A stretch of 64,000 nt of DNA. Origin: a virus. The stretch spans positions 1 to 64,000 of the IMG/VR virus record IMGVR_UViG_3300017917_002740; one strand, given 5' to 3'. The translations under genes were made by a program, and so were the position numbers. Under the pieces are notes generated by a model that saw only the letters and a list, made by a program, of their open reading frames with translations, was not told where the DNA came from and searched no databases. Numbering within the stretch: position 1 is the first letter of the stretch; every line of letters begins with the position of its first letter. Shown here piece after piece: positions 1 through 64,000 of the stretch.

Positions 1-255
1 ACCTTGACCATTATACAGCGACTCGAGCCATCGTTTGAATTGGATGAATTCGATGTCCCTGTCATTGTGTTGCACACTGATCCACACCCTGAAATGAAAG
101 ATGTGGCGATGAGGGTGACCCAAAAACGATACGTCATATTCATCTCCTGTAGCTAAATTGGGATCTGTAAGAGCCGCAGGATATTTATGAATGCCTTCCT
201 TGCGGAAAGTAACCCAAATCATTTTGTTAGGACGGATATCCTGTCTAATAATCAT
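1..255 (-). CDS. Conserved phage protein of unknown function (partial, C-terminus beyond window)
   Basis: An open frame runs leftward from an ATG at 255 to the window edge without a stop (85 codons seen). Its start overlaps the stop of the upstream gene as ATGA. The visible protein begins MIIRQDIRPNK and contains a His-rich stretch (GHPHRHIFHF). It resembles small conserved proteins of T4-like marine phages, but I know no function. Translational coupling to the next gene is likely. Confidence 0.7.
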   Translation of the reverse strand, partial: MIIRQDIRPNKMIWVTFRKEGIHKYPAALTDPNLATGDEYDVSFLGHPHRHIFHFRVWISVQHNDRDIEFIQFKRWLESLYNGQG

Positions 256-476
256 TTTGTAAGACCTTCGCAGAGTTTTTGAATTTCTTGATCAGTCATA
301 AAGAAATTGTATGTTGAAGAGTTTATAACTTCACCTTTGTCATTTAGTGATTCATTGATAAATTCAATGCTATTTAGATTAGATGGAGCAACGCATTTTA
401 AACTTTTTACACGCAATCTAAAAGCGTCGCTTTGTTTAACTACAAATTCTTTTACATTCAAATGTTCCTGAATCAT
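252..476 (-). CDS. Small hypothetical protein, 74 aa
   Basis: Short soluble protein with no recognised domain. It is joined to both neighbours by four-base ATGA overlaps, at 252-255 and 473-476, which supports it being real and translated by coupling in a small minus-strand operon. Confidence 0.65.
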   Translation of the reverse strand: MIQEHLNVKEFVVKQSDAFRLRVKSLKCVAPSNLNSIEFINESLNDKGEVINSSTYNFFMTDQEIQKLCEGLTK

Positions 477-817
477 CTCATACTCTCCATAGTAATAATT
501 TTACCAAGTTCTGCACCTAAATCTTTATCTTCAGTGATCACATACATTGAACTATTATTTTCGTCTTTGCGTCGATCATAAGTGCGTGTTTCAATTACAA
601 AACCACCATTGGCTTTGAATACAGTAAACCGCATGCCTTCTGAATCTAAACTCGGGACTTCATGAATAGCAAGAGGAATACTATCATAATCCTCTTCGTC
701 CATTAACCAATTACGTATTTTCTGTTTTAAACTTAGTTTCATTTTTCTTGCCTTGGGTATTGTTCGAGACTGTTTAGCAGATCTTATTGATGCAACTGTT
801 ACTCTGCCGTTACTCAT
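473..817 (-). CDS. Hypothetical protein, 114 aa, basic N-terminus
   Basis: The first 30 residues are very basic and are followed by a mixed alpha/beta-looking domain. There is no recognised motif. ATGA overlaps at both ends place it inside a tightly coupled operon of small proteins. Confidence 0.65.
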   Translation of the reverse strand: MSNGRVTVASIRSAKQSRTIPKARKMKLSLKQKIRNWLMDEEDYDSIPLAIHEVPSLDSEGMRFTVFKANGGFVIETRTYDRRKDENNSSMYVITEDKDLGAELGKIITMESMR

Positions 818-1341
818 TTTATAATTTCATCCTTGCCATATTGATCCCAATCAGTAAATCGATCTCTACCCATTAAGTCCTGTAAGTTATGGCACCAAAC
901 TCCAGGATTGGTTGCTGCAAAATCTTTGTCATCAATTTTAAGTGTAGCGTTGTAGCCTAATTGTTTTACATAAGGTAATTTTACACTAATCTGCGGAATA
1001 AATCTACGATATTCTATTAGCGGACTTTCCAAAAGACCTTCTGTTTCACGAACATCGAAGTCCAAAGTACACCAAAAGTCTGCTTCCAAACAGGCTTTGA
1101 TCATCTTTTCCCAAGGAGTCCATCCTACAACATCATCAGCGCCTTCTGTGTGAAAACTTTGATTAGCACCAAAATAGATATGATTACACTCTTTTTCTTT
1201 GGTCAATGCAATAATTTTATCTGCATCTTGAACACCCACTACAAATAGAGTTTTCATTCCGTATGCAGGTGTGTGTTCAATCTCTGTGCCTACAAAAAAC
1301 GTAATGTCTGATGCTACGCCAGTGTTATAATCTCGTTTCAT
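814..1341 (-). CDS. Conserved phage hypothetical protein, 175 aa
   Basis: Soluble alpha/beta protein. Features include a segment (TLFVVGVQDADKII) that looks like a beta-strand/helix unit, and conserved-looking Trp-rich positions near residues 97-113. Proteins of this kind recur in T4-like marine phages near replication genes, as far as I recall, without a known function. It is coupled by ATGA overlap to both neighbours. Confidence 0.7.
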   Translation of the reverse strand: MKRDYNTGVASDITFFVGTEIEHTPAYGMKTLFVVGVQDADKIIALTKEKECNHIYFGANQSFHTEGADDVVGWTPWEKMIKACLEADFWCTLDFDVRETEGLLESPLIEYRRFIPQISVKLPYVKQLGYNATLKIDDKDFAATNPGVWCHNLQDLMGRDRFTDWDQYGKDEIIK

Positions 1342-1484
1342 TTTTTAAATAGGCCTTGTATTGTTTTTATTAAGTTAAGAAATCTTTCACGATAGATGTT
1401 GGCAGATGAAGGAAGGTGCGGACAACGTCCTTGCCGCCAATCGCAATTTGGTTTGATTTCTTTCTTGCAAATGTTACACTTCAT
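1338..1484 (-). CDS. Small zinc-binding-type protein, 48 aa
   Basis: A 48-residue frame fills the gap between two genes exactly. Its ATG overlaps the stop of the upstream coiled-coil gene (ATGA, 1481-1484) and its TGA overlaps the next start (1338-1341). The protein begins MKCNICKKEIKPNC and continues to CPH, giving a C3-x2-C6-x7-C14-x6-C21-x-H23 arrangement that suits one structural zinc. A single-stranded nucleic-acid or protein-binding role is possible but only inferred. The double overlap makes the gene itself convincing. Confidence 0.75.
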   Translation of the reverse strand: MKCNICKKEIKPNCDWRQGRCPHLPSSANIYRERFLNLIKTIQGLFKK

Positions 1485-1663
1485 TCTTCTAATCCGGCCT
1501 GTTTGGCTTTCATCATTTCGATTTCATCTTTGATCTGTAATTTTTTCTTTTTTAATTCTTCAAGATGTAAATCTTCGTATAGGCCAGTTATTTCTAAATG
1601 CTCTATTTGTTTATCTAATACGTGATGCATTTCTTCGAGATGTTTAATGCGATTTTCGTACAT
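1481..1663 (-). CDS. YdcH/DUF465-like small coiled-coil protein, 60 aa
   Basis: Predicted helical hairpin. The residues HVLDKQIEHLE followed by LEELKKKKLQIKDEIE match the layout of the YdcH (DUF465) family, in which a short helix is followed by a 'LKKxxLxLKDEI' helix. I chose the ATG at 1663 because it has AAGGA just upstream. A TTG seven codons earlier would overlap the upstream gene. The function of the family is unknown. The gene is coupled to the zinc-type gene downstream. Confidence 0.65.
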   Translation of the reverse strand: MYENRIKHLEEMHHVLDKQIEHLEITGLYEDLHLEELKKKKLQIKDEIEMMKAKQAGLEE

Positions 1664-1673
1664 ATCACATTCC

Positions 1674-3215
1674 TTATTCAGCAACTATTTCTTCTTCTAA
1701 GGCACGTAATTCGTCATCATCAGGGTTACTAAAATCAATCTCATCTTGACGAATTTCTTCTACTTCAAATAAACTACCAAATGTATTCTGTGCAGGACCA
1801 CCTTGTAATCGTGAACCTTCAAGGGTTTTTAAGAAACCTGCAGCGTCTGAAATTAATTGAAATGCTTCTGCTTTGGTTTTAGTATTGAATAGCTCTTCAA
1901 CAAATGTAGCAAAGTATAGAATTCTATTAGGAACCCAATCGCTGTATTCGATCTCTTTCTTGCCTTCGACACCTTTCATGCGCCAGTCGGGCTTGTGTTT
2001 AGCAGTTTCAATGTCCATAAGTTGTTGAGCACGTTGTACCGCAACAATATGACATTCAACATTATGGCCCATCATTAGAGCATAAGCAAAGCTATCCCAA
2101 GAAGTTTTACCTTCTTTGCCGATCTTGTTTAACATACCAGGAGCATACCAACAGATATCACCCATAGTTAAACGACTTGCAGTTTCACTGGCAAACGGAA
2201 ACGGTATGTCGCTCTTAGCCAATGCCTTGTTATCCGGAGCCTTGTCCATGATCACTGACCAACGCTTGTTTGTGTGTTGTGCATTGGTGTAAACAAGACC
2301 GTGTGCTGTAGCAATAAACGGTGATGCACAATCGAAACTAATAGTAATATCTGGATTAATGTGTTTGCGGATTTGTCTTTGAATCAAAGTTAGATAACAT
2401 GACCAATCAAGTTGTGCAGTACCCAAGAAGTGCATCCAGTTTTTACCTGTAAGCATACCTTCATCACGCATGGTCATTAGGCGTTTAAGTGTAATATCCA
2501 TCTTACACATGTTTGCGCCACCCATGGCCCAACCTTCTGCTTCCTTGCCAGCATACTTGCCTTTAGGGTCACTAAACTCTTTGACACCCTCATACCAACG
2601 TTCGGCAGTATCCCAGTCTGATCCTTGCAGAACGTTGAGCCACTTGGTCTGTCCTAAGCGGTTGTTTAAGAAATAGTCGTTGTTGAAACGAGTCTTTTCG
2701 AGACAGTCTTCAAATGTTTTTAATCCAGTCTTTGGACTATGGATATGATCACAGGCCCATGTCGGCACGTCCAGCATCATAGACCAATCAGCAGTTAATT
2801 CTAACCATTCAAGAATCTTTTGTCGAGTTTTATTAGCTTCGGCACCTTCGAAGTTTAACCAATCAAATTTAAGAACACCTTTACCGATCTGATAACCACC
2901 GGAGTCACCTAAGATCATTGTAGCATTACGATCACGTTGCTGGATCATAGATTCTTGTGTAAGACTCTTATTGAGATCTAACTGTGCGTGACCTGCTGAA
3001 TACAGACCGTATTTGTAATAGAAGTATCCTTGTTCTGGATTTAAGAAATTCATACCCTCGATTCCGCGATCAAATCCTTTAGGAATACGTTCTTGTGGAA
3101 TAAATTCTTCTAATCTTTGTTTTGCAATATAAGTGCTATAGAAAGAACTGATTGCAGGCAAATAGACTGCATAATCTTTCTGTAATGGTGTTAGGTCAAC
3201 TGGTTGTTTGCTCAT
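1674..3215 (-). CDS. dpdA: tRNA-guanine transglycosylase-like protein, probable DNA 7-deazaguanine transglycosylase (DpdA-like)
   Basis: 513-aa protein with the TIM-barrel signatures of the TGT superfamily. It has DSGGYQ at residues 104-109 (TGT DSGGFQ, general Asp), LDVPTWAC near 149-155, a glycine-rich MGGANMC near 231-237, and SFDCASPF with Asp295 (TGT FDCVLPTR, the nucleophile). TGT enzymes exchange guanine for a 7-deazaguanine base. The phage branch, DpdA, acts on DNA. A tRNA substrate cannot be excluded. The C-terminal zinc site of bacterial TGT is not obvious, which is closer to DpdA. QueC-like and QueD-like genes elsewhere in this window could supply the base. The gene sits downstream of the clamp and overlaps its upstream neighbour by 20 bp. 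Confidence 0.75.
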   Translation of the reverse strand: MSKQPVDLTPLQKDYAVYLPAISSFYSTYIAKQRLEEFIPQERIPKGFDRGIEGMNFLNPEQGYFYYKYGLYSAGHAQLDLNKSLTQESMIQQRDRNATMILGDSGGYQIGKGVLKFDWLNFEGAEANKTRQKILEWLELTADWSMMLDVPTWACDHIHSPKTGLKTFEDCLEKTRFNNDYFLNNRLGQTKWLNVLQGSDWDTAERWYEGVKEFSDPKGKYAGKEAEGWAMGGANMCKMDITLKRLMTMRDEGMLTGKNWMHFLGTAQLDWSCYLTLIQRQIRKHINPDITISFDCASPFIATAHGLVYTNAQHTNKRWSVIMDKAPDNKALAKSDIPFPFASETASRLTMGDICWYAPGMLNKIGKEGKTSWDSFAYALMMGHNVECHIVAVQRAQQLMDIETAKHKPDWRMKGVEGKKEIEYSDWVPNRILYFATFVEELFNTKTKAEAFQLISDAAGFLKTLEGSRLQGGPAQNTFGSLFEVEEIRQDEIDFSNPDDDELRALEEEIVAE

Positions 3216-3570
3216 GTTCTCTCGCTAATTTTGCCGTGATATCTAATTGTTTACGTGCCTGTTCTGCATTGTCTAATGCTATTTTAACAGCCTTATTCGT
3301 TTTTGCCAAACTTTCCCAAGCCAATTCTTCATCTCGCTTCTTACGTGCCCAATCAAGCAAGGATTCTGCTTCGTCGTTTAACCCGATTTTAGCATAATCC
3401 ATATTGAGCATAATCCAAGCAGTACCATCGAATACTTCTATGCATTGATTGGAAGTATTAAAACGCATATTGCCAACACCTTGGGCGCCGGCATATCCGT
3501 TAACATAAGTGCTTGATGCACTGGACGAAACATTCATGTAACGTCCAGATTGTGTGATGCCTTTGATCAT
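3196..3570 (-). CDS. Hypothetical protein with fibre-like N-terminus and helical C-terminus, 124 aa
   Basis: Residues 30-55 (GVGNMRFNTSNQCIEVFDGTAW) resemble the repeat-like motif found in phage fibre or tail proteins. Residues 60-124 are predicted to be a long charged helix. The gene lies between the clamp (1-bp overlap of stop and start) and dpdA. Its role is unknown; a virion protein is a guess based on the N-terminal motif. Confidence 0.6.
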   Translation of the reverse strand: MIKGITQSGRYMNVSSSASSTYVNGYAGAQGVGNMRFNTSNQCIEVFDGTAWIMLNMDYAKIGLNDEAESLLDWARKKRDEELAWESLAKTNKAVKIALDNAEQARKQLDITAKLAREHEQTTS

Positions 3571-4307
3571 TAGGCTGCCTGAGCTGGAATGATGTATTTG
3601 TAAGTAGCTAAGCCGCTGTCTAAAGTAATCTGGATAGCACCTTCGTTACTTAGACTCATCTTTGTGTTGTTGACATCTGCAATCTTAAGAATGCTCAAGA
3701 TTGGCAGTACTGGCCATGTCCAACCGCGATCAAGTTTACCTGCCACGTTCTGCGCAAATACAAATTCACCACCGTGTGTTGAAGCATCACCAAAAATAAA
3801 CTTTAGATTTCCACCATCAGTCTTTGCTAAGAAAGTTGGATGTTCATTATTGGCACCTGCTTGGAAGTTGAAACGCTGAACAGAAGCTACGCTTGGTTCA
3901 ATCTCAACATCCCACTTAACACCACGGAACTTAACAGTCTTCATCTTTTCGTTGATGATTTCCTGATTCATAAAACGATAGTCGTTCTTAAAGTCGCCGT
4001 CTTTGTTTTCAAAGTGAATACCTACAGGCACAGTTTCGCCATTGCGTTCTGCTGTGGTAATACTGATCTTGGCATCTTCTTTGTACTCTGAACCATCAAG
4101 TAGATACTTTAATTTTTGTAGTTGCGGCATACCAAATGTGCCCAACATATCAGGATAAGGGTTAGCAGTTGTGGCTTCCATGATCACTGAGCGATCATCT
4201 GCCATAGAAAAAATGCTGGTGCCTTCTTCTGTGCCTGTTACTTTAACAGTTGTTAGGAAGCCTAAGTTTTGTGTGTGGCTTACGATGTCTTGTAAAATGT
4301 CTTTCAT
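3570..4307 (-). CDS. 45: DNA polymerase sliding clamp (gp45-like)
   Basis: 245 aa, close to T4 gp45 (228 aa). It is the processivity ring for the phage DNA polymerase and, in T4, the mobile activator of late transcription. The sequence fits the gp45 family: an N-terminal DILQDIVSHTQNLGF helix, a central acidic domain and a C-terminal Ile/Tyr-rich strand ending in YIIPAQAA. It lies directly downstream of the DNA polymerase gene. It has its own early-type promoter and a GGAGA ribosome site, so it can be made in excess of the polymerase. Confidence 0.9.
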   Translation of the reverse strand: MKDILQDIVSHTQNLGFLTTVKVTGTEEGTSIFSMADDRSVIMEATTANPYPDMLGTFGMPQLQKLKYLLDGSEYKEDAKISITTAERNGETVPVGIHFENKDGDFKNDYRFMNQEIINEKMKTVKFRGVKWDVEIEPSVASVQRFNFQAGANNEHPTFLAKTDGGNLKFIFGDASTHGGEFVFAQNVAGKLDRGWTWPVLPILSILKIADVNNTKMSLSNEGAIQITLDSGLATYKYIIPAQAA

Positions 4308-4332
4308 TTAGAGAGTCTCCATGTATATTAAG

Positions 4333-4361
4333 ATTATATTTAGATCTTGAGTGAAAATCAA
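4333..4361 (-). promoter_or_regulatory. Early (sigma70-type) promoter of the clamp gene
   Basis: On the minus strand TTGATT (4356-4361) and TATAAT (4333-4338) are separated by exactly 17 bp. Transcription would start near 4326, giving a leader of about 19 nt with GGAGA before the ATG at 4307. The -35 box lies in the loop of a hairpin formed by the end of the polymerase gene. Confidence 0.75.
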
Positions 4362-4377
4362 CCTTGAAATCACTCAA
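4347..4377 (-). terminator. Hairpin at the end of the polymerase gene (possible attenuator)
   Basis: An 8-bp perfect stem (TTGAGTGA, 4347-4354, with TCACTCAA, 4370-4377) encloses a 15-nt loop and includes the polymerase stop codon. There is no U-run downstream, so it is a weak or non-intrinsic terminator. The clamp promoter -35 box lies in the loop. Confidence 0.4.
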
Positions 4378-7036
4378 AATCAAATAATTTTGAGAATGTA
4401 TTGTCCGACCTTGTTGAACTGATGTCCCATTCCAAAACACCAATAAGGTTTTCTAATTTTTCATCGATAACCGTATTTTCCATCTCAGCATCGTTGAATG
4501 GTAAGTCTTTGAACCATTGTGGTAAACGTAGTTCATCTACAGGATAAGCCACTGAGGTATAACCCATAGGATTGTCTTTGACCTTACAGACAATGACCTT
4601 GGCTCCGTCTGTGATACTCATTGAGTATTTGTCATCCATCATCCGTTTGAGCGTATTCCAATTAAGACTTGCTCTAACGTGCCCTGGCATATTAGCTTTG
4701 CCTGCTTTCTTTTCTTTGGCAGCATACTCAGTAATATTGTTGGCACGTTTAGGCGAACCTTTCTCCCAACCAGGGCGTGTTTTAAATTCAGTGCGGAAGT
4801 TGGTAATGTATTCTAATACCTGTTCTTTTTCTGCACCATTAAGCACCTGTGTCAGTACTTCACTTAAGAAGTCTTGGATAACAACCGGGGTATCTGACCG
4901 CTTGAGGTCGAGCCCCATGGCCTTGATCTTGCCGCCTTGCCCGTCTGTGTCTGCTCGCTTTCCTTCTTTGTCGTAGTAGAGTACGGCATATCTTTTCTTA
5001 GTAATGAACAAACCTTTTGATGCGACAATTTCTCTTCCTGCTTTGATAACATCTCCTCTGGTCTTTGGACAGTGGAAGCTATCTTGCATGAATTTAACAA
5101 AGGTTTCATTTACAGTTTCTCCTATGGTATCGTAAAGTTCAATTACAGATTCTCTGGTCCATGGTAATGCACCAGAATCGATATCTTTTTTCAGTGTCTT
5201 ATAAGCTGAAAAATAGCAGGAGTCTGTGTCGCCATAGATAATAGCTTTACCTACGTGATCATACTCGCCTGTGATAATTTCATTTACTTTGGCAGCCATA
5301 TGCTTGGCAATCTGTCTACCAGTAAGAGTTGTTGACTGTCCGATTCTGTTGTCAAAGAAACGACAACCAGGGTTAAGAATAGCACCGTACAAACTGTTCA
5401 AGTTAATCTTCTTAACCAACTGACGTTTGTCCCAGTATTCTTCTTCTACTTTGTTACCTGCTTTGATACATTCTTTAAGTTTGGCCTGCATTTCTTTACG
5501 TTCAGCATACCAACGCTTTAACAGTCCAGGAATAATACCTTCTCTTTCATAGGTAAAGATAGTACCGTTAGCACTGAGCATCCATGGTTGATTGTTTTCA
5601 AAAATTAAATCGTAAATCTGTGCGGCGCTGAGTGTGTCACTACCGCCATCTTCCCAGTCAACAGTAATTTCTCTGCCAGCTTCACGGTTCATAACAGCAG
5701 TATATTCAAGACTACCGAACACTCCTTCCCAGGCAGATGCAAATGATTTACCTTTGGCCTGTTCAGCGGCAATAAAGTCTTTGGTGCCATCTTGACGTAG
5801 TTGACCCACGATAGTCTCTGGGCCCATGTTAAGGGCACGAATCGCAGAAGGATACAGTGAGTTGATATCTAACGAACCGATCCATTCATGGATACCTTTC
5901 TTTGGAAATGCCACATACGCACCTGCAGCCTGCGTGTCAAGTCCTTCGCGATTAACACGATTAGGTACAATCATGCCACGCTTGTGAGCTTCATTGATAA
6001 TGGCCTGTTCAGTTACAGCCACAGCACCCATAGTAGTCTGTAGCAATACTGTACATTCATGCGCCAGTGTGTTAGCAAGGTCCATGAACTTGAGTTTTTT
6101 ATCTAAGTCGTCAAGCAGTTGACAGTCTTGTCTGTTATATTCAATAAACTTTTTAAAGTCATTGTTATAAAGTTGATCAAGTGTGCCTTCATACTGTGTC
6201 TTTCTTTGACCTAATTCATATTCTGCAATAGCATCTAATCGATATGTATGACGTTCTTCATAGGTGTACTTGCGATACAGTTCGAGACTGTCAAGATGCA
6301 CACGACCTATAAAGTCATAGGTCACAGCAGTTTTGCCATACTTTTCATATTCACGTTTCTTGGGAAATTGATTCCATAAGCAAAAACGTCTTGTATCTTC
6401 TTTGCTTAGGACTTTGGTCACACGATTAACTGTATATGGAATATCAAAGCCTTCTGAGTTCCAACCGCTTAGTACATCTGCATCTTCAATTAAGTCGAGG
6501 AAAGTATCTAACATGTCTGCTTCGTTGTTGAAAAGCATGGTATTTGGGAATTCCTCCACCATTCTTTTACCTTCCTCCATGCTGACAGTCTTAGGAGGAA
6601 TAGCCAAACAGACCATAGTGTTTAACCACTGTAAGTGAACAGCAATAGCAGTGATAGGCATAAACGCATCTTCTGGTGATGCATAACCACGTTCTGGGTC
6701 GAAGTCGACCTCAATATCGAAAAACGCTACATTTAGTTTAGGTGCATCTTGATTAAGATAATGATCTTCAAGACAGCGATAGATGGGGTTAATATCTGAT
6801 TCGTAAAGTTTCTTGTTGCTGTGAATGGCTAATTCTTTGCGTAGCTCTTTGACATTCTTACAACTTACACGAGTAAGCGGCTCGCCTTTGATTGATTGAA
6901 ACTTACCTTTGGGATCAGAATAGTAAAATAGGTGTTTGGCAGCATATTCTTTATAATGCCTCTGCCCTTTGTTATCACGCTCAACGACACGAATAAGGTC
7001 ATTGTCGCGATCATAGAATGCGTCAACGTAACTCAA
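4370..7036 (-). CDS. 43: DNA polymerase, family B (gp43-like)
   Basis: 888 aa against 898 for T4 gp43. All expected motifs are present. ExoI is FDIEVD (D107, E109), ExoII GWNSEGFD (N193-D198) and ExoIII YNRQD (Y300, D304). Motif A is DINSLYPS (from D390), motif B KKINLNSLYG (542-551) and motif C YGDTDS (601-606), followed by a KKRY motif. The last residues, ending LFDFE, look like a clamp-binding tail. The protein should replicate phage DNA with proofreading, together with gp45 and gp44 in this window. The start is a TTG at 7034-7036, preceded by a strong AGGAGA; no ATG is nearby. Confidence 0.95.
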   Translation of the reverse strand: MSYVDAFYDRDNDLIRVVERDNKGQRHYKEYAAKHLFYYSDPKGKFQSIKGEPLTRVSCKNVKELRKELAIHSNKKLYESDINPIYRCLEDHYLNQDAPKLNVAFFDIEVDFDPERGYASPEDAFMPITAIAVHLQWLNTMVCLAIPPKTVSMEEGKRMVEEFPNTMLFNNEADMLDTFLDLIEDADVLSGWNSEGFDIPYTVNRVTKVLSKEDTRRFCLWNQFPKKREYEKYGKTAVTYDFIGRVHLDSLELYRKYTYEERHTYRLDAIAEYELGQRKTQYEGTLDQLYNNDFKKFIEYNRQDCQLLDDLDKKLKFMDLANTLAHECTVLLQTTMGAVAVTEQAIINEAHKRGMIVPNRVNREGLDTQAAGAYVAFPKKGIHEWIGSLDINSLYPSAIRALNMGPETIVGQLRQDGTKDFIAAEQAKGKSFASAWEGVFGSLEYTAVMNREAGREITVDWEDGGSDTLSAAQIYDLIFENNQPWMLSANGTIFTYEREGIIPGLLKRWYAERKEMQAKLKECIKAGNKVEEEYWDKRQLVKKINLNSLYGAILNPGCRFFDNRIGQSTTLTGRQIAKHMAAKVNEIITGEYDHVGKAIIYGDTDSCYFSAYKTLKKDIDSGALPWTRESVIELYDTIGETVNETFVKFMQDSFHCPKTRGDVIKAGREIVASKGLFITKKRYAVLYYDKEGKRADTDGQGGKIKAMGLDLKRSDTPVVIQDFLSEVLTQVLNGAEKEQVLEYITNFRTEFKTRPGWEKGSPKRANNITEYAAKEKKAGKANMPGHVRASLNWNTLKRMMDDKYSMSITDGAKVIVCKVKDNPMGYTSVAYPVDELRLPQWFKDLPFNDAEMENTVIDEKLENLIGVLEWDISSTRSDNTFSKLFDFE

Positions 7037-7107
7037 ATTTTTCTCCTATGCAATTTATGGCTTGCAAATACCTACTGTGCGGTTTATGGCCTCGCCTACC
7101 TTTCTCA

Positions 7108-7398
7108 TTAATTACTTATCAGTCTTGCCAATGCTACTGTGTCGATTGTGACCATAAGTAGGTAATTAGCCAACAGACCAAAGGAACCCCGATTGTAACA
7201 ACACCAAGCATATATAACACACCCTGATATCCAAAGAGGGTAAAGAACCAGGAAAGGTGGTGTTGGAACGGTGAATGCCATAGTGACAGCGCAACCAATA
7301 GAAAGAATCCAAGCAAAGACCTCAAGACAAAAACGTATTCTATTGCTCGAGTAGTCTTGCTTGATCCAATCATAGATGCCATATAGCTTGTCTATCAT
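7108..7398 (-). CDS. Small membrane protein with about three transmembrane segments, 96 aa
   Basis: Hydrophobic stretches near residues 24-42, 47-66 and 73-94 predict three membrane helices. An alternative frame over the same DNA also looks hydrophobic but is judged a shadow. This frame is preferred because its start overlaps the upstream dsbA-like stop as ATGA. Similar small membrane proteins are found next to the polymerase in marine T4-like phages (from memory). Function unknown. Confidence 0.7.
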   Translation of the reverse strand: MIDKLYGIYDWIKQDYSSNRIRFCLEVFAWILSIGCAVTMAFTVPTPPFLVLYPLWISGCVIYAWCCYNRGSFGLLANYLLMVTIDTVALARLISN

Positions 7399-7661
7399 TC
7401 TTTATCTGGAATACGCTTGGTAATACCAAGAATGCCTTCAATCTCTTCCCACTCTTCTTCGTGGCTTTGCCAATTATCTTTATGAGCAATTTTAATTGCT
7501 TTGGTAATGATACTGGGTTTGATTTGCAGTTCTTCTGCAACCGCTTTGACAGTTTCTTTTAAGCCTTCTTGAAGATCTTCTACTTCACGTAGAACATTTG
7601 AACCTTCATTGATTAATCTTTCCAATTTAGCTTTTTCTTCTGGACCGTACATTCTTGCCAT
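7395..7661 (-). CDS. dsbA: DsbA-like double-stranded DNA-binding protein, 88 aa
   Basis: Small helical charged protein that I recognise as the marine-phage counterpart of T4 DsbA (89 aa), which binds double-stranded DNA and is linked to late transcription. The assignment rests on overall similarity (MYGPEEKAKLERLINEGS, then a KPSIITKAIKIAHKD segment), not on a catalytic motif. It is the first gene of an operon driven by a strong early promoter and has AGGAG before its ATG. Confidence 0.6.
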   Translation of the reverse strand: MARMYGPEEKAKLERLINEGSNVLREVEDLQEGLKETVKAVAEELQIKPSIITKAIKIAHKDNWQSHEEEWEEIEGILGITKRIPDKE

Positions 7662-7682
7662 ATAAATCTCCTATGAGTGTAT

Positions 7683-7711
7683 ATTATACAGTGAATAAAA
7701 AAGCCAGTCAA
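7683..7711 (-). promoter_or_regulatory. Strong early promoter upstream of the dsbA-like gene
   Basis: TTGACT (7706-7711), a 17-bp spacer and a perfect TATAAT (7683-7688) lie on the minus strand. Predicted start is near 7676, giving a 15-nt leader with TAGGAG. The -35 box overlaps the loop and stem of the terminator of the upstream gene, and that terminator's U-run forms part of the spacer. Confidence 0.85.
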
Positions 7712-7725
7712 CTAAGGACTGGCTT
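7695..7725 (-). terminator. Intrinsic terminator of the lysine-rich protein gene
   Basis: A 9-bp stem (7701-7709 with 7717-7725, AAGCCAGTC/GACTGGCTT) has a 7-nt loop. On the minus strand it is followed by a run of six T. It follows the stop of the 310-aa gene at 7747 and is fused with the next promoter. Confidence 0.9.
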
Positions 7726-7746
7726 CTTTTGAGTAATTTGGTTAAA

Positions 7747-8679
7747 TTACTTTTGATCTTCGCTTAGTACATCGTACATTTCAAATACGCCGCCGTTGCG
7801 TTCATAAATCAAACCGGCATATACTTCTGCTTTCATGCCTTCGCCTAATTTATTACGAGCTACACGTGATGCCCAATTGAATAATTCTTTGTCAACAGGA
7901 TCAATAGCTTGCTGTCCGCCACTTTCTTGAACAAGTTTAACCATATCTTTAAAAGATAATTTTTGTTCAACTGACTCGGCCACCATTGCTTTTTTAGATT
8001 CTACACCTTCCTTAGCACGTAGTTTCTTTAGAACTGCACCAGCAACTGCTTCGCCACTCTTGGCTCCGCCTTTTTCTGCCTTCTTAGCAATTTTAGCAAA
8101 CTGCTTACCTGGCTTGCCAATGTCTTTACCAGCACGAGCCTTCTTAGCAGAATAGTCACCTGTGGAACCTTCTTTGACTGCACCTTTCTTTTTGTCAGCA
8201 GCAGCTTTCTTCATTGTTTCTTTTTTGTTGCCGTCTTTGTCAAGATCGATATAGTCTGGCTTGGCAGCTTCTACCATCTTAGAAAACTTTTCTTTGAATG
8301 CTTCTGGATCAATGGATTCTTTTTTAGCTTTCTTGGCTTTTTTATCTTTAGGATGATCTTCGTCATCTTCTTCTTTTTCTTCTGAGCCACCGTAGTGTTT
8401 ACCTGCAGTGTGCTTGATACCAGTCTTGGTCTTTTCAATAGTACCGCCAGTTGAAGAAGTTTTCTTATCGCCTACTTTCATTTCTTCTTTGACAGCTTCT
8501 TCTTGCTTTTCGTCTTTCTTCATTTTCTTAGCTTCTTCTAAGATTGATGAAGTACCAGCAAGAACACGCAATTGTGCGTCTTCATTTAGCTGTACAGGCT
8601 TTGGTAGCTCTGGAGCTGCAACAGTTTCGATTTTGTCATCTAAACTGCTGATTTTGTTAATTAGTGATTTGAAGTCCAT
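7747..8679 (-). CDS. Lysine/alanine-rich, low-complexity protein with EF-hand-like loop, 310 aa
   Basis: Strongly charged protein, mostly disordered and rich in Lys and Glu. At about residues 141-153 there is a calcium-loop-like motif (YIDLDKDGNKKE). A basic Gly/Lys-rich part follows, and the C-terminal 60 residues look folded. It could be a virion-internal or DNA-associated protein like its neighbours, but there is no direct evidence. It has its own late-type promoter and a strong terminator, so it is a single-gene transcription unit. Confidence 0.6.
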   Translation of the reverse strand: MDFKSLINKISSLDDKIETVAAPELPKPVQLNEDAQLRVLAGTSSILEEAKKMKKDEKQEEAVKEEMKVGDKKTSSTGGTIEKTKTGIKHTAGKHYGGSEEKEEDDEDHPKDKKAKKAKKESIDPEAFKEKFSKMVEAAKPDYIDLDKDGNKKETMKKAAADKKKGAVKEGSTGDYSAKKARAGKDIGKPGKQFAKIAKKAEKGGAKSGEAVAGAVLKKLRAKEGVESKKAMVAESVEQKLSFKDMVKLVQESGGQQAIDPVDKELFNWASRVARNKLGEGMKAEVYAGLIYERNGGVFEMYDVLSEDQK

Positions 8680-8708
8680 TTTTAATCCTTGCTTAAAGGT
8701 GCATATTG

Positions 8709-8715
8709 TATTTAT
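8709..8715 (-). promoter_or_regulatory. Late-type promoter (ATAAATA) of the lysine-rich protein gene
   Basis: The minus-strand ATAAATA box matches the T4/cyanophage late consensus. Predicted start is near 8703, with a leader of about 24 nt carrying AAGGAT before the ATG at 8679. Confidence 0.6.
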
Positions 8716-8972
8716 CTTTTGATGGCTGAGCCGCTACCGAATATATTACCCTTCATATCCAGTGCGTTTTTAGCCGTGCCCTGCGCTGTTTTAGGCTGTA
8801 CAACCTTAGGCTGCGGTGGTGCTTTTGTACCGCTGCCTGTGGTAGGACTACCTATGTAACTCTTTTTACCACGAGCTTTTCCTGGGCTTAAATGAGGAGC
8901 ATCTACAGTAGCTATATTACCCGAGCTGGTAGCACCTGCAGTTGCTGACTCTAAAATTTCGTGTATTTTCAT
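8712..8972 (-). CDS. Small Gly/Ser/Pro-rich protein with capsid-targeting-like leader, 86 aa
   Basis: Low-complexity protein rich in Gly, Ser, Thr and Pro. The N-terminus MKIHEILES fits the pattern M-[KR]-x-x-E-[FIL]-[ILV]-x-E/S shared with neighbours at 9579 and 10882. It resembles the T4 internal-protein leader (MKTYQEFIAE, as I recall it). It may be packaged in the head. The late box ends five bases before the ATG, so the mRNA should be leaderless. Confidence 0.55.
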   Translation of the reverse strand: MKIHEILESATAGATSSGNIATVDAPHLSPGKARGKKSYIGSPTTGSGTKAPPQPKVVQPKTAQGTAKNALDMKGNIFGSGSAIKR

Positions 8973-8977
8973 AACAG

Positions 8978-8984
8978 TATTTAT
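8978..8984 (-). promoter_or_regulatory. Late-type promoter giving a leaderless mRNA (gene at 8972)
   Basis: ATAAATA on the minus strand is followed by five bases and then the ATG at 8972. If the box occupies -12 to -6, as in T4, +1 is the A of the ATG. No Shine-Dalgarno sequence is present. Confidence 0.65.
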
Positions 8985-8991
8985 GCAAATA

Positions 8992-9570
8992 CTATTGAGC
9001 TCTACAGGCCACTAACCGTATATTTTTTGCTATACCTTTGAGTATTTGTATATTTCCGGGCTCAGCACGTTCTATTTGTTTGTTGGTAACATAGATTTTT
9101 TTCAATCCACCTTCTTCCAGATTGATATGCTTTTGTGTTTTAAAATTCCAGCCGTAGACATTTATTGATTTTTTTCTGTGCAGTTGTTTCCATATTCGTT
9201 GTCCGCCTGGGCTCTGCACTTTATCGCTGATTAAAATTAGATCAAGTTTTTTAATCAAAAATTCGTATAATTTTATAGCCTTTACTTGATTGTTTGGCCG
9301 AGCATAAATTCCATATATTTTAAAACTCTGTTCATTATCTACGAATCTTGTGCCACTGAGATACAGTTCTACTTTTCTTGTGATAGGGTCGAACACACTG
9401 TATCCTGTAGATAGGCCTTGTCTAATGCGCCAGAGTTCATAGCCGCCTGGAAATTTTGAAATGTATTCGCCTAACCAATATTCTTGATTTTCAATAGGGA
9501 TACGTTTTCCTCTACGAGGTAATTGATCGACTGTTCTGAGTTTTTTGTAGATAAAATCTATCAGTAGCAT
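8992..9570 (-). CDS. Conserved phage protein of unknown function, 192 aa
   Basis: Soluble alpha/beta protein. The central segment (FKIYGIYARPNN, then a SDKVQSPGGQRIW motif) is typical of a family I recall from large marine phages. It vaguely resembles acetyltransferase folds, but no catalytic residues can be assigned. Basic overall. It lies in the accessory cluster between two proteins with capsid-targeting-like leaders. Confidence 0.6.
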   Translation of the reverse strand: MLLIDFIYKKLRTVDQLPRRGKRIPIENQEYWLGEYISKFPGGYELWRIRQGLSTGYSVFDPITRKVELYLSGTRFVDNEQSFKIYGIYARPNNQVKAIKLYEFLIKKLDLILISDKVQSPGGQRIWKQLHRKKSINVYGWNFKTQKHINLEEGGLKKIYVTNKQIERAEPGNIQILKGIAKNIRLVACRAQ

Positions 9571-9578
9571 ATAGCTAC

Positions 9579-10208
9579 TTATTTTTTCTTAGATTTTCCA
9601 GATTTCATATTGGCACACCAGTGTGCCATACGTTGACGTTCGCCGGATGAATTTTTAGCAATACTACGTAATTTTGAAACACTCTGTTTGCAATTTACAC
9701 CCGAACGTTTGGCAAGTCCTTTACGTCCGGGCTTCTTACCATCAGCAAAGTTTTCAACATTATAAGTAGGATCTGTTTTTTGACGTTTCATACCTTTGGG
9801 TTGTTTGGGATCAACCGGGTCAATATCTGTAGTAGTAAGTCCTGTTTTTAACAGAGCCTGAATATATTTGTGTTCAGTTTCTTCGTCACCAAAGGAAAAT
9901 ATAGTGCTTGGTGGTCCCTTGCCAAAGTCATGCTTACCTAATGCTTTTAGGTTAGCAATATGCATGCCTAACTTATACCAATCATAAACGTCTGACACAT
10001 CTACTCTAACGGTGCCTTTTGGCATTGTAGGTTTAGTCTCTGGCCCTGCGGGTTCTTCATTAGGATGCTGATCTTCTCCAACACCTCCGCCATCACCACT
10101 ATAACCTACAGCATACCCGTAGCCGCCATAAGGGCCTGGACCGTAGGCGGCCCAACGTGGCTTTTTACGTTTACGTTTTTTCTCAGTGACGAATTCGTGT
10201 GCTCTCAT
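9579..10208 (-). CDS. Basic accessory protein with capsid-targeting-like leader, 209 aa
   Basis: The leader MRAHEFVTE is followed by KKRKRKK, a Gly/Tyr-rich stretch and a mid-region of about 80 residues. The basic C-terminal module, from KKPGRKGLAKRSGVNC to MAHWCANMKSGKSKKK, is one I recall at the ends of several unrelated marine-phage proteins. A DNA-associated internal head protein is a reasonable inference. Its start overlaps the 50-aa gene's stop. Confidence 0.55.
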   Translation of the reverse strand: MRAHEFVTEKKRKRKKPRWAAYGPGPYGGYGYAVGYSGDGGGVGEDQHPNEEPAGPETKPTMPKGTVRVDVSDVYDWYKLGMHIANLKALGKHDFGKGPPSTIFSFGDEETEHKYIQALLKTGLTTTDIDPVDPKQPKGMKRQKTDPTYNVENFADGKKPGRKGLAKRSGVNCKQSVSKLRSIAKNSSGERQRMAHWCANMKSGKSKKK

Positions 10209-10357
10209 ACTTGACTATAGGGATTTTTTGGTGTGTCGTATCCGTCGTCCTCTGGATATACCGGATATTGATTATCTGTATTTTCTTTAGGCTTTTGTTT
10301 TTCGGCTTCTAATCGAGCCATGGTTCTTGTGATATAATCTGCTAAAGTCTTGTCCAT
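10205..10357 (-). CDS. Small hypothetical protein, 50 aa
   Basis: I start at the internal ATG (MDKTLADYITRTMARLE) at 10357. The upstream extension would be a run of valines overlapping the Fe-S carrier gene. It has a helical N-terminus and a disordered Pro/Tyr/Asp-rich tail. ATGA overlap with the next gene supports it. Confidence 0.55.
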   Translation of the reverse strand: MDKTLADYITRTMARLEAEKQKPKENTDNQYPVYPEDDGYDTPKNPYSQV

Positions 10358-10361
10358 AATT

Positions 10362-10685
10362 TTATACCGAAAAACTACTACCACAACCACAGGTAGTTTG
10401 TGCGTTGGGATTTTTTATAATGAATTGACTACCTTGTATATCTTCTTTATAGTCAATTTCAGCACCTGTTAGATACTGCATGCTCATAGCATCAACAAGG
10501 ACTTTCCAACGGCCGATGTCAAATTCAAAATCGTCTTCGTTTTGTACATCATCAAATGTAAATCCATAACTAAACCCAGAACACCCGCCTCCTTGAACAA
10601 ATGTTCTAAGTTTTAGATTAGTATTATTTTCTTCGTCGAGCAGATCTTGTATCTTTGTTCTTGCTGATGGACTTATCGAAATCAT
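10362..10685 (-). CDS. A-type iron-sulfur cluster carrier (ErpA/HesB-like)
   Basis: 107 aa, the normal length of the family. The three invariant cysteines are visible: C35 in GGGCSGFSY, and C99 and C101 in [10 protein letters not shown]-type carriers accept Fe-S clusters and pass them to target enzymes. This copy is clearly different from the second A-type protein at 46819, and closer to ErpA/HesB by its [11 protein letters not shown] motif. The gene lies in the accessory cluster and is coupled to the 66-aa gene by an ATGA overlap. Confidence 0.9.
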
Positions 10686-10882
10686 ACTGGTTTCTCTCCT
10701 GTTAGATAAGGTAAACTAAACCATAATTTAAACCATTCATCTGTTCCAGGTTTAATATTATGTTTCTTCATAAGTTCACCTTTTTCGTTTCCAGTAATAC
10801 TTATATTACTACCACCGTAAGGTTGATAACCTTTGAATTCAGTAATTCCGGCTAACTTTTTAATTTGATCTAACTCGTCCAT
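10682..10882 (-). CDS. Conserved small phage protein, 66 aa
   Basis: The protein begins [13 protein letters not shown] and ends in a Trp/Phe-rich segment ([16 protein letters not shown]). I recognise the layout from other marine phages but know no function. Overlapping start and stop signals with both neighbours indicate translational coupling with the Fe-S carrier. Confidence 0.65.
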
Positions 10883-11415
10883 TACTTGTTATCTAAATGT
10901 TTTGCCAAACGATCGATGGAACCTTTCATATCTTCTTTGCCAGAAGCATGTCGAGCTTTCATTTCTTTTTCAGCAGCAGCATGTTTCTTTTCACGCTCTG
11001 CTGCTGCCTTACGGAATTTTTCTAAAGCAGTTGCTTCACCAGTAATAATTTCTGTAGGAGCAATAGTTATAGTTTCTGGATCACGACCGTCTGCTTTAAA
11101 CTTAGCCTTTAACTTATCCATAACTGCTCTGGCATGATCGTCATTCTCAAAATCTTTCCACTTCTTGCCTTTGATATAAACTGAATAAGGAGTACGTGGA
11201 CGACCTGTTCGTTGAGCAACATATTTGTCACTCCATCCTTCTGTGGAAATTAGATCTTTTTTGTGCTTAACATCGCCTTGTTTAGCAGCCTTCTTTTTAT
11301 CTTTATGTGCGCCGGCGCCTGTTTGTGTAGGACTATGACCTGTTCTTGGTTTGATATTAAACTTAGGGGCTTTGCGATCTTTTTTATATTCTATTATGAA
11401 CTCTTTTGCTTTCAT
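10882..11415 (-). CDS. Basic accessory protein with capsid-targeting-like leader, 177 aa
   Basis: The leader MKAKEFIIE closely matches the T4 internal-protein leader, and its I-I-E could be a gp21-type cleavage site. A Lys-rich linker follows, then a compact domain near residues 55-115 (RPRTPYSVYIKGKKW onward). The C-terminus is a charged helical tail with repeated EREKKHAAAEKEMK. It is probably a packaged protein (inference). ATGA overlap with the nucleotidyltransferase upstream. Confidence 0.6.
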   Translation of the reverse strand: MKAKEFIIEYKKDRKAPKFNIKPRTGHSPTQTGAGAHKDKKKAAKQGDVKHKKDLISTEGWSDKYVAQRTGRPRTPYSVYIKGKKWKDFENDDHARAVMDKLKAKFKADGRDPETITIAPTEIITGEATALEKFRKAAAEREKKHAAAEKEMKARHASGKEDMKGSIDRLAKHLDNK

Positions 11416-12092
11416 GATGATCTCTTTTGTTTAGGACCCTTTCGAGTTTTCCATTTTTTATCAGTCGAACACCAATAACGACCATAATTAGCTTCACTGA
11501 TTGATTCAGTAATACCCATGCCTTTTCTTACTGCATCAAACATAGTCTTAGCAATTTCGCCCGCTCCTGTTGCTTCTTTGAATGCTTCTAAATCATTGGC
11601 CGCCGCAGCAGCACGAGCCTTGCTGGCGCTTACACCACTAACCCCTTCACTGTCTGGATCACGTTCTCCTGCGCTGACAAAATCTAATAACTCAAATTTA
11701 TAATATCCGTGAGCTTTACCTTCTACACCGTTGTATTGTTGTAAAAGTTTTTTAAATGAATCTAATCTATCTGATCCTGCCACAAACGTAGCATGTCTGT
11801 ATCCTTCGTCGTATAGATAAGAAGCAACTTTAACTACAGTATTGAGTTCTCTATTTTCTACAATGTTGCTGGCATACTGCGGATGTATAGCTTTGATAAA
11901 TTTAATTTTTTCTTCGTAGCTTAGAGGATTTTCTTTCTTATCTTGACTTTGACTAACAAAAATTTTATAGTCACCGCCTTGTGCTGTCATAGTTTTAAAA
12001 ACTTGTGCATGCCCAATGGTGGGAGGATTCATTCTACCGAAACAAAAAGTAATATGTCGATCTTCAGCTTCGAACAACTCAAGAAGTCTCAT
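11412..12092 (-). CDS. Cytidylyltransferase-family nucleotidyltransferase, possible packaged enzyme
   Basis: 226 aa from the ATG at 12092; a GTG two codons upstream is less likely. The fold is recognisable from FGRMNPPTIGHAQVF (GxxxPxxxGH nucleotide-binding motif) near the N-terminus and the SGVSASKARAAA segment (IS-x-S/T-x-x-R equivalent). The family transfers nucleotidyl groups, for example NMN or phosphopantetheine adenylyltransferases. The substrate here is unknown. The first residues, MRLLELFEAE, resemble the head-targeting leaders of its neighbours. The basic C-terminal tail (YWCSTDKKWKTRKGPKQKR) recurs in marine-phage proteins. Confidence 0.7.
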   Translation of the reverse strand: MRLLELFEAEDRHITFCFGRMNPPTIGHAQVFKTMTAQGGDYKIFVSQSQDKKENPLSYEEKIKFIKAIHPQYASNIVENRELNTVVKVASYLYDEGYRHATFVAGSDRLDSFKKLLQQYNGVEGKAHGYYKFELLDFVSAGERDPDSEGVSGVSASKARAAAAANDLEAFKEATGAGEIAKTMFDAVRKGMGITESISEANYGRYWCSTDKKWKTRKGPKQKRSS

Positions 12093-12426
12093 AGTCACCT
12101 TTTTCTATAAATTTATTTTGTTCATCGGCATAGCGTTTAGCTAACTCGATAATTTTTTCTTTAGGAAATTTCTGTTCGCGATCTGAAACAGAAAATTCTT
12201 TACAGTAATGATCAAGGCAATGTTCGATTGGCCTAATGTAAACTTTAAACACATTAGGATTTCCTTGATGTTCCTTGTGTCGTTTAACAGCAGGGAAAAA
12301 ATATTGATTTAACATTTGATCGTTATTATCAATATAAAAGTGTAGATCATCTAACCAATCTACTTCTTGTTCTTCTTTATCGGCCGCCGGCGCTCCGTAA
12401 TAACCGAACATTTCTCTTAATAACAT
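12079..12426 (-). CDS. Conserved phage hypothetical protein, 115 aa
   Basis: Acidic helical protein with His- and Cys-containing centre (RPIEHCLDHYCKEF). I recognise it as a common marine-phage protein of unknown function. Its first residues, MLLREMF, are similar in character to the leader peptides of its neighbours. It overlaps both adjacent genes slightly. Confidence 0.65.
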   Translation of the reverse strand: MLLREMFGYYGAPAADKEEQEVDWLDDLHFYIDNNDQMLNQYFFPAVKRHKEHQGNPNVFKVYIRPIEHCLDHYCKEFSVSDREQKFPKEKIIELAKRYADEQNKFIEKGDYETS

Positions 12427-13388
12427 TACCAGCTCCTACAAGACCAGTAACGTGCTTTCCAACGTGGTCCTGGATTTTTACAATTGTGTCTTGCACGGAA
12501 ACTCTTTCTACGTGCAGGATTAGATTTCTTAATACGCATTTTCTTATCGCCAAAGTTTACTTTGACTACTTTGCCGTTAGGTTTGCGTACATATACTTTT
12601 GATTTTTTAACATCGCCTGGAAGTTTTTTACCTAATGGTACTTGCTTACCTTGATATTCTGCTTCAGTTGTTTGAGTGTCTTCGGCATATTTGTTAGCCT
12701 TCATATAATCTCGAGCAGTATCTAAGTAGTCCATAGCACGATTAATTTTAGCCTGTACCCACTCTGGTAAGTTTTCATCTGCTTGAATAATGCTGTATAG
12801 TTCTTTGGCAGCATCGTTTAGTGTTCTTAAATCGTCTTTGGCCATATCGCCTTCGCGATCGTATTCGCCTTTATTATATTCTGCATCTGGATTCTCTGGA
12901 CCGTGATCTTCTTCAATACTTTCCTTAGGAACACAATTAGGAACAGTCTTGCCGCCCTTCTTCTTTGTACCAACTGGCTTGTAGCCTTTCCAGCATGGAT
13001 TATCTTTAGGATCACGTAGCCCTTCTGATAATTCGCCTTCGAGGAAATTAATACCGTTTTCTTGTAAATGATTAAGGGCAGTGTCATCTAATTCAACAAC
13101 AATACCGTCCTCTGTGAATCCAATGATTTCTGTTTCAATTTCGAAATCCTCAGAAAAACTGATACCGAATGAATCACCGATTTCGAATGATTCAGAAAAC
13201 CCTTTAGCTATAGCTTCTTTTTCAAGATCAGCTTTGCGTTGCATAATTGCCTGCTTAATTTCTGGATCGTTAGCATTAGGATCCATTTGAAGATCTTGCA
13301 AGGCCTTACGCTTTGCCTGTAGGTCTTCTTTGTCTTTAAGGGCTGTTTCGCTTAGTAAAGCATCTAATTTAGATAAAAGGTCTCTCAT
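12426..13388 (-). CDS. Accessory protein with basic Cys-rich C-terminal module, 320 aa
   Basis: The N-terminal helix (MRDLLSKLDALLSE) is followed by a charged coiled region and an acidic beta-looking domain. A short module near residues 127-152 (CWKGYKPVGTKKKGGK) is followed by a helical part. The C-terminus is a strongly basic tail with FRARHNCKNPGPRWKARYW. The tail recurs in marine-phage proteins and looks suited to nucleic-acid binding. It is the first gene of a run transcribed from a late-type promoter. Confidence 0.6.
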   Translation of the reverse strand: MRDLLSKLDALLSETALKDKEDLQAKRKALQDLQMDPNANDPEIKQAIMQRKADLEKEAIAKGFSESFEIGDSFGISFSEDFEIETEIIGFTEDGIVVELDDTALNHLQENGINFLEGELSEGLRDPKDNPCWKGYKPVGTKKKGGKTVPNCVPKESIEEDHGPENPDAEYNKGEYDREGDMAKDDLRTLNDAAKELYSIIQADENLPEWVQAKINRAMDYLDTARDYMKANKYAEDTQTTEAEYQGKQVPLGKKLPGDVKKSKVYVRKPNGKVVKVNFGDKKMRIKKSNPARRKSFRARHNCKNPGPRWKARYWSCRSW

Positions 13389-13412
13389 AGTGTTCCTCGT
13401 GAGGTAATACTA

Positions 13413-13419
13413 TATTTAT
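13413..13419 (-). promoter_or_regulatory. Late-type promoter (ATAAATA) of the 12426-13388 gene
   Basis: The minus-strand ATAAATA lies about 24 bp upstream of the ATG at 13388. A GAGGAAC ribosome site lies between them, so this promoter gives a conventional leader. Confidence 0.65.
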
Positions 13420-13432
13420 CGAACTTTTACTG

Positions 13433-13786
13433 TTAGTAATTATAACGAATTTCTACGATAGTGCCGTTATCTATGCGGTATGCGGCACGTATATACACGA
13501 ATTTACCTATGAAAGTACGTGTTTCGTTAGAGATCAGTGGAGTACTGTCTTCAACTGCTATTTCAGTGTTATCTATATCAACCCAATCGTTTTCGTTAGG
13601 ATATAGTTCTAATGTACCTTGTATTTTAACTGTACCTACAAAATTATCAAATTGATAAACTGCGGTATGTACACCGTTGTTGTTTTTATGATAACCCGCA
13701 CCTTTGCGTTTTTCGCCATAGGAAAAAGCAGAACTTGGGGATTCTGTTGATGTTGAGGCTAATAAAACAATGACTTCGTTGGACAT
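13433..13786 (-). CDS. Putative small virion protein, 117 aa
   Basis: Beta-rich composition with Ser/Thr-rich N-terminus, consistent with a small structural protein; I recall similar proteins in cyanophage virions. It has no catalytic motif. The late box ATAAATA ends four bases before its ATG, so late expression from a leaderless mRNA is predicted. Confidence 0.5.
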   Translation of the reverse strand: MSNEVIVLLASTSTESPSSAFSYGEKRKGAGYHKNNNGVHTAVYQFDNFVGTVKIQGTLELYPNENDWVDIDNTEIAVEDSTPLISNETRTFIGKFVYIRAAYRIDNGTIVEIRYNY

Positions 13787-13789
13787 CTC

Positions 13790-14470
13790 TTATTTATCGC
13801 ACAAAACGTAATTGTAAATCCTGCCCACAACCTCGGAATTACGCAATTTTAACATTAACAGCGTGTGTTCATCTTCTACTAAGATGTAGCGTCGATCCCA
13901 ATTCCAGTCTGTGTGCATAAACCAACTTTCTACAGCTTCGGTACAGGTTACACGTTCGCCTAACGTCTTTAGCCAACCGATATATTTTTGTTTTTCTAAT
14001 TTATCTTTGGCCATTTTATGTGGCAACAGATAAACTTTGTATCTATATCTATTATGAGGTAGTTTTTTAACCGCTACAGTTGAATGTGAGTTTGATAATA
14101 TTTCCAGATTGTCTGCACTGGGTTCAAATTGATGTATAACAAACTCTTGAAATTCAAGACTAAATTTTTTATAAAACTCAACATCGTTTGTATAAAAATC
14201 TATATTTTGATTTTCGATTCGTTTGGTCCAAGTTTTACTGTCATACTGTTCTAAAAAGAGACAAAGGTCAAGAATTACATCTCGATTTAAAAACGCTTTA
14301 TGATAGACAGAGTATACTCTTTCTTGGACCGCTTCTTGATGACAGAATTCCTTGATCCAGTCTAAGGGTTTACATCTAAAAATAGCACAGCCTGGTTGTC
14401 GTAGGCTAATTTTATACAACCATTTGTTGTAGAATTTTCTACTGGTCAGTTTGATTTTCTGAGGATTCAT
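13790..14470 (-). CDS. Conserved phage hypothetical protein, 226 aa
   Basis: I start at MNPQKIKL (14470), because the five codons before it only extend the overlap with clpA. Basic N-terminus, helical middle and a beta-rich C-terminal third containing WNWDRRYILVEDEHTLLMLKLR. I recall this last motif from other marine phages. No function is known. The gene overlaps the end of the ClpA-like gene by about 30 bp, suggesting coupled translation. Confidence 0.6.
   Translation of the reverse strand: MNPQKIKLTSRKFYNKWLYKISLRQPGCAIFRCKPLDWIKEFCHQEAVQERVYSVYHKAFLNRDVILDLCLFLEQYDSKTWTKRIENQNIDFYTNDVEFYKKFSLEFQEFVIHQFEPSADNLEILSNSHSTVAVKKLPHNRYRYKVYLLPHKMAKDKLEKQKYIGWLKTLGERVTCTEAVESWFMHTDWNWDRRYILVEDEHTLLMLKLRNSEVVGRIYNYVLCDK
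13791..13797 (-). promoter_or_regulatory. Late-type promoter giving a (near-)leaderless mRNA (gene at 13786)
   Basis: ATAAATA on the minus strand is separated by four bases (AGAG) from the ATG at 13786. No Shine-Dalgarno sequence can fit in a transcript starting 5-6 bases after the box. Confidence 0.6.
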
Positions 14471-16787
14471 TTTCTTTTTCCGCAAGTCTCTGAGCTCGTA
14501 GTGCTTTTTTCTCTTCCTTAGTTAAAGGTTTCGGTATTTCTGTTACCGTAAAGTCTAACTCTTTATCCTTGATATCTATTGTAATACGTCCGCCGTCTAC
14601 AAGATCTCCAAACAAAACTCTTCGACTGAGGGGACTCTTGACCTTATTATCAATTAATCTTGCTAACGGTCTTGCACCCATCTTCTTATCGTAGCCTTTT
14701 TCGGCTAACCACTTAGTTGCGGCCGCTGTAAGAACGATTTCAATCCCCTTGTCTTTGAGTTGACTGTTAAGTTCTCCAACAAACTTCTTAACAATTTGTG
14801 TAACAACGTCTTGACTAAGTTTGCTAAATTTAATTACAGCATCCAATCTATTACGGAATTCTGGAGCAAAGAATTTTTTAACTGCCTTGTCGTCTTCGTC
14901 GTCTTTACCAAGTTCTCCAAATCCTATGGTATTAGCTTCGTTATCACGAGCACCTAAATTTGAAGTCATGATAAGAATACAGTTACGACCGTCTGCTTGC
15001 TTACCGTTTGATCCTGTAACAAAACCATTGTCCATAAACGCCAACAAAATATTTGTCACATCGGGATGTGCTTTTTCAATTTCATCTAACAATAAAATTG
15101 AGTTAGGCTGTTCTTGTAGTTTAGTAATTAATTGACCTGCGTTATCTTCGTAACCTACATAGCCCGGAGGAGCACCAATCAATCGAGCCACAGAATGCTT
15201 CTCTTGATACTCTCCCATGTCGAATCGAATTAACGGCATACCCATTTTCTCTGACAACTGCTTGGCAGTTTCAGTTTTACCACAGCCAGTGGGCCCTAAG
15301 AACAAGAAACTACCGATAGGCTTATCTGGATGCTTCATACCTGCTTGTGCTACAAAGATCTTATCCAATAGTACATCGACAGCATTGTCCTGTCCGTATA
15401 CCGCAGCTTTCATACCGCCTTCGAGATCTGCAAGATTTTTACTTTCTTTTTGTGCTACAGTTTCTAAAGGCATATTAATCATCTTACTTAATTCGTAAGT
15501 GATCTGTTCAATGTCAACAATCTGTTCAACACCTTCCATGGACTCGTCGTCTTTGAGCTTATAGCGAGCACAAGCACAGTCAATGATATCAATGGCTTTG
15601 TCTGGTAGTTTTTTATCAGCCATATATTTGACTGATAATTTAACTGCTTGATCTATAGCAGCATCGCTGATTTTAACATTATGATGCTTTTCATAATATT
15701 TCTTAATTCCCTTGAGAATTTTTACGCTCATATCCGCAGAAGGCTCATCGATAGTAACTCTCTGGAATCGACGCATCAATGCACGATCCTTTTCAAAGTG
15801 CTTGCGATATTCTTCCCATGTTGTAGAAGCCATGAGCTTGATCACACCTTTGGTAAGAATAGGTTTTAACATGTTGCTCATATCGTTTGAGCTTTGATTA
15901 GCAGCACCTGCTCCTTGAATCATGTGAGCTTCGTCAATAAACAAAATAATTTTACCTTTACGTTCTAAAGCTGTTAGTACTGCTTTTACACGTTCCTCGA
16001 AGTCTCCCCGATACTTACTGCCTGCTAACATACTGCTGATATCTAAACTATAGACCTGATGATCTTGAATAAATTTAGGAACTTTCTTTTCAAAGATTTT
16101 TCGAGCAAGACCTTCGGCAATGGCTGTTTTACCCACACCGGGATCGCCGACCATTAATACGTTACATTTATTTCTACGAGCTAATACTAATTGTATTTTT
16201 TCAATTTCGTCGTCCCGACCAATCACAGGATCGATTTTCTTTTGTTTGGCTTTTAATGATAGGTTAATACAGTATTGATTCAAAACTCGATCCATTTGAT
16301 TGGCATTAATAACACGATTCTCTTCTACTTCAACATCTTCTTCTACTATAATATGTTCTTGGAAATATTTTACAAATTTCTCTTTGGTTACTCCGCCTTT
16401 TTGCAAGAAATAAAATCCAAATGAATTCTTTTCTGATAGAACACTGATGATAACATCAGCTACTTCCATACGCTGTCGTCCACTAAACAACACTTGTGTG
16501 AAACAGCGATTAAGCACACGCTCTACTGAATTTGTTTTTTTAGGCTTATAATTTGCTGAAGGGCTTTCTAACTTAATATCGTTGAGATTATTTTTTAAAT
16601 AATGTTCTAAATTAGTTTTGATAAATTTGGCATCAGCACCAAAGCTTTCTAAAAGATTATAAGAAGTTTCGTCACAGACAATGCCATAAACAATGTGTTC
16701 TATGGTTATATATTCGTGATGATTTTCTCTGGCAGTATTAACAGAGTTTTCAAATATATTTTGTAGATTTTGACTGGGTTCAATCAT
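14439..16787 (-). CDS. clpA: ClpA-like AAA+ unfoldase
   Basis: 782 aa, similar in length to E. coli ClpA (758). The order is an N-domain with two Clp_N-type repeats (1-145), AAA-1 with Walker A GDPGVGKT (214-221) and Walker B ILFIDEAH, and AAA-2 with Walker A GPTGCGKT (498-505), Walker B LLLDEIEKAH and pore loop GYVGYE (542-547). There is no ClpB/ClpC middle domain. IGF at 621-623, in the position of the ClpA IGL loop, is the ClpP-docking tripeptide. The phage unfoldase could therefore feed substrates to host ClpP. It lies in a coupled operon with peptide deformylase and DnaJ-like. Confidence 0.92.
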   Translation of the reverse strand: MIEPSQNLQNIFENSVNTARENHHEYITIEHIVYGIVCDETSYNLLESFGADAKFIKTNLEHYLKNNLNDIKLESPSANYKPKKTNSVERVLNRCFTQVLFSGRQRMEVADVIISVLSEKNSFGFYFLQKGGVTKEKFVKYFQEHIIVEEDVEVEENRVINANQMDRVLNQYCINLSLKAKQKKIDPVIGRDDEIEKIQLVLARRNKCNVLMVGDPGVGKTAIAEGLARKIFEKKVPKFIQDHQVYSLDISSMLAGSKYRGDFEERVKAVLTALERKGKIILFIDEAHMIQGAGAANQSSNDMSNMLKPILTKGVIKLMASTTWEEYRKHFEKDRALMRRFQRVTIDEPSADMSVKILKGIKKYYEKHHNVKISDAAIDQAVKLSVKYMADKKLPDKAIDIIDCACARYKLKDDESMEGVEQIVDIEQITYELSKMINMPLETVAQKESKNLADLEGGMKAAVYGQDNAVDVLLDKIFVAQAGMKHPDKPIGSFLFLGPTGCGKTETAKQLSEKMGMPLIRFDMGEYQEKHSVARLIGAPPGYVGYEDNAGQLITKLQEQPNSILLLDEIEKAHPDVTNILLAFMDNGFVTGSNGKQADGRNCILIMTSNLGARDNEANTIGFGELGKDDEDDKAVKKFFAPEFRNRLDAVIKFSKLSQDVVTQIVKKFVGELNSQLKDKGIEIVLTAAATKWLAEKGYDKKMGARPLARLIDNKVKSPLSRRVLFGDLVDGGRITIDIKDKELDFTVTEIPKPLTKEEKKALRAQRLAEKENESSENQTDQ

Positions 16788-17281
16788 TATTGTTTTTTCC
16801 TGAGTTTCTTCATTGCTAAGTTTACTTTCATCTGTGACACTCTGTCAACAAAACATACACCATCTAAGTGATCTAATTCGTGTTGAAAGCATTTGGCCAA
16901 ATAGCCATCAAATCTTGCTTCGACTATATCACCTTTGGAATTTTGATACTCTGCTACGACCCAGCTTGGTCTTTTTACTGTAAGAAACAATCCCGGGTAG
17001 CTCAAACATCCTTCTTCGTCTAATACCAATTCTTTGCTGCTTTCTATAATTCGAGGATTGAATAACGCAAACGGTTTTGGAAAATCTGGAATATTATTAC
17101 TGCCCATCACGAACACTCGCTTAGTTATTCCTATTTGATTGGCAGCCAACCCTATACCTTTGCTGGCCAACATAAACTCGCACATTGCAGATTCTAATAA
17201 TTCTGCATCTTGATCTTTAGAAAAATCCCATTCAAGACTTTTTTGAATAAGTGATTCGTGAGGACCTAATTTAAATTCCAT
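16787..17281 (-). CDS. def: Peptide deformylase
   Basis: 164 aa with all three PDF motifs: GIGLAANQ (42-49), EEGCLS (89-94, metal-binding C92) and HELDH (134-138, two metal-binding His and catalytic Glu). It removes N-formyl groups from nascent proteins. In cyanophages PDF is thought to favour processing of particular host or phage proteins. The gene has one-base overlap with clpA and overlaps the end of the dnaJ-like gene by 11 bp, so the three are probably one mRNA. Confidence 0.95.
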   Translation of the reverse strand: MEFKLGPHESLIQKSLEWDFSKDQDAELLESAMCEFMLASKGIGLAANQIGITKRVFVMGSNNIPDFPKPFALFNPRIIESSKELVLDEEGCLSYPGLFLTVKRPSWVVAEYQNSKGDIVEARFDGYLAKCFQHELDHLDGVCFVDRVSQMKVNLAMKKLRKKQ

Positions 17282-18110
17282 TCTGTATTTTCTTTATTAA
17301 TTCTTGTTGCTCTGATGTTAATGATCTTGGGATATTAACTTTTATTCTAACAAAAAGATTTCCTCTTTGTCTTGATCTTGCATTAGGCAAACCTTCACCT
17401 CTACAACTCAATACAGTTTCTGGTTGCGTTCCAGGAGGTATGTTTATGTCGAGAGTTTTATTATCTAAAGTTCTTATGTTAATAGAAGTTCCTATCAACG
17501 CATCCCACACAGATATCTCCTGATCGACAACAATGTTACTACCTTCTCTTCTGAATATATGATGAGGTTTAACGGATACGTTTACCATTAAATCGCCTGG
17601 ACGAAGATCTGGTATTGAATTATCCCCCATCCCTTCATATCTAATTTGCTGACCGCTTTCAATACCGGCCGGAATATGAATGGTTATCATTTTTCTTCTT
17701 CCGCCTGGCACGCCAATTTCTGCAGAAATATCTTTACCTGTTAGTACGTCTTCTAATGTTATTTCGACAGTAACTACTAAACTTTTATTTTTACGCATCG
17801 GCCTCTGCCCAAATCCGCCAAATCCGAACCCGCCAAAAATATCTTCAAAATTACCTGTATTGAAGTGAAATTCAAACGGTCCTTGATTATAGCCGCCCAT
17901 ACCAGGTTGAGCATTGGGGTCTCCGCCCATATCTATGATTCTACGTTTTTCCGGATCACTCAAGAATTCATAGGCCTGCGAAATTTCTTTAAATTTTTTC
18001 TCATCACCACCGCGATCAGGATGGTGTTTCATGGCCATGCTACGATAGGCTTTTTTAATTTCCTCGTCGCTGGCACCACGTTTTAATCCTAATGTTGTGT
18101 AATAATCCAT
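17271..18110 (-). CDS. DnaJ/CbpA-type co-chaperone (Hsp40 class B)
   Basis: 279 aa. The N-terminal J domain has the HPD motif (H30-P31-D32). A Gly/Phe-rich linker (about 70-105) follows, then the two beta-barrel peptide-binding C-terminal domains. The Cys-rich zinc domain of DnaJ is absent, so it is CbpA-like. It should stimulate host DnaK. It is the promoter-proximal gene of a proteostasis operon (dnaJ, def, clpA). The promoter -10 box ends six bases before the ATG and no Shine-Dalgarno sequence exists, so the mRNA is predicted to be leaderless. Confidence 0.92.
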   Translation of the reverse strand: MDYYTTLGLKRGASDEEIKKAYRSMAMKHHPDRGGDEKKFKEISQAYEFLSDPEKRRIIDMGGDPNAQPGMGGYNQGPFEFHFNTGNFEDIFGGFGFGGFGQRPMRKNKSLVVTVEITLEDVLTGKDISAEIGVPGGRRKMITIHIPAGIESGQQIRYEGMGDNSIPDLRPGDLMVNVSVKPHHIFRREGSNIVVDQEISVWDALIGTSINIRTLDNKTLDINIPPGTQPETVLSCRGEGLPNARSRQRGNLFVRIKVNIPRSLTSEQQELIKKIQNGI

Positions 18111-18116
18111 AGTAAT

Positions 18117-18145
18117 ATTATATGATAAAAAAAGGACTACGTCAA
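18117..18145 (-). promoter_or_regulatory. Early promoter of the dnaJ-def-clpA operon, leaderless
   Basis: TTGACG (18140-18145), a 17-bp spacer and TATAAT (18117-18122). With TATAAT at -12 to -7, +1 is 18110, the A of the dnaJ ATG. The -35 box sits in the loop of the upstream gene's terminator, and the terminator's U-run is part of the spacer. Confidence 0.85.
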
Positions 18146-18156
18146 GCAGTCCTTTT
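18125..18156 (-). terminator. Intrinsic terminator downstream of the lysis region
   Basis: Perfect 8-bp stem AAAGGACT/AGTCCTTT (18131-18138 with 18148-18155) is flanked by T-runs on both strands, so it may work in both directions. It ends the minus-strand transcript of the secreted 70-aa gene at 18181. Confidence 0.85.
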
Positions 18157-18180
18157 ATTTAATAAAGATTTACTGAGCTT

Positions 18181-18393
18181 TTATTTTTTCTTTTCTGGAA
18201 CTTTAGTAGCTTCGTGTTTTTCACGAATTTTTACATCTTTACAATTCTGTTTGGTTTGTTTTGTTTTTGGGTCAACAACTGGCTTGCCGTCCTTCATAAC
18301 ATCCACACAGACTTTTTTGGTTTTTGGTGCTTCGTCTGCAGCAAAAGCTGGAACTGCAAAAACTAAACCTGCTACAAATATTAAGTGTTTCAT
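18181..18393 (-). CDS. Small exported protein with cleavable signal peptide, 70 aa
   Basis: The N-terminus MKHLIFVAGLVFAVPAFA followed by ADE is a clear Sec signal peptide with an AxA cleavage site. The mature part is about 52 residues and lysine-rich, with two cysteines (C29 and C51) that could form a disulfide in the periplasm. It lies at the end of the lysis cassette, so a role in lysis timing or the periplasm is possible but unproven. Confidence 0.7.
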   Translation of the reverse strand: MKHLIFVAGLVFAVPAFAADEAPKTKKVCVDVMKDGKPVVDPKTKQTKQNCKDVKIREKHEATKVPEKKK

Positions 18394-18405
18394 TTTATTT
18401 TTCCT

Positions 18406-18909
18406 TTATAGTTCTGGTTGATCTGGTTGTACAGGCATTGGTTTACCTGTGCTGCTAAATGTCGGTGACGCCGTAAACTGTGATGAGTTACCACCAAAAC
18501 TTGTTGTTGGTGCCGGAGCACTAAAACTTGGTACAGGCTTTGGAGCCGGAGCAGCTATTGGAGCCGGAGCGAAACTCGGAGTTGGTGTAGGTGCTGGTAA
18601 ACTTAAACCACCGTTATTGGCACCACCTAACTTTTCTTGTGTACGTCCGTAAGCAGCGATACCAAGTATAGCACCCATAGCAATATGGAATAGTCCTGCA
18701 CCTTGTAAGGTAATCGGTTGCCACTGAGCTTTAACTTCACCTCCGCCGTGAACTTGTACAATACTCCATAAAATTGGAAATATAACAAAGTCTGCCATGC
18801 AGACTGCCATATACATCCAACCCATCATTGGACGCCATTTATTATTCATCCAATCTTCTTTTTTCTTTTCTGAGTCGCTCATTTTTGCGTATTCTTCTGC
18901 GGTTGCCAT
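18406..18909 (-). CDS. Putative holin (GTA-holin/3TM type)
   Basis: 167 aa. A charged N-terminus is followed by KWRPMMGWMYMAVCMADFV and a second hydrophobic segment (LFHIAMGAILGIAAYG), giving two to three membrane helices. The long Pro/Ala/Ser-rich C-terminal tail is probably cytoplasmic. The RP-x-x-x-W-x-Y pattern is like that of the GTA_holin_3TM family. Position next to spanins and endolysin supports a holin role. A TTAAATA late-type box lies upstream at 18939-18945 and AAGGAG precedes the ATG. Confidence 0.65.
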   Translation of the reverse strand: MATAEEYAKMSDSEKKKEDWMNNKWRPMMGWMYMAVCMADFVIFPILWSIVQVHGGGEVKAQWQPITLQGAGLFHIAMGAILGIAAYGRTQEKLGGANNGGLSLPAPTPTPSFAPAPIAAPAPKPVPSFSAPAPTTSFGGNSSQFTASPTFSSTGKPMPVQPDQPEL

Positions 18910-18937
18910 TGTTTCGCTCCTTTAGCAATATATACTG

Positions 18938-19198
18938 TTATTTAACTGCTTTGTCAAAAATCTCTTTCTGCTCTTTGTGCCATTGTAACCATGCATCTAC
19001 TTTTACACGACATTCATAATATGTGCTGTAATTAACTACCACAACATCTAATAATTTGCTTAATTCTTGTGTTTCTTTAGCAGCCTCTTGTAATTCGGGG
19101 CAGGCTGTTTTAAGTTCTGGAGGAATATCAGGAAACTTAGGCGCAGTGGCCAAACAACCAGTTAAAAATAGTGTAGGAATCAAAGCCCATACTTTCAT
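18938..19198 (-). CDS. Outer-membrane spanin lipoprotein (o-spanin, Rz1-like)
   Basis: 86 aa with a lipoprotein signal (lipobox FLTGC, Cys15) at the N-terminus, then a Pro-rich segment (PKFPDIPPELKTACP) and a helical C-terminus. This is typical of o-spanins that pair with an inner-membrane spanin to fuse the membranes at lysis. Its start overlaps the end of the i-spanin gene by four bases. Confidence 0.75.
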   Translation of the reverse strand: MKVWALIPTLFLTGCLATAPKFPDIPPELKTACPELQEAAKETQELSKLLDVVVVNYSTYYECRVKVDAWLQWHKEQKEIFDKAVK

Positions 19199-19665
19199 TG
19201 CTTTTTCTCCACAGATTTATTCTTGGCCGCAGCATTGTGAATATCGATAGCTTCTGGAGCTACCTTACATTCTTTGTCGATCACTTTCGCCACTTCGCGA
19301 ATTCTATCTTGATAGACAATTCTATTTTCTACAATAGTTTTTTGTTTCTTTTTAATTTCAGCATCAAGTTTTGTGTTAAGTTCAGCTGCTTGTTTTTCAG
19401 CCAATGCTGCTTTTTCTTGAGCTATACGAACTTTTTCACGCCAATGTGCTTCTACAGAGTATCCACCTTTGAAATAGATACCTGCTACTAAAAGGACTGC
19501 ACTGGCTATTTGTAATAATAGATAGTAGGGAGAAAGTGCTGGGAACCAGCGCAGAATTCTGTGAAGTACAAAGAAAAACAGAATTGAGCCAACAACACCT
19601 GCCAACAGAATTAAGTTAATAATATAAATTAAAAAGCTGTCAGGTATAAAGCTCAACATCCACAT
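19195..19665 (-). CDS. Inner-membrane spanin-like protein (i-spanin)
   Basis: 156 aa. Two N-terminal membrane segments (about residues 10-34 and 45-63) are followed by a long charged coiled coil (about 75-140). This is the usual layout of an Rz-type i-spanin in this phage group, but with one extra membrane helix. It lies directly between endolysin and the o-spanin lipoprotein, with overlaps on both sides. Confidence 0.65.
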   Translation of the reverse strand: MWMLSFIPDSFLIYIINLILLAGVVGSILFFFVLHRILRWFPALSPYYLLLQIASAVLLVAGIYFKGGYSVEAHWREKVRIAQEKAALAEKQAAELNTKLDAEIKKKQKTIVENRIVYQDRIREVAKVIDKECKVAPEAIDIHNAAAKNKSVEKKQ

Positions 19666-20294
19666 CAGTGTGCTCCAAAAATGTGCAGAGCGTGATTGTA
19701 ATGTTTGATGCGATCTTCAAGACCGATTGTACCACCGTTAATGCGTTTGGTCAATGTCAAGATGTCGCCTTTGTCTGCCCATTGATTTAAGTTGTTTTGA
19801 TCCCAGAAGAAACAAGCCGATTGTACAGCACCTTCAAATGTTTCGAGATACTCTGTAGCTTCTTCGATAGGAATTTCTAAACTACCTGCAAAGAATGTAT
19901 AGTTGTCTTTGCCAGTTAACTGGATTAATCCACGTCCGCAATATCTCCAGCCATCACCACTTTCCTCAGGACCGTTGCCCATACGGTTAGCATAAACTCT
20001 ATTGGCAATCATTTCTGGCTTGTTAGCGTATTGAGCTGCTAACTCATCTGTGGGAAAATACTTAGGAAACACTTTACGTAGACTTGCTGCTTTATAATTT
20101 AAATTTTCTTTTAAGAAAATAAAACCTCCACTCTCATGGGCGCACTGTGCTAAGAATGCTGCCACACGTTGAGGAGTATTAATATCGTACTCTGGAAGAA
20201 TTTCAGCGAGAGCGTGATACCATTGATCCACATAAGGATTGCGTGGAATCATATCTTTTAACTGCTCTTTGGTAAATTCAAATGTAAAGCTCAT
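19665..20294 (-). CDS. Endolysin, glycoside hydrolase family 19 (chitinase-like lysozyme)
   Basis: 209 aa. Typical GH19 endolysin features are AAFLAQCAHESGGF with the catalytic Glu near residue 53, then RYCGRGLIQLTGKDNY near residues 117-132. It cleaves the peptidoglycan glycan strand at the end of infection. There is no signal peptide, so it needs the holin for release. It starts the lysis cassette endolysin, i-spanin, o-spanin, holin on the minus strand. Confidence 0.9.
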   Translation of the reverse strand: MSFTFEFTKEQLKDMIPRNPYVDQWYHALAEILPEYDINTPQRVAAFLAQCAHESGGFIFLKENLNYKAASLRKVFPKYFPTDELAAQYANKPEMIANRVYANRMGNGPEESGDGWRYCGRGLIQLTGKDNYTFFAGSLEIPIEEATEYLETFEGAVQSACFFWDQNNLNQWADKGDILTLTKRINGGTIGLEDRIKHYNHALHIFGAH

Positions 20295-21040
20295 TGTTCG
20301 ATCCTTTTAAGTAACATTGATTTGTTGCCGCTATTAAAAACAAAACTGTCGCCAATTTTATTAATGCTATAATCGCCTAAAACCTTTGTAAGCCAAAATA
20401 CTTCGCTGGTAGCGGCTTCGTCAACACTGAAGCCATCTTCTATACCTTCTAATATATTTTCTGCTCCTGCCTCTTTGACGATTTCTAATTTTATCTTTTT
20501 GTCATAGAGTTTGTGAATAGTAATTACATTACCATCTAAGGTCAAGTCATCCATTAAAGTCTTACTGAAAAATTTCTTGATACCTTCGGTTTTAATTTTA
20601 GTTAACAGCCCTGTGTAGGCTTCTGGTGTTTCTGGAATGTGTGCTTTGAGATTTTCTTCAGTGGCTTCTTGTACTGAAGATTCTTTGTGATACTTAAATT
20701 TAAAATCATCTATACCTGTGAGTTTTCTCACACCGTAAGTTAGTTCTTTAATCTGTTCAGCCAACTGCGGGGTACGGCTTAATTCTACAAACACAGAATA
20801 CTCTCCGTTGTTGTCTTCGCCGGAACTGATGTCTGCATCTAATACAAAGTTATAACCTTTTTCGATAAATTCCATTAGGTCTTTGGCCGGTGAACGGTCC
20901 TTGACTTTGAAACTGACCACGCAGACATCTTGATCCTCGCCCATCTTAGAACGAAATGTATCTACTTCGAAGGTAGGATGTACCATCTCTTTTAAATCTA
21001 AAGGACGCAATCCCTCATTAAGCTGCTGGTGCTGCTGCAT
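20291..21040 (-). CDS. Conserved phage protein of unknown function, 249 aa
   Basis: I chose the ATG at 21040 because AGGAGATGGCTA lies just upstream. A longer frame adds only a Gln/His-rich extension. It is an acidic alpha/beta protein. Together with the 176-aa protein upstream it forms a pair that I recall as conserved in marine T4-like phages. A structural or assembly role is possible. ATGA-type overlap with the endolysin gene. Confidence 0.6.
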   Translation of the reverse strand: MQQHQQLNEGLRPLDLKEMVHPTFEVDTFRSKMGEDQDVCVVSFKVKDRSPAKDLMEFIEKGYNFVLDADISSGEDNNGEYSVFVELSRTPQLAEQIKELTYGVRKLTGIDDFKFKYHKESSVQEATEENLKAHIPETPEAYTGLLTKIKTEGIKKFFSKTLMDDLTLDGNVITIHKLYDKKIKLEIVKEAGAENILEGIEDGFSVDEAATSEVFWLTKVLGDYSINKIGDSFVFNSGNKSMLLKRIEQ

Positions 21041-21548
21041 TAGCCATCTCCTGTGCCTGTTGTTCTGCTGGATCGATAGTGGCATTAACACCGGACTGAC
21101 CTACAATGTCTTCGATCTTATTCTTGTCTAATTCTGTGTAACCACGATTAATATCGTGCATTAATTTTTTAGGCATTGCAATCTTGATCATCCAAATTGG
21201 TTCGTGATCAATTTTGCCCTTGCGTGTTCCTGGACGAATATCGTCAGGAGTTTTAATTTTACGGACTTTGGCCAATTGACTTTCGGCTACCTGTACACTA
21301 CAACCGTATTCTAATAAACGTTTGCCGCCTTCAGGTTCTGGCAATTTATCATAGGGCCACATAAAAGTACACTCTACATAATATCTACTTTCTTTAGGGC
21401 CGCTGACTAATTCACCGTCGATCCAGTTGTCAAACACATAAACGTCTAATTCGTCAATAACTCGCTCAAAGTCCTTGAGTAAATTTAGACTGTTGTTAGA
21501 ACCATAGATTTGCTCTACGTTTTGTATAATATCTTTAATATCAGCCAT
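21018..21548 (-). CDS. Conserved phage protein of unknown function, 176 aa
   Basis: Soluble protein with a Trp-rich beta-like centre (YVECTFMWPYDKLPEPEGG) and an Ala-rich acidic C-terminus. Conserved in marine myophages together with its downstream partner, by my recollection. It has a late-type ATAAATA box at 21563-21569 and GGGAGA before the ATG. This makes it the likely first gene of a late operon that continues into the lysis cassette. Confidence 0.6.
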   Translation of the reverse strand: MADIKDIIQNVEQIYGSNNSLNLLKDFERVIDELDVYVFDNWIDGELVSGPKESRYYVECTFMWPYDKLPEPEGGKRLLEYGCSVQVAESQLAKVRKIKTPDDIRPGTRKGKIDHEPIWMIKIAMPKKLMHDINRGYTELDKNKIEDIVGQSGVNATIDPAEQQAQEMANAAAPAA

Positions 21549-21562
21549 AATATCTCCCTTTG

Positions 21563-21569
21563 TATTTAT
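21563..21569 (-). promoter_or_regulatory. Late-type promoter (ATAAATA) reading into the lysis operon
   Basis: Minus-strand ATAAATA, 14 bp from the ATG at 21548, with GGGAGA between. The position fits late expression of the downstream structural and lysis genes. Confidence 0.6.
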
Positions 21570-21611
21570 CGCGATTTTTTAAACATAAACTATAATATTT
21601 TAAGAAGCTTG

Positions 21612-21690
21612 TTAAATACTTTTGTGTTCGGTCACGGACACTACGGTTAGAGGTCCGTGCCTAACACTTAAAAGGAGGGCTAACCTTAAT
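21612..21690 (+). promoter_or_regulatory. Promoter and structured 5' leader of phoH (possible pseudoknot)
   Basis: TTAAATA (21612-21618) is a late-type box that would start the RNA near 21624. The leader then holds a 7-bp hairpin CACGGAC/GTCCGTG (21633-21639 with 21653-21659). Its loop contains GGTTAG (21645-21650), fully complementary to CTAACC (21680-21685) just after the AGGAGG ribosome site. It can also pair with CTAAC at 21661-21665. A pseudoknot or switch that controls ribosome access is suggested. Confidence 0.5.
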
Positions 21691-22431
21691 ATGAAGCGAA
21701 GAAAAGCGCAAGCACAGCAAAAAGAGCAATATGATGTACGATTTCACAACAACGTTATAAATATTGATCAGAGATTAAACGAAAAGCGTAAGCGAGTTCA
21801 AATTTATCCCAAGAATTTAAGTCAAGAAACTTACTTACTTAAACTAAACGACACCAATAAAATGATAGTTTTTGCCATTGGCCCTGCAGGCACAGGTAAA
21901 ACCATGCTGGGTGTTCAATGGGCAATTGATCAATTAAAATACGGATCTGCGGATAAAATCATTATTACTCGTCCTGCTGTAAGTGTTGATGAGCAACACG
22001 GATTCTTGCCCGGGGACCTGAATCAAAAAATGGAACCTTGGACCAAGCCTATTTTTGATGTTTTCGCGGAAAACTTTAACGCCAGAGAAATAGAAAACTT
22101 TGTGAGAGAGGGGGTGATTGAAACCAGTCCTTTGGCTTATATGCGCGGCAGAACTTTTAAAAATGCAGTTATCATTGCAGATGAAATGCAAAATGCCACA
22201 CCGTCACAGATGAAAATGTTGTTGACCAGATTAGGCACAGGCAGCAAAATGGTAGTTACAGGAGACCTACAACAAGCTGACCGCCCCAGCAACAACGGAC
22301 TTTTAGAGTTTTTACAACTCTTTAATAACTTTGAAGATCACAGATACGTTGACCTTGTACACTTTACAGTGGAAGACGTTGAACGTCACGAGGCAGTAAA
22401 GGAGATATTAGCGATCTACGGCGATTCTTAA
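21691..22431 (+). CDS. phoH: PhoH-family P-loop ATPase
   Basis: 246 aa from the ATG at 21691, chosen for the AGGAGG ten bases upstream. The longer frame would translate the structured leader. Walker A is GPAGTGKT (64-71) and Walker B is VIIADEMQN. PhoH proteins are very common in marine phages and relate to helicase-like or RNA-related ATPases of the phosphate-stress response. Their biochemical role in phages is unclear. It is the only plus-strand gene in its neighbourhood and has its own promoter and leader. Confidence 0.9.
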   Translation: MKRRKAQAQQKEQYDVRFHNNVINIDQRLNEKRKRVQIYPKNLSQETYLLKLNDTNKMIVFAIGPAGTGKTMLGVQWAIDQLKYGSADKIIITRPAVSVDEQHGFLPGDLNQKMEPWTKPIFDVFAENFNAREIENFVREGVIETSPLAYMRGRTFKNAVIIADEMQNATPSQMKMLLTRLGTGSKMVVTGDLQQADRPSNNGLLEFLQLFNNFEDHRYVDLVHFTVEDVERHEAVKEILAIYGDS

Positions 22432-22670
22432 TCGTTAGGTAAGTAGGGGGTCAGGCGATCCCCTAACATTCTTTTATAAAACTCGATCATGTCGTCATAG
22501 CCTGCATCGGGATTTAAACCATTTTTGATTACTTTCTTGTCTTTAAGATCAAGAATAACTTTTGCGCTCTGCACATGACTCATTCTATAGTGTCTTTTAA
22601 ATTCTGTTAGTTCGTCGTATTTGCCTGTGGGCTTCTTAACATAGCTAACAATCATATATCTTTCATTCAT
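22428..22670 (-). CDS. Conserved small phage protein, 80 aa
   Basis: Begins MNERYMIVSYVKKPTGKYDE and contains a predicted helix-strand arrangement (SAKVILDLKDKKVIK). I recognise the type from T4-like marine phages next to replication genes. No function is known. It ends tail-to-tail with phoH, overlapping by four bases, and overlaps the DUF2452 gene by eight bases. Confidence 0.7.
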   Translation of the reverse strand: MNERYMIVSYVKKPTGKYDELTEFKRHYRMSHVQSAKVILDLKDKKVIKNGLNPDAGYDDMIEFYKRMLGDRLTPYLPND

Positions 22671-23157
22671 TTACAGGGTTTCCTTGTTCGTCAACTTCAA
22701 TCCAGGTATAGTCACCTAACCATTTTACTCTACAAATATAATCATAATCTTCTGGAGCACCGGTGGTCCATTGTGTAGGACCCATATGAGTTAGTATACT
22801 GTGTTGTTTTCTTGTGTTATAGGCCAACCAATAGATCTGTCCATGATAGGTTTGAAAATCATATTTGGCAGCATGAACCCAGTCTGTGATCTCTAATCTA
22901 CGTTTTATGCTGGCAGCTTGTTTTTGTAAAACTGATACAAGTTCCATGATACGATTATATTCCTGTTGCCCATGCATACGAGCAACATTGATCATTATAT
23001 CTTTTTGCTTTTCTACGGGAATTAAATCAAATGAAGGGCCGCCGACTTCTGTGGGATAGGGTGTTACATTCTTATTAAAAAATGCTACAAGACTGTCGCC
23101 AACTTCGGCATCAAAACTTTTAGCACCTTTGGCCACATTTGATTTCTTTTCAGCCAT
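22663..23157 (-). CDS. DUF2452 family protein, 164 aa
   Basis: The arrangement matches what I know of DUF2452: an N-terminal TPYPTEVGGP-like segment, a long helix with KQAASIKRRLEITDWVHAAK, then HGQIYWLAYNTRKQHSIL and a Trp-rich strand ending VKWLGDYTWIEV. The function of the family is unknown. It lies between gp44 and a small unknown gene in the replication block, where T4 would have gp62, but I see no similarity to gp62. Confidence 0.7.
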   Translation of the reverse strand: MAEKKSNVAKGAKSFDAEVGDSLVAFFNKNVTPYPTEVGGPSFDLIPVEKQKDIMINVARMHGQQEYNRIMELVSVLQKQAASIKRRLEITDWVHAAKYDFQTYHGQIYWLAYNTRKQHSILTHMGPTQWTTGAPEDYDYICRVKWLGDYTWIEVDEQGNPVNE

Positions 23158-24070
23158 TGAGTTTTGACAATCTAATCAATGTGGAAGATAGATTGATCTC
23201 TGGATCTACAATTAACGCATGATCCACTAAACCTTGTTTGATAATCAAGATTGCTTTATGTTGATTATCTTCACCACCGAAGATTTCGATGTTGTCATAC
23301 AGCCATCTATAAACTTCTTCCATTTCCTCAGCACGTAGTTTGCCACAGAGCATCTTTCTTGCTTCTAATATTTTACCTGCTTTGAAAAGCTCGACCATGT
23401 CAAACTTCCAATCAGCGGCACCTGTATCACCTTTGTTTGGCGGATTTAGTTTGTTTTCCTGTATGTTTTGCTGTATAAGATTCAAGCACTTTCTTAAATC
23501 GGGATAAGTTGTAGACACATAGTTCGCTACATCTTCTAATTCATAACTGACATTTTCTTTCTTTAACACAGTTTCTACTCGTTCAACAAACTTTTCCATG
23601 TCTGTGCGTTCGATGTGAAAGCCTTGGCAACGACTGTGAATAGCTGGAATAATACGATTAGGATAGTTACAGGTTAAAATAAATCTTGCAGTTGCGTGAA
23701 ACTCTTCCATAACTCCGCGAAGTGCTGCCTGTGCGTTAGGACTCAGGTAATCTGCCTCATCCAGTAGAACTACTTTAAATGGACCAAATGGAATCATCTG
23801 TACAAAGTTTGTGATCTTATCACGAACATCATCTACAGAGTTAGTACGTGATGCGTTGATTTCTAACACATCATAATCTTCAATTCCCATTTCGTTGATC
23901 AAGATCTTGGCCAAAGTTGTTTTACCTATGCCAGCACTGCCGCTTAATAGTAAATGTGGAATACTTTTATCTTTAATCCAAGTTTCTACTTGTTTACGTT
24001 GATGAGCATCTCTAAAAACATAGCCGTCTATGCTCTTAGGACGATATTTTTCTACCCATAAATCTTTCAT
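23150..24070 (-). CDS. 44: Clamp-loader ATPase subunit (gp44-like)
   Basis: 306 aa, close to T4 gp44 (319). AAA+ protein with Walker A GSAGIGKT (44-51), Walker B DEAD (104-107, DEADYLS) and the SRC motif (146-148) carrying the arginine finger. It loads the gp45 clamp on DNA with ATP. The small subunit gp62 is not recognised in this window. It overlaps the MazG-like gene upstream by ATGA and the DUF2452 gene by eight bases. Confidence 0.93.
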   Translation of the reverse strand: MKDLWVEKYRPKSIDGYVFRDAHQRKQVETWIKDKSIPHLLLSGSAGIGKTTLAKILINEMGIEDYDVLEINASRTNSVDDVRDKITNFVQMIPFGPFKVVLLDEADYLSPNAQAALRGVMEEFHATARFILTCNYPNRIIPAIHSRCQGFHIERTDMEKFVERVETVLKKENVSYELEDVANYVSTTYPDLRKCLNLIQQNIQENKLNPPNKGDTGAADWKFDMVELFKAGKILEARKMLCGKLRAEEMEEVYRWLYDNIEIFGGEDNQHKAILIIKQGLVDHALIVDPEINLSSTLIRLSKLNG

Positions 24071-24447
24071 TGTTTTTCCTGTTTGCTAACAAATGGTGTT
24101 AAGTCTGGAGCGGTCCATCCTATAGGTTTAAGCACTTTGCCATCTTCACGTTTACGAACTTTGCCTGTTTCGGAATCAATTTTTGCAAAGTTGGTACGCA
24201 TGACTTCTTTCCAAGCACCTTCTGCATCGGCACCCATTGAATGAACAGCGCCAATTGTGACTACTAATATGTCAATTAAAGCATCAAGCATTTCAACTTT
24301 ATTCTCAGCAAGTATAGCTTGATTTAATTCTTCTGCTTCTTCTTCGATTAATTTAAGATACATGTTAAATTGATCTGTATTTCCACGATCCACAGTTTGA
24401 TCGCAGGCCCGCATGAATTTTTCTTGATCGCGAAACGGATTAGTCAT
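24067..24447 (-). CDS. MazG-like / phosphoribosyl-ATP pyrophosphohydrolase-like protein
   Basis: 126 aa, all-alpha NTP pyrophosphohydrolase fold. LIEEEAEELNQAI and MLDALIDILVVTIGA carry the acidic E-E-x-x-E and E/D-x-x-D magnesium-binding motif. The C-terminal part (NFAKIDSETGKVRKREDGKVLKP) is typical of the PRA-PH-like phage branch. Likely hydrolyses a nucleotide triphosphate such as dNTPs or (p)ppGpp-related compounds; the substrate is unknown. It has an AAGGAG ribosome site and is coupled to gp44. Confidence 0.8.
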   Translation of the reverse strand: MTNPFRDQEKFMRACDQTVDRGNTDQFNMYLKLIEEEAEELNQAILAENKVEMLDALIDILVVTIGAVHSMGADAEGAWKEVMRTNFAKIDSETGKVRKREDGKVLKPIGWTAPDLTPFVSKQEKQ

Positions 24448-24456
24448 TGTATCTCC

Positions 24457-24699
24457 TTAAGACTTTAGAATCTTAATGATACGCTTTTTTTCTTGTTCTT
24501 GCAACCACTCCTGCTCCAATTCGCCAAAATTCGGAGCATTTGATAGAGCTTGGTCTATGAGATTTTTGAGTTGATATAAATCTTTTTTTAGTTCAAACGC
24601 AGTAAATCCATCGTTGTAACTGCTGGAGCACTCACGAGAAAGAGCGTGGACTTGATGAGCTACGTCTTCCACGCTCCATGATTTTTTCTTAAGCTGCAT
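24457..24699 (-). CDS. Small helical hypothetical protein, 80 aa
   Basis: Mostly charged helices, with conserved-looking SYNDGFTAFELKKDLYQLK in the middle. The stop of the GroES-like gene and the start of this one share a base, so it is translated from the same mRNA. No function is known. Confidence 0.65.
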   Translation of the reverse strand: MQLKKKSWSVEDVAHQVHALSRECSSSYNDGFTAFELKKDLYQLKNLIDQALSNAPNFGELEQEWLQEQEKKRIIKILKS

Positions 24700-25106
24700 T
24701 ATTTTTTAATAAAATCTTCTGGACTGATATTCAAACTTGAACCGTTTGAAAATTCTTGTCCGATATAGAAATCATTGGGTTTTTCATCCGATACTAACAG
24801 GATAGATTCTACTTCTACCTTTTGAACTTCTTTGACGCTTTCTCCGTCGTCGATTTTAATTTTACGAGTCCACCGGCCGTGTTCGATAAGAATCCATTGC
24901 CCTGCTTTGACATCTAATTCACATCGGTTACCGACTTTATAAATCTGAGCCCAACGTGGCTTAACACCGTGTGCCTTACCGTCATCACTTTGAATAATTA
25001 ATCCGCCTGCAGTTTTCATTTCGCCTATGTCCATGTTGAACACAAGAATATCTTTGCTTAATGGGCGAACCTTAATCTTTTTAGCTTCAAGTCCAAACAT
25101 TGACAA
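24699..25106 (-). CDS. GroES-like co-chaperonin (possible gp31 functional analogue)
   Basis: 135 aa. The sequence follows the GroES pattern: KVRPLSKDILV, the mobile-loop region KTAGGLII, then PRWAQIYKVGNRCELDVKAGQWILIEHG. GroES and T4 gp31 cap the host GroEL for folding of the major capsid protein. The C-terminus extends beyond GroES length by about 30 residues. The identification is from motif order and is moderate, as GroES-like beta barrels diverge. Confidence 0.7.
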   Translation of the reverse strand: MSMFGLEAKKIKVRPLSKDILVFNMDIGEMKTAGGLIIQSDDGKAHGVKPRWAQIYKVGNRCELDVKAGQWILIEHGRWTRKIKIDDGESVKEVQKVEVESILLVSDEKPNDFYIGQEFSNGSSLNISPEDFIKK

Positions 25107-25109
25107 TCC

Positions 25110-25340
25110 TTATTTTTTATTGCCGCGAGCAGCTACTTCTTCACGTAACGCATTTGGATTCTGTGTGTAATAATCCTGTAACACCTGTTCTCTGGTGCGA
25201 ATAATTTTTCCACCTGGACCGATTTCGTCGCCACGTGCATTGACTTTCATGTTACCTACTGCTGGGGTTTTTTCGTGTACTAATGACAGTTTTTCCATAT
25301 CAATCTGTTTGCCTCGTACACTGGTATATGTTCTACCCAT
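25110..25340 (-). CDS. Conserved small phage protein, 76 aa
   Basis: The sequence MGRTYTSVRGKQIDMEKL followed by NMKVNARGDEIGPGGKIIR is one I recall from T4-like marine phages. Probably largely extended or disordered. No function known. It sits between the GroES-like gene and the PolIII-like fragment in a compact operon. Confidence 0.7.
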   Translation of the reverse strand: MGRTYTSVRGKQIDMEKLSLVHEKTPAVGNMKVNARGDEIGPGGKIIRTREQVLQDYYTQNPNALREEVAARGNKK

Positions 25341-25341
25341 T

Positions 25342-25809
25342 TTATATCTCCTTGAAGAATTCTTCTATTGGTAAGTTGTATTTAATACTATCTATCTTAT
25401 GGACCCCTATCAAATAGAGTACGTAGCTGGCCACTGAACTACCACGTCCTACACCCCAGACTATGTTATTTTCTCTAAGAGTATCAACAATATACTTCAT
25501 TACATGCAGTACATCGTACAATCCGTGTTTAATATATAGTTCTAATTCTCTATTTACACGATCTCTTTGCTCGTCAGTTTCGCATAGATCATACAGCATC
25601 GCTACTAAATCTGGACAATAGTCTTTGGGGATAAACCAATTTGTTGTGTCTATTTCTTTAGAAGGTATTGGATAGTTAAGTTTTTCTTTGTCGATGCGAT
25701 TGAAATATTGATCAAGATCATCAGAACACAAACAATGCTCCAAAATATCTGGACCATGTTTGATAATACCTTGTATTAGTTGTTCTTGAGTGTTTGTTTC
25801 AGTCCACAT
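25342..25809 (-). CDS. DNA polymerase III alpha-like fragment (stand-alone palm motif)
   Basis: 155 aa. The C-terminal half (GLYDVLHVMKYIVDTLRENN, then VGRGSSVASYVLYLIG and IDSIKYNLPIEEFF) matches the part of bacterial DnaE/PolC just before the catalytic aspartates, including the GRGS motif at 121-124. The protein ends before the D-x-D triad, so it cannot be a polymerase by itself. It may bind nucleotide or primer-template or be a regulatory remnant. The phage has its own family B polymerase, so the origin or role of this piece is unclear. Confidence 0.65.
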   Translation of the reverse strand: MWTETNTQEQLIQGIIKHGPDILEHCLCSDDLDQYFNRIDKEKLNYPIPSKEIDTTNWFIPKDYCPDLVAMLYDLCETDEQRDRVNRELELYIKHGLYDVLHVMKYIVDTLRENNIVWGVGRGSSVASYVLYLIGVHKIDSIKYNLPIEEFFKEI

Positions 25810-26029
25810 TGATCAATTGATCCAAATCGTCATTACCATTCTTAAGTTTAATAGAGTGTCTTTTACTAAGTTCATCTCTATATATTGTAATGAATGTTGA
25901 CAGTTGTGTCAAGAGATCTCTGCTGCCCAAACGAGCAGCAGCGTAGTATTTTTTGTTCAATTCGATTAGTTTTTGCTCAACTTCGGCATCTTTTAATTCA
26001 CTGAGATCGCCTTCGAGAGGATGAAACAT
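25799..26029 (-). CDS. Small conserved phage protein, 76 aa
   Basis: Helical protein beginning MFHPLEGDLSELKDAEVEQKL. Its stop overlaps the start of the PolIII-like fragment. I recall similar short genes in marine T4-like phages, without a function. Confidence 0.65.
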   Translation of the reverse strand: MFHPLEGDLSELKDAEVEQKLIELNKKYYAAARLGSRDLLTQLSTFITIYRDELSKRHSIKLKNGNDDLDQLINVD

Positions 26030-26030
26030 T

Positions 26031-26618
26031 TTAGCTGAAGCTTCCTATGTAATGCATAAAGAATGTAGACTCGGTATGTCGCCATACATCAAATACGATA
26101 GCAGTTGTAGCTGAAGTTAATGTTACTACAGGTATTCCAGAAGAGTAACCTGGAAACCCTTCGGACTTAACTGCTGTGGCGCCGCTGCCAGACAACGTAA
26201 AGTTTACAGTTTTAGAATTATTGTCGTTGCCGTAAAGTTCTACTCTGACTTTGCCCAATGAAGCACCGTCTGATGGAAAGTTCAAGAAATCAAATGTAAA
26301 CGAACTGGTTGAAATTGTAAAAACTTGATAATTTCCATTTTCAAAATCTATAGTAGATGTTATTACCGGGATTGTTCCTGCATTTAGGATTTTTTCTTTA
26401 TTATTGATTAGAGATGCATTAGTTATTGTATTTTGGTTAAAATCGTTTTCTTGATCTGTTCGAGCAACATTGTCCTGTAGATCTTCAATTTCAGTTTTAG
26501 CTGCTGAAAAATTAGTTTTGATTGTATCAAAATTATCACGAAAAACCTGTGTATCATTGTCCTGTCCAGCTACAGGAAAGTTTTCATTTATTGCTGCGAA
26601 ATTAATATTGCTCGTCAC
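26031..26618 (-). CDS. Small tail-fibre-type structural protein, 195 aa
   Basis: The N-terminal segment INFAAINENFPVAGQDNDTQ followed by FRDNFDTIKTNF resembles the short attachment module of the other fibre genes here. The rest is Ser/Thr-rich and beta-like, ending with a Trp and Tyr-containing strand. A late-type ATAAATA box lies at 26652-26658, inside the end of the upstream gene. Confidence 0.65.
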   Translation of the reverse strand: MTSNINFAAINENFPVAGQDNDTQVFRDNFDTIKTNFSAAKTEIEDLQDNVARTDQENDFNQNTITNASLINNKEKILNAGTIPVITSTIDFENGNYQVFTISTSSFTFDFLNFPSDGASLGKVRVELYGNDNNSKTVNFTLSGSGATAVKSEGFPGYSSGIPVVTLTSATTAIVFDVWRHTESTFFMHYIGSFS

Positions 26619-29089
26619 GGTAATTTTTCTCCACGTTGCGGATATGCAAGGTATTTATCCTCTATTTCTCCGTCTAAAATATCTATTATATATCTATCTG
26701 CTACAAAGTCGATTAATTTAAAATCGTAGTTAGCAGCTTTGATTCTTGCCAAAACACCCGGCGATCTTCCAGGTTTAACATAGCACAATGGCAGAGCTTT
26801 AACATATCCAGATTCAGTAGTAGTACCGTCCTGGATACTGCGCATCCATAATGGTAATAGTTCTCTATCACGATCGCCAACTGTGTTGATTCTCGATCTC
26901 ATATTTTTTATACTATTTGGAAAAACTCGCTGATGATCAGCATCGCTAACAAACGGAATATCGCTGTCAACTTTTATAGCATCATAACTTACAAGAACTT
27001 TGCTTTTTATGGTATTTGATAATTCCATAGTTTGACTAATACTCTTTCCATTTTTTTCGTATTCGTCGATGATTTCTGCATATATTAGTTCGTAGATATC
27101 TTCTTGAGTTTCTGGATCTTTAGCAGTGGCTGATTTGACACCTCCAAATAACAATCTCTTTCTGTAATGATTGCGGCTCATAGCCTGCACATATTTCACA
27201 GCCTCTGCACTTTCGATACCTGCATAAATTAATACTCTTAAATCGGTTTGTATACCAAAGTTTGGATCACCGTAACGATAGATATCATCTGGTCTAAAAA
27301 TAGTTGCATCTGTGATAAAGTCATACCAACTTAGCCTCTTGGTCTTTGTTTGGAATGCTTTGACATACAGATTGGCAAACGTTTTGGTCTGATCTGCTAT
27401 TACTGTTATAAAAAAAGTTCTCTCTGATGCAGCAAAGTTTACACTGTCTCGAGCTCTAATTGTAAATGTGAATTTTTTATCAAATGTAGTTTCGCCACCG
27501 TCAAATACACCTGTGAAATTTCTTGACAGAGTTGAACTATCTTCGGCCGGTGCAAGGCTATCAGTCCTTTCATAAAATCTTGTTAATCCAGGGCCTGCAT
27601 CGTCGGCAAACTGTTTGACCTTGCCTTCTATAATTCCTGTTGATAAAAATGATAATCCTGGAGGTAATTTACCAGAAACAAATTCGTAACCTATTCGACC
27701 ACCATACAGTAAACTTTCCGCCTCTACATAAATTCTGCTGGGCTGATTAGGTTTAATTGTACCTCGATCACTGGGAGTAATCCAAGTAACCGCACTTTCG
27801 ATTTCACCGATTATTTCTACAGAAAATGTTTTTGATGCAGACGATGTTCCCGGTCTCCAATAATCTTGATCTGTGGGCAATCTATTTCTATGAGCCACTA
27901 AACAAATATAAATTATGTTATCGTAAATCACAGCCTCGTTAACAAAATAATTTAAATTGGCATTCCAATTACCTCTTAAGGTATATTGAGTATAAGCTAA
28001 TTCTGCTGGATAATTTACAGCCAGCATGGTAAAGTTATATGTTTTACTAATACGAGCCTGATAAGGAACTCGACCTGCTATTTCACCAGTTATGCTGTCT
28101 AATTCCATACCTGGTGGTAGTTCGCTTATTGAGTTATCTGGATTATTGGGTAAAAGGAAATATGTTATTGTACCTGTTAGTGTTGGTGGATCGTAAACAT
28201 CTAAAAATATTGTAACATAATTATTAGCACGGAATCTTCCAAGATTACTTTCAGTGATCCAAATAGGCTTTCTGGCACTGGAACTGTCTGCTTGGAATAG
28301 ATTTGTATCTACTTGTACAATACTGTTATCGGCCTTGAGAAACTCTTCGGTGACAACATAAATTTTAAAAATTCTGTTGACAGCATTGGCTCCGTCAGTT
28401 ACTGCTACTGCAAAAGTATAAACTCGACTTAGTCTTCTTGGAGTTCTGCTGGGTTCATTATAGTCGTAGGTTTGAATATCGTAGGTAAACGTATCGAAAC
28501 CATTGGATCTTGCTTCGATAAAATCTAAAGGAATCACATCCATCGGCGCGGTATCGTACCCGCCGTAAGGATCGTTTGCATATTCTAATGCAAAAATAGG
28601 ATCAGTGAATCCTGTAATTCTACCATCTCTGCTCAATGATAATCCTGGAGGAAGTAAACCGCCATTGGGCAACAGGTAATATTCTAATTCATCACCTGCA
28701 CTAATGTCTGTGTCGTCTGCTTCTAATTGAAAATCTACTTTGGCGTTGTCTAAAACAAAGTATGCTTTAGCAGGACCGACATTTAAAAATCCTTCTTTGG
28801 TCAGCCACTCTGGAATGTCACTGCCATCTACAGCAATGCTAAAAGTTCTATCTTCAATATCAGTACCGTCGTCTGCACGTATAACAAATTTACTTTCGGT
28901 ATATCTTCTAACTTCAACCGGCGAACCTTTAATTGAATTTCCTACTAATCGTAATCCCCTGGGTAGATTTCCTGCTATAAGAGAATAGGTCACAGTTCCT
29001 ACATTGGATGTAGCAGACAAGGAAATATCTACGATTATACGCTCTGTTAGAACCGTTAATTTTCCTGCAGGAGTAATCCAGGTAATCAT
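26615..29089 (-). CDS. Large tail protein with Ig-like (He_PIG) repeats, 824 aa
   Basis: Contains several copies of the putative Ig-domain motif L-P-x-G-L-x-x-x-x-x-G-x-I-x-G, for example LPRGLRLVGNSIKG and LPPGLSLSRDGRITG, and again near residues 325 and 470. The last 250 residues lack these repeats and look like a mixed alpha/beta domain. This is common in baseplate or tail proteins of marine myophages. It is likely to project from the tail and touch the host surface. It overlaps the 195-aa gene by four bases. Confidence 0.75.
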   Translation of the reverse strand: MITWITPAGKLTVLTERIIVDISLSATSNVGTVTYSLIAGNLPRGLRLVGNSIKGSPVEVRRYTESKFVIRADDGTDIEDRTFSIAVDGSDIPEWLTKEGFLNVGPAKAYFVLDNAKVDFQLEADDTDISAGDELEYYLLPNGGLLPPGLSLSRDGRITGFTDPIFALEYANDPYGGYDTAPMDVIPLDFIEARSNGFDTFTYDIQTYDYNEPSRTPRRLSRVYTFAVAVTDGANAVNRIFKIYVVTEEFLKADNSIVQVDTNLFQADSSSARKPIWITESNLGRFRANNYVTIFLDVYDPPTLTGTITYFLLPNNPDNSISELPPGMELDSITGEIAGRVPYQARISKTYNFTMLAVNYPAELAYTQYTLRGNWNANLNYFVNEAVIYDNIIYICLVAHRNRLPTDQDYWRPGTSSASKTFSVEIIGEIESAVTWITPSDRGTIKPNQPSRIYVEAESLLYGGRIGYEFVSGKLPPGLSFLSTGIIEGKVKQFADDAGPGLTRFYERTDSLAPAEDSSTLSRNFTGVFDGGETTFDKKFTFTIRARDSVNFAASERTFFITVIADQTKTFANLYVKAFQTKTKRLSWYDFITDATIFRPDDIYRYGDPNFGIQTDLRVLIYAGIESAEAVKYVQAMSRNHYRKRLLFGGVKSATAKDPETQEDIYELIYAEIIDEYEKNGKSISQTMELSNTIKSKVLVSYDAIKVDSDIPFVSDADHQRVFPNSIKNMRSRINTVGDRDRELLPLWMRSIQDGTTTESGYVKALPLCYVKPGRSPGVLARIKAANYDFKLIDFVADRYIIDILDGEIEDKYLAYPQRGEKLP
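26652..26658 (-). promoter_or_regulatory. Intragenic late-type promoter for the 195-aa fibre gene
   Basis: Minus-strand ATAAATA lies within the last codons of the 824-aa gene, about 34 bp upstream of the ATG at 26618. GTGGAGAA between them can act as the ribosome site. Confidence 0.5.
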
Positions 29090-29099
29090 GCCCTGCTCC

Positions 29100-29675
29100 T
29101 TAGACTATAGTACCGCAGTCGAGATCAAATCTTCCCGGAAGGTTAATTGTGCCGAAGTCCATATTGGCTGTGGCATATAATGCTTGTAATGAATTATTTT
29201 GTACGCCGGTTATTTTTCCAAAATCGTAACTGGTTAAAATATCTGTTACTGGTATGATAGTTTTAAAATTAACAGTAGAACCAGAAGTTGTAACTTCGAT
29301 GTCCTTTCTGCTGGTAGTAGAGCCCGGAGCCGCCGTACCAGTTAGAGTAAGTTGTTGATGTGTGCTGGCCAACACTGATCCAGAGTCTGTATCAAATCTC
29401 ACAAACGCATCTGCCGCTGTGCTGTTAATAACAATAGCATTGCCGGTATCATTTAGAGAAATCTTAGTTCCGCTGACAAGATTTTTAAATTCGAGATTAT
29501 TATCGACTTTTTGTTTAAAAACGCCAGATCCAGTAGTTCCTACATTAGAAGCTGTAATTGTTAAACTTGCGTCTAATTGTGCAAAATTTGCATTTACTTT
29601 TGCAAACGCGGTGCGTAGATCATCGCCCAGCCCGTCGTTTACTACATTTCCGATATTAATTGTTTGTATGGCCAT
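29100..29675 (-). CDS. Short tail-fibre protein with shared N-terminal module, 191 aa
   Basis: The N-terminus INIGNVVNDGLGDDLRTAF followed by KVNANFAQL is the module shared with the 1303-aa and 2488-aa fibre proteins. The rest is Thr/Ser/Asn-rich beta structure. It may attach to the same site on the tail as those fibres. A CTAAATA late-type box lies upstream and AGAGAG precedes the ATG. Confidence 0.7.
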   Translation of the reverse strand: MAIQTINIGNVVNDGLGDDLRTAFAKVNANFAQLDASLTITASNVGTTGSGVFKQKVDNNLEFKNLVSGTKISLNDTGNAIVINSTAADAFVRFDTDSGSVLASTHQQLTLTGTAAPGSTTSRKDIEVTTSGSTVNFKTIIPVTDILTSYDFGKITGVQNNSLQALYATANMDFGTINLPGRFDLDCGTIV

Positions 29676-29693
29676 AATACGCTCTCTTTTATA

Positions 29694-29700
29694 TATTTAG
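29694..29700 (-). promoter_or_regulatory. Late-type promoter variant (CTAAATA) for the fibre operon at 29675
   Basis: CTAAATA on the minus strand is 18 bp upstream of the ATG at 29675. It is back to back with a plus-strand late box at 29715-29721, making a divergent late promoter pair. Confidence 0.55.
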
Positions 29701-29714
29701 CAGGATATTGAACA

Positions 29715-29721
29715 ATAAATA
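29715..29721 (+). promoter_or_regulatory. Late-type promoter giving a leaderless mRNA (gene at 29727)
   Basis: ATAAATA on the plus strand is followed by five bases (ACCTG) and the ATG at 29727. With the T4 late register, +1 is the A of the ATG. There is no Shine-Dalgarno sequence. Confidence 0.65.
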
Positions 29722-29726
29722 ACCTG

Positions 29727-30188
29727 ATGGATATACACGCAGATAAAGACTTTTGGACCACATTAAAATGGCCTGCAGCTCCTAATTTAGAAGATTATAG
29801 GGTATTTGAACAATATTGCTCAGGACGTGTTCTTTTATTAGGCAGTACAAAATTACTGCTACCGTTATGTGCAGAGGCTTGGGATTTAGAGCCAAAATAT
29901 GATAATCCTAAGATTAAAAATCGAGACTGGTTTACTTTAGACGAATATTTTGATACTATACTAATAGACGGTGGATTATCATTTGGAGAAAAGTTTTGTA
30001 AGGATCTGCTTGAAGTTGTGCTGCCCAACTGTGATCGTTTTGTTGCCCGTGTTTTTCTAAACCCTAACTGGCCCACAAAGTATGCCTGCTATTTTCCACG
30101 AGCAGACGAACTTACCCCACAACCTATAGAACATCCTATTAACGAAGTTTATACATTTTATATATGGAACAACGAAAAACAATCTTAG
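29727..30188 (+). CDS. Methyltransferase-like conserved phage protein, 153 aa
   Basis: The order RVLLLGSTKLLLPLC, then WDLEP, then YFDTILIDGGLSFGEKF and LLEVVLPNCDRFVARVF resembles strands of a class I SAM-dependent methyltransferase fold, although the canonical GxGxG loop is degenerate. Catalytic activity is therefore uncertain. The gene overlaps the QueC-like gene by 25 bp, so both are translated from one plus-strand mRNA. A link to base modification is possible. Confidence 0.5.
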   Translation: MDIHADKDFWTTLKWPAAPNLEDYRVFEQYCSGRVLLLGSTKLLLPLCAEAWDLEPKYDNPKIKNRDWFTLDEYFDTILIDGGLSFGEKFCKDLLEVVLPNCDRFVARVFLNPNWPTKYACYFPRADELTPQPIEHPINEVYTFYIWNNEKQS

Positions 30189-30757
30189 CCATGTACTCTG
30201 GCGGACTCGATAGTTTGGGCATGATATACAAACTCTTAACTGAAGAGCAATATAAGGACTATGATATACACATTCATCATGTTCATAATAAGAATGTAGA
30301 AAATCGTTGGCGGGCAGAGCAACTGGCAGTGGATTCAGCACTACAAGAATTACGCCGATTAGGATTTAAGTTTGTTTACAGTGAAAGCGAAATAGGGTCA
30401 CCGCCGTTTGGCAAATATTTCTTATTTGACACAGACACCATGAATTTCTTTGCGGGTTATGTTGCTTCAGTAAATCCCAATATTAAAAAAGTTGCCATGG
30501 GCATGCAGGCCAACGATGGCAATCACAGTTTGGAAGATCGCCGAGTACGAGGTAATAAAATTCTGTCAGCGTTCACTGATGCGGAAAAGATCTATCCTGT
30601 ATTATATATGACCAAGCGTGAAATTTATGATCTGCTACCACAAAGCCTGCGTAACATTTTCTGGAGTTGCCGTCGCCCTGTTTATTTAGAAAACAGTATC
30701 ACACCCTGTAAAAAGTGTGATACCTGTGTCAAGTTACGAGATCAAGGTATTCGTTAA
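30164..30757 (+). CDS. queC: QueC-like 7-cyano-7-deazaguanine (preQ0) synthase
   Basis: 197 aa (bacterial QueC about 230). N-type PP-loop ATPase motif SGGLDS (12-17) and a C-terminal zinc site of C169, C182, C185 and C188 (SCRRP, then PCKKCDTCVKLRDQG) match QueC. QueC converts carboxy-deazaguanine to preQ0 with ATP and ammonia. With the DpdA-like and QueD-like proteins of this window it suggests a 7-deazaguanine pathway for DNA. The middle part is divergent from bacterial QueC, so another PP-loop specificity is conceivable. Confidence 0.75.
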   Translation: MEQRKTILAMYSGGLDSLGMIYKLLTEEQYKDYDIHIHHVHNKNVENRWRAEQLAVDSALQELRRLGFKFVYSESEIGSPPFGKYFLFDTDTMNFFAGYVASVNPNIKKVAMGMQANDGNHSLEDRRVRGNKILSAFTDAEKIYPVLYMTKREIYDLLPQSLRNIFWSCRRPVYLENSITPCKKCDTCVKLRDQGIR

Positions 30758-33234
30758 ACTCCGTAACGATTTCTTGTTGCGTTAAAGTTTTGTAGTACTT
30801 CGCCTGCTGTGAGTTCTTTACCGTAGCAGAGTACACGACCAATCTTACCGTTCAGCAAGTTCCCGCCAATACCAAAGCAGGCAATATTAGTGTTGCCATT
30901 TTGATTGTGCGGAGTTTGATAACTTAGATTTTGTGTGTCTAAAACACCATTTACATAAAGTTTTATACCGTTGGCCACGCTGAATGTTACAGTAGCACAG
31001 TACCAAGTATCGGTATTAAATGTCATAACAGATCCAAACGCATTATAGGGAAAAACGTTACTGTGACCAGCATACAGAGTCGTGCTTTGATTAAAATACA
31101 TAAAGTGTCCGCCATTGTCGCTGCTGACTAAGTTATTATCTGCTGAAAATGTGTCGATTTTGAACCATACCATTTTGGTATAGGCTGCTTGAGGTATGAT
31201 ATTAGAACCGGCTACGGTAGCATATTGATTTACACCATCGAAGTTAAAATATCCTGGAGGACCATTGTCCCAGTATGGATTGTTAAGTAATGTAGCATTG
31301 TTACCAAGGCCTGAAAGGTCGGTCCAGGTAGTGCCTGTGCCACTGTAACTTGTGGTATTATTAGCATCAAGATTTAATGTAAGACTGTCAGTGGCGATAC
31401 CATCAATATCAAAGGCCCAGTCCACACTGGCACCATAGTTAATACGATCACCTGCGTCAAAGCGGATACTACCACCATAGGTTGGAGGCAGATATGTAAA
31501 GGTTAGACCACCTGCTGTACCAGGATCAAAGTTTACACCTATTCGAATTATTTCTGGAGTGATAAGATAAGCATTGGCTCTGACAGTTCCTAATATATCT
31601 TCACCGTAGGCCACAGTCCAGCCTGTTCTAACTTTTAATAGTTCTACGTTAAAGTTAGTACTGCTATAGTCTACTACATAAGTGGTAGGGCTATTGCCAC
31701 CGTAGGTATTAGTAGCTTGTGTTACACTGGTGAGGTCTTCAGAAACAGTATATACAAGTTCAGGCGGTGTGCTTGCTGGTAGGCTTGAAAACTGTAGGTT
31801 ACCAAAATAATTTGGATCAATGATATAGTCACTCCAACCTGCCCCGTCACTGACCAAGAGACCAACTCGCAAATTAGGTGGATATGGCGTAGGTGTTATG
31901 AGATTATTGCCATATCCTATAGCAGTGAATGTAGCACCTGGATATGTAAATGGATCATCTTCACTGTAAGTTGGTGTATTGCTCAGTATAGCAGCCTTGT
32001 AACTTACAACATCATCAAAGGCTGTGCCAGAACTCATTGCTGGTAGGAGGAACACAGTACCAGTCTGCGGCTGTACGGGTAATACAGGCACAGAGAAGTT
32101 TGTAGTATATTTGGCGTATCCTTTGATGATATGTAGGTCTTTGATGTAACCTTGGAAGTTACCGTTAGGTATCTCGCCTGTGCCTACCACGAGCTCTGCG
32201 TTGGTAGCAGTGATAGCTTGATTGGCATAGGGCCATGACATATACTCGCTACCATTTGAATAGAGTTTTACTGTGTTGTCTTTACGCACTATGGCCATGT
32301 GTTCCCAACCTATGCCGTAGTGATTTTTCAAAGGTCTATATTCTTGTTGTGCAGGGAAACCGTTGTTGATCCAGAAAAAATCTCTGCCAACACCTTCATA
32401 ACTTAGACTTACTACCTGTCCAGAAGCAGAATTTAATAAACCGATACACCAAGGTCGAGTATTTACACCAATGGCTTCTGCTTTCTGCCACCACTCAATG
32501 GTAAAGTCATCATAGATAAACTGTTGTGGTGCTTCGTACTTACTTCTTGTAGAATCATAGTTACTGGCTGTGTTGCCAAAGTCCAATCTAAATTCTGCCA
32601 GCATACCCTGATATCGGGCACTGATTCCATTGTTGGTTATGCTGGTTGTACCAAATCCTGCCACAAATGGATTGCCTTGTAACTCCCAGGAATGGGTGGC
32701 TGTGACCGCTGTTCCGCCGTTCAACTGTAGCAGAGCCTGTGTGCCGTTGTGTCTAAAGTAGATATGATTCCATTCATTGAGATTTACTGTGTTAGCAGTG
32801 GTCATTGGACCGATGTTCATACCTGCCCAGAATCCGCCAGTGATAGTATTATTGCCATTTATAGTCAAGGCAGCGTGATGGTAGTTAACGTTTTCTGTAG
32901 TCTGTCCCTGTATGGTCATTAGTATGCGGCCATTAGCAGTGGGATAGAACCAAATGTTCATATAGACCTGGCTAACGTTGCTGAACACACCAGTGGTCAT
33001 TAACTGATTAGTGCCATTAAAATCCCACATCTGACCGGTGGTCATATTGTCAGGAAACGTGTAATTAGAATTGTAAAAAGGTTTGTCAGGATCTATACCT
33101 GCGGATCCCCAGACTATGGGAGAACCATCCCAGAAGTGTGTGCCGTCTGGAGAAACACCACCCCCGCCTCCACCCCCGCCACCACCCGCGGATATGGTTA
33201 GATTAGTGCCTATAATCGCTTGTATAATGCTCAC
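30754..33234 (-). CDS. Tail-fibre/adhesin protein with concanavalin-like (LamG) domains, 826 aa
   Basis: The short N-terminus ends in a run of ten glycines, followed by at least three LamG/concanavalin-type beta-sandwich modules. Signs are NEWNHIYFRHNGTQALLQLNGG, GWEHMAIVRKDNTVKLYSNG and WYCATVTFSVANGIKLYVNG, each ending in a 'GYI/GKI' strand. Such domains bind carbohydrates, so this is a candidate receptor-binding fibre. Its stop overlaps the queC stop tail-to-tail. Confidence 0.75.
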   Translation of the reverse strand: MSIIQAIIGTNLTISAGGGGGGGGGGVSPDGTHFWDGSPIVWGSAGIDPDKPFYNSNYTFPDNMTTGQMWDFNGTNQLMTTGVFSNVSQVYMNIWFYPTANGRILMTIQGQTTENVNYHHAALTINGNNTITGGFWAGMNIGPMTTANTVNLNEWNHIYFRHNGTQALLQLNGGTAVTATHSWELQGNPFVAGFGTTSITNNGISARYQGMLAEFRLDFGNTASNYDSTRSKYEAPQQFIYDDFTIEWWQKAEAIGVNTRPWCIGLLNSASGQVVSLSYEGVGRDFFWINNGFPAQQEYRPLKNHYGIGWEHMAIVRKDNTVKLYSNGSEYMSWPYANQAITATNAELVVGTGEIPNGNFQGYIKDLHIIKGYAKYTTNFSVPVLPVQPQTGTVFLLPAMSSGTAFDDVVSYKAAILSNTPTYSEDDPFTYPGATFTAIGYGNNLITPTPYPPNLRVGLLVSDGAGWSDYIIDPNYFGNLQFSSLPASTPPELVYTVSEDLTSVTQATNTYGGNSPTTYVVDYSSTNFNVELLKVRTGWTVAYGEDILGTVRANAYLITPEIIRIGVNFDPGTAGGLTFTYLPPTYGGSIRFDAGDRINYGASVDWAFDIDGIATDSLTLNLDANNTTSYSGTGTTWTDLSGLGNNATLLNNPYWDNGPPGYFNFDGVNQYATVAGSNIIPQAAYTKMVWFKIDTFSADNNLVSSDNGGHFMYFNQSTTLYAGHSNVFPYNAFGSVMTFNTDTWYCATVTFSVANGIKLYVNGVLDTQNLSYQTPHNQNGNTNIACFGIGGNLLNGKIGRVLCYGKELTAGEVLQNFNATRNRYGV

Positions 33235-33243
33235 AGCAGATCC

Positions 33244-36200
33244 TTAATCGTTGTCGTAGATGTCACCCGGGCCACTGACAATCCATACATCTGGATAATC
33301 AGCATCGTTGTCGCTGGCACTCATAATGTAGCCTTCTTTGATTTTTAAGAATGTGACCATGCTTCCCGAACCCGAATCTGGAATACCAATTACATAAGTT
33401 TCTATATTTCGTCCTGCCAGTTTCAATCTACCACGATTACTTGGGCCGGATTGACATTGTATGTAACAATCTGAACCTGTGGTATTAACTAATGTAAATG
33501 TAAATCCTACAGGTAAAGTTTTTAACTGCCAATGCGGAATATAAACCCAACCATTCTCGTGTTCGTAGAATATGTGCTTGCCCGAATCCTGTTCTGTTAG
33601 ATAATAATCATTAGCTGCAGGAATCTGCGGAATAACATTGGTAGCAAAACTTTGTTTGCTGCCGTCACCAAATTCTAAATACCCTGCGCTGTCATCGGTG
33701 ATAGTATATGTCCATACTTTCAGTTCTCCGTCTGGTGCTCTGGTCACATAGTTGCGAGCATCAACAGTATTAGTAATAGTGTCAATGTGTTGATCTGCTG
33801 TGAATGATTCAAACGCTGGAGTAACAGTGGTCACGTTGACTGTGTGACGATTCATGATATGCTCACCAATGTTCCATCTTTCATCTATATCAATATTAAC
33901 TAAACCGTCTAACGGCAATTTCATTAGCAGAGAGTTGTAGTAGTTATCTGTAGGCACATAGGTATAGCCCGCCATGACAACATAATCTCCTGTGGCATCC
34001 GAGTAGATGTCGGTGAAATTAGCCGTAGGTGTGTTGTAATAGACTCTATTTCCGTTACCGTCTGAACTGAATACCCTGTGACGAATCACCGTACCATTGT
34101 CCGGGTTGATAATCATATAGGCCAGTCCGGAATTATTATTATTGGTTCCTTGCTCAAAACTTACAACGATGTTGTTACCTAAGGGCTTGAGGCTGATTTC
34201 TGGATCTACCCATTCTGCGACACCTTGTGCTTCCATTGCGTAGGTCTTTTGCCATACTGCTGTGCCTGCCGCAGTAATCCTTGTAAGGATAATTTCACTG
34301 CTTTCACCGCCGTACCATTCACCGCCTACCATGATATCTGTGCTGTTGGGTACAAGACATACCGCACGGGCTTGTCTATTAACAGTTGTGGCTTCAGTGA
34401 ACTTGATGTCCTTGCTCCAAACTATAGAACCATCTGTAGCATCAAATTTAACTACCAATGCTTGATCGTAGTTGGTTTCGTAACGTCCACGACCTACTGC
34501 GTACAAGGCTGTGCCGTCCGCACTCCAGGTAACATCGTAGAATCTATCACTGTTACCACCACCTATGGCATTGGTCCAGGTAGGTGTCCATACGAATGCT
34601 TCGCCGCCCAAGTTCTGACGCATTGACCACGAACCACCTGGAGCACTAAAGTCAACACCATCTACACGGATTTTTAATACATTTGTTGGACCAGTTCCTG
34701 ATATTGTGCCTCCTGTAATGGAGTTTATACCACCACCGCCACCAACTGAAAATATGGTTAATGTGGCATCGTTGGCAGGACTTGTGCCACCGCCAAACAA
34801 ACTGCCGGCAATGGTTAGAACATCACCTGCTACATAATTAGATCCAGGATCGTTAATTCCATTATATGAGAAACTGCCATCTGCTGGGTTAATATAAACG
34901 GAAATTTGTGCTCCACTACCAGTTTGATAGTTGGTGCCTGTGACATTATTATAAGTGCCGCCACCGACATCACCACCGGTTCCCGAAATAGATACTGCTT
35001 CAATTGATCCGCCTGCACCTATTTCTGTTACTTCAATAATAGCATCATTGGCAGGTGTAGCACCGCCCAAGGCAGTACCTAATATTTTAATCTTATGTCC
35101 TACCAGATAGTTTGTACCTTTGTTAGGAACTGTGGCTAAAGCACTGACATAGGCAAGACCATCTCCTGCTGAAACAACTTGAAATTCTGCTCCGCTACCT
35201 TGGCGTACTGTGGTTGCGAGACTGGTGTATTGATTAACTCCATCTACATTGTTCTGTCCATTGATTCCTGTACCTGTGACCCAAAAATCCGAATAGTTGT
35301 CATAAGGACTACCTGGATAGTGTTCGGCGTCTATTTCTGATTTCAGTATGTAAAAATATCCGTCCAATCCATTAAGTATTGACAGTAGGCCAAACTCACG
35401 GTATTCGTTGTACTTCTCACCAACTATGGCAATACCGCCATCAACCTCTAATGTAGCAATACTGTTGGGGAAGATATCGCCTTCATCACTGAGTGTAACA
35501 GTTTCCTCTATAACACCAGTAAGCGGATTTATGAAATAGACATTAGCCCAAGTCCAGAAGTTGTCTTGTGCGTCGCCTCGACCAGTGCTATATTCTGTAG
35601 TTACTATAAGTTTATCGTTAAAATCGTCGTAGGCAATAGCACAGACATCGCCTTGGATATCATCGTAAAATGATGAAATAGTTGAATTATATGTAAGGAT
35701 GCCGACATCGTAGCCCGGTTTAACTGAAGCAGTAACTATTCCACCCGATCCGTCAATCGAGTTCACGATGATAATAAAATTGTTGTTCCAACCACCACCA
35801 ATCTCGTAACCCTCAAATGGGATCTCTTCGCCTACTTTGTATCCTGTACCTACTTGGGTAATACCATTAATTGTAATGGTTCCGCCGCCAATTGTTATAG
35901 CAAATGTTGCTCCACGTCCTGCGGTAATTTGTTTGACCCATACTTGCTCACCTGTACGAATATCAAACTTATAAATCTTGGCATTATCGTTGCTGTTGTC
36001 GATATAGTAGTCACTGCCCAAGACATAAGCATAGTTGCCACGCACTACCACGCTCTCAAACCAAGCGTCGTCATCATTGTTAGGACGATCACCTACGAGG
36101 TTGATGAAGCCTTTTATGGTATTGGGTATTGATGGAGTGCCGCCACCTAATACACTTTGTCCACTGCTGTTAAGAATGTCGCCACCTGACGGTAATCTTA

Positions 36201-37155
36201 ATGCTCCGTTGCTACTAAATTCCCAAGTCTTACCATCTTCGTCAGCATTAATAACAACACTATTGCCGCCGCTGATCCTTAATGCATTTCCGTTAATATT
36301 TTCGTCTTGATCGATGTAACCATAACTAAAACGAATTTCTCCACCTTCGGGTAGTTCTAAATTACCGTTGGTATTGAATGTCCATAACTTGAAACTTTCA
36401 ATTGAGTTTGTAAAAATATTAATGTTACCTTCACTGGTAATTGCTAATGAGCCACCACCGAAACTTTCGCTTATTCTATAGTCTGATGTTCCTGGAAACT
36501 TTAAACTGCCATCGACACCAAATTGCCATTCTTTTTCGCCAGCTGATGACTTTACAAATACATCACTGTCTGATTCAATAGTTAAATCGCCATCATTGGT
36601 CTTAATTGTTGCTTGATCAGCCTGTAGAATATCACCGTCGAAACTATAGTTTCCTAATCCCGGACCACCACCGCCTAATAATCCAGTATTGTCAGTTAGT
36701 TCTGAAATGTCTGTTGGCGCATTGGGGATATCTGTGTAGGTTATGTTTTGACTGATAGGAATGTTGTTTACTCGCAGTTCGTTAGTTCCTGGTTCGAGGC
36801 TTAATGGAACACCTCCGAGATATACTGTTGAATTACTAACATATAATGATCTGAACGGACGTGTTGGTGAACCAAGATTTCCACCTTGAGCTACAGATGG
36901 TAAAATGTCGCCACCTACTGTTAAATCGCTGCTGATTATTGTTGCTTGATCAATCACAATAGAACTACTGTCAGTAGTACTCATGGTACTACCTGTAAAT
37001 TCAAATGCTCCAAGATTTAGTGTAGGATCATTGACCAATCCCAACTGTGTATAAAGTTCCGTAAAATTTGAATTTACTTTTTGGAACGCGGCTCGTAGGC
37101 TGTCGCCTTTTTTGTCATTAGCTGTTTGACCTACATTAATTGTTTGTTTTGCCAT
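33244..37155 (-). CDS. Giant tail-fibre protein with propeller-like repeats, 1303 aa
   Basis: The N-terminal INVGQTANDKKGDSLRAAF and KVNSNFTEL module is shared with other fibres. It is followed by fibre-like segments (WQFGVDGSLKFPG, WTFNTNGNLELPEGG). The middle of the protein holds repeats of the PQQ/propeller type, such as YKFDIRTGEQVWVKQI and VKFDATDGSIVWSKDI. It also has Gly-rich turns repeated around residues 650-830. Probably a long host-contacting fibre. Confidence 0.75.
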   Translation of the reverse strand: MAKQTINVGQTANDKKGDSLRAAFQKVNSNFTELYTQLGLVNDPTLNLGAFEFTGSTMSTTDSSSIVIDQATIISSDLTVGGDILPSVAQGGNLGSPTRPFRSLYVSNSTVYLGGVPLSLEPGTNELRVNNIPISQNITYTDIPNAPTDISELTDNTGLLGGGGPGLGNYSFDGDILQADQATIKTNDGDLTIESDSDVFVKSSAGEKEWQFGVDGSLKFPGTSDYRISESFGGGSLAITSEGNINIFTNSIESFKLWTFNTNGNLELPEGGEIRFSYGYIDQDENINGNALRISGGNSVVINADEDGKTWEFSSNGALRLPSGGDILNSSGQSVLGGGTPSIPNTIKGFINLVGDRPNNDDDAWFESVVVRGNYAYVLGSDYYIDNSNDNAKIYKFDIRTGEQVWVKQITAGRGATFAITIGGGTITINGITQVGTGYKVGEEIPFEGYEIGGGWNNNFIIIVNSIDGSGGIVTASVKPGYDVGILTYNSTISSFYDDIQGDVCAIAYDDFNDKLIVTTEYSTGRGDAQDNFWTWANVYFINPLTGVIEETVTLSDEGDIFPNSIATLEVDGGIAIVGEKYNEYREFGLLSILNGLDGYFYILKSEIDAEHYPGSPYDNYSDFWVTGTGINGQNNVDGVNQYTSLATTVRQGSGAEFQVVSAGDGLAYVSALATVPNKGTNYLVGHKIKILGTALGGATPANDAIIEVTEIGAGGSIEAVSISGTGGDVGGGTYNNVTGTNYQTGSGAQISVYINPADGSFSYNGINDPGSNYVAGDVLTIAGSLFGGGTSPANDATLTIFSVGGGGGINSITGGTISGTGPTNVLKIRVDGVDFSAPGGSWSMRQNLGGEAFVWTPTWTNAIGGGNSDRFYDVTWSADGTALYAVGRGRYETNYDQALVVKFDATDGSIVWSKDIKFTEATTVNRQARAVCLVPNSTDIMVGGEWYGGESSEIILTRITAAGTAVWQKTYAMEAQGVAEWVDPEISLKPLGNNIVVSFEQGTNNNNSGLAYMIINPDNGTVIRHRVFSSDGNGNRVYYNTPTANFTDIYSDATGDYVVMAGYTYVPTDNYYNSLLMKLPLDGLVNIDIDERWNIGEHIMNRHTVNVTTVTPAFESFTADQHIDTITNTVDARNYVTRAPDGELKVWTYTITDDSAGYLEFGDGSKQSFATNVIPQIPAANDYYLTEQDSGKHIFYEHENGWVYIPHWQLKTLPVGFTFTLVNTTGSDCYIQCQSGPSNRGRLKLAGRNIETYVIGIPDSGSGSMVTFLKIKEGYIMSASDNDADYPDVWIVSGPGDIYDND

Positions 37156-37167
37156 TTACTCGCTCCG

Positions 37168-39003
37168 TTAACCGTATGTTGCTAATTCGCCAAGCACAAT
37201 ATAACTGCCGCCAATATTTGAAATAGTAAACAGAACTACATCTCTCTTGCTGGCATTGCCTGTAGGTGGACTATTATCTTTCCACAATAATGTTTGTGCT
37301 GCTCCATCTATTTGTACAGCAGTTGGTACTCTTGGGGTAATATCTTGTACTATGATCAATCTAACTTGTGTAATAAATCCATCAGCAAGATTCATATTTG
37401 TGATGTTTACAGTGAAGTTTGCTGCAGGTGTTACATGTCTAAATGTGCTGCCTAACGCATAGTTATGAACAACCACACCAGTAGCTCCTGATAACGGAGT
37501 CACTGCAGATTGCACAGCTTTGCTTAACGTGTTTCCACCGACTGACAAATTATTTGTCACTGAAGCTGTAGTTGCATTTAAAACTGTTGCTGATAATCTT
37601 ACGGTAGTTAATAGATTATTAACAATAAGATCATTTTCTGCAATAGCATCTGATTCAAATCTTATTAACGGTGTGACAACTATTGCCGATGAATCAGCAC
37701 TATCGATTAAGTTAGTAAACACATTACCTGTTAGTGTTCCTGAAAATGCTCCACTAAATGTGCCTGCAGTCAATGTATTGCTATTGGGATTATAGGTTAA
37801 ATTTGTGTCAGTTCTTACATTCTCATTACCGGTTGCTGTATCAACAAAAGTGATAAAGTGTGCGGCATTAGTAGTATCAGTAGCAGTCAATGTCACAGTA
37901 CTGGCCACATTAGCAGTTCCGTTAAGGTTTCCTGTTACGTTGCCTATCACAGTTCCTGTAAATGTTCCTTGTACAACTTCTGCTGGAATTCTTCCACCAG
38001 GACCGTCAACTAACAATGTAGAATTATCTGCAAACACCGATCCTATGATATCTATTCTCTGATTAAGAGCAATAGTCATTGTGTCTGTTGATGGACTATT
38101 GGTTAAGATAATACCATAACCTTGAGTTATATTAAATGTATCAGCAGTATTATCTGATAAAATATCGTTGACTGACAAGTCACCAGTTATATGAAATCTT
38201 GTAAATGCTGTCTGGGGAGCTACACCTGAATTAAAAGAAACTTGTGCAATACCTGTTGCTACGTCTGTAGAAACTTGTATACCAAAACCAGCTTGAACAT
38301 CTATAATACCAGTATTGGTTATTCTTATATTATCACCAGTACCTGCGGTAATATTAATACCTGCGCCTGTAGATCTACCTGCTGGTAAAGTTGCTACGTT
38401 TTGTAAACTTCTAACACCAGTATTGGTAATGGTCAACGGATTAGTTCCAGATACACTTATACCAGAACCTGCACTGGCTGTGATAATACCAGTATTAGTA
38501 ACAATTATAGATTCTGCTCCGCTGTCAACATTTATGTTAATACCAGTGCCTGATGTAAATCCAAACGAATCGTTAAATTCTGTAGCAAGAATACTTTCAT
38601 CGTTGTCTATTTGTATACTATTGAACCAAGTTTTAGCAGGATCAATAATTAAATTGCCGTCTACTGTGGAATTAGCCGGTAAGTCTACAGTAAATCCAAT
38701 GCCTTTGACATGCGCCGATCCAAGATATAGACCGTTGGTATTGTTGCTTCCGGTCGTACTATATTCATTTAGAAACAGTGATTTCCATCGTCTGGTTCCT
38801 GTTTCTCCTAATGTATAGGTATTATCTGCAGCCGGACTTACATTAGTATCTAAAGTTGAAAAGTCAATAGGACTTAATCCGCTGCCATCGCCAACTGTGG
38901 CTACGAGGATGTCAAAGTTTTCATTAATCTTAATAAAAGCATCGTTGACATCACTCCATAGCAAGGGAGGACGACCTGGTGTAATATTTGAATTAAAAGA
39001 CAT
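37168..39003 (-). CDS. Tail-fibre protein, beta-helix-like repeats, 611 aa
   Basis: Variant N-terminal module (LLWSDVNDAFIKINENFDIL) followed by many short repeats with TNTGI or ITNTGV endings and Val/Thr/Asn-rich strands, as in triple-stranded fibre shafts. The C-terminus is a compact beta domain. It overlaps the 2488-aa gene by one base (stop/start), so translation is coupled. Confidence 0.7.
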   Translation of the reverse strand: MSFNSNITPGRPPLLWSDVNDAFIKINENFDILVATVGDGSGLSPIDFSTLDTNVSPAADNTYTLGETGTRRWKSLFLNEYSTTGSNNTNGLYLGSAHVKGIGFTVDLPANSTVDGNLIIDPAKTWFNSIQIDNDESILATEFNDSFGFTSGTGININVDSGAESIIVTNTGIITASAGSGISVSGTNPLTITNTGVRSLQNVATLPAGRSTGAGINITAGTGDNIRITNTGIIDVQAGFGIQVSTDVATGIAQVSFNSGVAPQTAFTRFHITGDLSVNDILSDNTADTFNITQGYGIILTNSPSTDTMTIALNQRIDIIGSVFADNSTLLVDGPGGRIPAEVVQGTFTGTVIGNVTGNLNGTANVASTVTLTATDTTNAAHFITFVDTATGNENVRTDTNLTYNPNSNTLTAGTFSGAFSGTLTGNVFTNLIDSADSSAIVVTPLIRFESDAIAENDLIVNNLLTTVRLSATVLNATTASVTNNLSVGGNTLSKAVQSAVTPLSGATGVVVHNYALGSTFRHVTPAANFTVNITNMNLADGFITQVRLIIVQDITPRVPTAVQIDGAAQTLLWKDNSPPTGNASKRDVVLFTISNIGGSYIVLGELATYG

Positions 39004-42000
39004 TATGTTCTCCCTACAGCAATTTCAATTGTACCAATATGATCCGAATCATATGTTTGCAGTGCTTTACCTACTACTGTACCTACCGCAGCATTTGATC
39101 CTGCCGATACAGCAACTCCAGGTATATTAGAAGTCACTAACAAATCTCCTTTTTGTATTTTACCAACTACACGACATGGTACACGTCCTTGTAATGCTAC
39201 AAGATTCTTGTGTCCTGGGCATGCATCGTACATTACAAACGCAGCAGTATTAGAAACAACTCCTGCTACTCTTGTATCATGATGCTTGTTAGATATAGTA
39301 ACTTCTTTATCGCCGCCGAATACAAGAACTGTACCAACTTCATATTCTTTATCGCCTTCGTAGTACTCTGCAAGGTCTGCTGAATATGTAGCTTGTAATC
39401 TTGATTCGTTAGGCGAAGTTCCAGTTAGTGTCCAACGTCCTGTAATTGTACCAGCAGTAGTATTACCGCCTGTGGTAATAGCAGTTACTTGAATTTGTGA
39501 AGCAGTTACTGGTGCAAGGCTCAGACCATTTTGTGTTCTAAACTGGTGAGCATCATTGTCGTAGTATGTGATTTTATCAGCAGCCAACGAACCATTACTT
39601 ACAAGTACTCCGCCGCCACCGTTCCAACCGTAGTATCTAATAACTCCACCTGTGGCTGTGGTTGTGCTATCTACAGAAATATTGTTATCGACTTTTAATT
39701 GTGATACATCAACTACTCTTGCACCAAAGTCACCATTGCTATCTCTTATAACAATTTTGCTGGCTTCTGGAGCAGCAGCAGTACCTGCAGCAGCTTCTAC
39801 CACAGTGTAGTCGCCGTCTGAACTAAAGCTACCTGAGCTTGTTCTTCTTAAGAAACCTGTAGTTGAATATTGATTCTTTTTAATGGCGCCGCCATCGTCG
39901 ACCACTGTGGTAAATGCCACTGCTGTAACGTTGGCTGTACCAAGAGTTGAATTTCCTAAAACAGTCTTAGTTGCAATTTGTGGCAAGTCAGGTAATACAA
40001 GACCGTTAGGCTTGACAGTGACCCATCCGTCAGTGACATCAAATACCGAGCTGTCAAAGCTGGCTAATCCTCTGTCTGCTTGTGTAATTCCAGTAGCATT
40101 AGCACGAGTTGTTGCAGCATTCATAGCCAACTTACTTTGTGCAATGGCCGCACTGGCATTAACGTCGGCATTGATAATTACGCCTGGATTAATTTGAGCA
40201 TCTATTTGATTCAGGGTTGAATCAACACCTGGTCGTAGATCAAAAGTTAAGTCTCCGACAACAGTAGCATTTACAGAACTGTTTCCAGATCCAGTAAACA
40301 CTAATATATCAGCGGAATCAAGATTAGTACCAGTAAAGTTCTGGAAGTTAGCCCAAGTTAAACTTCTTAGATTAACAGCATCTTGAGGATTAGTTGGATT
40401 AGTTAGGTTAATGATCTTATTGTTATTAAGATTCATATTATTCTTCATACCCAACTGTCCGTCGAGTGCCATATATCCGCCTGTGTTTACAGGTATCAAT
40501 TGACTGTCAACTACTGGTGCACCGTCGTGTGTTAGACCTAATCTACGTTCGATATAGATACGTGCAGCATTTTCTGTTGGAACAGTGTCTGTGGCGTTGT
40601 CTGTAAAACCAGAGTCTGTTGAGAACTCAGATACAGGTACGCCTCGTTTAAATCCAATACCGTCAAGGTTACTTAAAGCAATACTTGATGAGAATGTAAC
40701 AGTACCAGTACCTTGGTCAACTTTAAAGTATGGGCCTACTCTGAAGTTACCAAATTGGTCAGTAGTTACATAGAAGCAACGACCAACATCTCGTTCTTCA
40801 GTTTCGAAATCTTCGTTAACAGGGTTAACTGATTGACCATAAATTTCTTTTGGATAGTTTGTATCTGCATACGAACCTGTACCGATTTCTAATAAGTCAT
40901 GTGATGTTACACGAGTTAGAGAAATACGAATAGTTAAAGTTCCTAAAGAACCAGTAGTTCTAATAGCAACTGCGGCTTTGGCAGTATATGAAGAACCATA
41001 TTGTATGATACTATCAACTAAAGGTCTATTTAAAGTTACCCTGGCATAAGGTTCATTTGTAACAGTTTCTGGTTCATAGGTTGAAACAATATATTCTTCG
41101 CCCTTGAATACAAGTTTTGATCCAGCTACTCTGCTAATTTCTTGCGTAGCTACTGGTACCACGGCAAACGCACTGTCTCCTGCACGACCAGTAACCAATC
41201 CAACTCTGTGAGTTCCGCTTTGTGTACCTGTGGTATCAGCAGCAAGCCCGCCTGGTGTTAAACTAACTCTAAAGGAGTTTAGACCAAGACCTGCAGCAAG
41301 AACAAAGTAATTGTTGGAAGGATTAATTCCGGAAGGCAAATTACCATCTGTGGTAAATTTAACAACGTCACCTGCTGAAAATCCGTGGCTGGATAAAGTT
41401 ATCACGGCAGGAGATGCTATACTAATGGTACAGACAGCTCCGCTGGTTACAAATTCTCCAGGTTGCCAAATGGTTAATTCAACATAGTTATAATTCTCTC
41501 TTAAATTAGTTTTGGTTAAACCATACATGTTAAACGTATGTGTTCCGGACCCTGCTGTAGTTGTATTAAGAGGATTTCCAAATCGTGTTGCAGAAATTGA
41601 AAATTCTGTTTCTGTTAATGCTGTTGAAGCAACATAATATATTTCACCTGGTAATATAGGATTTGGTAAACTGCCAGTAGTTGAGAAAATTAGTGTGTAA
41701 TTTTCTAACATACGATGTGTTCGAGCACCCTTTATAGTTAGACCTGTTCCGTTGGTCAGTGTAACAGTACTACCACCTGGACTCAAGGCAACTGTAAATT
41801 GATTATACTTAGGAACTGTCTTAATATAATAAATTGTTCCCGCAGTAAATCCGTTGGCTGTCGAAGTAGGTATAAACTGATCGCCTATTCTTAATTTGTG
41901 ATTGCGAGAGGTTGTACAAACATCAGTATTAATAGTTGTTACAGTTTCTAATATTCTGATACTTACTGGCGAACTATTTGAAATGCTGATCTCGTAAGGA

Positions 42001-45000
42001 CCGTTTGAATCTGTGTAAGCAGCAAATTGTAAAACACGATAAACAGTATCACTGGTTTCACGAAGTTTTAAACCGGTCGATGGTCTTACCGCAACGTTGA
42101 CAAGATTACCAGTTAATAAAATTTGTCCATTATTACGTAAGGTCATCTTAGTACCGTCTGGTACTGCTGCATATAATCCTTCAGTTCCGCCACCTGTTCC
42201 TGTTGACAGATTAAGTCTGGACACACCTGGCGGCAAGTCTACAGTGGTAGCCGATACCACTGGATATCTAAACACAATGTTTCCATGATCAATTTCAAGT
42301 TCTGAATTTGACAATGGTTCATAGTCGTAGTTTGTTACAAAAATAAACAGACCACCGATAACGTTTGCATAAGTTGGACTTGGGAAATAGCAGTCCACTC
42401 GCTGAGACATATCCTCAAATAATGTAGTAGGTGTTGGAACTTCTAATGGATCAGCACCTTCAGCAACCAACGCATAGACACCGTGAGCACTTGATCCTCC
42501 CACAGAACGTATTTGACCACCTGTTACAGAGTAGTAAGAAATGTAACAGTAATATGTGAACATAGACACAAGTTCTAATAGTCCGCCGTTCATAGCAATT
42601 GCGCCATAGCCCATGTCGTTGATCTGTGTAAAGTCGTTGGCTAACATAGATCTATTACCAGGCATTAACAATTCATATTGATTACCTGTTTCGTTAACAA
42701 AATCAATAACTGATGTTTGTATTGAACTCTTAGAACTGGCTATTGATATTCTTGCATTTACGTTTGTTGTATTATAGGCATAGGCTCCTATATCTGGCAG
42801 AACTTCGACTATAGAACTTTGTGCAGTAGCAAAATTATTAACACTGATTGCATTAGATATAGGTGTCATCAATGATGCAATTCTTGTGGCCTCTGTGGCA
42901 GTTGCTGGAGTACCTGTTGTTCTTGTCAATGTAGAGTACACAACCACTGGAGCAAGATTCTGTATAATTCTTTGTGCTATGGTGCTGGCATAACTAATTG
43001 CAGATGCACATCGCGCTGGTTGACCTGCAGCCAACAAAGATACACCAGTTAGGTTATTATAATATTTTAAAGCTGCCCTTCTTGTGGCAGTGTTACCGCC
43101 ATAGATCAAGTCATAGATTACAGCTTCAATAACATACAATGTGTCTCTTTGAGATTTAGAAACGTTAAAGGTGTCACCAGTTGCCCAAGGTGCTATATTT
43201 CCAGCTATCTGTGCTTGTATCCAACCGTTTACTTCTGCTACGATATAATTTCTGTTGGCCAACAACAATGTATAAGCGTTGGTTAAATTAGTCGAAAGTC
43301 CTGGAGGTAACGTATAAGTTAATGACGGAGCACCTGTAACACCTCTTTCGATAATGTCAACAATTGTCGAAGAACTTAAATCTACAATCTGTTGAACTGT
43401 GGTGTAAGCAGGAATAGTAGCTTTGGCCAGATCATGAGCTAACTCGATTGCATCAATAGTAATCTGTCTTTGATCTTGCAATACCACTTCGGCATTAGAA
43501 AGACGATAAGTTAATCCAGACAGTCTTGTATTGTAGTTTGTTCCGAATACAATGTCATACCCAAGACCGTCTATAATTAATCCTACGTCTCGAGAACATG
43601 CAGCCGAATCGTAAACAAATACATCGTAAGGCCATGGTGTTGATTCATCTAAGATAAATGTAGCACTGGATCCTGCTGGACTATACACAAAATCTCGAAC
43701 ATAGTTGATTCGATATACAGAGTCAGCAACAATAAAAGAACAAGGCAGTTGCGGGAATCTTGACAGTCTTGAAACTTCTAATCTTGTAGGAGTATCAACA
43801 ACATCAATAGTAAATTGTAAGTTTCCAGCAAATCCGTCTGCGAACATACCGCCCGCAAAAGTCTGTCTATCTATAGATCTCGAAAAGCTGGCACACTCCT
43901 GAGCATAGGGCGACTTGGCAAGAATTTGACCCTCTGGATCAAGTACGCACATGAAGCCGCCGTGGCCCTGTGCAGTAATAGCCTGCCAACGAACTGCGTC
44001 GTTAGCAAGGAAAACGTCCATTTGATTATTTTCTTTAGGATAGTTTACAGATCCTGATCCATCTATAACATCTTTCAGTGCATCGACTAAGTCTGCAATT
44101 ACTGAGCCGCTTCCAAGTTCAGCCTGGAATGCTTGATCAATAACTTGATTAACTAATGTCTGTCTTACAGGAGTATATGCAGTATTATTAATAATGGCCT
44201 GCATTAACAAATTCATTTGAGTTAACACAGCCAAATATTGTGTCAACTGAGCTGTAATGGCTATTAAAGCACTTTGGCTTTCGTAGTACTTTAGTCCTGC
44301 AGATATAGTTCTATTTTGTCCACCATACTTAAGATCAAATGCAAATGCGTCAACTAAAAGACCTGCATCTCTTTTACATAAAGTTACATCATAATCAAAA
44401 GAAGTGTTAAACGGAGTAATATTGTTTACAATGTTGAAATTCATCCAAGCAATAATTTCTTCTTGAATAAATGTTCTGTTCAATTCTAATAAGGCTGCTG
44501 CAGACTTATAGTCGCCTTTGTTGTCAATAGGCAGTCCAGTTGATGGTTTAACATAAACTGGTCTTGAGCTGTCTTGTAGATAATGATATCCGAATTCTCT
44601 GTCAGCTACCGTTAGGCCGTCGATGACAAGATCTCTACGGAATTTTGTAAATGCCCAAGGGCTTGATGATGTACCGTTCTTTGGTCTAAAAATAACACGG
44701 CGGAATTCGTCACCAACAATAGATACGTTTTGTGGAACTTTTAATGGATAATTTTCGTAGTATTCGCCGCTTTCTACTAAAACTGTAATTTGGACATTCT
44801 TTGTAACATCACCATAGGAAATAGTTTCTCCGACTTGGAAGTTACCGTACTTGATGTCAACATCAAATAATTCGTTACCACCGCTATCTAAACTTCCGTT
44901 GTGATTCAAAATTTGAGCCAATGCTCCAGAAGTATTTCCTTTTAAGAATAAACCTTCTCTGAGATCTCTGGTTCTCACAGCTTCTATGGTTGACGTAGTA

Positions 45001-46469
45001 ACATCGCCAGTGAAGTCTGTTCTAAAGCCTGCAGTGAAAATAGCAAATCGAGGAAGGTCAACGTTTAGTGTTGGTAGAGAAGTAAAGCCTGATCCTTTGT
45101 CAGTGATAGTGATACTGATAATCTGACCGCTGTTAACCACCGCAGTACCAAATGCTCCTGTACCGCCACCTCCTGAAATTCTTACAGATACTAAACCGTA
45201 TCCTGTACCTCTACCATCTACTCCATCTTCTGCAATGGTTTTAATTCTTACGCTGTTAACTCTGTAGGTTACATCGAATCGAGCACCAAATCCTATAGGA
45301 CCTGCTCCAATAGGAGATGCTGTAATAATACTAACTGGCACATTGTTTGAACCAGGTAGCACACTATATGCACCAGAACTAACAATTCTAAATGTTAAAA
45401 TTTGTCCAGGAGTTGTAGAAGTTGTTAAAACTTCAATGCTACATTTTCCGCCACCGGATGAAATTGTTCCGCCTACTAATTCTAATACATCACCTGGATA
45501 GTAGTTAGCACCTGGGTTGGCCAAATCTAATTCTACAGTATCCACGCTCATACTGAGAACACCTTGGAAACCAGAACCCGAAGCAGGTGCTGGAGTAATA
45601 GAAGTCAGTGTACACTCAGCTTGTCCGTTATTGTATGTTAGTGTTTTTCTATATGGACCGATATCCTGAGGAGCTTCTAAAATTATTTCTTCTGCACGTT
45701 TGAGTGCAGCTTCTAATGTTCTATACGCATATGCTAATGCACGACCCTGGAATGCTTTAGATACACCAGGTCTATCATCTTGACCCGATGTTGCAACATA
45801 TAAGTTTGCAACAGATCCAAACGCAGCATTGTCGACGTATCTTTTTGTAGCAGCAATTAAACCGCCATAAACTTCGTCGTCATCTGGCTCTGGATCTCTG
45901 GATAAAATCAATGGACCGCCCATACGACCAAATGCTGAATTAACATTACCTGTTTCTGGGTCTATGGCATTTACACCCTGTAAAGAAACTTTGCCATCTG
46001 CATAGGCTTTGTTTACAGCTTCGTGTTTAAAAATGGGCTGTAAAGGAGTTCCAGTAGTTCCGAGATCTAATACTCTATATTGATTTCCACCCGAACGAGC
46101 AGAAAGATTTCCACCTAATTGTGGACTGCTGTCAGCTGAAATTTCTGCGAAATCAGCGTTGATGGTAATTTCATTGGGGTTGGAAGCAAAATCAAGGCTA
46201 ATACCATTACCAGGTCTTAGCTGTTTAAATGTTAATCCCGATTCGGTATTGTTAACAGTAACGACAGGAGTTGCATTAGTTACGCTATCGTTTTGTCCTA
46301 CATAACTTGGGGGAGTATCGTCTAACGCTATAAAAGTTAATCTTTCTCCAAGACCCAAGGAACTATATAGTTCACGGAAATTATCGTTAACCTTACGAAA
46401 GGAATCACGTATACTATCACCAGTGCCGTCATTACCAACTGCACCGATATCAATAATCTTTCTTGCCAT
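39003..46469 (-). CDS. Very large tail-fibre protein, 2488 aa
   Basis: The largest gene in the window. It starts with the shared IIDIGAVGNDGTGDSIRDSF and KVNDNFREL module, then long beta-rich and helical regions with internally repeated 'FAFDLKYGG / LIYGG' type units (about residues 690-1180). The C-terminal domain has ADLAEYYEGDKEYEVGTVL and RVAGVVS, a motif I recall from the ends of cyanophage structural proteins. It is the first of four consecutive fibre genes, from a CTAAATA late-type promoter. Confidence 0.75.
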   Translation of the reverse strand: MARKIIDIGAVGNDGTGDSIRDSFRKVNDNFRELYSSLGLGERLTFIALDDTPPSYVGQNDSVTNATPVVTVNNTESGLTFKQLRPGNGISLDFASNPNEITINADFAEISADSSPQLGGNLSARSGGNQYRVLDLGTTGTPLQPIFKHEAVNKAYADGKVSLQGVNAIDPETGNVNSAFGRMGGPLILSRDPEPDDDEVYGGLIAATKRYVDNAAFGSVANLYVATSGQDDRPGVSKAFQGRALAYAYRTLEAALKRAEEIILEAPQDIGPYRKTLTYNNGQAECTLTSITPAPASGSGFQGVLSMSVDTVELDLANPGANYYPGDVLELVGGTISSGGGKCSIEVLTTSTTPGQILTFRIVSSGAYSVLPGSNNVPVSIITASPIGAGPIGFGARFDVTYRVNSVRIKTIAEDGVDGRGTGYGLVSVRISGGGGTGAFGTAVVNSGQIISITITDKGSGFTSLPTLNVDLPRFAIFTAGFRTDFTGDVTTSTIEAVRTRDLREGLFLKGNTSGALAQILNHNGSLDSGGNELFDVDIKYGNFQVGETISYGDVTKNVQITVLVESGEYYENYPLKVPQNVSIVGDEFRRVIFRPKNGTSSSPWAFTKFRRDLVIDGLTVADREFGYHYLQDSSRPVYVKPSTGLPIDNKGDYKSAAALLELNRTFIQEEIIAWMNFNIVNNITPFNTSFDYDVTLCKRDAGLLVDAFAFDLKYGGQNRTISAGLKYYESQSALIAITAQLTQYLAVLTQMNLLMQAIINNTAYTPVRQTLVNQVIDQAFQAELGSGSVIADLVDALKDVIDGSGSVNYPKENNQMDVFLANDAVRWQAITAQGHGGFMCVLDPEGQILAKSPYAQECASFSRSIDRQTFAGGMFADGFAGNLQFTIDVVDTPTRLEVSRLSRFPQLPCSFIVADSVYRINYVRDFVYSPAGSSATFILDESTPWPYDVFVYDSAACSRDVGLIIDGLGYDIVFGTNYNTRLSGLTYRLSNAEVVLQDQRQITIDAIELAHDLAKATIPAYTTVQQIVDLSSSTIVDIIERGVTGAPSLTYTLPPGLSTNLTNAYTLLLANRNYIVAEVNGWIQAQIAGNIAPWATGDTFNVSKSQRDTLYVIEAVIYDLIYGGNTATRRAALKYYNNLTGVSLLAAGQPARCASAISYASTIAQRIIQNLAPVVVYSTLTRTTGTPATATEATRIASLMTPISNAISVNNFATAQSSIVEVLPDIGAYAYNTTNVNARISIASSKSSIQTSVIDFVNETGNQYELLMPGNRSMLANDFTQINDMGYGAIAMNGGLLELVSMFTYYCYISYYSVTGGQIRSVGGSSAHGVYALVAEGADPLEVPTPTTLFEDMSQRVDCYFPSPTYANVIGGLFIFVTNYDYEPLSNSELEIDHGNIVFRYPVVSATTVDLPPGVSRLNLSTGTGGGTEGLYAAVPDGTKMTLRNNGQILLTGNLVNVAVRPSTGLKLRETSDTVYRVLQFAAYTDSNGPYEISISNSSPVSIRILETVTTINTDVCTTSRNHKLRIGDQFIPTSTANGFTAGTIYYIKTVPKYNQFTVALSPGGSTVTLTNGTGLTIKGARTHRMLENYTLIFSTTGSLPNPILPGEIYYVASTALTETEFSISATRFGNPLNTTTAGSGTHTFNMYGLTKTNLRENYNYVELTIWQPGEFVTSGAVCTISIASPAVITLSSHGFSAGDVVKFTTDGNLPSGINPSNNYFVLAAGLGLNSFRVSLTPGGLAADTTGTQSGTHRVGLVTGRAGDSAFAVVPVATQEISRVAGSKLVFKGEEYIVSTYEPETVTNEPYARVTLNRPLVDSIIQYGSSYTAKAAVAIRTTGSLGTLTIRISLTRVTSHDLLEIGTGSYADTNYPKEIYGQSVNPVNEDFETEERDVGRCFYVTTDQFGNFRVGPYFKVDQGTGTVTFSSSIALSNLDGIGFKRGVPVSEFSTDSGFTDNATDTVPTENAARIYIERRLGLTHDGAPVVDSQLIPVNTGGYMALDGQLGMKNNMNLNNNKIINLTNPTNPQDAVNLRSLTWANFQNFTGTNLDSADILVFTGSGNSSVNATVVGDLTFDLRPGVDSTLNQIDAQINPGVIINADVNASAAIAQSKLAMNAATTRANATGITQADRGLASFDSSVFDVTDGWVTVKPNGLVLPDLPQIATKTVLGNSTLGTANVTAVAFTTVVDDGGAIKKNQYSTTGFLRRTSSGSFSSDGDYTVVEAAAGTAAAPEASKIVIRDSNGDFGARVVDVSQLKVDNNISVDSTTTATGGVIRYYGWNGGGGVLVSNGSLAADKITYYDNDAHQFRTQNGLSLAPVTASQIQVTAITTGGNTTAGTITGRWTLTGTSPNESRLQATYSADLAEYYEGDKEYEVGTVLVFGGDKEVTISNKHHDTRVAGVVSNTAAFVMYDACPGHKNLVALQGRVPCRVVGKIQKGDLLVTSNIPGVAVSAGSNAAVGTVVGKALQTYDSDHIGTIEIAVGRT

Positions 46470-46500
46470 ATTATAATCCCAGAATGAGCAAATGCTCTAA

Positions 46501-46507
46501 TATTTAG
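46501..46507 (-). promoter_or_regulatory. Late-type promoter variant (CTAAATA) for the fibre operon
   Basis: CTAAATA on the minus strand, about 31 bp upstream of the ATG at 46469. A small inverted repeat (GAGCA/TGCTC, 46486-46497) lies in the predicted leader. It is divergent from the plus-strand late box at 46530-46536. Confidence 0.5.
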
Positions 46508-46529
46508 CCCAATATTTTAAAAGCCGAAT

Positions 46530-46536
46530 GTAAATA
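46530..46536 (+). promoter_or_regulatory. Late-type promoter (GTAAATA) giving a leaderless mRNA (gene at 46542)
   Basis: GTAAATA is followed by five bases and the ATG at 46542, the same spacing as other leaderless genes here. No ribosome site is visible. Confidence 0.5.
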
Positions 46537-46541
46537 AATGT

Positions 46542-46829
46542 ATGTTCTTAAAGATAGAAATTCAAGAAAATCAATATACAAGACGCAGTAAATGCGGTGT
46601 TGAACACAATTTTGTTAGAACAAAAACTGTGGCTGTTCTTCGTTGTGATAATTGCGATGAAACTTTTTATAGAGATCTAAAACATATGGATCGTAAGAGA
46701 CTCAGCAACAATTATTTTCATTGTTGTAAAAATTGTGATCCTAAGAAATTTGCTCAACGTAAAGGAGTTGAGCAGAAAAAAATATGGGATATGCCTGCCA
46801 GCGTAGAGCTACCAGTTTCTAAATTCTAA
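46542..46829 (+). CDS. Zinc-finger-type small protein, 95 aa
   Basis: Basic protein with paired cysteines (CDNCDETF near residue 35 and HCCKNCDPKKF near residue 61) that fit a zinc ribbon. The C2-x-C2 spacing resembles those of HNH-type or DNA-binding small proteins, but no catalytic His-Asn-His can be seen. Plus-strand single gene between two minus-strand operons, with the end overlapping the iscA stop tail-to-tail. Confidence 0.65.
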   Translation: MFLKIEIQENQYTRRSKCGVEHNFVRTKTVAVLRCDNCDETFYRDLKHMDRKRLSNNYFHCCKNCDPKKFAQRKGVEQKKIWDMPASVELPVSKF

Positions 46830-47145
46830 AACTTTCCCCGCAGCCGCAACGGTCTTTTTCAGCAGAATTACGAAATTCAAACCCTTCGTTTAGACCTTGC
46901 TTAACATAATCTATTTCTAATTCGTTGAAATAAGCCAAGTGTTTTTGATTGATATAAACACAGAAATTTTCAAATAATTTAGTATATCCGGGGTCAAGAT
47001 TAGTTAAATCATCGAGGTATTCAAGAGTATAAGCCAAACCAGAGCAGCCTGTAGTTCGTACGCCAATAGAGATTCCTTTACCTTTGCCTCTTCGAGACAA
47101 CTGTTCTTGAATTTTTTTAGCTGCTGTGCTTGTTACGGTAATCAT
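46819..47145 (-). CDS. iscA: IscA-type iron-sulfur carrier
   Basis: 108 aa with the three conserved cysteines C34 (TTGCSGLAYTLEY), C100 and C102 (DRCGCGESF). It follows iscU in the same order as in bacterial isc operons and overlaps its end by about 29 bp. It should accept or store clusters made on IscU. This is the second A-type carrier in the window; the TTGCSGLAY motif is closer to IscA, while the one at 10362 is closer to ErpA/HesB. Confidence 0.92.
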   Translation of the reverse strand: MITVTSTAAKKIQEQLSRRGKGKGISIGVRTTGCSGLAYTLEYLDDLTNLDPGYTKLFENFCVYINQKHLAYFNELEIDYVKQGLNEGFEFRNSAEKDRCGCGESFRI

Positions 47146-47503
47146 TTACTGCTGCTTTAATAGCGTCTTCTGCAAGGATAGAGCAATGAATTTTAACTGG
47201 CGGCAGTGCTAACTCTTCTGCGATTGCTGAGTTTTTGATGGTTTCTGCTTGATCAAGAGTTTTTCCTTTGAGCCACTCTGTGACAAGACTTGAGCTGGCG
47301 ATTGCCGAGCCGCAGCCATACGTTTTAAATTTCGCATCTGTAATAATACCTGTAGCATCGTCCACCTTTATTTGTAGTTTCATAACATCACCGCAGGCAG
47401 GAGCTCCTACCATTCCTGTGCCTACAGAATCGTCGCCCTTGTCAAAACTGCCAACATTGCGAGGATTTTCATAATGATCAATAACTTTATCGCTATAAGC
47501 CAT
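47117..47503 (-). CDS. iscU: IscU iron-sulfur cluster scaffold protein
   Basis: 128 aa, full length and strikingly like bacterial IscU (by eye around four fifths of residues match E. coli). All functional residues are kept: C37, D39, C64, C107 and the LPPVK motif (100-104) for the HscA chaperone. It should receive sulfur from the host cysteine desulfurase and assemble [2Fe-2S] clusters. It follows sod after one base and precedes iscA. The near-host sequence suggests fairly recent acquisition from a proteobacterium. Confidence 0.96.
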   Translation of the reverse strand: MAYSDKVIDHYENPRNVGSFDKGDDSVGTGMVGAPACGDVMKLQIKVDDATGIITDAKFKTYGCGSAIASSSLVTEWLKGKTLDQAETIKNSAIAEELALPPVKIHCSILAEDAIKAAVNDYRNKHSS

Positions 47504-47504
47504 A

Positions 47505-48062
47505 TTATACTCCTAATCTAATGTCAACAACTTCCCAATTAATAATGCGCCAAATGTTTGCAAGATATTTGGCCTTGTCCTGTTGATAGTCTAAAGCCCA
47601 AGCGTGTTCCCAGGCATCAATTAACAGAGCAATTTTCATAGTCTTTTTGTATTCGTGATTGTGTATGGTATGTAAGTTTCCGTCGGTATCCATGTAGATC
47701 CAGTTAGATCCTTGTGCAGCCATAAACTCTTTTTCTACAGCTTCTTTGAATTTATCAAAGCTGCCATACTTATCGTCTATTAAAGATTTACTGAGCCCCT
47801 CGGGTTTATTGGCAGCTCTGGGCGGGGTCAAGTTTGCAAAGAAGATATTATGTAGCACTGCACCGCCGTAATTAAAATCAGGATCTCCTTCGCCTTTATT
47901 ATAGCGTTCCGAATATTTGGCAGCCAGCCCATCGTAATGATACTTGATAGTATCTTCACTCATTACAGGCGCAAGTTCATCTTTACCAAATTTTAGTTTA
48001 TCTTGGTAAATTTCACGTTTGTCTACGGATTCGGTCAAACTTTTAATAAAATGTAAGGTCAT
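47505..48062 (-). CDS. sodB: Fe/Mn-type superoxide dismutase
   Basis: 185 aa (bacterial SodB about 193). Metal ligands can be read at H42, H71, D149 and H153 (DAWEHAWALDYQ). The active-site Tyr is Y50, eight residues after H42 as in SodB. The C-terminal YLANIWRIINWE is typical. The helical hairpin between ligands is shortened and the usual second-shell His near H42 is replaced. It converts superoxide to peroxide and oxygen. It is the first gene of a sod-iscU-iscA operon with a late-type leaderless start at 48062. Confidence 0.9.
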   Translation of the reverse strand: MTLHFIKSLTESVDKREIYQDKLKFGKDELAPVMSEDTIKYHYDGLAAKYSERYNKGEGDPDFNYGGAVLHNIFFANLTPPRAANKPEGLSKSLIDDKYGSFDKFKEAVEKEFMAAQGSNWIYMDTDGNLHTIHNHEYKKTMKIALLIDAWEHAWALDYQQDKAKYLANIWRIINWEVVDIRLGV

Positions 48063-48067
48063 ACCGT

Positions 48068-48074
48068 TATTTAT
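48068..48074 (-). promoter_or_regulatory. Late-type promoter giving a leaderless mRNA for sod-iscU-iscA
   Basis: ATAAATA on the minus strand is followed by five bases (ACGGT) and the sod ATG at 48062. No Shine-Dalgarno sequence. A plus-strand GTAAATA (48076-48082) lies back to back and can serve the 64-aa gene. Confidence 0.65.
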
Positions 48075-48101
48075 TGTAAATAAAGCACAGGAGGATTTAT
48101 C

Positions 48102-48296
48102 ATGTTTGGATTTTTAAAAAAGCTATTTGGTTCTGCCGATCTTAACAAAGACGGTAAAGTAGATGCCGCTGATGCTAAAGTTGCGGTTGAAGCTGTTAAA
48201 ACTGAAGCTAAAGAAGTAGTTGCTAAAACTAAAACTACTGTTAAGAAAGCAGCCAACAAAGCTAAATCACAGCGTAAGCCAAAATCAAAGGCCTAA
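48102..48296 (+). CDS. Small protein with EF-hand-like loop and Lys/Ala-rich tail, 64 aa
   Basis: MFGFLKKLFGSADLNKDGKV begins a short amphipathic helix and a calcium-loop-like motif (DLNKDGKVDAADAK). A repetitive Lys/Ala/Thr tail resembles H1-type DNA-binding tails. Strong AGGAGGA ribosome site ten bases before the ATG supports it; the minus-strand frame over the same region is a shadow. The function is unknown. A DNA- or membrane-associated role is possible. Confidence 0.7.
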   Translation: MFGFLKKLFGSADLNKDGKVDAADAKVAVEAVKTEAKEVVAKTKTTVKKAANKAKSQRKPKSKA

Positions 48297-49310
48297 TAAT
48301 TTAGCTTGTTCATAAAGTGCAAAGCTGGCCAAGTTTTTGGCTTTGCTTTCGCACATTATGTCTGCCACAGGTCTAAAACTCAGTGCCCATTCATTTGCTG
48401 CGGTATTCCAGTAGAAATTTGAATGAGCTCTGAGTTTTGCTTTCTTGTGTCCGCTTTCCATTAGCGTATGAAGATTGGGAAGTTGCTCATCGGGATGGCC
48501 AACAAGATGTTCTTCCCGTGATACAGAATAATGTATAACAGGACGCTGACCACGCCAGCTGTCAACAATCCTTTTAACACGGTCGTCATTTGCTTCAATA
48601 TATTCTCCAGTTTTAATCCAGTGATGATGTATGTCTAATACCAAAGCACAATCTTTGACTAATTCAAGGCTGTGTTCGATACCCCAAGTCATTTCATCGT
48701 TTTCGATAGTTAGTGTATTACGAGCTTCGGGTGTCATGCGAGCCAAGGCAGCTCGAATGCCATCGGGGCCACGGCGTCCTGCAATATGTACGTTAATCTT
48801 AAAGTCTTGAAACGTTTTCCCATAGCCCATCCATCGAGCCATATCTACGTGATATTCAAATTCTTCAATAGAACGATTTACAATATCATCTGACTCAGAT
48901 GCCAACACGCAAAACTGCCCAGGATGAAAACTAACCCTAACATTCCTCTCGCGAGCCAAATTCCCCACACGCCCAAATGCTCTTTCACAATAGGCTCGGA
49001 CATCGGGAGTCCGCCAAAACCAACTCCAAGTTGGCTCAGTGTACACAGGAAGGCAATCGCTGCCGAGTCGTACCATTCTAAGATCTTCATCAAGTTCTCC
49101 TACTCGTTCGACCAGTAGTCGAAACGATTCTATATTTTGTTCCATTAATGACCACAGTTTTTCTGTGGCTACGTCCTTACTTTGTCTATTCAGCCAGGCT
49201 ACAGTTGTAGATCCGGTGTTGTATTTTTTACAGTCGTCTTTGGGTTTAATACCATCTACTTGTGCAGGATGGTCAATCCATTTACAGGCAAAGCCAATTC
49301 TTTTAGGCAT
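48285..49310 (-). CDS. uvsE: UV-damage endonuclease (UvdE/UvsE family)
   Basis: 341 aa from the ATG at 49310. A GTG four codons earlier is possible, but GGAAG fits the internal ATG. The TIM-barrel UVDE signatures are RIGFACKW, NIESFRLLVERV, VSFHPGQFCVLAS, INVHIAGRRG, NTLTIENDEMTWG and VLDIHHHWIKTGE. The His and Glu residues of these motifs form the metal site. The enzyme nicks next to UV photoproducts and starts alternative excision repair. Relevant to phages in sunlit water. It overlaps a 67-aa gene upstream. Confidence 0.9.
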   Translation of the reverse strand: MPKRIGFACKWIDHPAQVDGIKPKDDCKKYNTGSTTVAWLNRQSKDVATEKLWSLMEQNIESFRLLVERVGELDEDLRMVRLGSDCLPVYTEPTWSWFWRTPDVRAYCERAFGRVGNLARERNVRVSFHPGQFCVLASESDDIVNRSIEEFEYHVDMARWMGYGKTFQDFKINVHIAGRRGPDGIRAALARMTPEARNTLTIENDEMTWGIEHSLELVKDCALVLDIHHHWIKTGEYIEANDDRVKRIVDSWRGQRPVIHYSVSREEHLVGHPDEQLPNLHTLMESGHKKAKLRAHSNFYWNTAANEWALSFRPVADIMCESKAKNLASFALYEQAKLLGL

Positions 49311-49506
49311 CATCACTTCCACAGTCTATGCGCCACGGACAGCGCATTAGTACATCAGTTGAACAGTCATCCTCACCCCAACATTCTGGGGGTTCAGACC
49401 CGCGAAGCTGTTTAATTTCAGCATGAATCATCCAACGGAACTCATTGTTTTGACCAGAATTGGCCAATCGAGCCTCTTTGTCTAACAGTTGTTGAATAGC
49501 AGTCAT
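49303..49506 (-). CDS. Small Cys-containing hypothetical protein, 67 aa
   Basis: Helical N-terminus, then a C-terminal part with four cysteines (ECWGEDDC, MRCPWRIDCG), possibly zinc-binding. The promoter -10 box ends six bases before the ATG, so the mRNA should be leaderless. It overlaps the start of uvsE, suggesting that uvsE is translated from the same early transcript. Confidence 0.65.
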   Translation of the reverse strand: MTAIQQLLDKEARLANSGQNNEFRWMIHAEIKQLRGSEPPECWGEDDCSTDVLMRCPWRIDCGSDDA

Positions 49507-49512
49507 ACTACT

Positions 49513-49541
49513 ATTATAACACTGTTAGTGCCAATTGTCAA
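49513..49541 (-). promoter_or_regulatory. Perfect-consensus early promoter (leaderless) for the 67-aa gene and uvsE
   Basis: TTGACA (49536-49541), 17 bp, TATAAT (49513-49518). With TATAAT at -12 to -7, +1 is 49506, the A of the ATG. The -35 box lies within the last codons of the glycosyltransferase gene. Confidence 0.85.
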
Positions 49542-50328
49542 CTACAAATTTATCCTGAACGTCTTGTGGTTTGGGTTCGCCGTGAAACACAGTTACACAG
49601 CAGTCTGGATGCACTTCTACTGAGTGATCTGTTTCTTTGAACTGTCTTTTACCATTTAATACTACCAATTCTTCTCTACTACGTATTTCCCATTTGTAAC
49701 TTTGGATCCATTCTTTGGGCCAAAATTTTATCTGTGTCTGGCATAGTTTCCAAATCCAATCTTGATCACCTTGAAGTTTTTGAGCTTCTTTGGGATTCTC
49801 TTTAAATTTTTCCCAGATATGATGCTGAGTACCGTGATTCCAAGCCATTACAGAACTATTCAAATATTTCCATGATGCATAAAATTTTCTGTTGAAATCG
49901 TGTATTCCTAAAAATTCTGTAGGATATATTTTGGCCAACTTGTCTATGTTGTTATGAATAACTACGTCTAAGTCGAAATAAAGAATTCTTCCCCGTAATG
50001 GTAATCTTGCATCAAACATATGAACCTTATGCCACCAACCCTTTTGATATTGTGCATTAGGTTGATAAATGGTAGTAACACCTTCAATGTGATGTTGATC
50101 GTCGGTTAAACAATAAAATTCGTAGGGTACAGTAAGATGTCGCGAAACCATATTTCGCAAACGTTCTACATATTCCTTACTATATCGATTACCAAATCTT
50201 ACGCAAAGAACATTAATTTTCTCAGTGGAGTTTCCAAATAGCTCTGATAAATCTTCTGGAGAACTATTACCTTTGGCTAATCTTTTTTCAGCTTTAAGCC
50301 TGCGCTTTTCTTCTTTTGACAATTCCAT
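49525..50328 (-). CDS. Glycosyltransferase-like protein (nucleotide-sugar transferase fold)
   Basis: 267 aa. After a charged N-terminal helix, the core begins NVLCVRFGNRYSKEYVERL. The metal-binding D-x-D occurs in RILYFDLDVVI, followed by FLGIHDFNRKFYASW and a GDQDWI motif, as in GT8-like enzymes. Donor and acceptor are unknown. It could glycosylate a modified DNA base or a surface sugar. The start overlaps the end of kdsA, so the two are probably one operon. Confidence 0.75.
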   Translation of the reverse strand: MELSKEEKRRLKAEKRLAKGNSSPEDLSELFGNSTEKINVLCVRFGNRYSKEYVERLRNMVSRHLTVPYEFYCLTDDQHHIEGVTTIYQPNAQYQKGWWHKVHMFDARLPLRGRILYFDLDVVIHNNIDKLAKIYPTEFLGIHDFNRKFYASWKYLNSSVMAWNHGTQHHIWEKFKENPKEAQKLQGDQDWIWKLCQTQIKFWPKEWIQSYKWEIRSREELVVLNGKRQFKETDHSVEVHPDCCVTVFHGEPKPQDVQDKFVVDNWH

Positions 50329-51133
50329 CGATTTCTATCAGTTCTTCCAAAATGTTGTAAAGATTATCAATTTTAATCATATTAGGTCCGTCGCTGGGAG
50401 CGTTATCTGGATCTTCGTGGCACTCCATGAAAATGCCTGCAACTGATCCGGTAGCTACAGCGGCCCTCGCCAAGTAGGGTACCATCTCGCGATCTCCGCC
50501 TGAGACTGTTCCCATTCCGCCAGGCTGCTGTACAGAATGTGTTGCATCAAAGACAACGGGATAACCAGTACGTTCCATAATAGGTAAACTGCGCATGTCA
50601 ACCACAAGATTATTGTATCCATGAGTATATCCTCTTTCACAAAGCATGATGCGTTCATTACCAGTTGATGCTATCTTGGCTGCAACGTTTTTCATATCAT
50701 GCGGAGCAAGGAACTGTCCTTTTTTAATATTAATAGCTCGACCAGTATTTCCAGCAGCCAAAAGCAAGTCGGTCTGTCTGCAAAGAAAAGCAGGAATTTG
50801 TATAACATCAACTCCGGCATCTGCTATTAATTCTGCTTGATAGGATTCATGAATATCTGTAAGTACAGGAATACCAAACTCGTGTTTAATTGAATTAAGT
50901 ACCTTAAGGCCTTCATCGATACCTATTCCTCGTTTAGTTCCTATACTGCTTCTGTTGGCTTTATCGAAACTGCTTTTATAGATAAGATCAATATCTAATT
51001 TATCGCAGATATCTTTGATACGACCTGCAGTTTCTTCTGCATGATCTTGGCTTTCTATTTGACAGGGACCAGCAATGAGAAAAAATTTATTTTCATTGCT
51101 GGCAACGATTCGGTTAATTGAAAATGTACGCAT
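50294..51133 (-). CDS. kdsA: 3-deoxy-D-manno-octulosonate-8-phosphate synthase (KdsA), metal-dependent class
   Basis: 279 aa from the ATG at 51133 (MRTFSIN), which sits five bases after a late-type ATAAATA box. A 23-residue upstream extension is not translated on that mRNA. Motifs are IAGPCQIES, KSSFDKANR, IPAFLCRQTDLL, LCERGYTHGYNNLVVDMRS and FDATHSVQQPGG. C24 in GPC, H199, E237 and D248 mark the metal-dependent class. It condenses PEP with arabinose-5-phosphate to make the KDO precursor of lipopolysaccharide. It is next to a glycosyltransferase. Confidence 0.93.
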   Translation of the reverse strand: MRTFSINRIVASNENKFFLIAGPCQIESQDHAEETAGRIKDICDKLDIDLIYKSSFDKANRSSIGTKRGIGIDEGLKVLNSIKHEFGIPVLTDIHESYQAELIADAGVDVIQIPAFLCRQTDLLLAAGNTGRAINIKKGQFLAPHDMKNVAAKIASTGNERIMLCERGYTHGYNNLVVDMRSLPIMERTGYPVVFDATHSVQQPGGMGTVSGGDREMVPYLARAAVATGSVAGIFMECHEDPDNAPSDGPNMIKIDNLYNILEELIEIDGIVKRRKAQA

Positions 51134-51138
51134 ATAAT

Positions 51139-51145
51139 TATTTAT
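51139..51145 (-). promoter_or_regulatory. Late-type promoter giving a leaderless mRNA for kdsA
   Basis: Minus-strand ATAAATA, then ATTAT and the ATG at 51133. The box overlaps no ribosome site. It sits just before the end of the queD-like gene and decides the kdsA start. Confidence 0.65.
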
Positions 51146-51155
51146 GCGGAAATTT

Positions 51156-51641
51156 TTAACCTTCGTAGGTTGCTGAGTTAGCACCGTGTTCAAATACTTC
51201 AACAGATTTAATACGCACAGTTGGATTGATTGGATAGCGCATATTTCCTCCGGCTAATAGTTCAGCCATCTTGTCGAAGCACAATTTAGCAAACATTTCG
51301 CAGCCAACAGCCGGAACAATTCGTAGATCGCAGATGCCGCTGTCATTAAAGCCACCTTTGATTTCATTTAACTGTTTGAACAGTTCTAAATGAGGATCAT
51401 CTTCTGCAACAACTAAGGTGTGATCAAACATGTAATCGGCCCAAGTTTTAAATTCCTTAAGACCACCAAAGTCCATACACCAATTTTTGTCATCTAACGT
51501 ATCGCACTCAAATATAAGTTTGATGCCGATCGAGTAACCATGCAGCGTCGAGCAATGACTGTGAGTGGCACGCCATTGTCTAAAGCAGCAACTCAGACCT
51601 CTGTCGTTGCCATATGTTTTTGTTGAATAAAATTTCGCCAT
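51156..51641 (-). CDS. queD: QueD/6-pyruvoyl-tetrahydropterin synthase-like protein
   Basis: 161 aa of the T-fold PTPS/QueD family. The catalytic Cys is C30 (SHCSTLHGY) and zinc-type His are H27 and H34. The third zinc His of LHGH is Tyr (Y36). Downstream motifs CMDFGGLKEF, FDHTLV with H74, and IKSVEVFEHG are in place. QueD makes carboxy-tetrahydropterin, the precursor of 7-deazaguanines. This phage-type sequence (FRQWRATHSHC) is common in marine phages. It has CAGGAGG before the ATG. A PTPS role on a different pterin is possible. Confidence 0.8.
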   Translation of the reverse strand: MAKFYSTKTYGNDRGLSCCFRQWRATHSHCSTLHGYSIGIKLIFECDTLDDKNWCMDFGGLKEFKTWADYMFDHTLVVAEDDPHLELFKQLNEIKGGFNDSGICDLRIVPAVGCEMFAKLCFDKMAELLAGGNMRYPINPTVRIKSVEVFEHGANSATYEG

Positions 51642-51688
51642 CTCTTGCCTCCTGTAAATTAAGCGAGTAAGTTTGATGACTTGCAGAA

Positions 51689-51695
51689 TATTTAA
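51689..51695 (-). promoter_or_regulatory. Possible late-type promoter (TTAAATA) upstream of queD
   Basis: The 88-bp gap 51642-51729 holds TTAAATA on the minus strand, downstream of a short inverted repeat (AGAGG/CCTCT, about 51696-51723). A second ATAAATA lies at 51747-51753 inside the upstream gene. Evidence is limited to the motif and position. Confidence 0.35.
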
Positions 51696-51729
51696 AGAGG
51701 GTTGAAAGTCATTGAAGTCCTCTATAGAA

Positions 51730-52368
51730 CTATTGTACTACAGAACTATTTATGAAATCAACCTCAAGTTGAGCAATGTTCTTGAAATTAACATTTGATC
51801 TTTGCCAATCTTGAGGAGTTATCCAATCGGATTTGTTGAAGATATTAAATTTAATATTAGGATAATGAATGAAAATTTGAGAAATTTGATAAACCCAATA
51901 CGAATAGTCTACAGCCTGCGAACCAGCTTTGGCATAATTACTCGTATTTTTATAGATGTTATTAACTTTTTCATTATTGGGATATAGATCAAAACCTAAT
52001 AAGTCAACATTTTCGAAACCTAAATGTGCTGCCAACAACACAGCATAACAACCACTACCCCAGTGATCTGGTTGATCTCTTTTCAGTTCTCCAATTTTTG
52101 GTATTGGCGGAAGATGACAAATATTTTTATTTTTTAATATTTTGCGAAAATAATGATACCAGTTATCTCGAACGTATATTTGAGTGTTTTCAATATTGGG
52201 ATTTTTTACAGCTTCGTCGGCCATTCTTCGATCACAGCAGATAAGATGATCAACTTTATAATCTCTATGAATAGCGTTACAGCCTATGATAGTGTAATGG
52301 GATTGCCAAGTGGTTAGGTTTATATTTTTACGACTTTCGCCGTTGCCTACTACTAATGCTTGAGACAT
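51730..52368 (-). CDS. Conserved phage protein with Rossmann-like N-terminus (DUF115-like?), 212 aa
   Basis: Begins SQALVVGNGESRKNINL, like the nucleotide-binding start of MptE/DUF115 or glycosyltransferase-related proteins. YTIIGCNAIHRDYKVDHLIC and HWGSGCYAVLLAAHLGFENV with LLGFDLY follow. I recall this family in marine phages; its function is unknown, and sugar-related roles are suggested by similarity to DUF115 proteins. It has ATGA-type overlap with the fibre gene upstream. Confidence 0.55.
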   Translation of the reverse strand: MSQALVVGNGESRKNINLTTWQSHYTIIGCNAIHRDYKVDHLICCDRRMADEAVKNPNIENTQIYVRDNWYHYFRKILKNKNICHLPPIPKIGELKRDQPDHWGSGCYAVLLAAHLGFENVDLLGFDLYPNNEKVNNIYKNTSNYAKAGSQAVDYSYWVYQISQIFIHYPNIKFNIFNKSDWITPQDWQRSNVNFKNIAQLEVDFINSSVVQ

Positions 52369-53204
52369 TATTCGATTCTACCGAAACCGCTCCATAGGCC
52401 TGGATTGCCCGCTCTTGTACAAACCCATCCTACAAATTTTCCAGGATCTGGATTTGAATTCCACATAATATCACCTTCAGTAAATGTACCACCTTGTGGA
52501 GGCTCTAATCCGCTTAGATGAATTTTATCATTGAATTTAATAGGACCGCTGACATGCAGATTGGTTCTGGGATCAATAGTGTTAACATTTACTCCAACTG
52601 ATCCTATTACAGAAACTTTAATAGGGCCTGTGCTGTAGTTACCTAATCTAATGTCTCCATTTGCTACGATAGTTAGTCTTGGCGTGTTGTCTGTTACTAA
52701 CTCTAAATCTGCAGAATTAAATGTTCCAATACTTCCTACATTTGGTTCGCTGGCACCTAAGACTAACTCGATATTCATGTCAACAATGCTTATAGGAGCT
52801 TTAGGTTGATCGGTACCGATTCCTAATCTATCAGTGTTGGCATCGTAAAATAGATATTGATTTATACTAACGGAACCATCAACTAATAGTCCATTAAGTC
52901 TACCTACTTCTCGTAGATAACTTTTTGTTACAGTAGGACCTAATTCATTCTCGTTGAGAACTTTAATGTTATTCATCATTAAAGATTTCCCACGTGCAAG
53001 ATCTAAATCTTCAGATACAAAAAATCTATTAGGATTATCTATAAAAATAAATTGTTTATTATTGCCCTGTCCAGACCAAATTAAACCTTTGCCAACAATG
53101 TCTCCTTTAAAATTAATAAAAGGCACTTCTGCGACATCGACATCTTTACCAGATTCTAAAACTTCTCTAAGAGAACTTAACAGGGTTTCAATTTTATCAG
53201 ACAT
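52368..53204 (-). CDS. Tail-fibre-like structural protein, paralogue 2, 278 aa
   Basis: Start at the ATG 53204; a TTG two codons upstream is less likely. It aligns by eye with residues from about 105 to the end of the 367-aa protein upstream. Shared stretches include GKGLIWSGQGNNKQFIFIDN, ELGPTVTKSYLREVGRLNGL and WNSNPDPGKFVGWVC. It has lost the N-terminal part. Likely fibre or decoration protein. Confidence 0.65.
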   Translation of the reverse strand: MSDKIETLLSSLREVLESGKDVDVAEVPFINFKGDIVGKGLIWSGQGNNKQFIFIDNPNRFFVSEDLDLARGKSLMMNNIKVLNENELGPTVTKSYLREVGRLNGLLVDGSVSINQYLFYDANTDRLGIGTDQPKAPISIVDMNIELVLGASEPNVGSIGTFNSADLELVTDNTPRLTIVANGDIRLGNYSTGPIKVSVIGSVGVNVNTIDPRTNLHVSGPIKFNDKIHLSGLEPPQGGTFTEGDIMWNSNPDPGKFVGWVCTRAGNPGLWSGFGRIE

Positions 53205-53206
53205 GA

Positions 53207-54310
53207 TCAACTATTTCCAATTTTGCCAAAGGGTTCCCATAGACCTGGTGTTCCGGCTTGAACACAAACCCAACCTACGTATTGATTAATTTTTGGTTCT
53301 GAATTCCACACAATATCTCCGGCATTGTATGATCCAGCAGTAGGAGATGAACGATCAACTCTCTGTAACCTATTTCCAAACTTAACTGATCCTGCAACAT
53401 GAAGATCGACATCTGGATCAGGAGTATTCACTTTGATCGATAATTTTCCATGAACTGAAACCTGTACTGGTGGAAGTTTAGGATTACCTAAAGAAATATT
53501 ACCAGCAGAAGAAACAGAAATTCTTGTGGTATTATCTGTAACTATATCAAAAGTGTGACTGGCATATGTACCGATAAACCCTTTGCTAAAATCTTTACTT
53601 CCTAAAACAATCTCAATACCGTCTTCTACAATTGCAAACGCAGAGTGGGGTTCTTCTGTTCCTAATCCCAATCTGTTTGTTTCGTTACTAAAATTTAAAT
53701 ATTGTCCAATTGAAACATCACCGTCAACGATTAAACCTTGTAATCTACCTACTTGTCTAAGATGACTCTTGGTAATGGTTGGACCTAATTCTTCTTCGCT
53801 GAATAATTTTATTCCGTTAACAGTAACACTTTTGCCTCTGCCTAAATCGATGTCTTCTGAACTAAAAAATCTATCAGGATTTGATGCAAAAATAAACTGT
53901 TTGGTATTACCAGCACCGGACCATAATAATCCTTTGCCTTCCAAGCTATCTCCTGAAAATACAATAGGAGTGTCTTTTTCAAATTTTATATCGGCTCTGA
54001 TTTCTTTTACTTCTAATATATTAGTTTTAAGAGTACCAGATACTGTGAGGTCGTCGATATGTTCGGCCTTTAAATTTCTAATATGTACACCGTCGTCTTT
54101 GACCGTGATCTGAGTCTTTGATGCCTGATCGGAAATTCCTGCACTACTAAAATTTTGTACAGTGCCACCGTTGATATGATCGCCGCTTAGGGATCTTAAA
54201 GGAATTTTTTTAACAAAGGACTTGGGATCAGTCATAAAACTGTCTGGCTCCATGCCCTTTAATGCATCCGCCAGTGCCGCTAAGGCTTGATCAATGTTGT
54301 TTTTGTTCAT
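53207..54310 (-). CDS. Tail-fibre-like structural protein, paralogue 1, 367 aa
   Basis: Start at MNKNNIDQ (54310), seven bases after a late-type ATAAATA box; the longer frame would begin within the promoter. Helical N-terminus, then a repeat-rich beta region containing a hyphen-like DDLTVSGTLKTNIL and KIPLRSLSGDHI. The C-terminal part is shared with the downstream paralogue (GLLWSGAGNTKQFIF and WNSEPKINQYVGWVC). Probably a fibre or its attachment protein. Confidence 0.65.
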   Translation of the reverse strand: MNKNNIDQALAALADALKGMEPDSFMTDPKSFVKKIPLRSLSGDHINGGTVQNFSSAGISDQASKTQITVKDDGVHIRNLKAEHIDDLTVSGTLKTNILEVKEIRADIKFEKDTPIVFSGDSLEGKGLLWSGAGNTKQFIFASNPDRFFSSEDIDLGRGKSVTVNGIKLFSEEELGPTITKSHLRQVGRLQGLIVDGDVSIGQYLNFSNETNRLGLGTEEPHSAFAIVEDGIEIVLGSKDFSKGFIGTYASHTFDIVTDNTTRISVSSAGNISLGNPKLPPVQVSVHGKLSIKVNTPDPDVDLHVAGSVKFGNRLQRVDRSSPTAGSYNAGDIVWNSEPKINQYVGWVCVQAGTPGLWEPFGKIGNS

Positions 54311-54317
54311 GATAAGG

Positions 54318-54324
54318 TATTTAT
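54318..54324 (-). promoter_or_regulatory. Late-type promoter directly after a terminator, (near-)leaderless (gene at 54310)
   Basis: ATAAATA on the minus strand, seven bases from the ATG at 54310, about ten bases after the U-run of the terminator of the 393-aa gene. The predicted leader is about two nucleotides. Confidence 0.6.
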
Positions 54325-54329
54325 CAATA

Positions 54330-54357
54330 AACAAAAAGCGGGCACTTGGCCCGCTTT
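54330..54357 (-). terminator. Strong intrinsic terminator of the 393-aa gene
   Basis: Nine-base-pair GC-rich stem (54335-54343 with 54349-54357, core GCGGGC/GCCCGC) and a 5-nt loop. A TTTTTGTTTATT run follows in the minus-strand direction. It directly precedes the late promoter of the fibre paralogue pair. Confidence 0.92.
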
Positions 54358-54375
54358 TACTGAGGATTTACTTTG

Positions 54376-55557
54376 TTATTGTACTCGTAATAGGATAGTT
54401 TCTTCGTTTAAACGACCGTTTAGTTTAATATCTACTGCTTTAATGTCGTCTAAGAACTTGCGTAAAGCTACTTTACCTGCGCCTTTGAACTCTTTGAGCT
54501 GTTCTTCGGGTTTACGTAGAGTCTTAGCCACGCTTTTATTCTCGTCAAAGTTAATAATAGATGTACCTTTTACGCTGAGATCGCTGTATTCAGAGGCTAC
54601 ATATTTGCCCAACTTACGAGTCTTAACATTAAAAACCCATAATTCTTTAGCACCAATAATGTCTACAGGATTAATTGAAACAAGTTTGAGCTTATCATCT
54701 TGTTTCAAATATTTTACTTTGGCAACAAGTTTAGCTTTATCTGTGGGTTTCTTGGCACGTGGCTTACGATTAACTTTGGCTTCCTGTGCTAACATATCGC
54801 AGGCAGAAATAATCTCACCGTAAAACTGTGTGATCTTTTTAATTTGAGGTTTTGTCAAATGACTGTAAGCTTCTTTGAGTTGCTCACATTCTCCATCGGC
54901 CAATTCGAGATATTCATCATATTGACGCTGATAATAGTCTTTGATCACACGAGCATGAGCTGCCTTGGCCTGTTTACCACGCAAAAGATTAAGAACTTTA
55001 AACGCTTTAGGGTCGAATGTTTCAGGGTCCTGACTAAAGATTTCTAACGCATCTTCTAATTCTTCGGTCATAGCATAGGCAGCATCGCGAAGTCTTTCCT
55101 GAATTGAAGGAACATATACTGCAGGTTTGTCCTCTACAACAGCAGTTTCATCTACGATTTCGTCATCTTTACCTTCGGACACAACTCGAGCAATCTGCTC
55201 ACGCAACCAAACGGTAGAATCTCGACCATCGTTAAAGTCTGCGCGAACAGCAGGCATGCCTCTCAATAGATTGGCAGCAATAGAACCCATGGTTAAATTA
55301 CAACGATTGTCCTTGGTATCTTTAAATGCTTTAATTTGATCTTTGGTATAACCATTTTGTTGCATCCAGAGTACAACTTTTGGTTTCAAATCTTTACCAG
55401 AAAAATCCAAACGATAGTGATCCATAGTAAGTCGGAATTGACGCATAAACTGATCAGTTGACCAAGATTCGTGTCCGTCCCATTTTGGACTGACATCTTT
55501 GCCTTTGGCCTTATCTACAGCCAGTTGAACAGCTTTGCTTCTGGATTTTGTCGCCAT
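54376..55557 (-). CDS. Conserved phage protein of unknown function, 393 aa
   Basis: Helical N-terminal half (to about 230) with an acidic linker, and a basic KPRAKKPTDKAK linker. The C-terminal beta domain contains ELWVFNVKTRKLGKYVA. I recall the type from marine T4-like phages but not a function. It is a single transcription unit between an early promoter and a strong terminator, so high early expression is likely, perhaps as a nucleic-acid-binding protein (speculative). Confidence 0.65.
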   Translation of the reverse strand: MATKSRSKAVQLAVDKAKGKDVSPKWDGHESWSTDQFMRQFRLTMDHYRLDFSGKDLKPKVVLWMQQNGYTKDQIKAFKDTKDNRCNLTMGSIAANLLRGMPAVRADFNDGRDSTVWLREQIARVVSEGKDDEIVDETAVVEDKPAVYVPSIQERLRDAAYAMTEELEDALEIFSQDPETFDPKAFKVLNLLRGKQAKAAHARVIKDYYQRQYDEYLELADGECEQLKEAYSHLTKPQIKKITQFYGEIISACDMLAQEAKVNRKPRAKKPTDKAKLVAKVKYLKQDDKLKLVSINPVDIIGAKELWVFNVKTRKLGKYVASEYSDLSVKGTSIINFDENKSVAKTLRKPEEQLKEFKGAGKVALRKFLDDIKAVDIKLNGRLNEETILLRVQ

Positions 55558-55589
55558 TTGAATGCTCCTATTTGTTTACTAATATAACT

Positions 55590-55618
55590 ATTATAACATC
55601 ATTTTAGTATAATGTCAA
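55590..55618 (-). promoter_or_regulatory. Perfect-consensus early promoter of the 393-aa gene
   Basis: TTGACA (55613-55618), 17 bp, TATAAT (55590-55595). The predicted RNA start is near 55583, with ATAGGAGC before the ATG at 55557. The -35 box overlaps the last codons of the 65-aa gene. Confidence 0.88.
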
Positions 55619-55801
55619 TCGTTCAATTTCTACGATATCGCCGGTTTCGGTTTCTTGATAGATAGTAACTGCTTCGATACCCTCTTGTTCGAGATGGGTT
55701 ATAGCAAGTTCTTTAGCTTCTTTTAAGCTTCTTGTCGTTTCAATTAGTTCTTCGTGGCCCAAATCGTCTTCGGACCAGACCTCATAAAGTTCCCAGGTCA
55801 T
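55604..55801 (-). CDS. Small acidic hypothetical protein, 65 aa
   Basis: MTWELYEVWSEDDLGHEELIE followed by a helix and a short strand; probably a small beta-alpha-beta protein of unknown function. Its last codons include the -35 box of the next gene's promoter. AAGGAGATTAATA precedes the ATG. Confidence 0.65.
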   Translation of the reverse strand: MTWELYEVWSEDDLGHEELIETTRSLKEAKELAITHLEQEGIEAVTIYQETETGDIVEIERLTLY

Positions 55802-55820
55802 TTTGGTTTTATTAATCTCC

Positions 55821-56228
55821 TTAGTTATCTTTGGAATATGGCACAGGCACCCATCCCAGTTTATTTAAATCTTCTTTGATTTCTTCTGTTACTACACCTT
55901 CCGGAACATATCCACGTGCTTGAAATTCACGATCGATCTTGTCGGGATCATCGTCATCAAATGCTGCAAACCCACCCATTCCGGAGCAGTACCAATCCAT
56001 ATAGTCTTCTCCACCGCCACGTATTTCGGCAACTATTCCGCCAGCATAGCGCCAAGAGCAACTCCAAAGTTCGCTCTTCAAGATTGGAATAACATCCAAT
56101 TTCTGCCATTGCATATTACACAATGCCGAATAAAGATTTTGTGCATAAGATTTGTTTTCTCGAACTTTGATTAAAAACCATTCGTTCTTAAAAAGTTCAT
56201 CTTCTAAATTAGGACGATCAGAGTTCAT
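55821..56228 (-). CDS. Conserved phage hypothetical protein, 135 aa
   Basis: Trp-rich protein with SELWSCSWRYAGGIVAEIRG and GEDYMDWYCSGMGG, which looks like a conserved small-domain core. I recall relatives in marine phages. No function known. ATG overlaps the end of the 325-aa gene. Confidence 0.65.
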   Translation of the reverse strand: MNSDRPNLEDELFKNEWFLIKVRENKSYAQNLYSALCNMQWQKLDVIPILKSELWSCSWRYAGGIVAEIRGGGEDYMDWYCSGMGGFAAFDDDDPDKIDREFQARGYVPEGVVTEEIKEDLNKLGWVPVPYSKDN

Positions 56229-57195
56229 GACACTTGTTTAAACCACGCCAGCGTTTAATACCAACAGCCTTTTCTCCATCTTCTTTCCAAGAGCGTCCAG
56301 TCCATTCACACATATGTTCAATTGGAAAAGGCCAAGTTGTGGATTCAAACTCACATTCGTAAGTACCTTTGTGAGAAGGTTTTACACTGACATCAAACCA
56401 TTCTGTTTTATCTTCGTCTGACCAGTCCGGTTCAGATTCACCAAACTCTTCTTTAAATTCGTTTACTATCTTTTCCAATTCTGCTGCCGGATCCCAAGAC
56501 TCGTCTTCTTCTGGCAACTCATAGCGTTCCCATTTACCTTCGTCGTCAACAATACGAACCATGACCATGTCAGAGCTTTTGCCATCAGTGCTACCGCCCC
56601 AGTTTTCAATCTCTTCACCGTCGTAGTATACACAGTTAACGATTTCTTCACCATCAATTTCTTCGTAGTGAAGTTCTAATTTTTCAATGTTAAAAGGTGC
56701 CTTTAATTCAATCTCACCTTCAAAAAAGGTACCTTTTTCGTTGCTACTTCCAACAAAGACCACTTCGCCTTTCTTTCTGCTTCCAATCCAGATTTCATCG
56801 TTGCAACACCAATCCGGCTCGCCATCGCATCCGCCACCTCCGATATCGTCGAAACTTTTTTCATATACAGTATTACCGTTTTCGTCTTCGATTTGTAAAG
56901 TTCCTGCACTTCTGCTCACACCATTAACATGTCCCATGTTATCACACTCGTACCAAGAGCCCGGAGTGAAGGGCAACTGATCAATATCTAAACCACGTTC
57001 TTCGGTGAATACATCATAGTCTCCCCAAGCTAAATCAACTATATCGATTCGATGTTTGAGGCAATAATCCCAGGCTTTAGGGTCTACGGTACCCATAACC
57101 TTCTCGCCACCGTAACCCCACATAGTGATTTTGTAGGTTCGTGGCGTGAATTTTAAAATTTCTAATAGTTCTTGTTTTTCTTCTTTAGTTGCCAT
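56218..57195 (-). CDS. Acidic, Trp-rich hypothetical protein, 325 aa
   Basis: Very acidic, with many Trp and a DIGGGGCDGEPDWCC motif near residues 116-130. The C-terminal 60 residues look like a separate small domain (PSHKGTYECEFESTTWPF). The composition suggests a soluble folded protein. I do not recognise a family. It overlaps genes on both sides by about 10 bp. Confidence 0.6.
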   Translation of the reverse strand: MATKEEKQELLEILKFTPRTYKITMWGYGGEKVMGTVDPKAWDYCLKHRIDIVDLAWGDYDVFTEERGLDIDQLPFTPGSWYECDNMGHVNGVSRSAGTLQIEDENGNTVYEKSFDDIGGGGCDGEPDWCCNDEIWIGSRKKGEVVFVGSSNEKGTFFEGEIELKAPFNIEKLELHYEEIDGEEIVNCVYYDGEEIENWGGSTDGKSSDMVMVRIVDDEGKWERYELPEEDESWDPAAELEKIVNEFKEEFGESEPDWSDEDKTEWFDVSVKPSHKGTYECEFESTTWPFPIEHMCEWTGRSWKEDGEKAVGIKRWRGLNKCHEL

Positions 57196-57526
57196 TGCGT
57201 GCCTCTCTGAAAGTTTTTACATCTTTTACTGCGGTCTTTAATGTTTCTGAATAGTTAAGCGCCTGCTGCTCGGTCATTATAACTGAACCTTCGTACTCTA
57301 CATAGCCTTTGGTTACCAAGGACCAAATGGTTTTCCAGCGATTCATCGACCACCATTTAGATTTAAGTTTAGTATAAGTTGTAACACTTACACCGGTATC
57401 ATCTGCTTCTACCCAAACATTGTGTTCGCAGTCTGAACCGCAACAAGAACAAGGAATAAGATAACTCTTAGAGTCACCATAGTCCCCACGTTTTAAAATT
57501 CCTTCTGCTGGTATTTGTGATTTCAT
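57185..57526 (-). CDS. Small Cys-cluster hypothetical protein, 113 aa
   Basis: Contains PCSCCGSDCEH (four Cys and one His within eleven residues, about 26-36), a candidate metal site, followed by a Trp-rich segment (SKWWSMNRWKTIW) and a helical end. No family recognised. The end overlaps the next gene's start. Confidence 0.6.
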   Translation of the reverse strand: MKSQIPAEGILKRGDYGDSKSYLIPCSCCGSDCEHNVWVEADDTGVSVTTYTKLKSKWWSMNRWKTIWSLVTKGYVEYEGSVIMTEQQALNYSETLKTAVKDVKTFREARNGN

Positions 57527-57741
57527 TGTAATGACGGCCCTGTAAATGTTTTAATATCATGTCTACGTTCATAGATACTATCGACCATGGCAAGATACTC
57601 ATCTTCTGGCAGTAGTGTTTTGTACATAGTTAAGGCCTGCACAGTTAATACTGCTGCCATTTCTAATGGATCATAATCAGAAATTAGCTGACTATGAATT
57701 TCCATATATTTCGCATACAACTCTTCGTGTCTATCCGCCAT
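57523..57741 (-). CDS. Small conserved phage protein, 72 aa
   Basis: Start at MADRHEELYAKYM (57741) with AAGGAT just upstream; a 29-residue extension would run into the upstream gene. Helical, with DPLEMAAVLTVQALTMYKT in the middle. I recall relatives in T4-like marine phages. ATGA overlap with the next gene. Confidence 0.65.
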   Translation of the reverse strand: MADRHEELYAKYMEIHSQLISDYDPLEMAAVLTVQALTMYKTLLPEDEYLAMVDSIYERRHDIKTFTGPSLQ

Positions 57742-57907
57742 TTTTATCCTTTTGATGTCGATACTCTCTTTTAATCCACCACTTATATTTGTTCCAATAC
57801 TCTTGCATTCTATACGGTTGTTCACCAAAAGTCAAATGTTCTTCGCAGTTTTGATGCCAAAGGCGTTGTACCCAGAGTCTAAAACGAGTAGGATCTTTTA
57901 TGTCCAT
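57731..57907 (-). CDS. Small basic Trp-rich protein, 58 aa
   Basis: An ATG at 57907 opens a 58-codon frame: MDIKDPTRFRLWVQRLWHQN, then EYWNKYKWWIKREYRHQ. It overlaps the upstream 272-aa gene by ten bases and the next gene's start by eleven, closing an otherwise empty 156-bp gap. I recall similar small basic Trp/Tyr-rich proteins in T4-like marine phages. Function unknown. Confidence 0.7.
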   Translation of the reverse strand: MDIKDPTRFRLWVQRLWHQNCEEHLTFGEQPYRMQEYWNKYKWWIKREYRHQKDKNGG

Positions 57908-58716
57908 AGGCTTTCACGAATTTTGATTAAGCGAATCATCATTTCTTCATCTTCTTTTTCGTATTGTACTTCCAACTTCTGTAGCTTGTCAAGAGCCTTA
58001 CGACTTTCAGTTTTCTCTTTTTTGGTTTTTTCTTCTGGTAAAAACTCATCTGGATAGTCTTTACGTCGACGTTCACAGACATCATGCCAGCCACTGGCTT
58101 CATAGGGGTCTGGACGATTTGGACGAATCTCTTTCCACCAAGTGTAGATTTCCAAAATCTCCTTAGCGGCTTTGGCCTGATAAGTAGGTTCGGGGGTTTC
58201 GCCTTCCTTGATAAACTCTTCGTTAGTTAGTGTCATCGCCCATTTTAGATAATCAATACCTGCTTCTGGACAGCGCCATGTGCGGAAACGAAAGAATGTT
58301 CGAGTCCAAGGAGTGAGATATTTTTTACGGGTATCATCATCCCACATCACATGGTGCCACGCCTGTTCAATTTCTACAAAGTCCACAAGCTCGTTCATTA
58401 GGCAAGGCAGAAAACGATTGCCAACGTCCTGCCACTGTCCGGGTTTGATATCTTTAGGGTGAGCGGTTAGACAGTGTGTGCGAGTAATCCAGCGGTTATT
58501 AATATAGTAACGAACATCATTGATACGATCTGGAATCCAGCACCATACATTTTGGACGTAGTCAAGCCCTTCTTCGGCTATCCAATAACGGATAGGATGT
58601 GACTCTTTAGATGCACGTTTCCAGGTCGCCCATTCTTTTGAGGTACCAGCATGAAGCTTTGGCGTACCGCGAAGCCAATCTGCAAACTTTGAGCAAGTCC
58701 AATAATTTGATCTCAT
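57898..58716 (-). CDS. Conserved phage hypothetical protein, 272 aa
   Basis: Trp-rich, basic N-terminal part (RSNYWTCSKFADWLRG, then YYINNRWITRTHCL). The middle has EIEQAWHHVMWDD, and the C-terminus is charged and coiled. I recall it from marine T4-like phages as a conserved unknown. It starts an early operon with a perfect promoter and carries an AAAGAAAATATC leader without a clear Shine-Dalgarno sequence. Confidence 0.65.
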   Translation of the reverse strand: MRSNYWTCSKFADWLRGTPKLHAGTSKEWATWKRASKESHPIRYWIAEEGLDYVQNVWCWIPDRINDVRYYINNRWITRTHCLTAHPKDIKPGQWQDVGNRFLPCLMNELVDFVEIEQAWHHVMWDDDTRKKYLTPWTRTFFRFRTWRCPEAGIDYLKWAMTLTNEEFIKEGETPEPTYQAKAAKEILEIYTWWKEIRPNRPDPYEASGWHDVCERRRKDYPDEFLPEEKTKKEKTESRKALDKLQKLEVQYEKEDEEMMIRLIKIRESLWT

Positions 58717-58743
58717 GATATTTTCTTTCTGTAGAACAACTTA

Positions 58744-58772
58744 ATTATACTATCATTAAAGAAATCTGTCAA
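58744..58772 (-). promoter_or_regulatory. Perfect-consensus early promoter of the 272-aa gene operon
   Basis: TTGACA (58767-58772), 17 bp, TATAAT (58744-58749). Predicted RNA start near 58737, about 20 nt before the ATG at 58716. It lies in a 74-bp intergenic gap. Confidence 0.88.
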
Positions 58773-58790
58773 TAACGATTGAAAAATGAA

Positions 58791-59177
58791 TCAAAATTTT
58801 TGTTGATATCCAGCCAAATTGAGCATCATACTATACTGCTCATAGGCTTTTTTGACTGCTTCGTTTGAGTTACGATAAAATGCTTCTTCACGTTCTTTGT
58901 CCATAAGTGTTTGAAACATGTCAACTTCGGATCGAGTATGATGTTGCCATTTAAAGAAACGCTGTTCTAATTCTACAAGAGCTCTAAGACGACCCTCTGG
59001 GATTTCTATAGTATAGACTCGTTCATCTTCAAACTCCACAATATCCTTGCGAATGATATCAGCACGTTCTGGGTCTGTGAAAAATCGTGGAGGATGATAA
59101 CGTGCCCTACGTTTGGAATCGTTTAGGACACGTACCTCATAGTTTTCACAAAAGTTTTTTAGTTTATTATCGTCCAC
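58791..59177 (-). CDS. Hypothetical protein, 128 aa
   Basis: Charged helical protein of unknown function. It seems to start at a GTG (59177), which overlaps the end of the small 51-aa gene (GTGGACGATAA). Its helical C-terminal half is consistent with a small binding protein. Confidence 0.6.
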   Translation of the reverse strand: MDDNKLKNFCENYEVRVLNDSKRRARYHPPRFFTDPERADIIRKDIVEFEDERVYTIEIPEGRLRALVELEQRFFKWQHHTRSEVDMFQTLMDKEREEAFYRNSNEAVKKAYEQYSMMLNLAGYQQKF

Positions 59178-59322
59178 GGCCCGCAGATTTCTTTGCTGGT
59201 TTGTTTACGCTTACTTGACTACCGTGAATACCGTGATCTCCATCCTTGGCATTCTTAGTATTGGTTTGTTTTTGATTGGACTTCTTTTTTTCTAAAGCAG
59301 CTTTTAAAAAATCAGTTTTCAT
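59167..59322 (-). CDS. Small basic protein, 51 aa
   Basis: An ATG at 59322 with AAGGAGTAATT just upstream opens a 51-codon frame (MKTDFLKAALEKKKSNQKQT and so on, ending KPAKKSAGRGR). The ribosome site is inside the end of thyX, two bases before the start, and the stop overlaps the next gene's start. Lys-rich and disordered. This arrangement makes the gene convincing. Function unknown. Confidence 0.65.
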   Translation of the reverse strand: MKTDFLKAALEKKKSNQKQTNTKNAKDGDHGIHGSQVSVNKPAKKSAGRGR

Positions 59323-59324
59323 AA

Positions 59325-59996
59325 TTACTCCTTGGCAATTAAACTGTCAGTCATTGGGAATATAGCAGCGATGGCTTTGGCGCAGGCCAATGCCACCAGT
59401 TGATGTTCTTTCTGTGTTCCATTACCAGAACGTAGTTCAATAAAATGTACCCACGAACGAAGTGTTCCGTTCATATACAATCGACTTTCAATAAGTCCTT
59501 CTGGTAGCACAGCACGAGCCTGTTCTTTAGCTATGCCCTTAGCGATAGCCCATTCGTAGGCACTTCGTGCATAATCGATGACCTGTTGTTGCTGTCGCTC
59601 CCAATCTCTCTGTAAGCGTTCATCATCCGTTTCGACACTGTTCTGTCTGTTCTTTGGGTCTTGAAGTCGTGCTTCTCGCAGTACAAACGAGAGGTCTTTA
59701 ACAGGGTCAGCATATCGCTGACTGAACTCTTGGAATGAGAAACTTCTGTGTCTGAGAATCTGTCTTGCGATATCTCTTGTGGTTGTGATTTCCACACAGG
59801 CTGATACCATTTCAAGGGGTGACCAGTGTGCGTGTTTAACAAGATATCGTATAAGCTTCTCTGATGTCTCTGTATTGAGCTGGTTTGATGGGTTTGAGAC
59901 ACGGGCGCAATACGCAATGAGTTCCTGCGCATCGTCGATGCCCAGATTTGCAAATTCCACTGTGGGTTGGGAGTAAGAGACCAAGCGAACATCCAT
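59325..59996 (-). CDS. thyX: FAD-dependent thymidylate synthase ThyX
   Basis: 223 aa with the ThyX signature RHRSFSFQEFSQRY (82-95; R-H-R-x7-S) and the flanking SPLEMVSACVEI. C-terminal part includes GTLRSWVHFIELR. ThyX makes dTMP from dUMP using FAD, NADPH and methylene-folate, supplying thymidine for phage DNA. AAGGAAGCATA precedes the start. It is downstream of a small gene coupled to it. Confidence 0.95.
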   Translation of the reverse strand: MDVRLVSYSQPTVEFANLGIDDAQELIAYCARVSNPSNQLNTETSEKLIRYLVKHAHWSPLEMVSACVEITTTRDIARQILRHRSFSFQEFSQRYADPVKDLSFVLREARLQDPKNRQNSVETDDERLQRDWERQQQQVIDYARSAYEWAIAKGIAKEQARAVLPEGLIESRLYMNGTLRSWVHFIELRSGNGTQKEHQLVALACAKAIAAIFPMTDSLIAKE

Positions 59997-60451
59997 TATG
60001 CTTCCTTAAGAATTTTCATTAATTTTTCTTTTTCTAAAAGATCTTTTTCAAGTTCTATATATTGCTTACGCAATTCTTTGAGTTGTTTCCAACGATCTTC
60101 TAACTCTGGATTAGGGTTGAGAATACCTAATCTTTCTTCAATCTTTTCTATAGCGTCTGAAAGACTTTTACCGCCTATTTTAATATCTCCACCTTCTTTG
60201 ACATTAATGCCATTGGTATCGATATTAACACTGGCAGCATTGTTCCAATCACTGGTTGAAGTATTGTATGTATAAGTCACAGGAGATGTAAGACTCCCTG
60301 TGACAGAATACATAGATGGATCTAATGTTATAGATGTAGCGCCAGTGCCGCCAAATCCGCCCGCACCTATGTTATAGATGGGCCCGCCGGCACCGCCACT
60401 ACTTAAATCAAGATCTAATTGATCAGTAATATCGATCTTGCTCACAGACAT
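59996..60451 (-). CDS. Putative structural protein with helical C-terminus, 151 aa
   Basis: Start at MSVSKIDITDQL (60451), just after the stop of the Hc1-like gene; a longer frame would overlap it more. Gly/Ser-rich first third (SSGGAGGPIYNIGAGGFGG), then INVKEGGDIKIGGKSLSDA and a long coiled-coil C-terminus. I recall this layout from conserved virion-type proteins of marine phages. The assignment is tentative. Confidence 0.55.
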   Translation of the reverse strand: MSVSKIDITDQLDLDLSSGGAGGPIYNIGAGGFGGTGATSITLDPSMYSVTGSLTSPVTYTYNTSTSDWNNAASVNIDTNGINVKEGGDIKIGGKSLSDAIEKIEERLGILNPNPELEDRWKQLKELRKQYIELEKDLLEKEKLMKILKEA

Positions 60452-60452
60452 T

Positions 60453-60647
60453 TTATTTTGCCTTGGCTTCTTTGCGGGCGTTTTTTTCTGCTGTGATTTC
60501 ATTTCTACGTGCTTTTACTGCTTTACCAACTTCTTGTAGAGCCTTACGAGCTCTTGTACCGGCAGCCGAGTTACCTGCTGCGAATTTTGCATCTTCTGCT
60601 AAGAAAGCTTCGAATGCTGCTTTTAGTTGTTCTACTGTGTTTGACAT
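60453..60647 (-). CDS. Histone H1/Hc1-like small DNA-binding protein, 64 aa
   Basis: AGNSAAGTRARKALQEVGKA with an acidic N-terminal helix and a Lys/Ala-rich C-terminus matches the Hc1-like histone H1 family (motif GN-x-A-A-G-T-R). Such proteins bind and compact DNA in chlamydiae and occur in other bacteria and phages. GAGG precedes the ATG. It is downstream of the tRNA-like gene and could be read by the same promoter. Confidence 0.7.
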   Translation of the reverse strand: MSNTVEQLKAAFEAFLAEDAKFAAGNSAAGTRARKALQEVGKAVKARRNEITAEKNARKEAKAK

Positions 60648-60688
60648 AATAATTCCTCTTGTTATGTGTCTTTACTTATAAAAGTATT

Positions 60689-60799
60689 TGGTGTGGCCGG
60701 TAGGATTCGAACCTACAGAGGCTGTGTCTAAGACGGCGCCCCATTCCCAAGTGCGTTTCGCAACGGACTGGAGGTCTACCATATTCCACTGACGACCAC
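60689..60799 (-). tRNA. Unusual tRNA-like gene with encoded CCA, 111 nt; anticodon best read as UAG (Leu)
   Basis: Minus-strand RNA begins GTGGTCG and ends CGGCCAC-A-CCA. All seven acceptor pairs form (one G-U). The T arm is GTAGG-TTCGAAT-CCTAC. The anticodon arm (60721-60737) is GCCGT-CTTAGAC-ACAGC, with one C-A mismatch and anticodon UAG. The variable loop has only four bases. Normal tRNAs are 76-90 nt; here about 35 extra bases lie between the D arm and the anticodon arm and can form a small hairpin. The D arm is weak. The identity is uncertain and it may be degenerate. Confidence 0.5.
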
Positions 60800-60805
60800 A
60801 TGTAT

Positions 60806-60834
60806 ATTATATACTCGGCTTTTGCGATCTGCAA
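60806..60834 (-). promoter_or_regulatory. Promoter of the tRNA-like gene (+1 at tRNA nucleotide 1)
   Basis: TTGCAG (60829-60834), 17 bp, TATAAT (60806-60811). With TATAAT at -12 to -7, +1 is 60799, the first base of the acceptor stem. The RNA would need no 5' processing. Confidence 0.7.
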
Positions 60835-60845
60835 CCTAATAGCGG

Positions 60846-60852
60846 TTAAATA
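60846..60852 (+). promoter_or_regulatory. Late-type promoter (TTAAATA) of the radical SAM gene cluster
   Basis: TTAAATA on the plus strand, ten bases before the ATG at 60863. Predicted leader of about five nucleotides without a ribosome site. Confidence 0.5.
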
Positions 60853-60862
60853 ACAGCAGTTT

Positions 60863-61963
60863 ATGAATACCTATACGCAAATTGAACCTTTTGGTACACC
60901 GCATTTTCAAATTACCTGGGAAGCTACTTTAAAATGCAATTTGGATTGCAGCTATTGTAGCCCCAATGATCACAACAATAAGATACCTCATCCAAAATTA
61001 GAGGACTGTCTTAAGACTGTAGACTTTCTTTTGGAATATGTCGATGTGTATATGCAGAACAAAAATCCTGCTCATCGAAATGCAGGCTTCAATGTGTTCG
61101 GCGGTGAAAGCCTTTTCCATCCAGACATTGTAGAAATACTGACTTACATTAAAGAACAGCATAAAAAATACGAACATCGCTGGACTATGGCAGTGCAGAC
61201 TGTGACAAACGCTGTAGTCAAAGAAAAAATTTGGAAAGAAATTGTTCCTTTGATTGATTACTTCACTGTAAGTTATCATAGCGAAGCAACCGTAGAACAG
61301 CAAGATTTGGTAAGACAAAATTTATTAATGCTGAAAGCAAACAACAAAAGATTTACCTGTTCTATATTGATGCATGCAGGACGATGGGACAATTGTCAAA
61401 GCATGATACAATGGTGCAAGGACAACGATATTCCTCATCTTCCAAGACAGATAGATCACAGTTGGCATGATCTAAAATTTTGGTATAACAAAGAACAAAC
61501 ACAATGGTGGAATGAACATAGAGGTATTGACACTGACATTCCCCTACACAAAAAAATTATCAATATCGTAAATTTAGACAGTCAAGGTCGTAGCTGTTGT
61601 GGAGGAACTGAGCTAAGTGTTAATGGTAATACTTCTTGTTCACAGACATACATACCAGGTAATAATTTTAAAGGCTGGAGTTGCAGTGTAAATTACTTTT
61701 TTGCCTATGTAAAACAGGTGACCAAAGAAGTATTTTTAAACAAAGATTGCATGATGAACTTTGACGGCAAAGTAGCACCTATAGGAACTGTAGATCAAGG
61801 TGCTGAAATCATAGCAGATCTAAAAAGAAATTTTGCCAACAATACTATGCCTGTGGTTACCTGTGCCAAGTCTAAGTGCTGGTGTGGATTGTGCGCTCCT
61901 AAGGCGCACGACAGATCGACTTTCGATACTATGATGGAAAAGTATGTCACAGATACCGTTTGA
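60863..61963 (+). CDS. Radical SAM protein with C-terminal Cys cluster (SPASM-like), 366 aa
   Basis: The radical SAM motif CNLDCSYC (C25, C29, C32) is followed by a (beta/alpha)6-type core with a FGGESLF glycine motif. The C-terminal 120 residues hold further cysteines (SCCGG, WSCS, KDCM and CAKSKCWCGLC), as in SPASM/twitch domains with auxiliary Fe-S clusters. Such enzymes make peptide maturation, sugar or cofactor modifications. The substrate is unknown. It starts a plus-strand cluster with a second radical SAM gene and two SGNH-like genes; iscU/iscA in this window could supply its clusters. Confidence 0.85.
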   Translation: MNTYTQIEPFGTPHFQITWEATLKCNLDCSYCSPNDHNNKIPHPKLEDCLKTVDFLLEYVDVYMQNKNPAHRNAGFNVFGGESLFHPDIVEILTYIKEQHKKYEHRWTMAVQTVTNAVVKEKIWKEIVPLIDYFTVSYHSEATVEQQDLVRQNLLMLKANNKRFTCSILMHAGRWDNCQSMIQWCKDNDIPHLPRQIDHSWHDLKFWYNKEQTQWWNEHRGIDTDIPLHKKIINIVNLDSQGRSCCGGTELSVNGNTSCSQTYIPGNNFKGWSCSVNYFFAYVKQVTKEVFLNKDCMMNFDGKVAPIGTVDQGAEIIADLKRNFANNTMPVVTCAKSKCWCGLCAPKAHDRSTFDTMMEKYVTDTV

Positions 61964-62915
61964 TAAAATAATTAGATTCGGTCAACAGACAATGTTAGAC
62001 ACTGATTTATTTTCAGTAAGCTGGATCCTGGGTAGATTCTGTAACTACAAGTGTTCATATTGCTGGCCTTATGCTCGTACAGATAAACCAGATCACTATG
62101 AGCTTGAAGTTTATCAAAGAACCATAGATGAAATTAAAACACAGTCTCGAGCAAATGGATTTACAAGATTTCATTGGAGTTTCAGCGGAGGTGAGCCCAC
62201 AGCTTATAAACAATTTTTAGAAGTTGTTCGTCATCTTGACGACGGAGCAATAACACCCTATCAAAGCATACACATGACTACCAATCTTTCGCCCGGAACA
62301 AAGTGGTGGAAGTCTTGGTGTCAAGCCACAGAAGTATTACAGCGTAGAAGCATCACGGCCAGCTATCATGCAGAACATGCCAAAGAAGATGAGTTCGGAG
62401 ACAAGTGTCTAAAACTAATGAATGAAAATGTCTTTGTCACAGTTAATCAAGTTATGGTTCCTGATCAGTTCTATGAAACTTTAGAACGCTGCTATAGACT
62501 AAAATCCAGAGGAATAAATGTAACTCTAAAACCACAGAGCGATCCTACTGCCAGTTTTGTAGTCAGTGGCTACACCGATGAAATGCTAAGGATAATGCAA
62601 GAAGAATTCCAGCAACAGGTCAAGGGTGAAAATCTTTACCAAATTAGACTGTCAGACGGTACGCAAGATTATTATATAGATCAAGCAGAAAGATTCAATG
62701 CTTTTGGTTTTAACCGTTTTCAAGGTTGGAGTTGCAATAGTGGCTATCAAAGTGTTATAATTAGAGAGAATGAGGTTAAAAGATCTTACAGTTGCCACGA
62801 TAAACCTTTAGGAACTCTAACTGAAGGGTTTAAACTTTTCGAGCAACCAGCAAAATGTATTACTCCGAGCTGTGTAAGTTCGGCAGACAGCAAGGTACCA
62901 AAAAGTAAAATATGA
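61944..62915 (+). CDS. Second radical SAM protein, 323 aa
   Basis: CNYKCSYC motif near residues 33-40 is followed by a FSGGEPT glycine motif and a core with KPQSDP and GYTDEML. The C-terminal part has FQGWSCNSGYQS, SYSCHDK and AKCITPSC, again SPASM-like. It overlaps the first radical SAM gene by 20 bp and the SGNH gene by ATGA, so the cluster is one mRNA. The two proteins are related but clearly different. Substrate unknown. Confidence 0.85.
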   Translation: MSQIPFDKIIRFGQQTMLDTDLFSVSWILGRFCNYKCSYCWPYARTDKPDHYELEVYQRTIDEIKTQSRANGFTRFHWSFSGGEPTAYKQFLEVVRHLDDGAITPYQSIHMTTNLSPGTKWWKSWCQATEVLQRRSITASYHAEHAKEDEFGDKCLKLMNENVFVTVNQVMVPDQFYETLERCYRLKSRGINVTLKPQSDPTASFVVSGYTDEMLRIMQEEFQQQVKGENLYQIRLSDGTQDYYIDQAERFNAFGFNRFQGWSCNSGYQSVIIRENEVKRSYSCHDKPLGTLTEGFKLFEQPAKCITPSCVSSADSKVPKSKI

Positions 62916-63433
62916 TTCATGTATTCGGTGATAGCTTTTCTATAGATAACAGTAACGATAGTTGGGTTACTCGCTTGAATGCAACCTCGTATTCTACCTG
63001 CGGAGCAAGCGAATACAGAATATGGAAAACTTATCAAAGCAATAAACACCTAATTAAACCAAATGACACTGTTTTATTTTGTCATACTTTTCCGTATAGA
63101 GTTTTTTTAAAAAACAACAGTACATTGTTAAGCAGATTGTTACCTTCTCATCCTTTTTGCGATATCATCATCAATGATATCATTGCTAAGAAAGAATCAA
63201 AATTTATAAGTGTTTTAAAAACTATATGGGACGAAGATTATTTTTATGACACTTACCTGTTACTTGTTAATGATTTAAAGAAAGTTCCTAATAGCTTTCA
63301 CTTTACTTTTTTTGAATCTACTCTAATGCATTCATTTTACGAAACATGGATAAACAACAAAGGAAACATCAATCATTTAACTGTAAGTGGTAACAATGCT
63401 GTTTATAGGGACATTAAAAAGTGGATAGATTAA
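62912..63433 (+). CDS. SGNH/GDSL hydrolase-like protein, 173 aa
   Basis: Starts IHVFGDSFSIDN, the GDS block I of SGNH hydrolases, with ASEYRIWKTY as block II, NDTVLFCH as block III, and HLTVSGN near the C-terminus as the place of the catalytic His. It is shorter than typical GDSL enzymes. Possible esterase or acyl hydrolase acting on the radical SAM product or on surface glycans. It overlaps the next gene's start by 13 bp. Confidence 0.7.
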   Translation: MIHVFGDSFSIDNSNDSWVTRLNATSYSTCGASEYRIWKTYQSNKHLIKPNDTVLFCHTFPYRVFLKNNSTLLSRLLPSHPFCDIIINDIIAKKESKFISVLKTIWDEDYFYDTYLLLVNDLKKVPNSFHFTFFESTLMHSFYETWINNKGNINHLTVSGNNAVYRDIKKWID

Positions 63434-64000
63434 TAGCATTCGGATCATCATACACATACGGCGACGGATTACCAGATACGTTTCCCGAGAATACTACGCC
63501 AAGCAAACTGGCATGGCCAAGTATTTTAGCCGCTGAACTTAATTTGGAATGTGTTAATATGAGTTCGAGGGGTGCAAGTAATAGAAAAATATGGCACGAC
63601 ATTCTGCATTTTAAATTTGAACCTAATGATGTTGTTTTTATATTATGGGCATTTCCAAATCGACATACTATTTTTGATTCTAAGTTAGAATTTAGAAACT
63701 TATTGCCGTCAGGAGTTAATAAATCAAACGAAGCTGATGCCTATTATCGCTATATCTATACCGAGTATGATTCGGCATTGACTACTAAACTGTATATCAA
63801 TCACGCCAACCAACTGATATTGTCTAATAACATACAGGTACATCATTTATTACTGAACATAGAAAGCAAAGACCTTTTTGAATTAGGTGGCCAGAAGATA
63901 GAATTTATTCCTTTGGCATTTGAAGATTCGTATAAAACAGCATATCCTTTAAGTATTGATAAACTACATCCGGGTGAAAAATGTCATAGAGCGTTTGCCA
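63421..64000 (+). CDS. SGNH hydrolase-like protein (partial, continues beyond window)
   Basis: A GTG at 63421 opens a frame to the window edge (193 codons seen). It begins RLIAFGSSYTYGDGLPDT (block I with Ser), then NMSSRGASNRKIW (block II) and VVFILWAFPNRH (block III). Near the end SIDKLHPGEKCH supplies the D-x-x-H of block V. This is a more complete SGNH enzyme than its neighbour. It is translationally coupled to it by a 13-bp overlap. Confidence 0.75.
   Translation, partial: MDRLIAFGSSYTYGDGLPDTFPENTTPSKLAWPSILAAELNLECVNMSSRGASNRKIWHDILHFKFEPNDVVFILWAFPNRHTIFDSKLEFRNLLPSGVNKSNEADAYYRYIYTEYDSALTTKLYINHANQLILSNNIQVHHLLLNIESKDLFELGGQKIEFIPLAFEDSYKTAYPLSIDKLHPGEKCHRAFA

Follow-up and report, generated by a model that had tools for sequence, protein, structure and literature searches.

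A distant DpdA relative encoded beside phage replication genes

Does this phage replace guanines in its own DNA, and if so, which base takes their place? The window, by which we mean the whole 64-kb stretch of DNA analyzed here, is the first part of an IMG/VR record of 94,389 bases. An earlier note had proposed that a 7-deazaguanine DNA-modification pathway is spread over three of its open reading frames, one DpdA-like (1674–3215), one QueC-like (30164–30757), and one QueD-like (51156–51641). All three frames are present, and their strands are now set (minus for the DpdA-like and QueD-like frames, plus for the QueC-like frame). The features that bear on the question are the following.

1..255, minus: small zinc T-fold (QueD-like) protein, denoted TF; first 85 codons, cut by the contig end
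473..817, minus: 114-aa protein in the same gene string as dpdA; homologue in the related contig L003, no match in Pfam
814..1341, minus: 175-aa protein conserved beside dpdA in close relatives; homologues in L003 and L053, no match in Pfam or PHROGs
1674..3215, minus: predicted DpdA-like DNA guanine transglycosylase, 513 aa; structure model, PDB matches, profile comparison, and invariant residues
3570..4307, minus: probable sliding clamp, upstream neighbor of dpdA; read from sequence and position, no match in Pfam
4370..7036, minus: family B DNA polymerase, neighbor; gene order shared with relatives
30164..30757, plus: PP-loop QueC-like protein, judged outside the pathway; motifs missing, not conserved
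51156..51641, minus: QueD-like 6-carboxytetrahydropterin synthase, 161 aa; HSHCxxLHGY variant of the metal motif

Relatives of the DpdA-like protein are encoded by at least 530 IMG/VR stretches. Across 26 clusters at 65% identity, D104, D149, G228, H262, and D295 (the nucleophile) are invariant and Q197 is mostly retained; given these relatives and the invariant catalytic residues, the gene is not a chance open reading frame. The two motifs that had first drawn attention to it, DSGGYQ at residues 104–109 and Asp295 within SFDCASPF, are both borne out by the translation. A Pfam TGT search of the record, Pfam and PHROGs scans, and HMMER against the PDB did not detect a relation to TGT; because sequence searches were blind to it, fold and profile comparisons were needed. 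An AlphaFold model built from 25 relatives (mean pLDDT 79, pTM 0.83) matched 48 PDB entries at E ≤ 1e-3, every one a TGT (best 2e-7), and the next match, an unrelated protein, had an E-value of 7e-3. TM-scores to TGT were moderate (about 0.40 by query and 0.52 by target), values in line with distant homology interrupted by insertions. Viral matches of the protein include the DpdA2 of Vibrio phage nt-1 (E 1e-10), and an hhalign profile comparison against DpdA2 proteins gave an E-value of 4.8e-8, with the DSGG, LD.P, QG, H.LG, and SFD/SYD motifs in register. The earlier note had named, beforehand, a TGT-type zinc site as a feature that would count against a DpdA-like protein. We looked for CxCxxC...H after the nucleophile and found none (the only cysteines are at 155, 171, 237, 273, 296, 355, and 388), and the DpdA-like reading stands.

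With both a TIM-barrel fold and the catalytic and substrate-pocket motifs, the 1674–3215 protein is a member of the TGT/DpdA superfamily; judged by sequence, it forms a subfamily of its own whose kinship to DpdA2 is distant. The DpdA2 of nt-1 (Hutinet et al. 2019, PMC6884629) and its relatives in phages ACP17 and X1 likewise have a TGT fold and the DSGG and Asp nucleophile motifs, and their genes likewise lie next to FolE, QueD, and QueE genes. The link between nt-1 DpdA2 and the window protein comes from profile comparison and not from tblastn, which gave no match even at E 10; moreover, nt-1 has QueC and lacks the glycosyltransferase and TF described below. A search with the DpdA-like protein itself gave no Campylobacter or archaeal matches at E 10; DpdA3 and DpdA4 reportedly come from Campylobacter phages and archaeal viruses. 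Named homologues are hypothetical proteins of phages PA5oct, Paride, MIJ3, Callisto, Phosso, and Vibrio 2.275.O.

The order polymerase–clamp–dpdA is common to the window, PA5oct, and Vibrio 2.275.O, with homologues of the 3570..4307 protein directly upstream of dpdA in both phages. The substrate of the DpdA-like protein is very probably DNA. A role in modifying tRNA or protein, as for the TGT-family Cap10 of type IV CBASS, would suit the TGT fold, and a TGT-family enzyme has been reported in protein deazaguanylation (PMC11996544); we regard such a role as highly improbable given the missing zinc site, the closeness to DpdA2, the fact that in several phages the gene comes after those for DNA polymerase and clamp, and the lack of a Cap9-like partner with the right motifs.

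FolE, QueD, and QueE probably supply the operon, and QueC is missing

The QueD-like T-fold protein fits the pathway as the earlier note had suggested: it matches PF01242 (3e-15) and phrog_2389 (4e-37), and in alignment it keeps C30, D73-H74, E115, and E151. We take C30, D73-H74, and Glu to be its catalytic residues, as in QueD. In this protein and its relatives, HSHCxxLHGY replaces the usual metal-binding H...LHGH motif.

FolE and QueE had been reported missing from the window, correctly, and we found neither in the rest of the 94-kb record. The closest relative, a 163-kb contig (L003) whose DpdA-like protein is 96% identical, is collinear with the window up to the window's last bases. Downstream from its dpdA, on the same strand, L003 encodes a 174-aa protein, a 114-aa protein, TF, a glycosyltransferase (GT), and FolE, followed by a phosphoribosyltransferase, a HIT protein, QueE, and a 5'-3' exonuclease. 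Because the window's contig ends first, we infer FolE, QueE, and GT of its phage from collinear relatives; the genes for FolE and QueE are probably located shortly beyond that end. The TF fragment at 1–255 is an open frame that matches the TF family HMM at 2e-42; the earlier note did not mention it, although TF and GT are what most sets this operon apart. FolE and QueE were each found in 14 of 17 related records, several of which are fragments. In some QueE proteins (L003:17661-18515, L083:10451-11323, L085:16409-17308, and L269:10861-11754) the third cluster Cys seems displaced, with CxxxC followed after ∼40–50 residues by CDS, compared with CxxxCxxC in the QueE of ACP17 and Phosso. The DpdA-like genes of relatives are encoded alongside FolE, QueD, and QueE, and DpdA-type guanine exchange fed by these enzymes is strongly supported by fold, active-site conservation, and gene neighborhood.

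The QueC step fared differently. Canonical QueC carries the motifs YxQxHxxE, VPxRN, and YPDC and a C(x)8CxxCxxC zinc motif (PMC13329287). The protein at 30164–30757, to which this step had been assigned, has a PP-loop, a C4 end, and a weak QueC family match (PF06508, 8e-5). By eye, its translation contains none of the three catalytic motifs, and the cysteine spacing in SCRRPVYLENSITPCKKCDTC is 12 instead of 8. No homologue was found in any of the 16 related records searched, and the gene's neighbors are structural genes, at a distance from the operon. With the canonical motifs missing and no conservation, we rejected it as the QueC of the pathway; a Cap9- or QatC-like role was set aside as well, since their motifs are likewise missing. 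That the phage encodes a complete preQ0/G+ type pathway with this protein as QueC is thus very hard to credit, despite its PP-loop, C4 end, and family match. Moreover, PA5oct, Phosso, and ACP17, whose genomes are complete or near-complete and contain the same operon, gave no true QueC, and the one match in X1 was partial and fell short of the curated cut-off. With this search, QueC was detected in nt-1, 2.275.O, PhiXhv-12, and all control genomes. Of the pathway first proposed, guanine exchange fed by FolE, QueD, and QueE survives, and the QueC/preQ0 part does not. Without a phage QueC, the phage-encoded route should therefore stop at 7-carboxy-7-deazaguanine (CDG), barring a contribution from the host.

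A second QueC-like PP-loop protein (246 aa, Cys-rich end) is encoded farther along the record, within a run of radical-SAM genes (L001:8085-8825, minus strand; record about 71,584–72,324). Its QueC match is very weak (Pfam E 0.03, PHROG 9e-5).

A glycosyltransferase and a T-fold protein accompany the QueC-less operons

The GT of the relatives' operon, which in the window's phage would lie past the contig end, is GT-B/GT4-like. Its E-x7-E motif is kept in 272 of 273 sequences and RxxPEK in 270 of 273, and its Pfam matches to Glycos_transf_1 are weak. The GTs of L003 and PA5oct are 42% identical. In PA5oct the gene directly follows dpdA, which is about five to six genes upstream of QueE, and the cluster also contains a short NAD-epimerase-like gene. 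The PA5oct DpdA-like protein (EST35_0316; also in Paride, MIJ3, and Callisto) is 43% identical to that of the window and has GT and TF adjacent; like the window's lineage, PA5oct has no QueC, but its FolE and QueD lie elsewhere and gene order differs. We considered and dropped the idea that GT is akin to queuosine mannosyltransferase, as Pfam and the PDB support nothing beyond generic GT4 proteins. The alpha-GT and beta-GT of T4 are likewise GT-B type enzymes paired with a DNA base-modification operon, but they gave no match to GT in family or PDB sequence searches, and they are linked to hydroxymethylcytosine genes, whereas GT is linked to deazaguanine genes.

The model of TF is a T-fold (pTM 0.82) with QueD/PTPS as best PDB matches; hhalign against QueD was weaker (P 1.4e-4, probability 52%). 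TF shares with E. coli QueD (4ntk) and the QueD/PTPS family the fold, the HxH motif, and a conserved Glu. H23, H49, and H51 are invariant, and H23 would correspond to the first zinc ligand of QueD. Unlike QueD, TF has neither the Asp-His pair nor the catalytic Cys, whose region holds Leu in 26 of 26 sequences.

A scan for distant GT relatives yielded 80 IMG/VR loci, 40 of which span at least 15 kb. Every one of these 40 encodes TF and DpdA (39 of the window's subfamily and one DpdA2), 39 encode FolE, 34 QueE, and none QueC; a reversed-protein control gave 0 matches. dpdA and GT occur together in 72 loci; in every one of them they share a strand and dpdA comes first, with a median gap of 1.7 kb. 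Conversely, where at least 5 kb downstream was available, GT is present in 43/43 close and 39/46 further dpdA loci; the seven without it fall in the Phosso-like branch, and Phosso itself has GT elsewhere. GT was also found in 15 of the 17 related records. Phage locus counts are not independent because of shared ancestry; what is independent in the association comes from the isolate lineages and from there being two DpdA subfamilies. GT was present in 19 of 50,697 phage records. Of these, 11 are PA5oct-like, two are ACP17, and Phosso and X1 account for one each; the other four (PhiXhv-12/15/16 and Ep032) matched distantly and in part. Coverage reached at least 80% in 15 records, which come from the PA5oct-like phages, Phosso, ACP17, and X1, and all four of these isolate lineages carry DpdA, FolE, QueE, and TF. 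Gene order varies: queD-folE-x-DpdA2-GT-TF-queE in ACP17, folE...GT-DpdA2-TF-queE in X1, and TF-GT-x-folE...queE in Phosso, with dpdA elsewhere. GT and TF are absent from the scanned stretches of the QueC-bearing phages nt-1 and 2.275.O, and the search of the whole collection found no GT in them either. In Vibrio 2.275.O, the dpdA-like gene lies by QueF, a Vut_1/YhhQ transporter, QueC, and FolE.

In Xanthomonas phage PhiXhv-12 (L270, 5669–8903), genes for Gat-QueC, for a deacetylase whose annotation reads GlcNAc-malate type, and for a distant glycosyltransferase stand in a row. We did not count this glycosyltransferase; the row is perhaps another sugar-bearing deazaguanine system.

A candidate route to a sugar-bearing 7-deazaguanine

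What was computed (the TGT fold, active site, gene association, QueC absence, and GT motifs) is best explained, as we hold with moderate confidence, by a QueC-less CDG route with DpdA insertion and GT decoration. Phage FolE, QueD, and QueE would make CDG by a route without QueC; DpdA would swap guanine in phage DNA for CDG or a TF-processed form; GT would add a sugar, before or after the base is inserted; and the sugar-bearing 7-deazaguanine would shield the DNA from host nucleases. The entry base is probably CDG rather than preQ0, and whether the sugar is placed on the base we consider evenly balanced. Protection from nucleases may be expected by analogy with the modifications in PMC6884629. 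We would tentatively go further and suggest that a sugar-bearing, CDG-derived base, made by a QueC-less route with either DpdA subfamily, TF, and a dedicated GT, is a widespread, apparently undescribed DNA hypermodification; just as tentatively, its reach might take in hundreds of large phages and islands of alphaproteobacterial genomes. Several points weigh against the QueC-less CDG route with GT decoration. The carboxylate of CDG is its only handle, and glycosyl esters are labile; the acceptor of GT is putative; preQ0 could come from a host QueC; and in PhiXhv a distant glycosyltransferase lies beside Gat-QueC.

In one alternative, host QueC turns phage CDG into preQ0, which DpdA inserts, while GT serves a surface glycan or another base. 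We think this unlikely. QueC is common in hosts and host participation is discussed in PMC6884629, but such help leaves unexplained a pattern seen across four isolate lineages and two DpdA subfamilies, in which GT and TF accompany DpdA operons that lack QueC, as well as the absence of both from QueC-bearing DpdA phages. A shade less likely again, TF could be a CDG decarboxylase, possibly the predicted DpdL, with DpdA inserting plain 7-deazaguanine and GT decorating something else or a further intermediate. Cui et al. are said to have predicted DpdL as a CDG decarboxylase in 2023. TF is akin to QueD and retains the His triad and Glu but not the catalytic Cys, features consistent with such an activity, as is the absence of QueC; the tight linkage of GT is not accounted for.

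The sugar-decorated CDG route resembles the canonical dPreQ0/dG+ pathway of phages 9g and CAjan (PMC6884629) in that FolE, QueD, and QueE feed DpdA, and differs from it in having no QueC or Gat-QueC and an extra GT and zinc TF. Known phage 7-deazaguanine modifications differ by small groups at position 7; four more 7-deazaguanines were reported by Cui et al. 2023, according to its title as cited in PMC12783734. The literature searched, with the full Cui et al. 2023 lying outside it, holds no report of a sugar-bearing 7-deazaguanine in phage DNA and no mention of DpdL together with deazaguanine. If true, such a base would bring deazapurines and glycosylation, two known anti-restriction strategies, together in one modification and would account for operons without QueC. 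It would also be relevant to the cultured phages PA5oct and Paride, in which the genes are annotated as hypothetical (EST35_0316 among them); the literature searched contains no report of DNA modification in PA5oct.

Related loci in bacterial genomes and other cargo of the record

GT was also found in 17 contigs of GTDB genomes, including Shimia, Sulfitobacter, Magnetospirillum, Azospirillum, and Pelagibacterium, and 16 of them have a DpdA gene of the window protein's family. This pairing suggests that a DNA-marking system might exist in bacteria. Some of the MAG contigs that carry FolE/QueE could belong to phages instead. Several bacterial loci have Vut_1 (YhhQ-like) beside GT, or TF and QueD in the gene string, and tyrosine recombinase and sensor-kinase genes lie near several. 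In L358, L357, L366, L360, L369, L359, L361, and L363–L365, the GT-DpdA pair occurs with a short conserved tyrosine recombinase, a MASE1-like sensor kinase, and a Vut_1 or QueD gene, and these loci are possibly a mobile DNA-modification island. A CoiA-like nuclease gene is just upstream in two Magnetospirillum loci.

The record carries further cargo. Window positions 60863–62915 and the rest of the record (L001/L002; 63,500–94,389) appear to encode a long series of radical-SAM-like proteins, of which several end in a SPASM-like Cys-rich stretch, along with 2-oxoglutarate-oxygenase-like and aminotransferase-like proteins, an unusual load for a phage. Elsewhere in the window, at 10362–10685, 46819–47503, 47505–48062, 50294–51202, and 59325–59996, are putative IscA/IscU-like, superoxide-dismutase-like, KdsA-like, and ThyX-like proteins.
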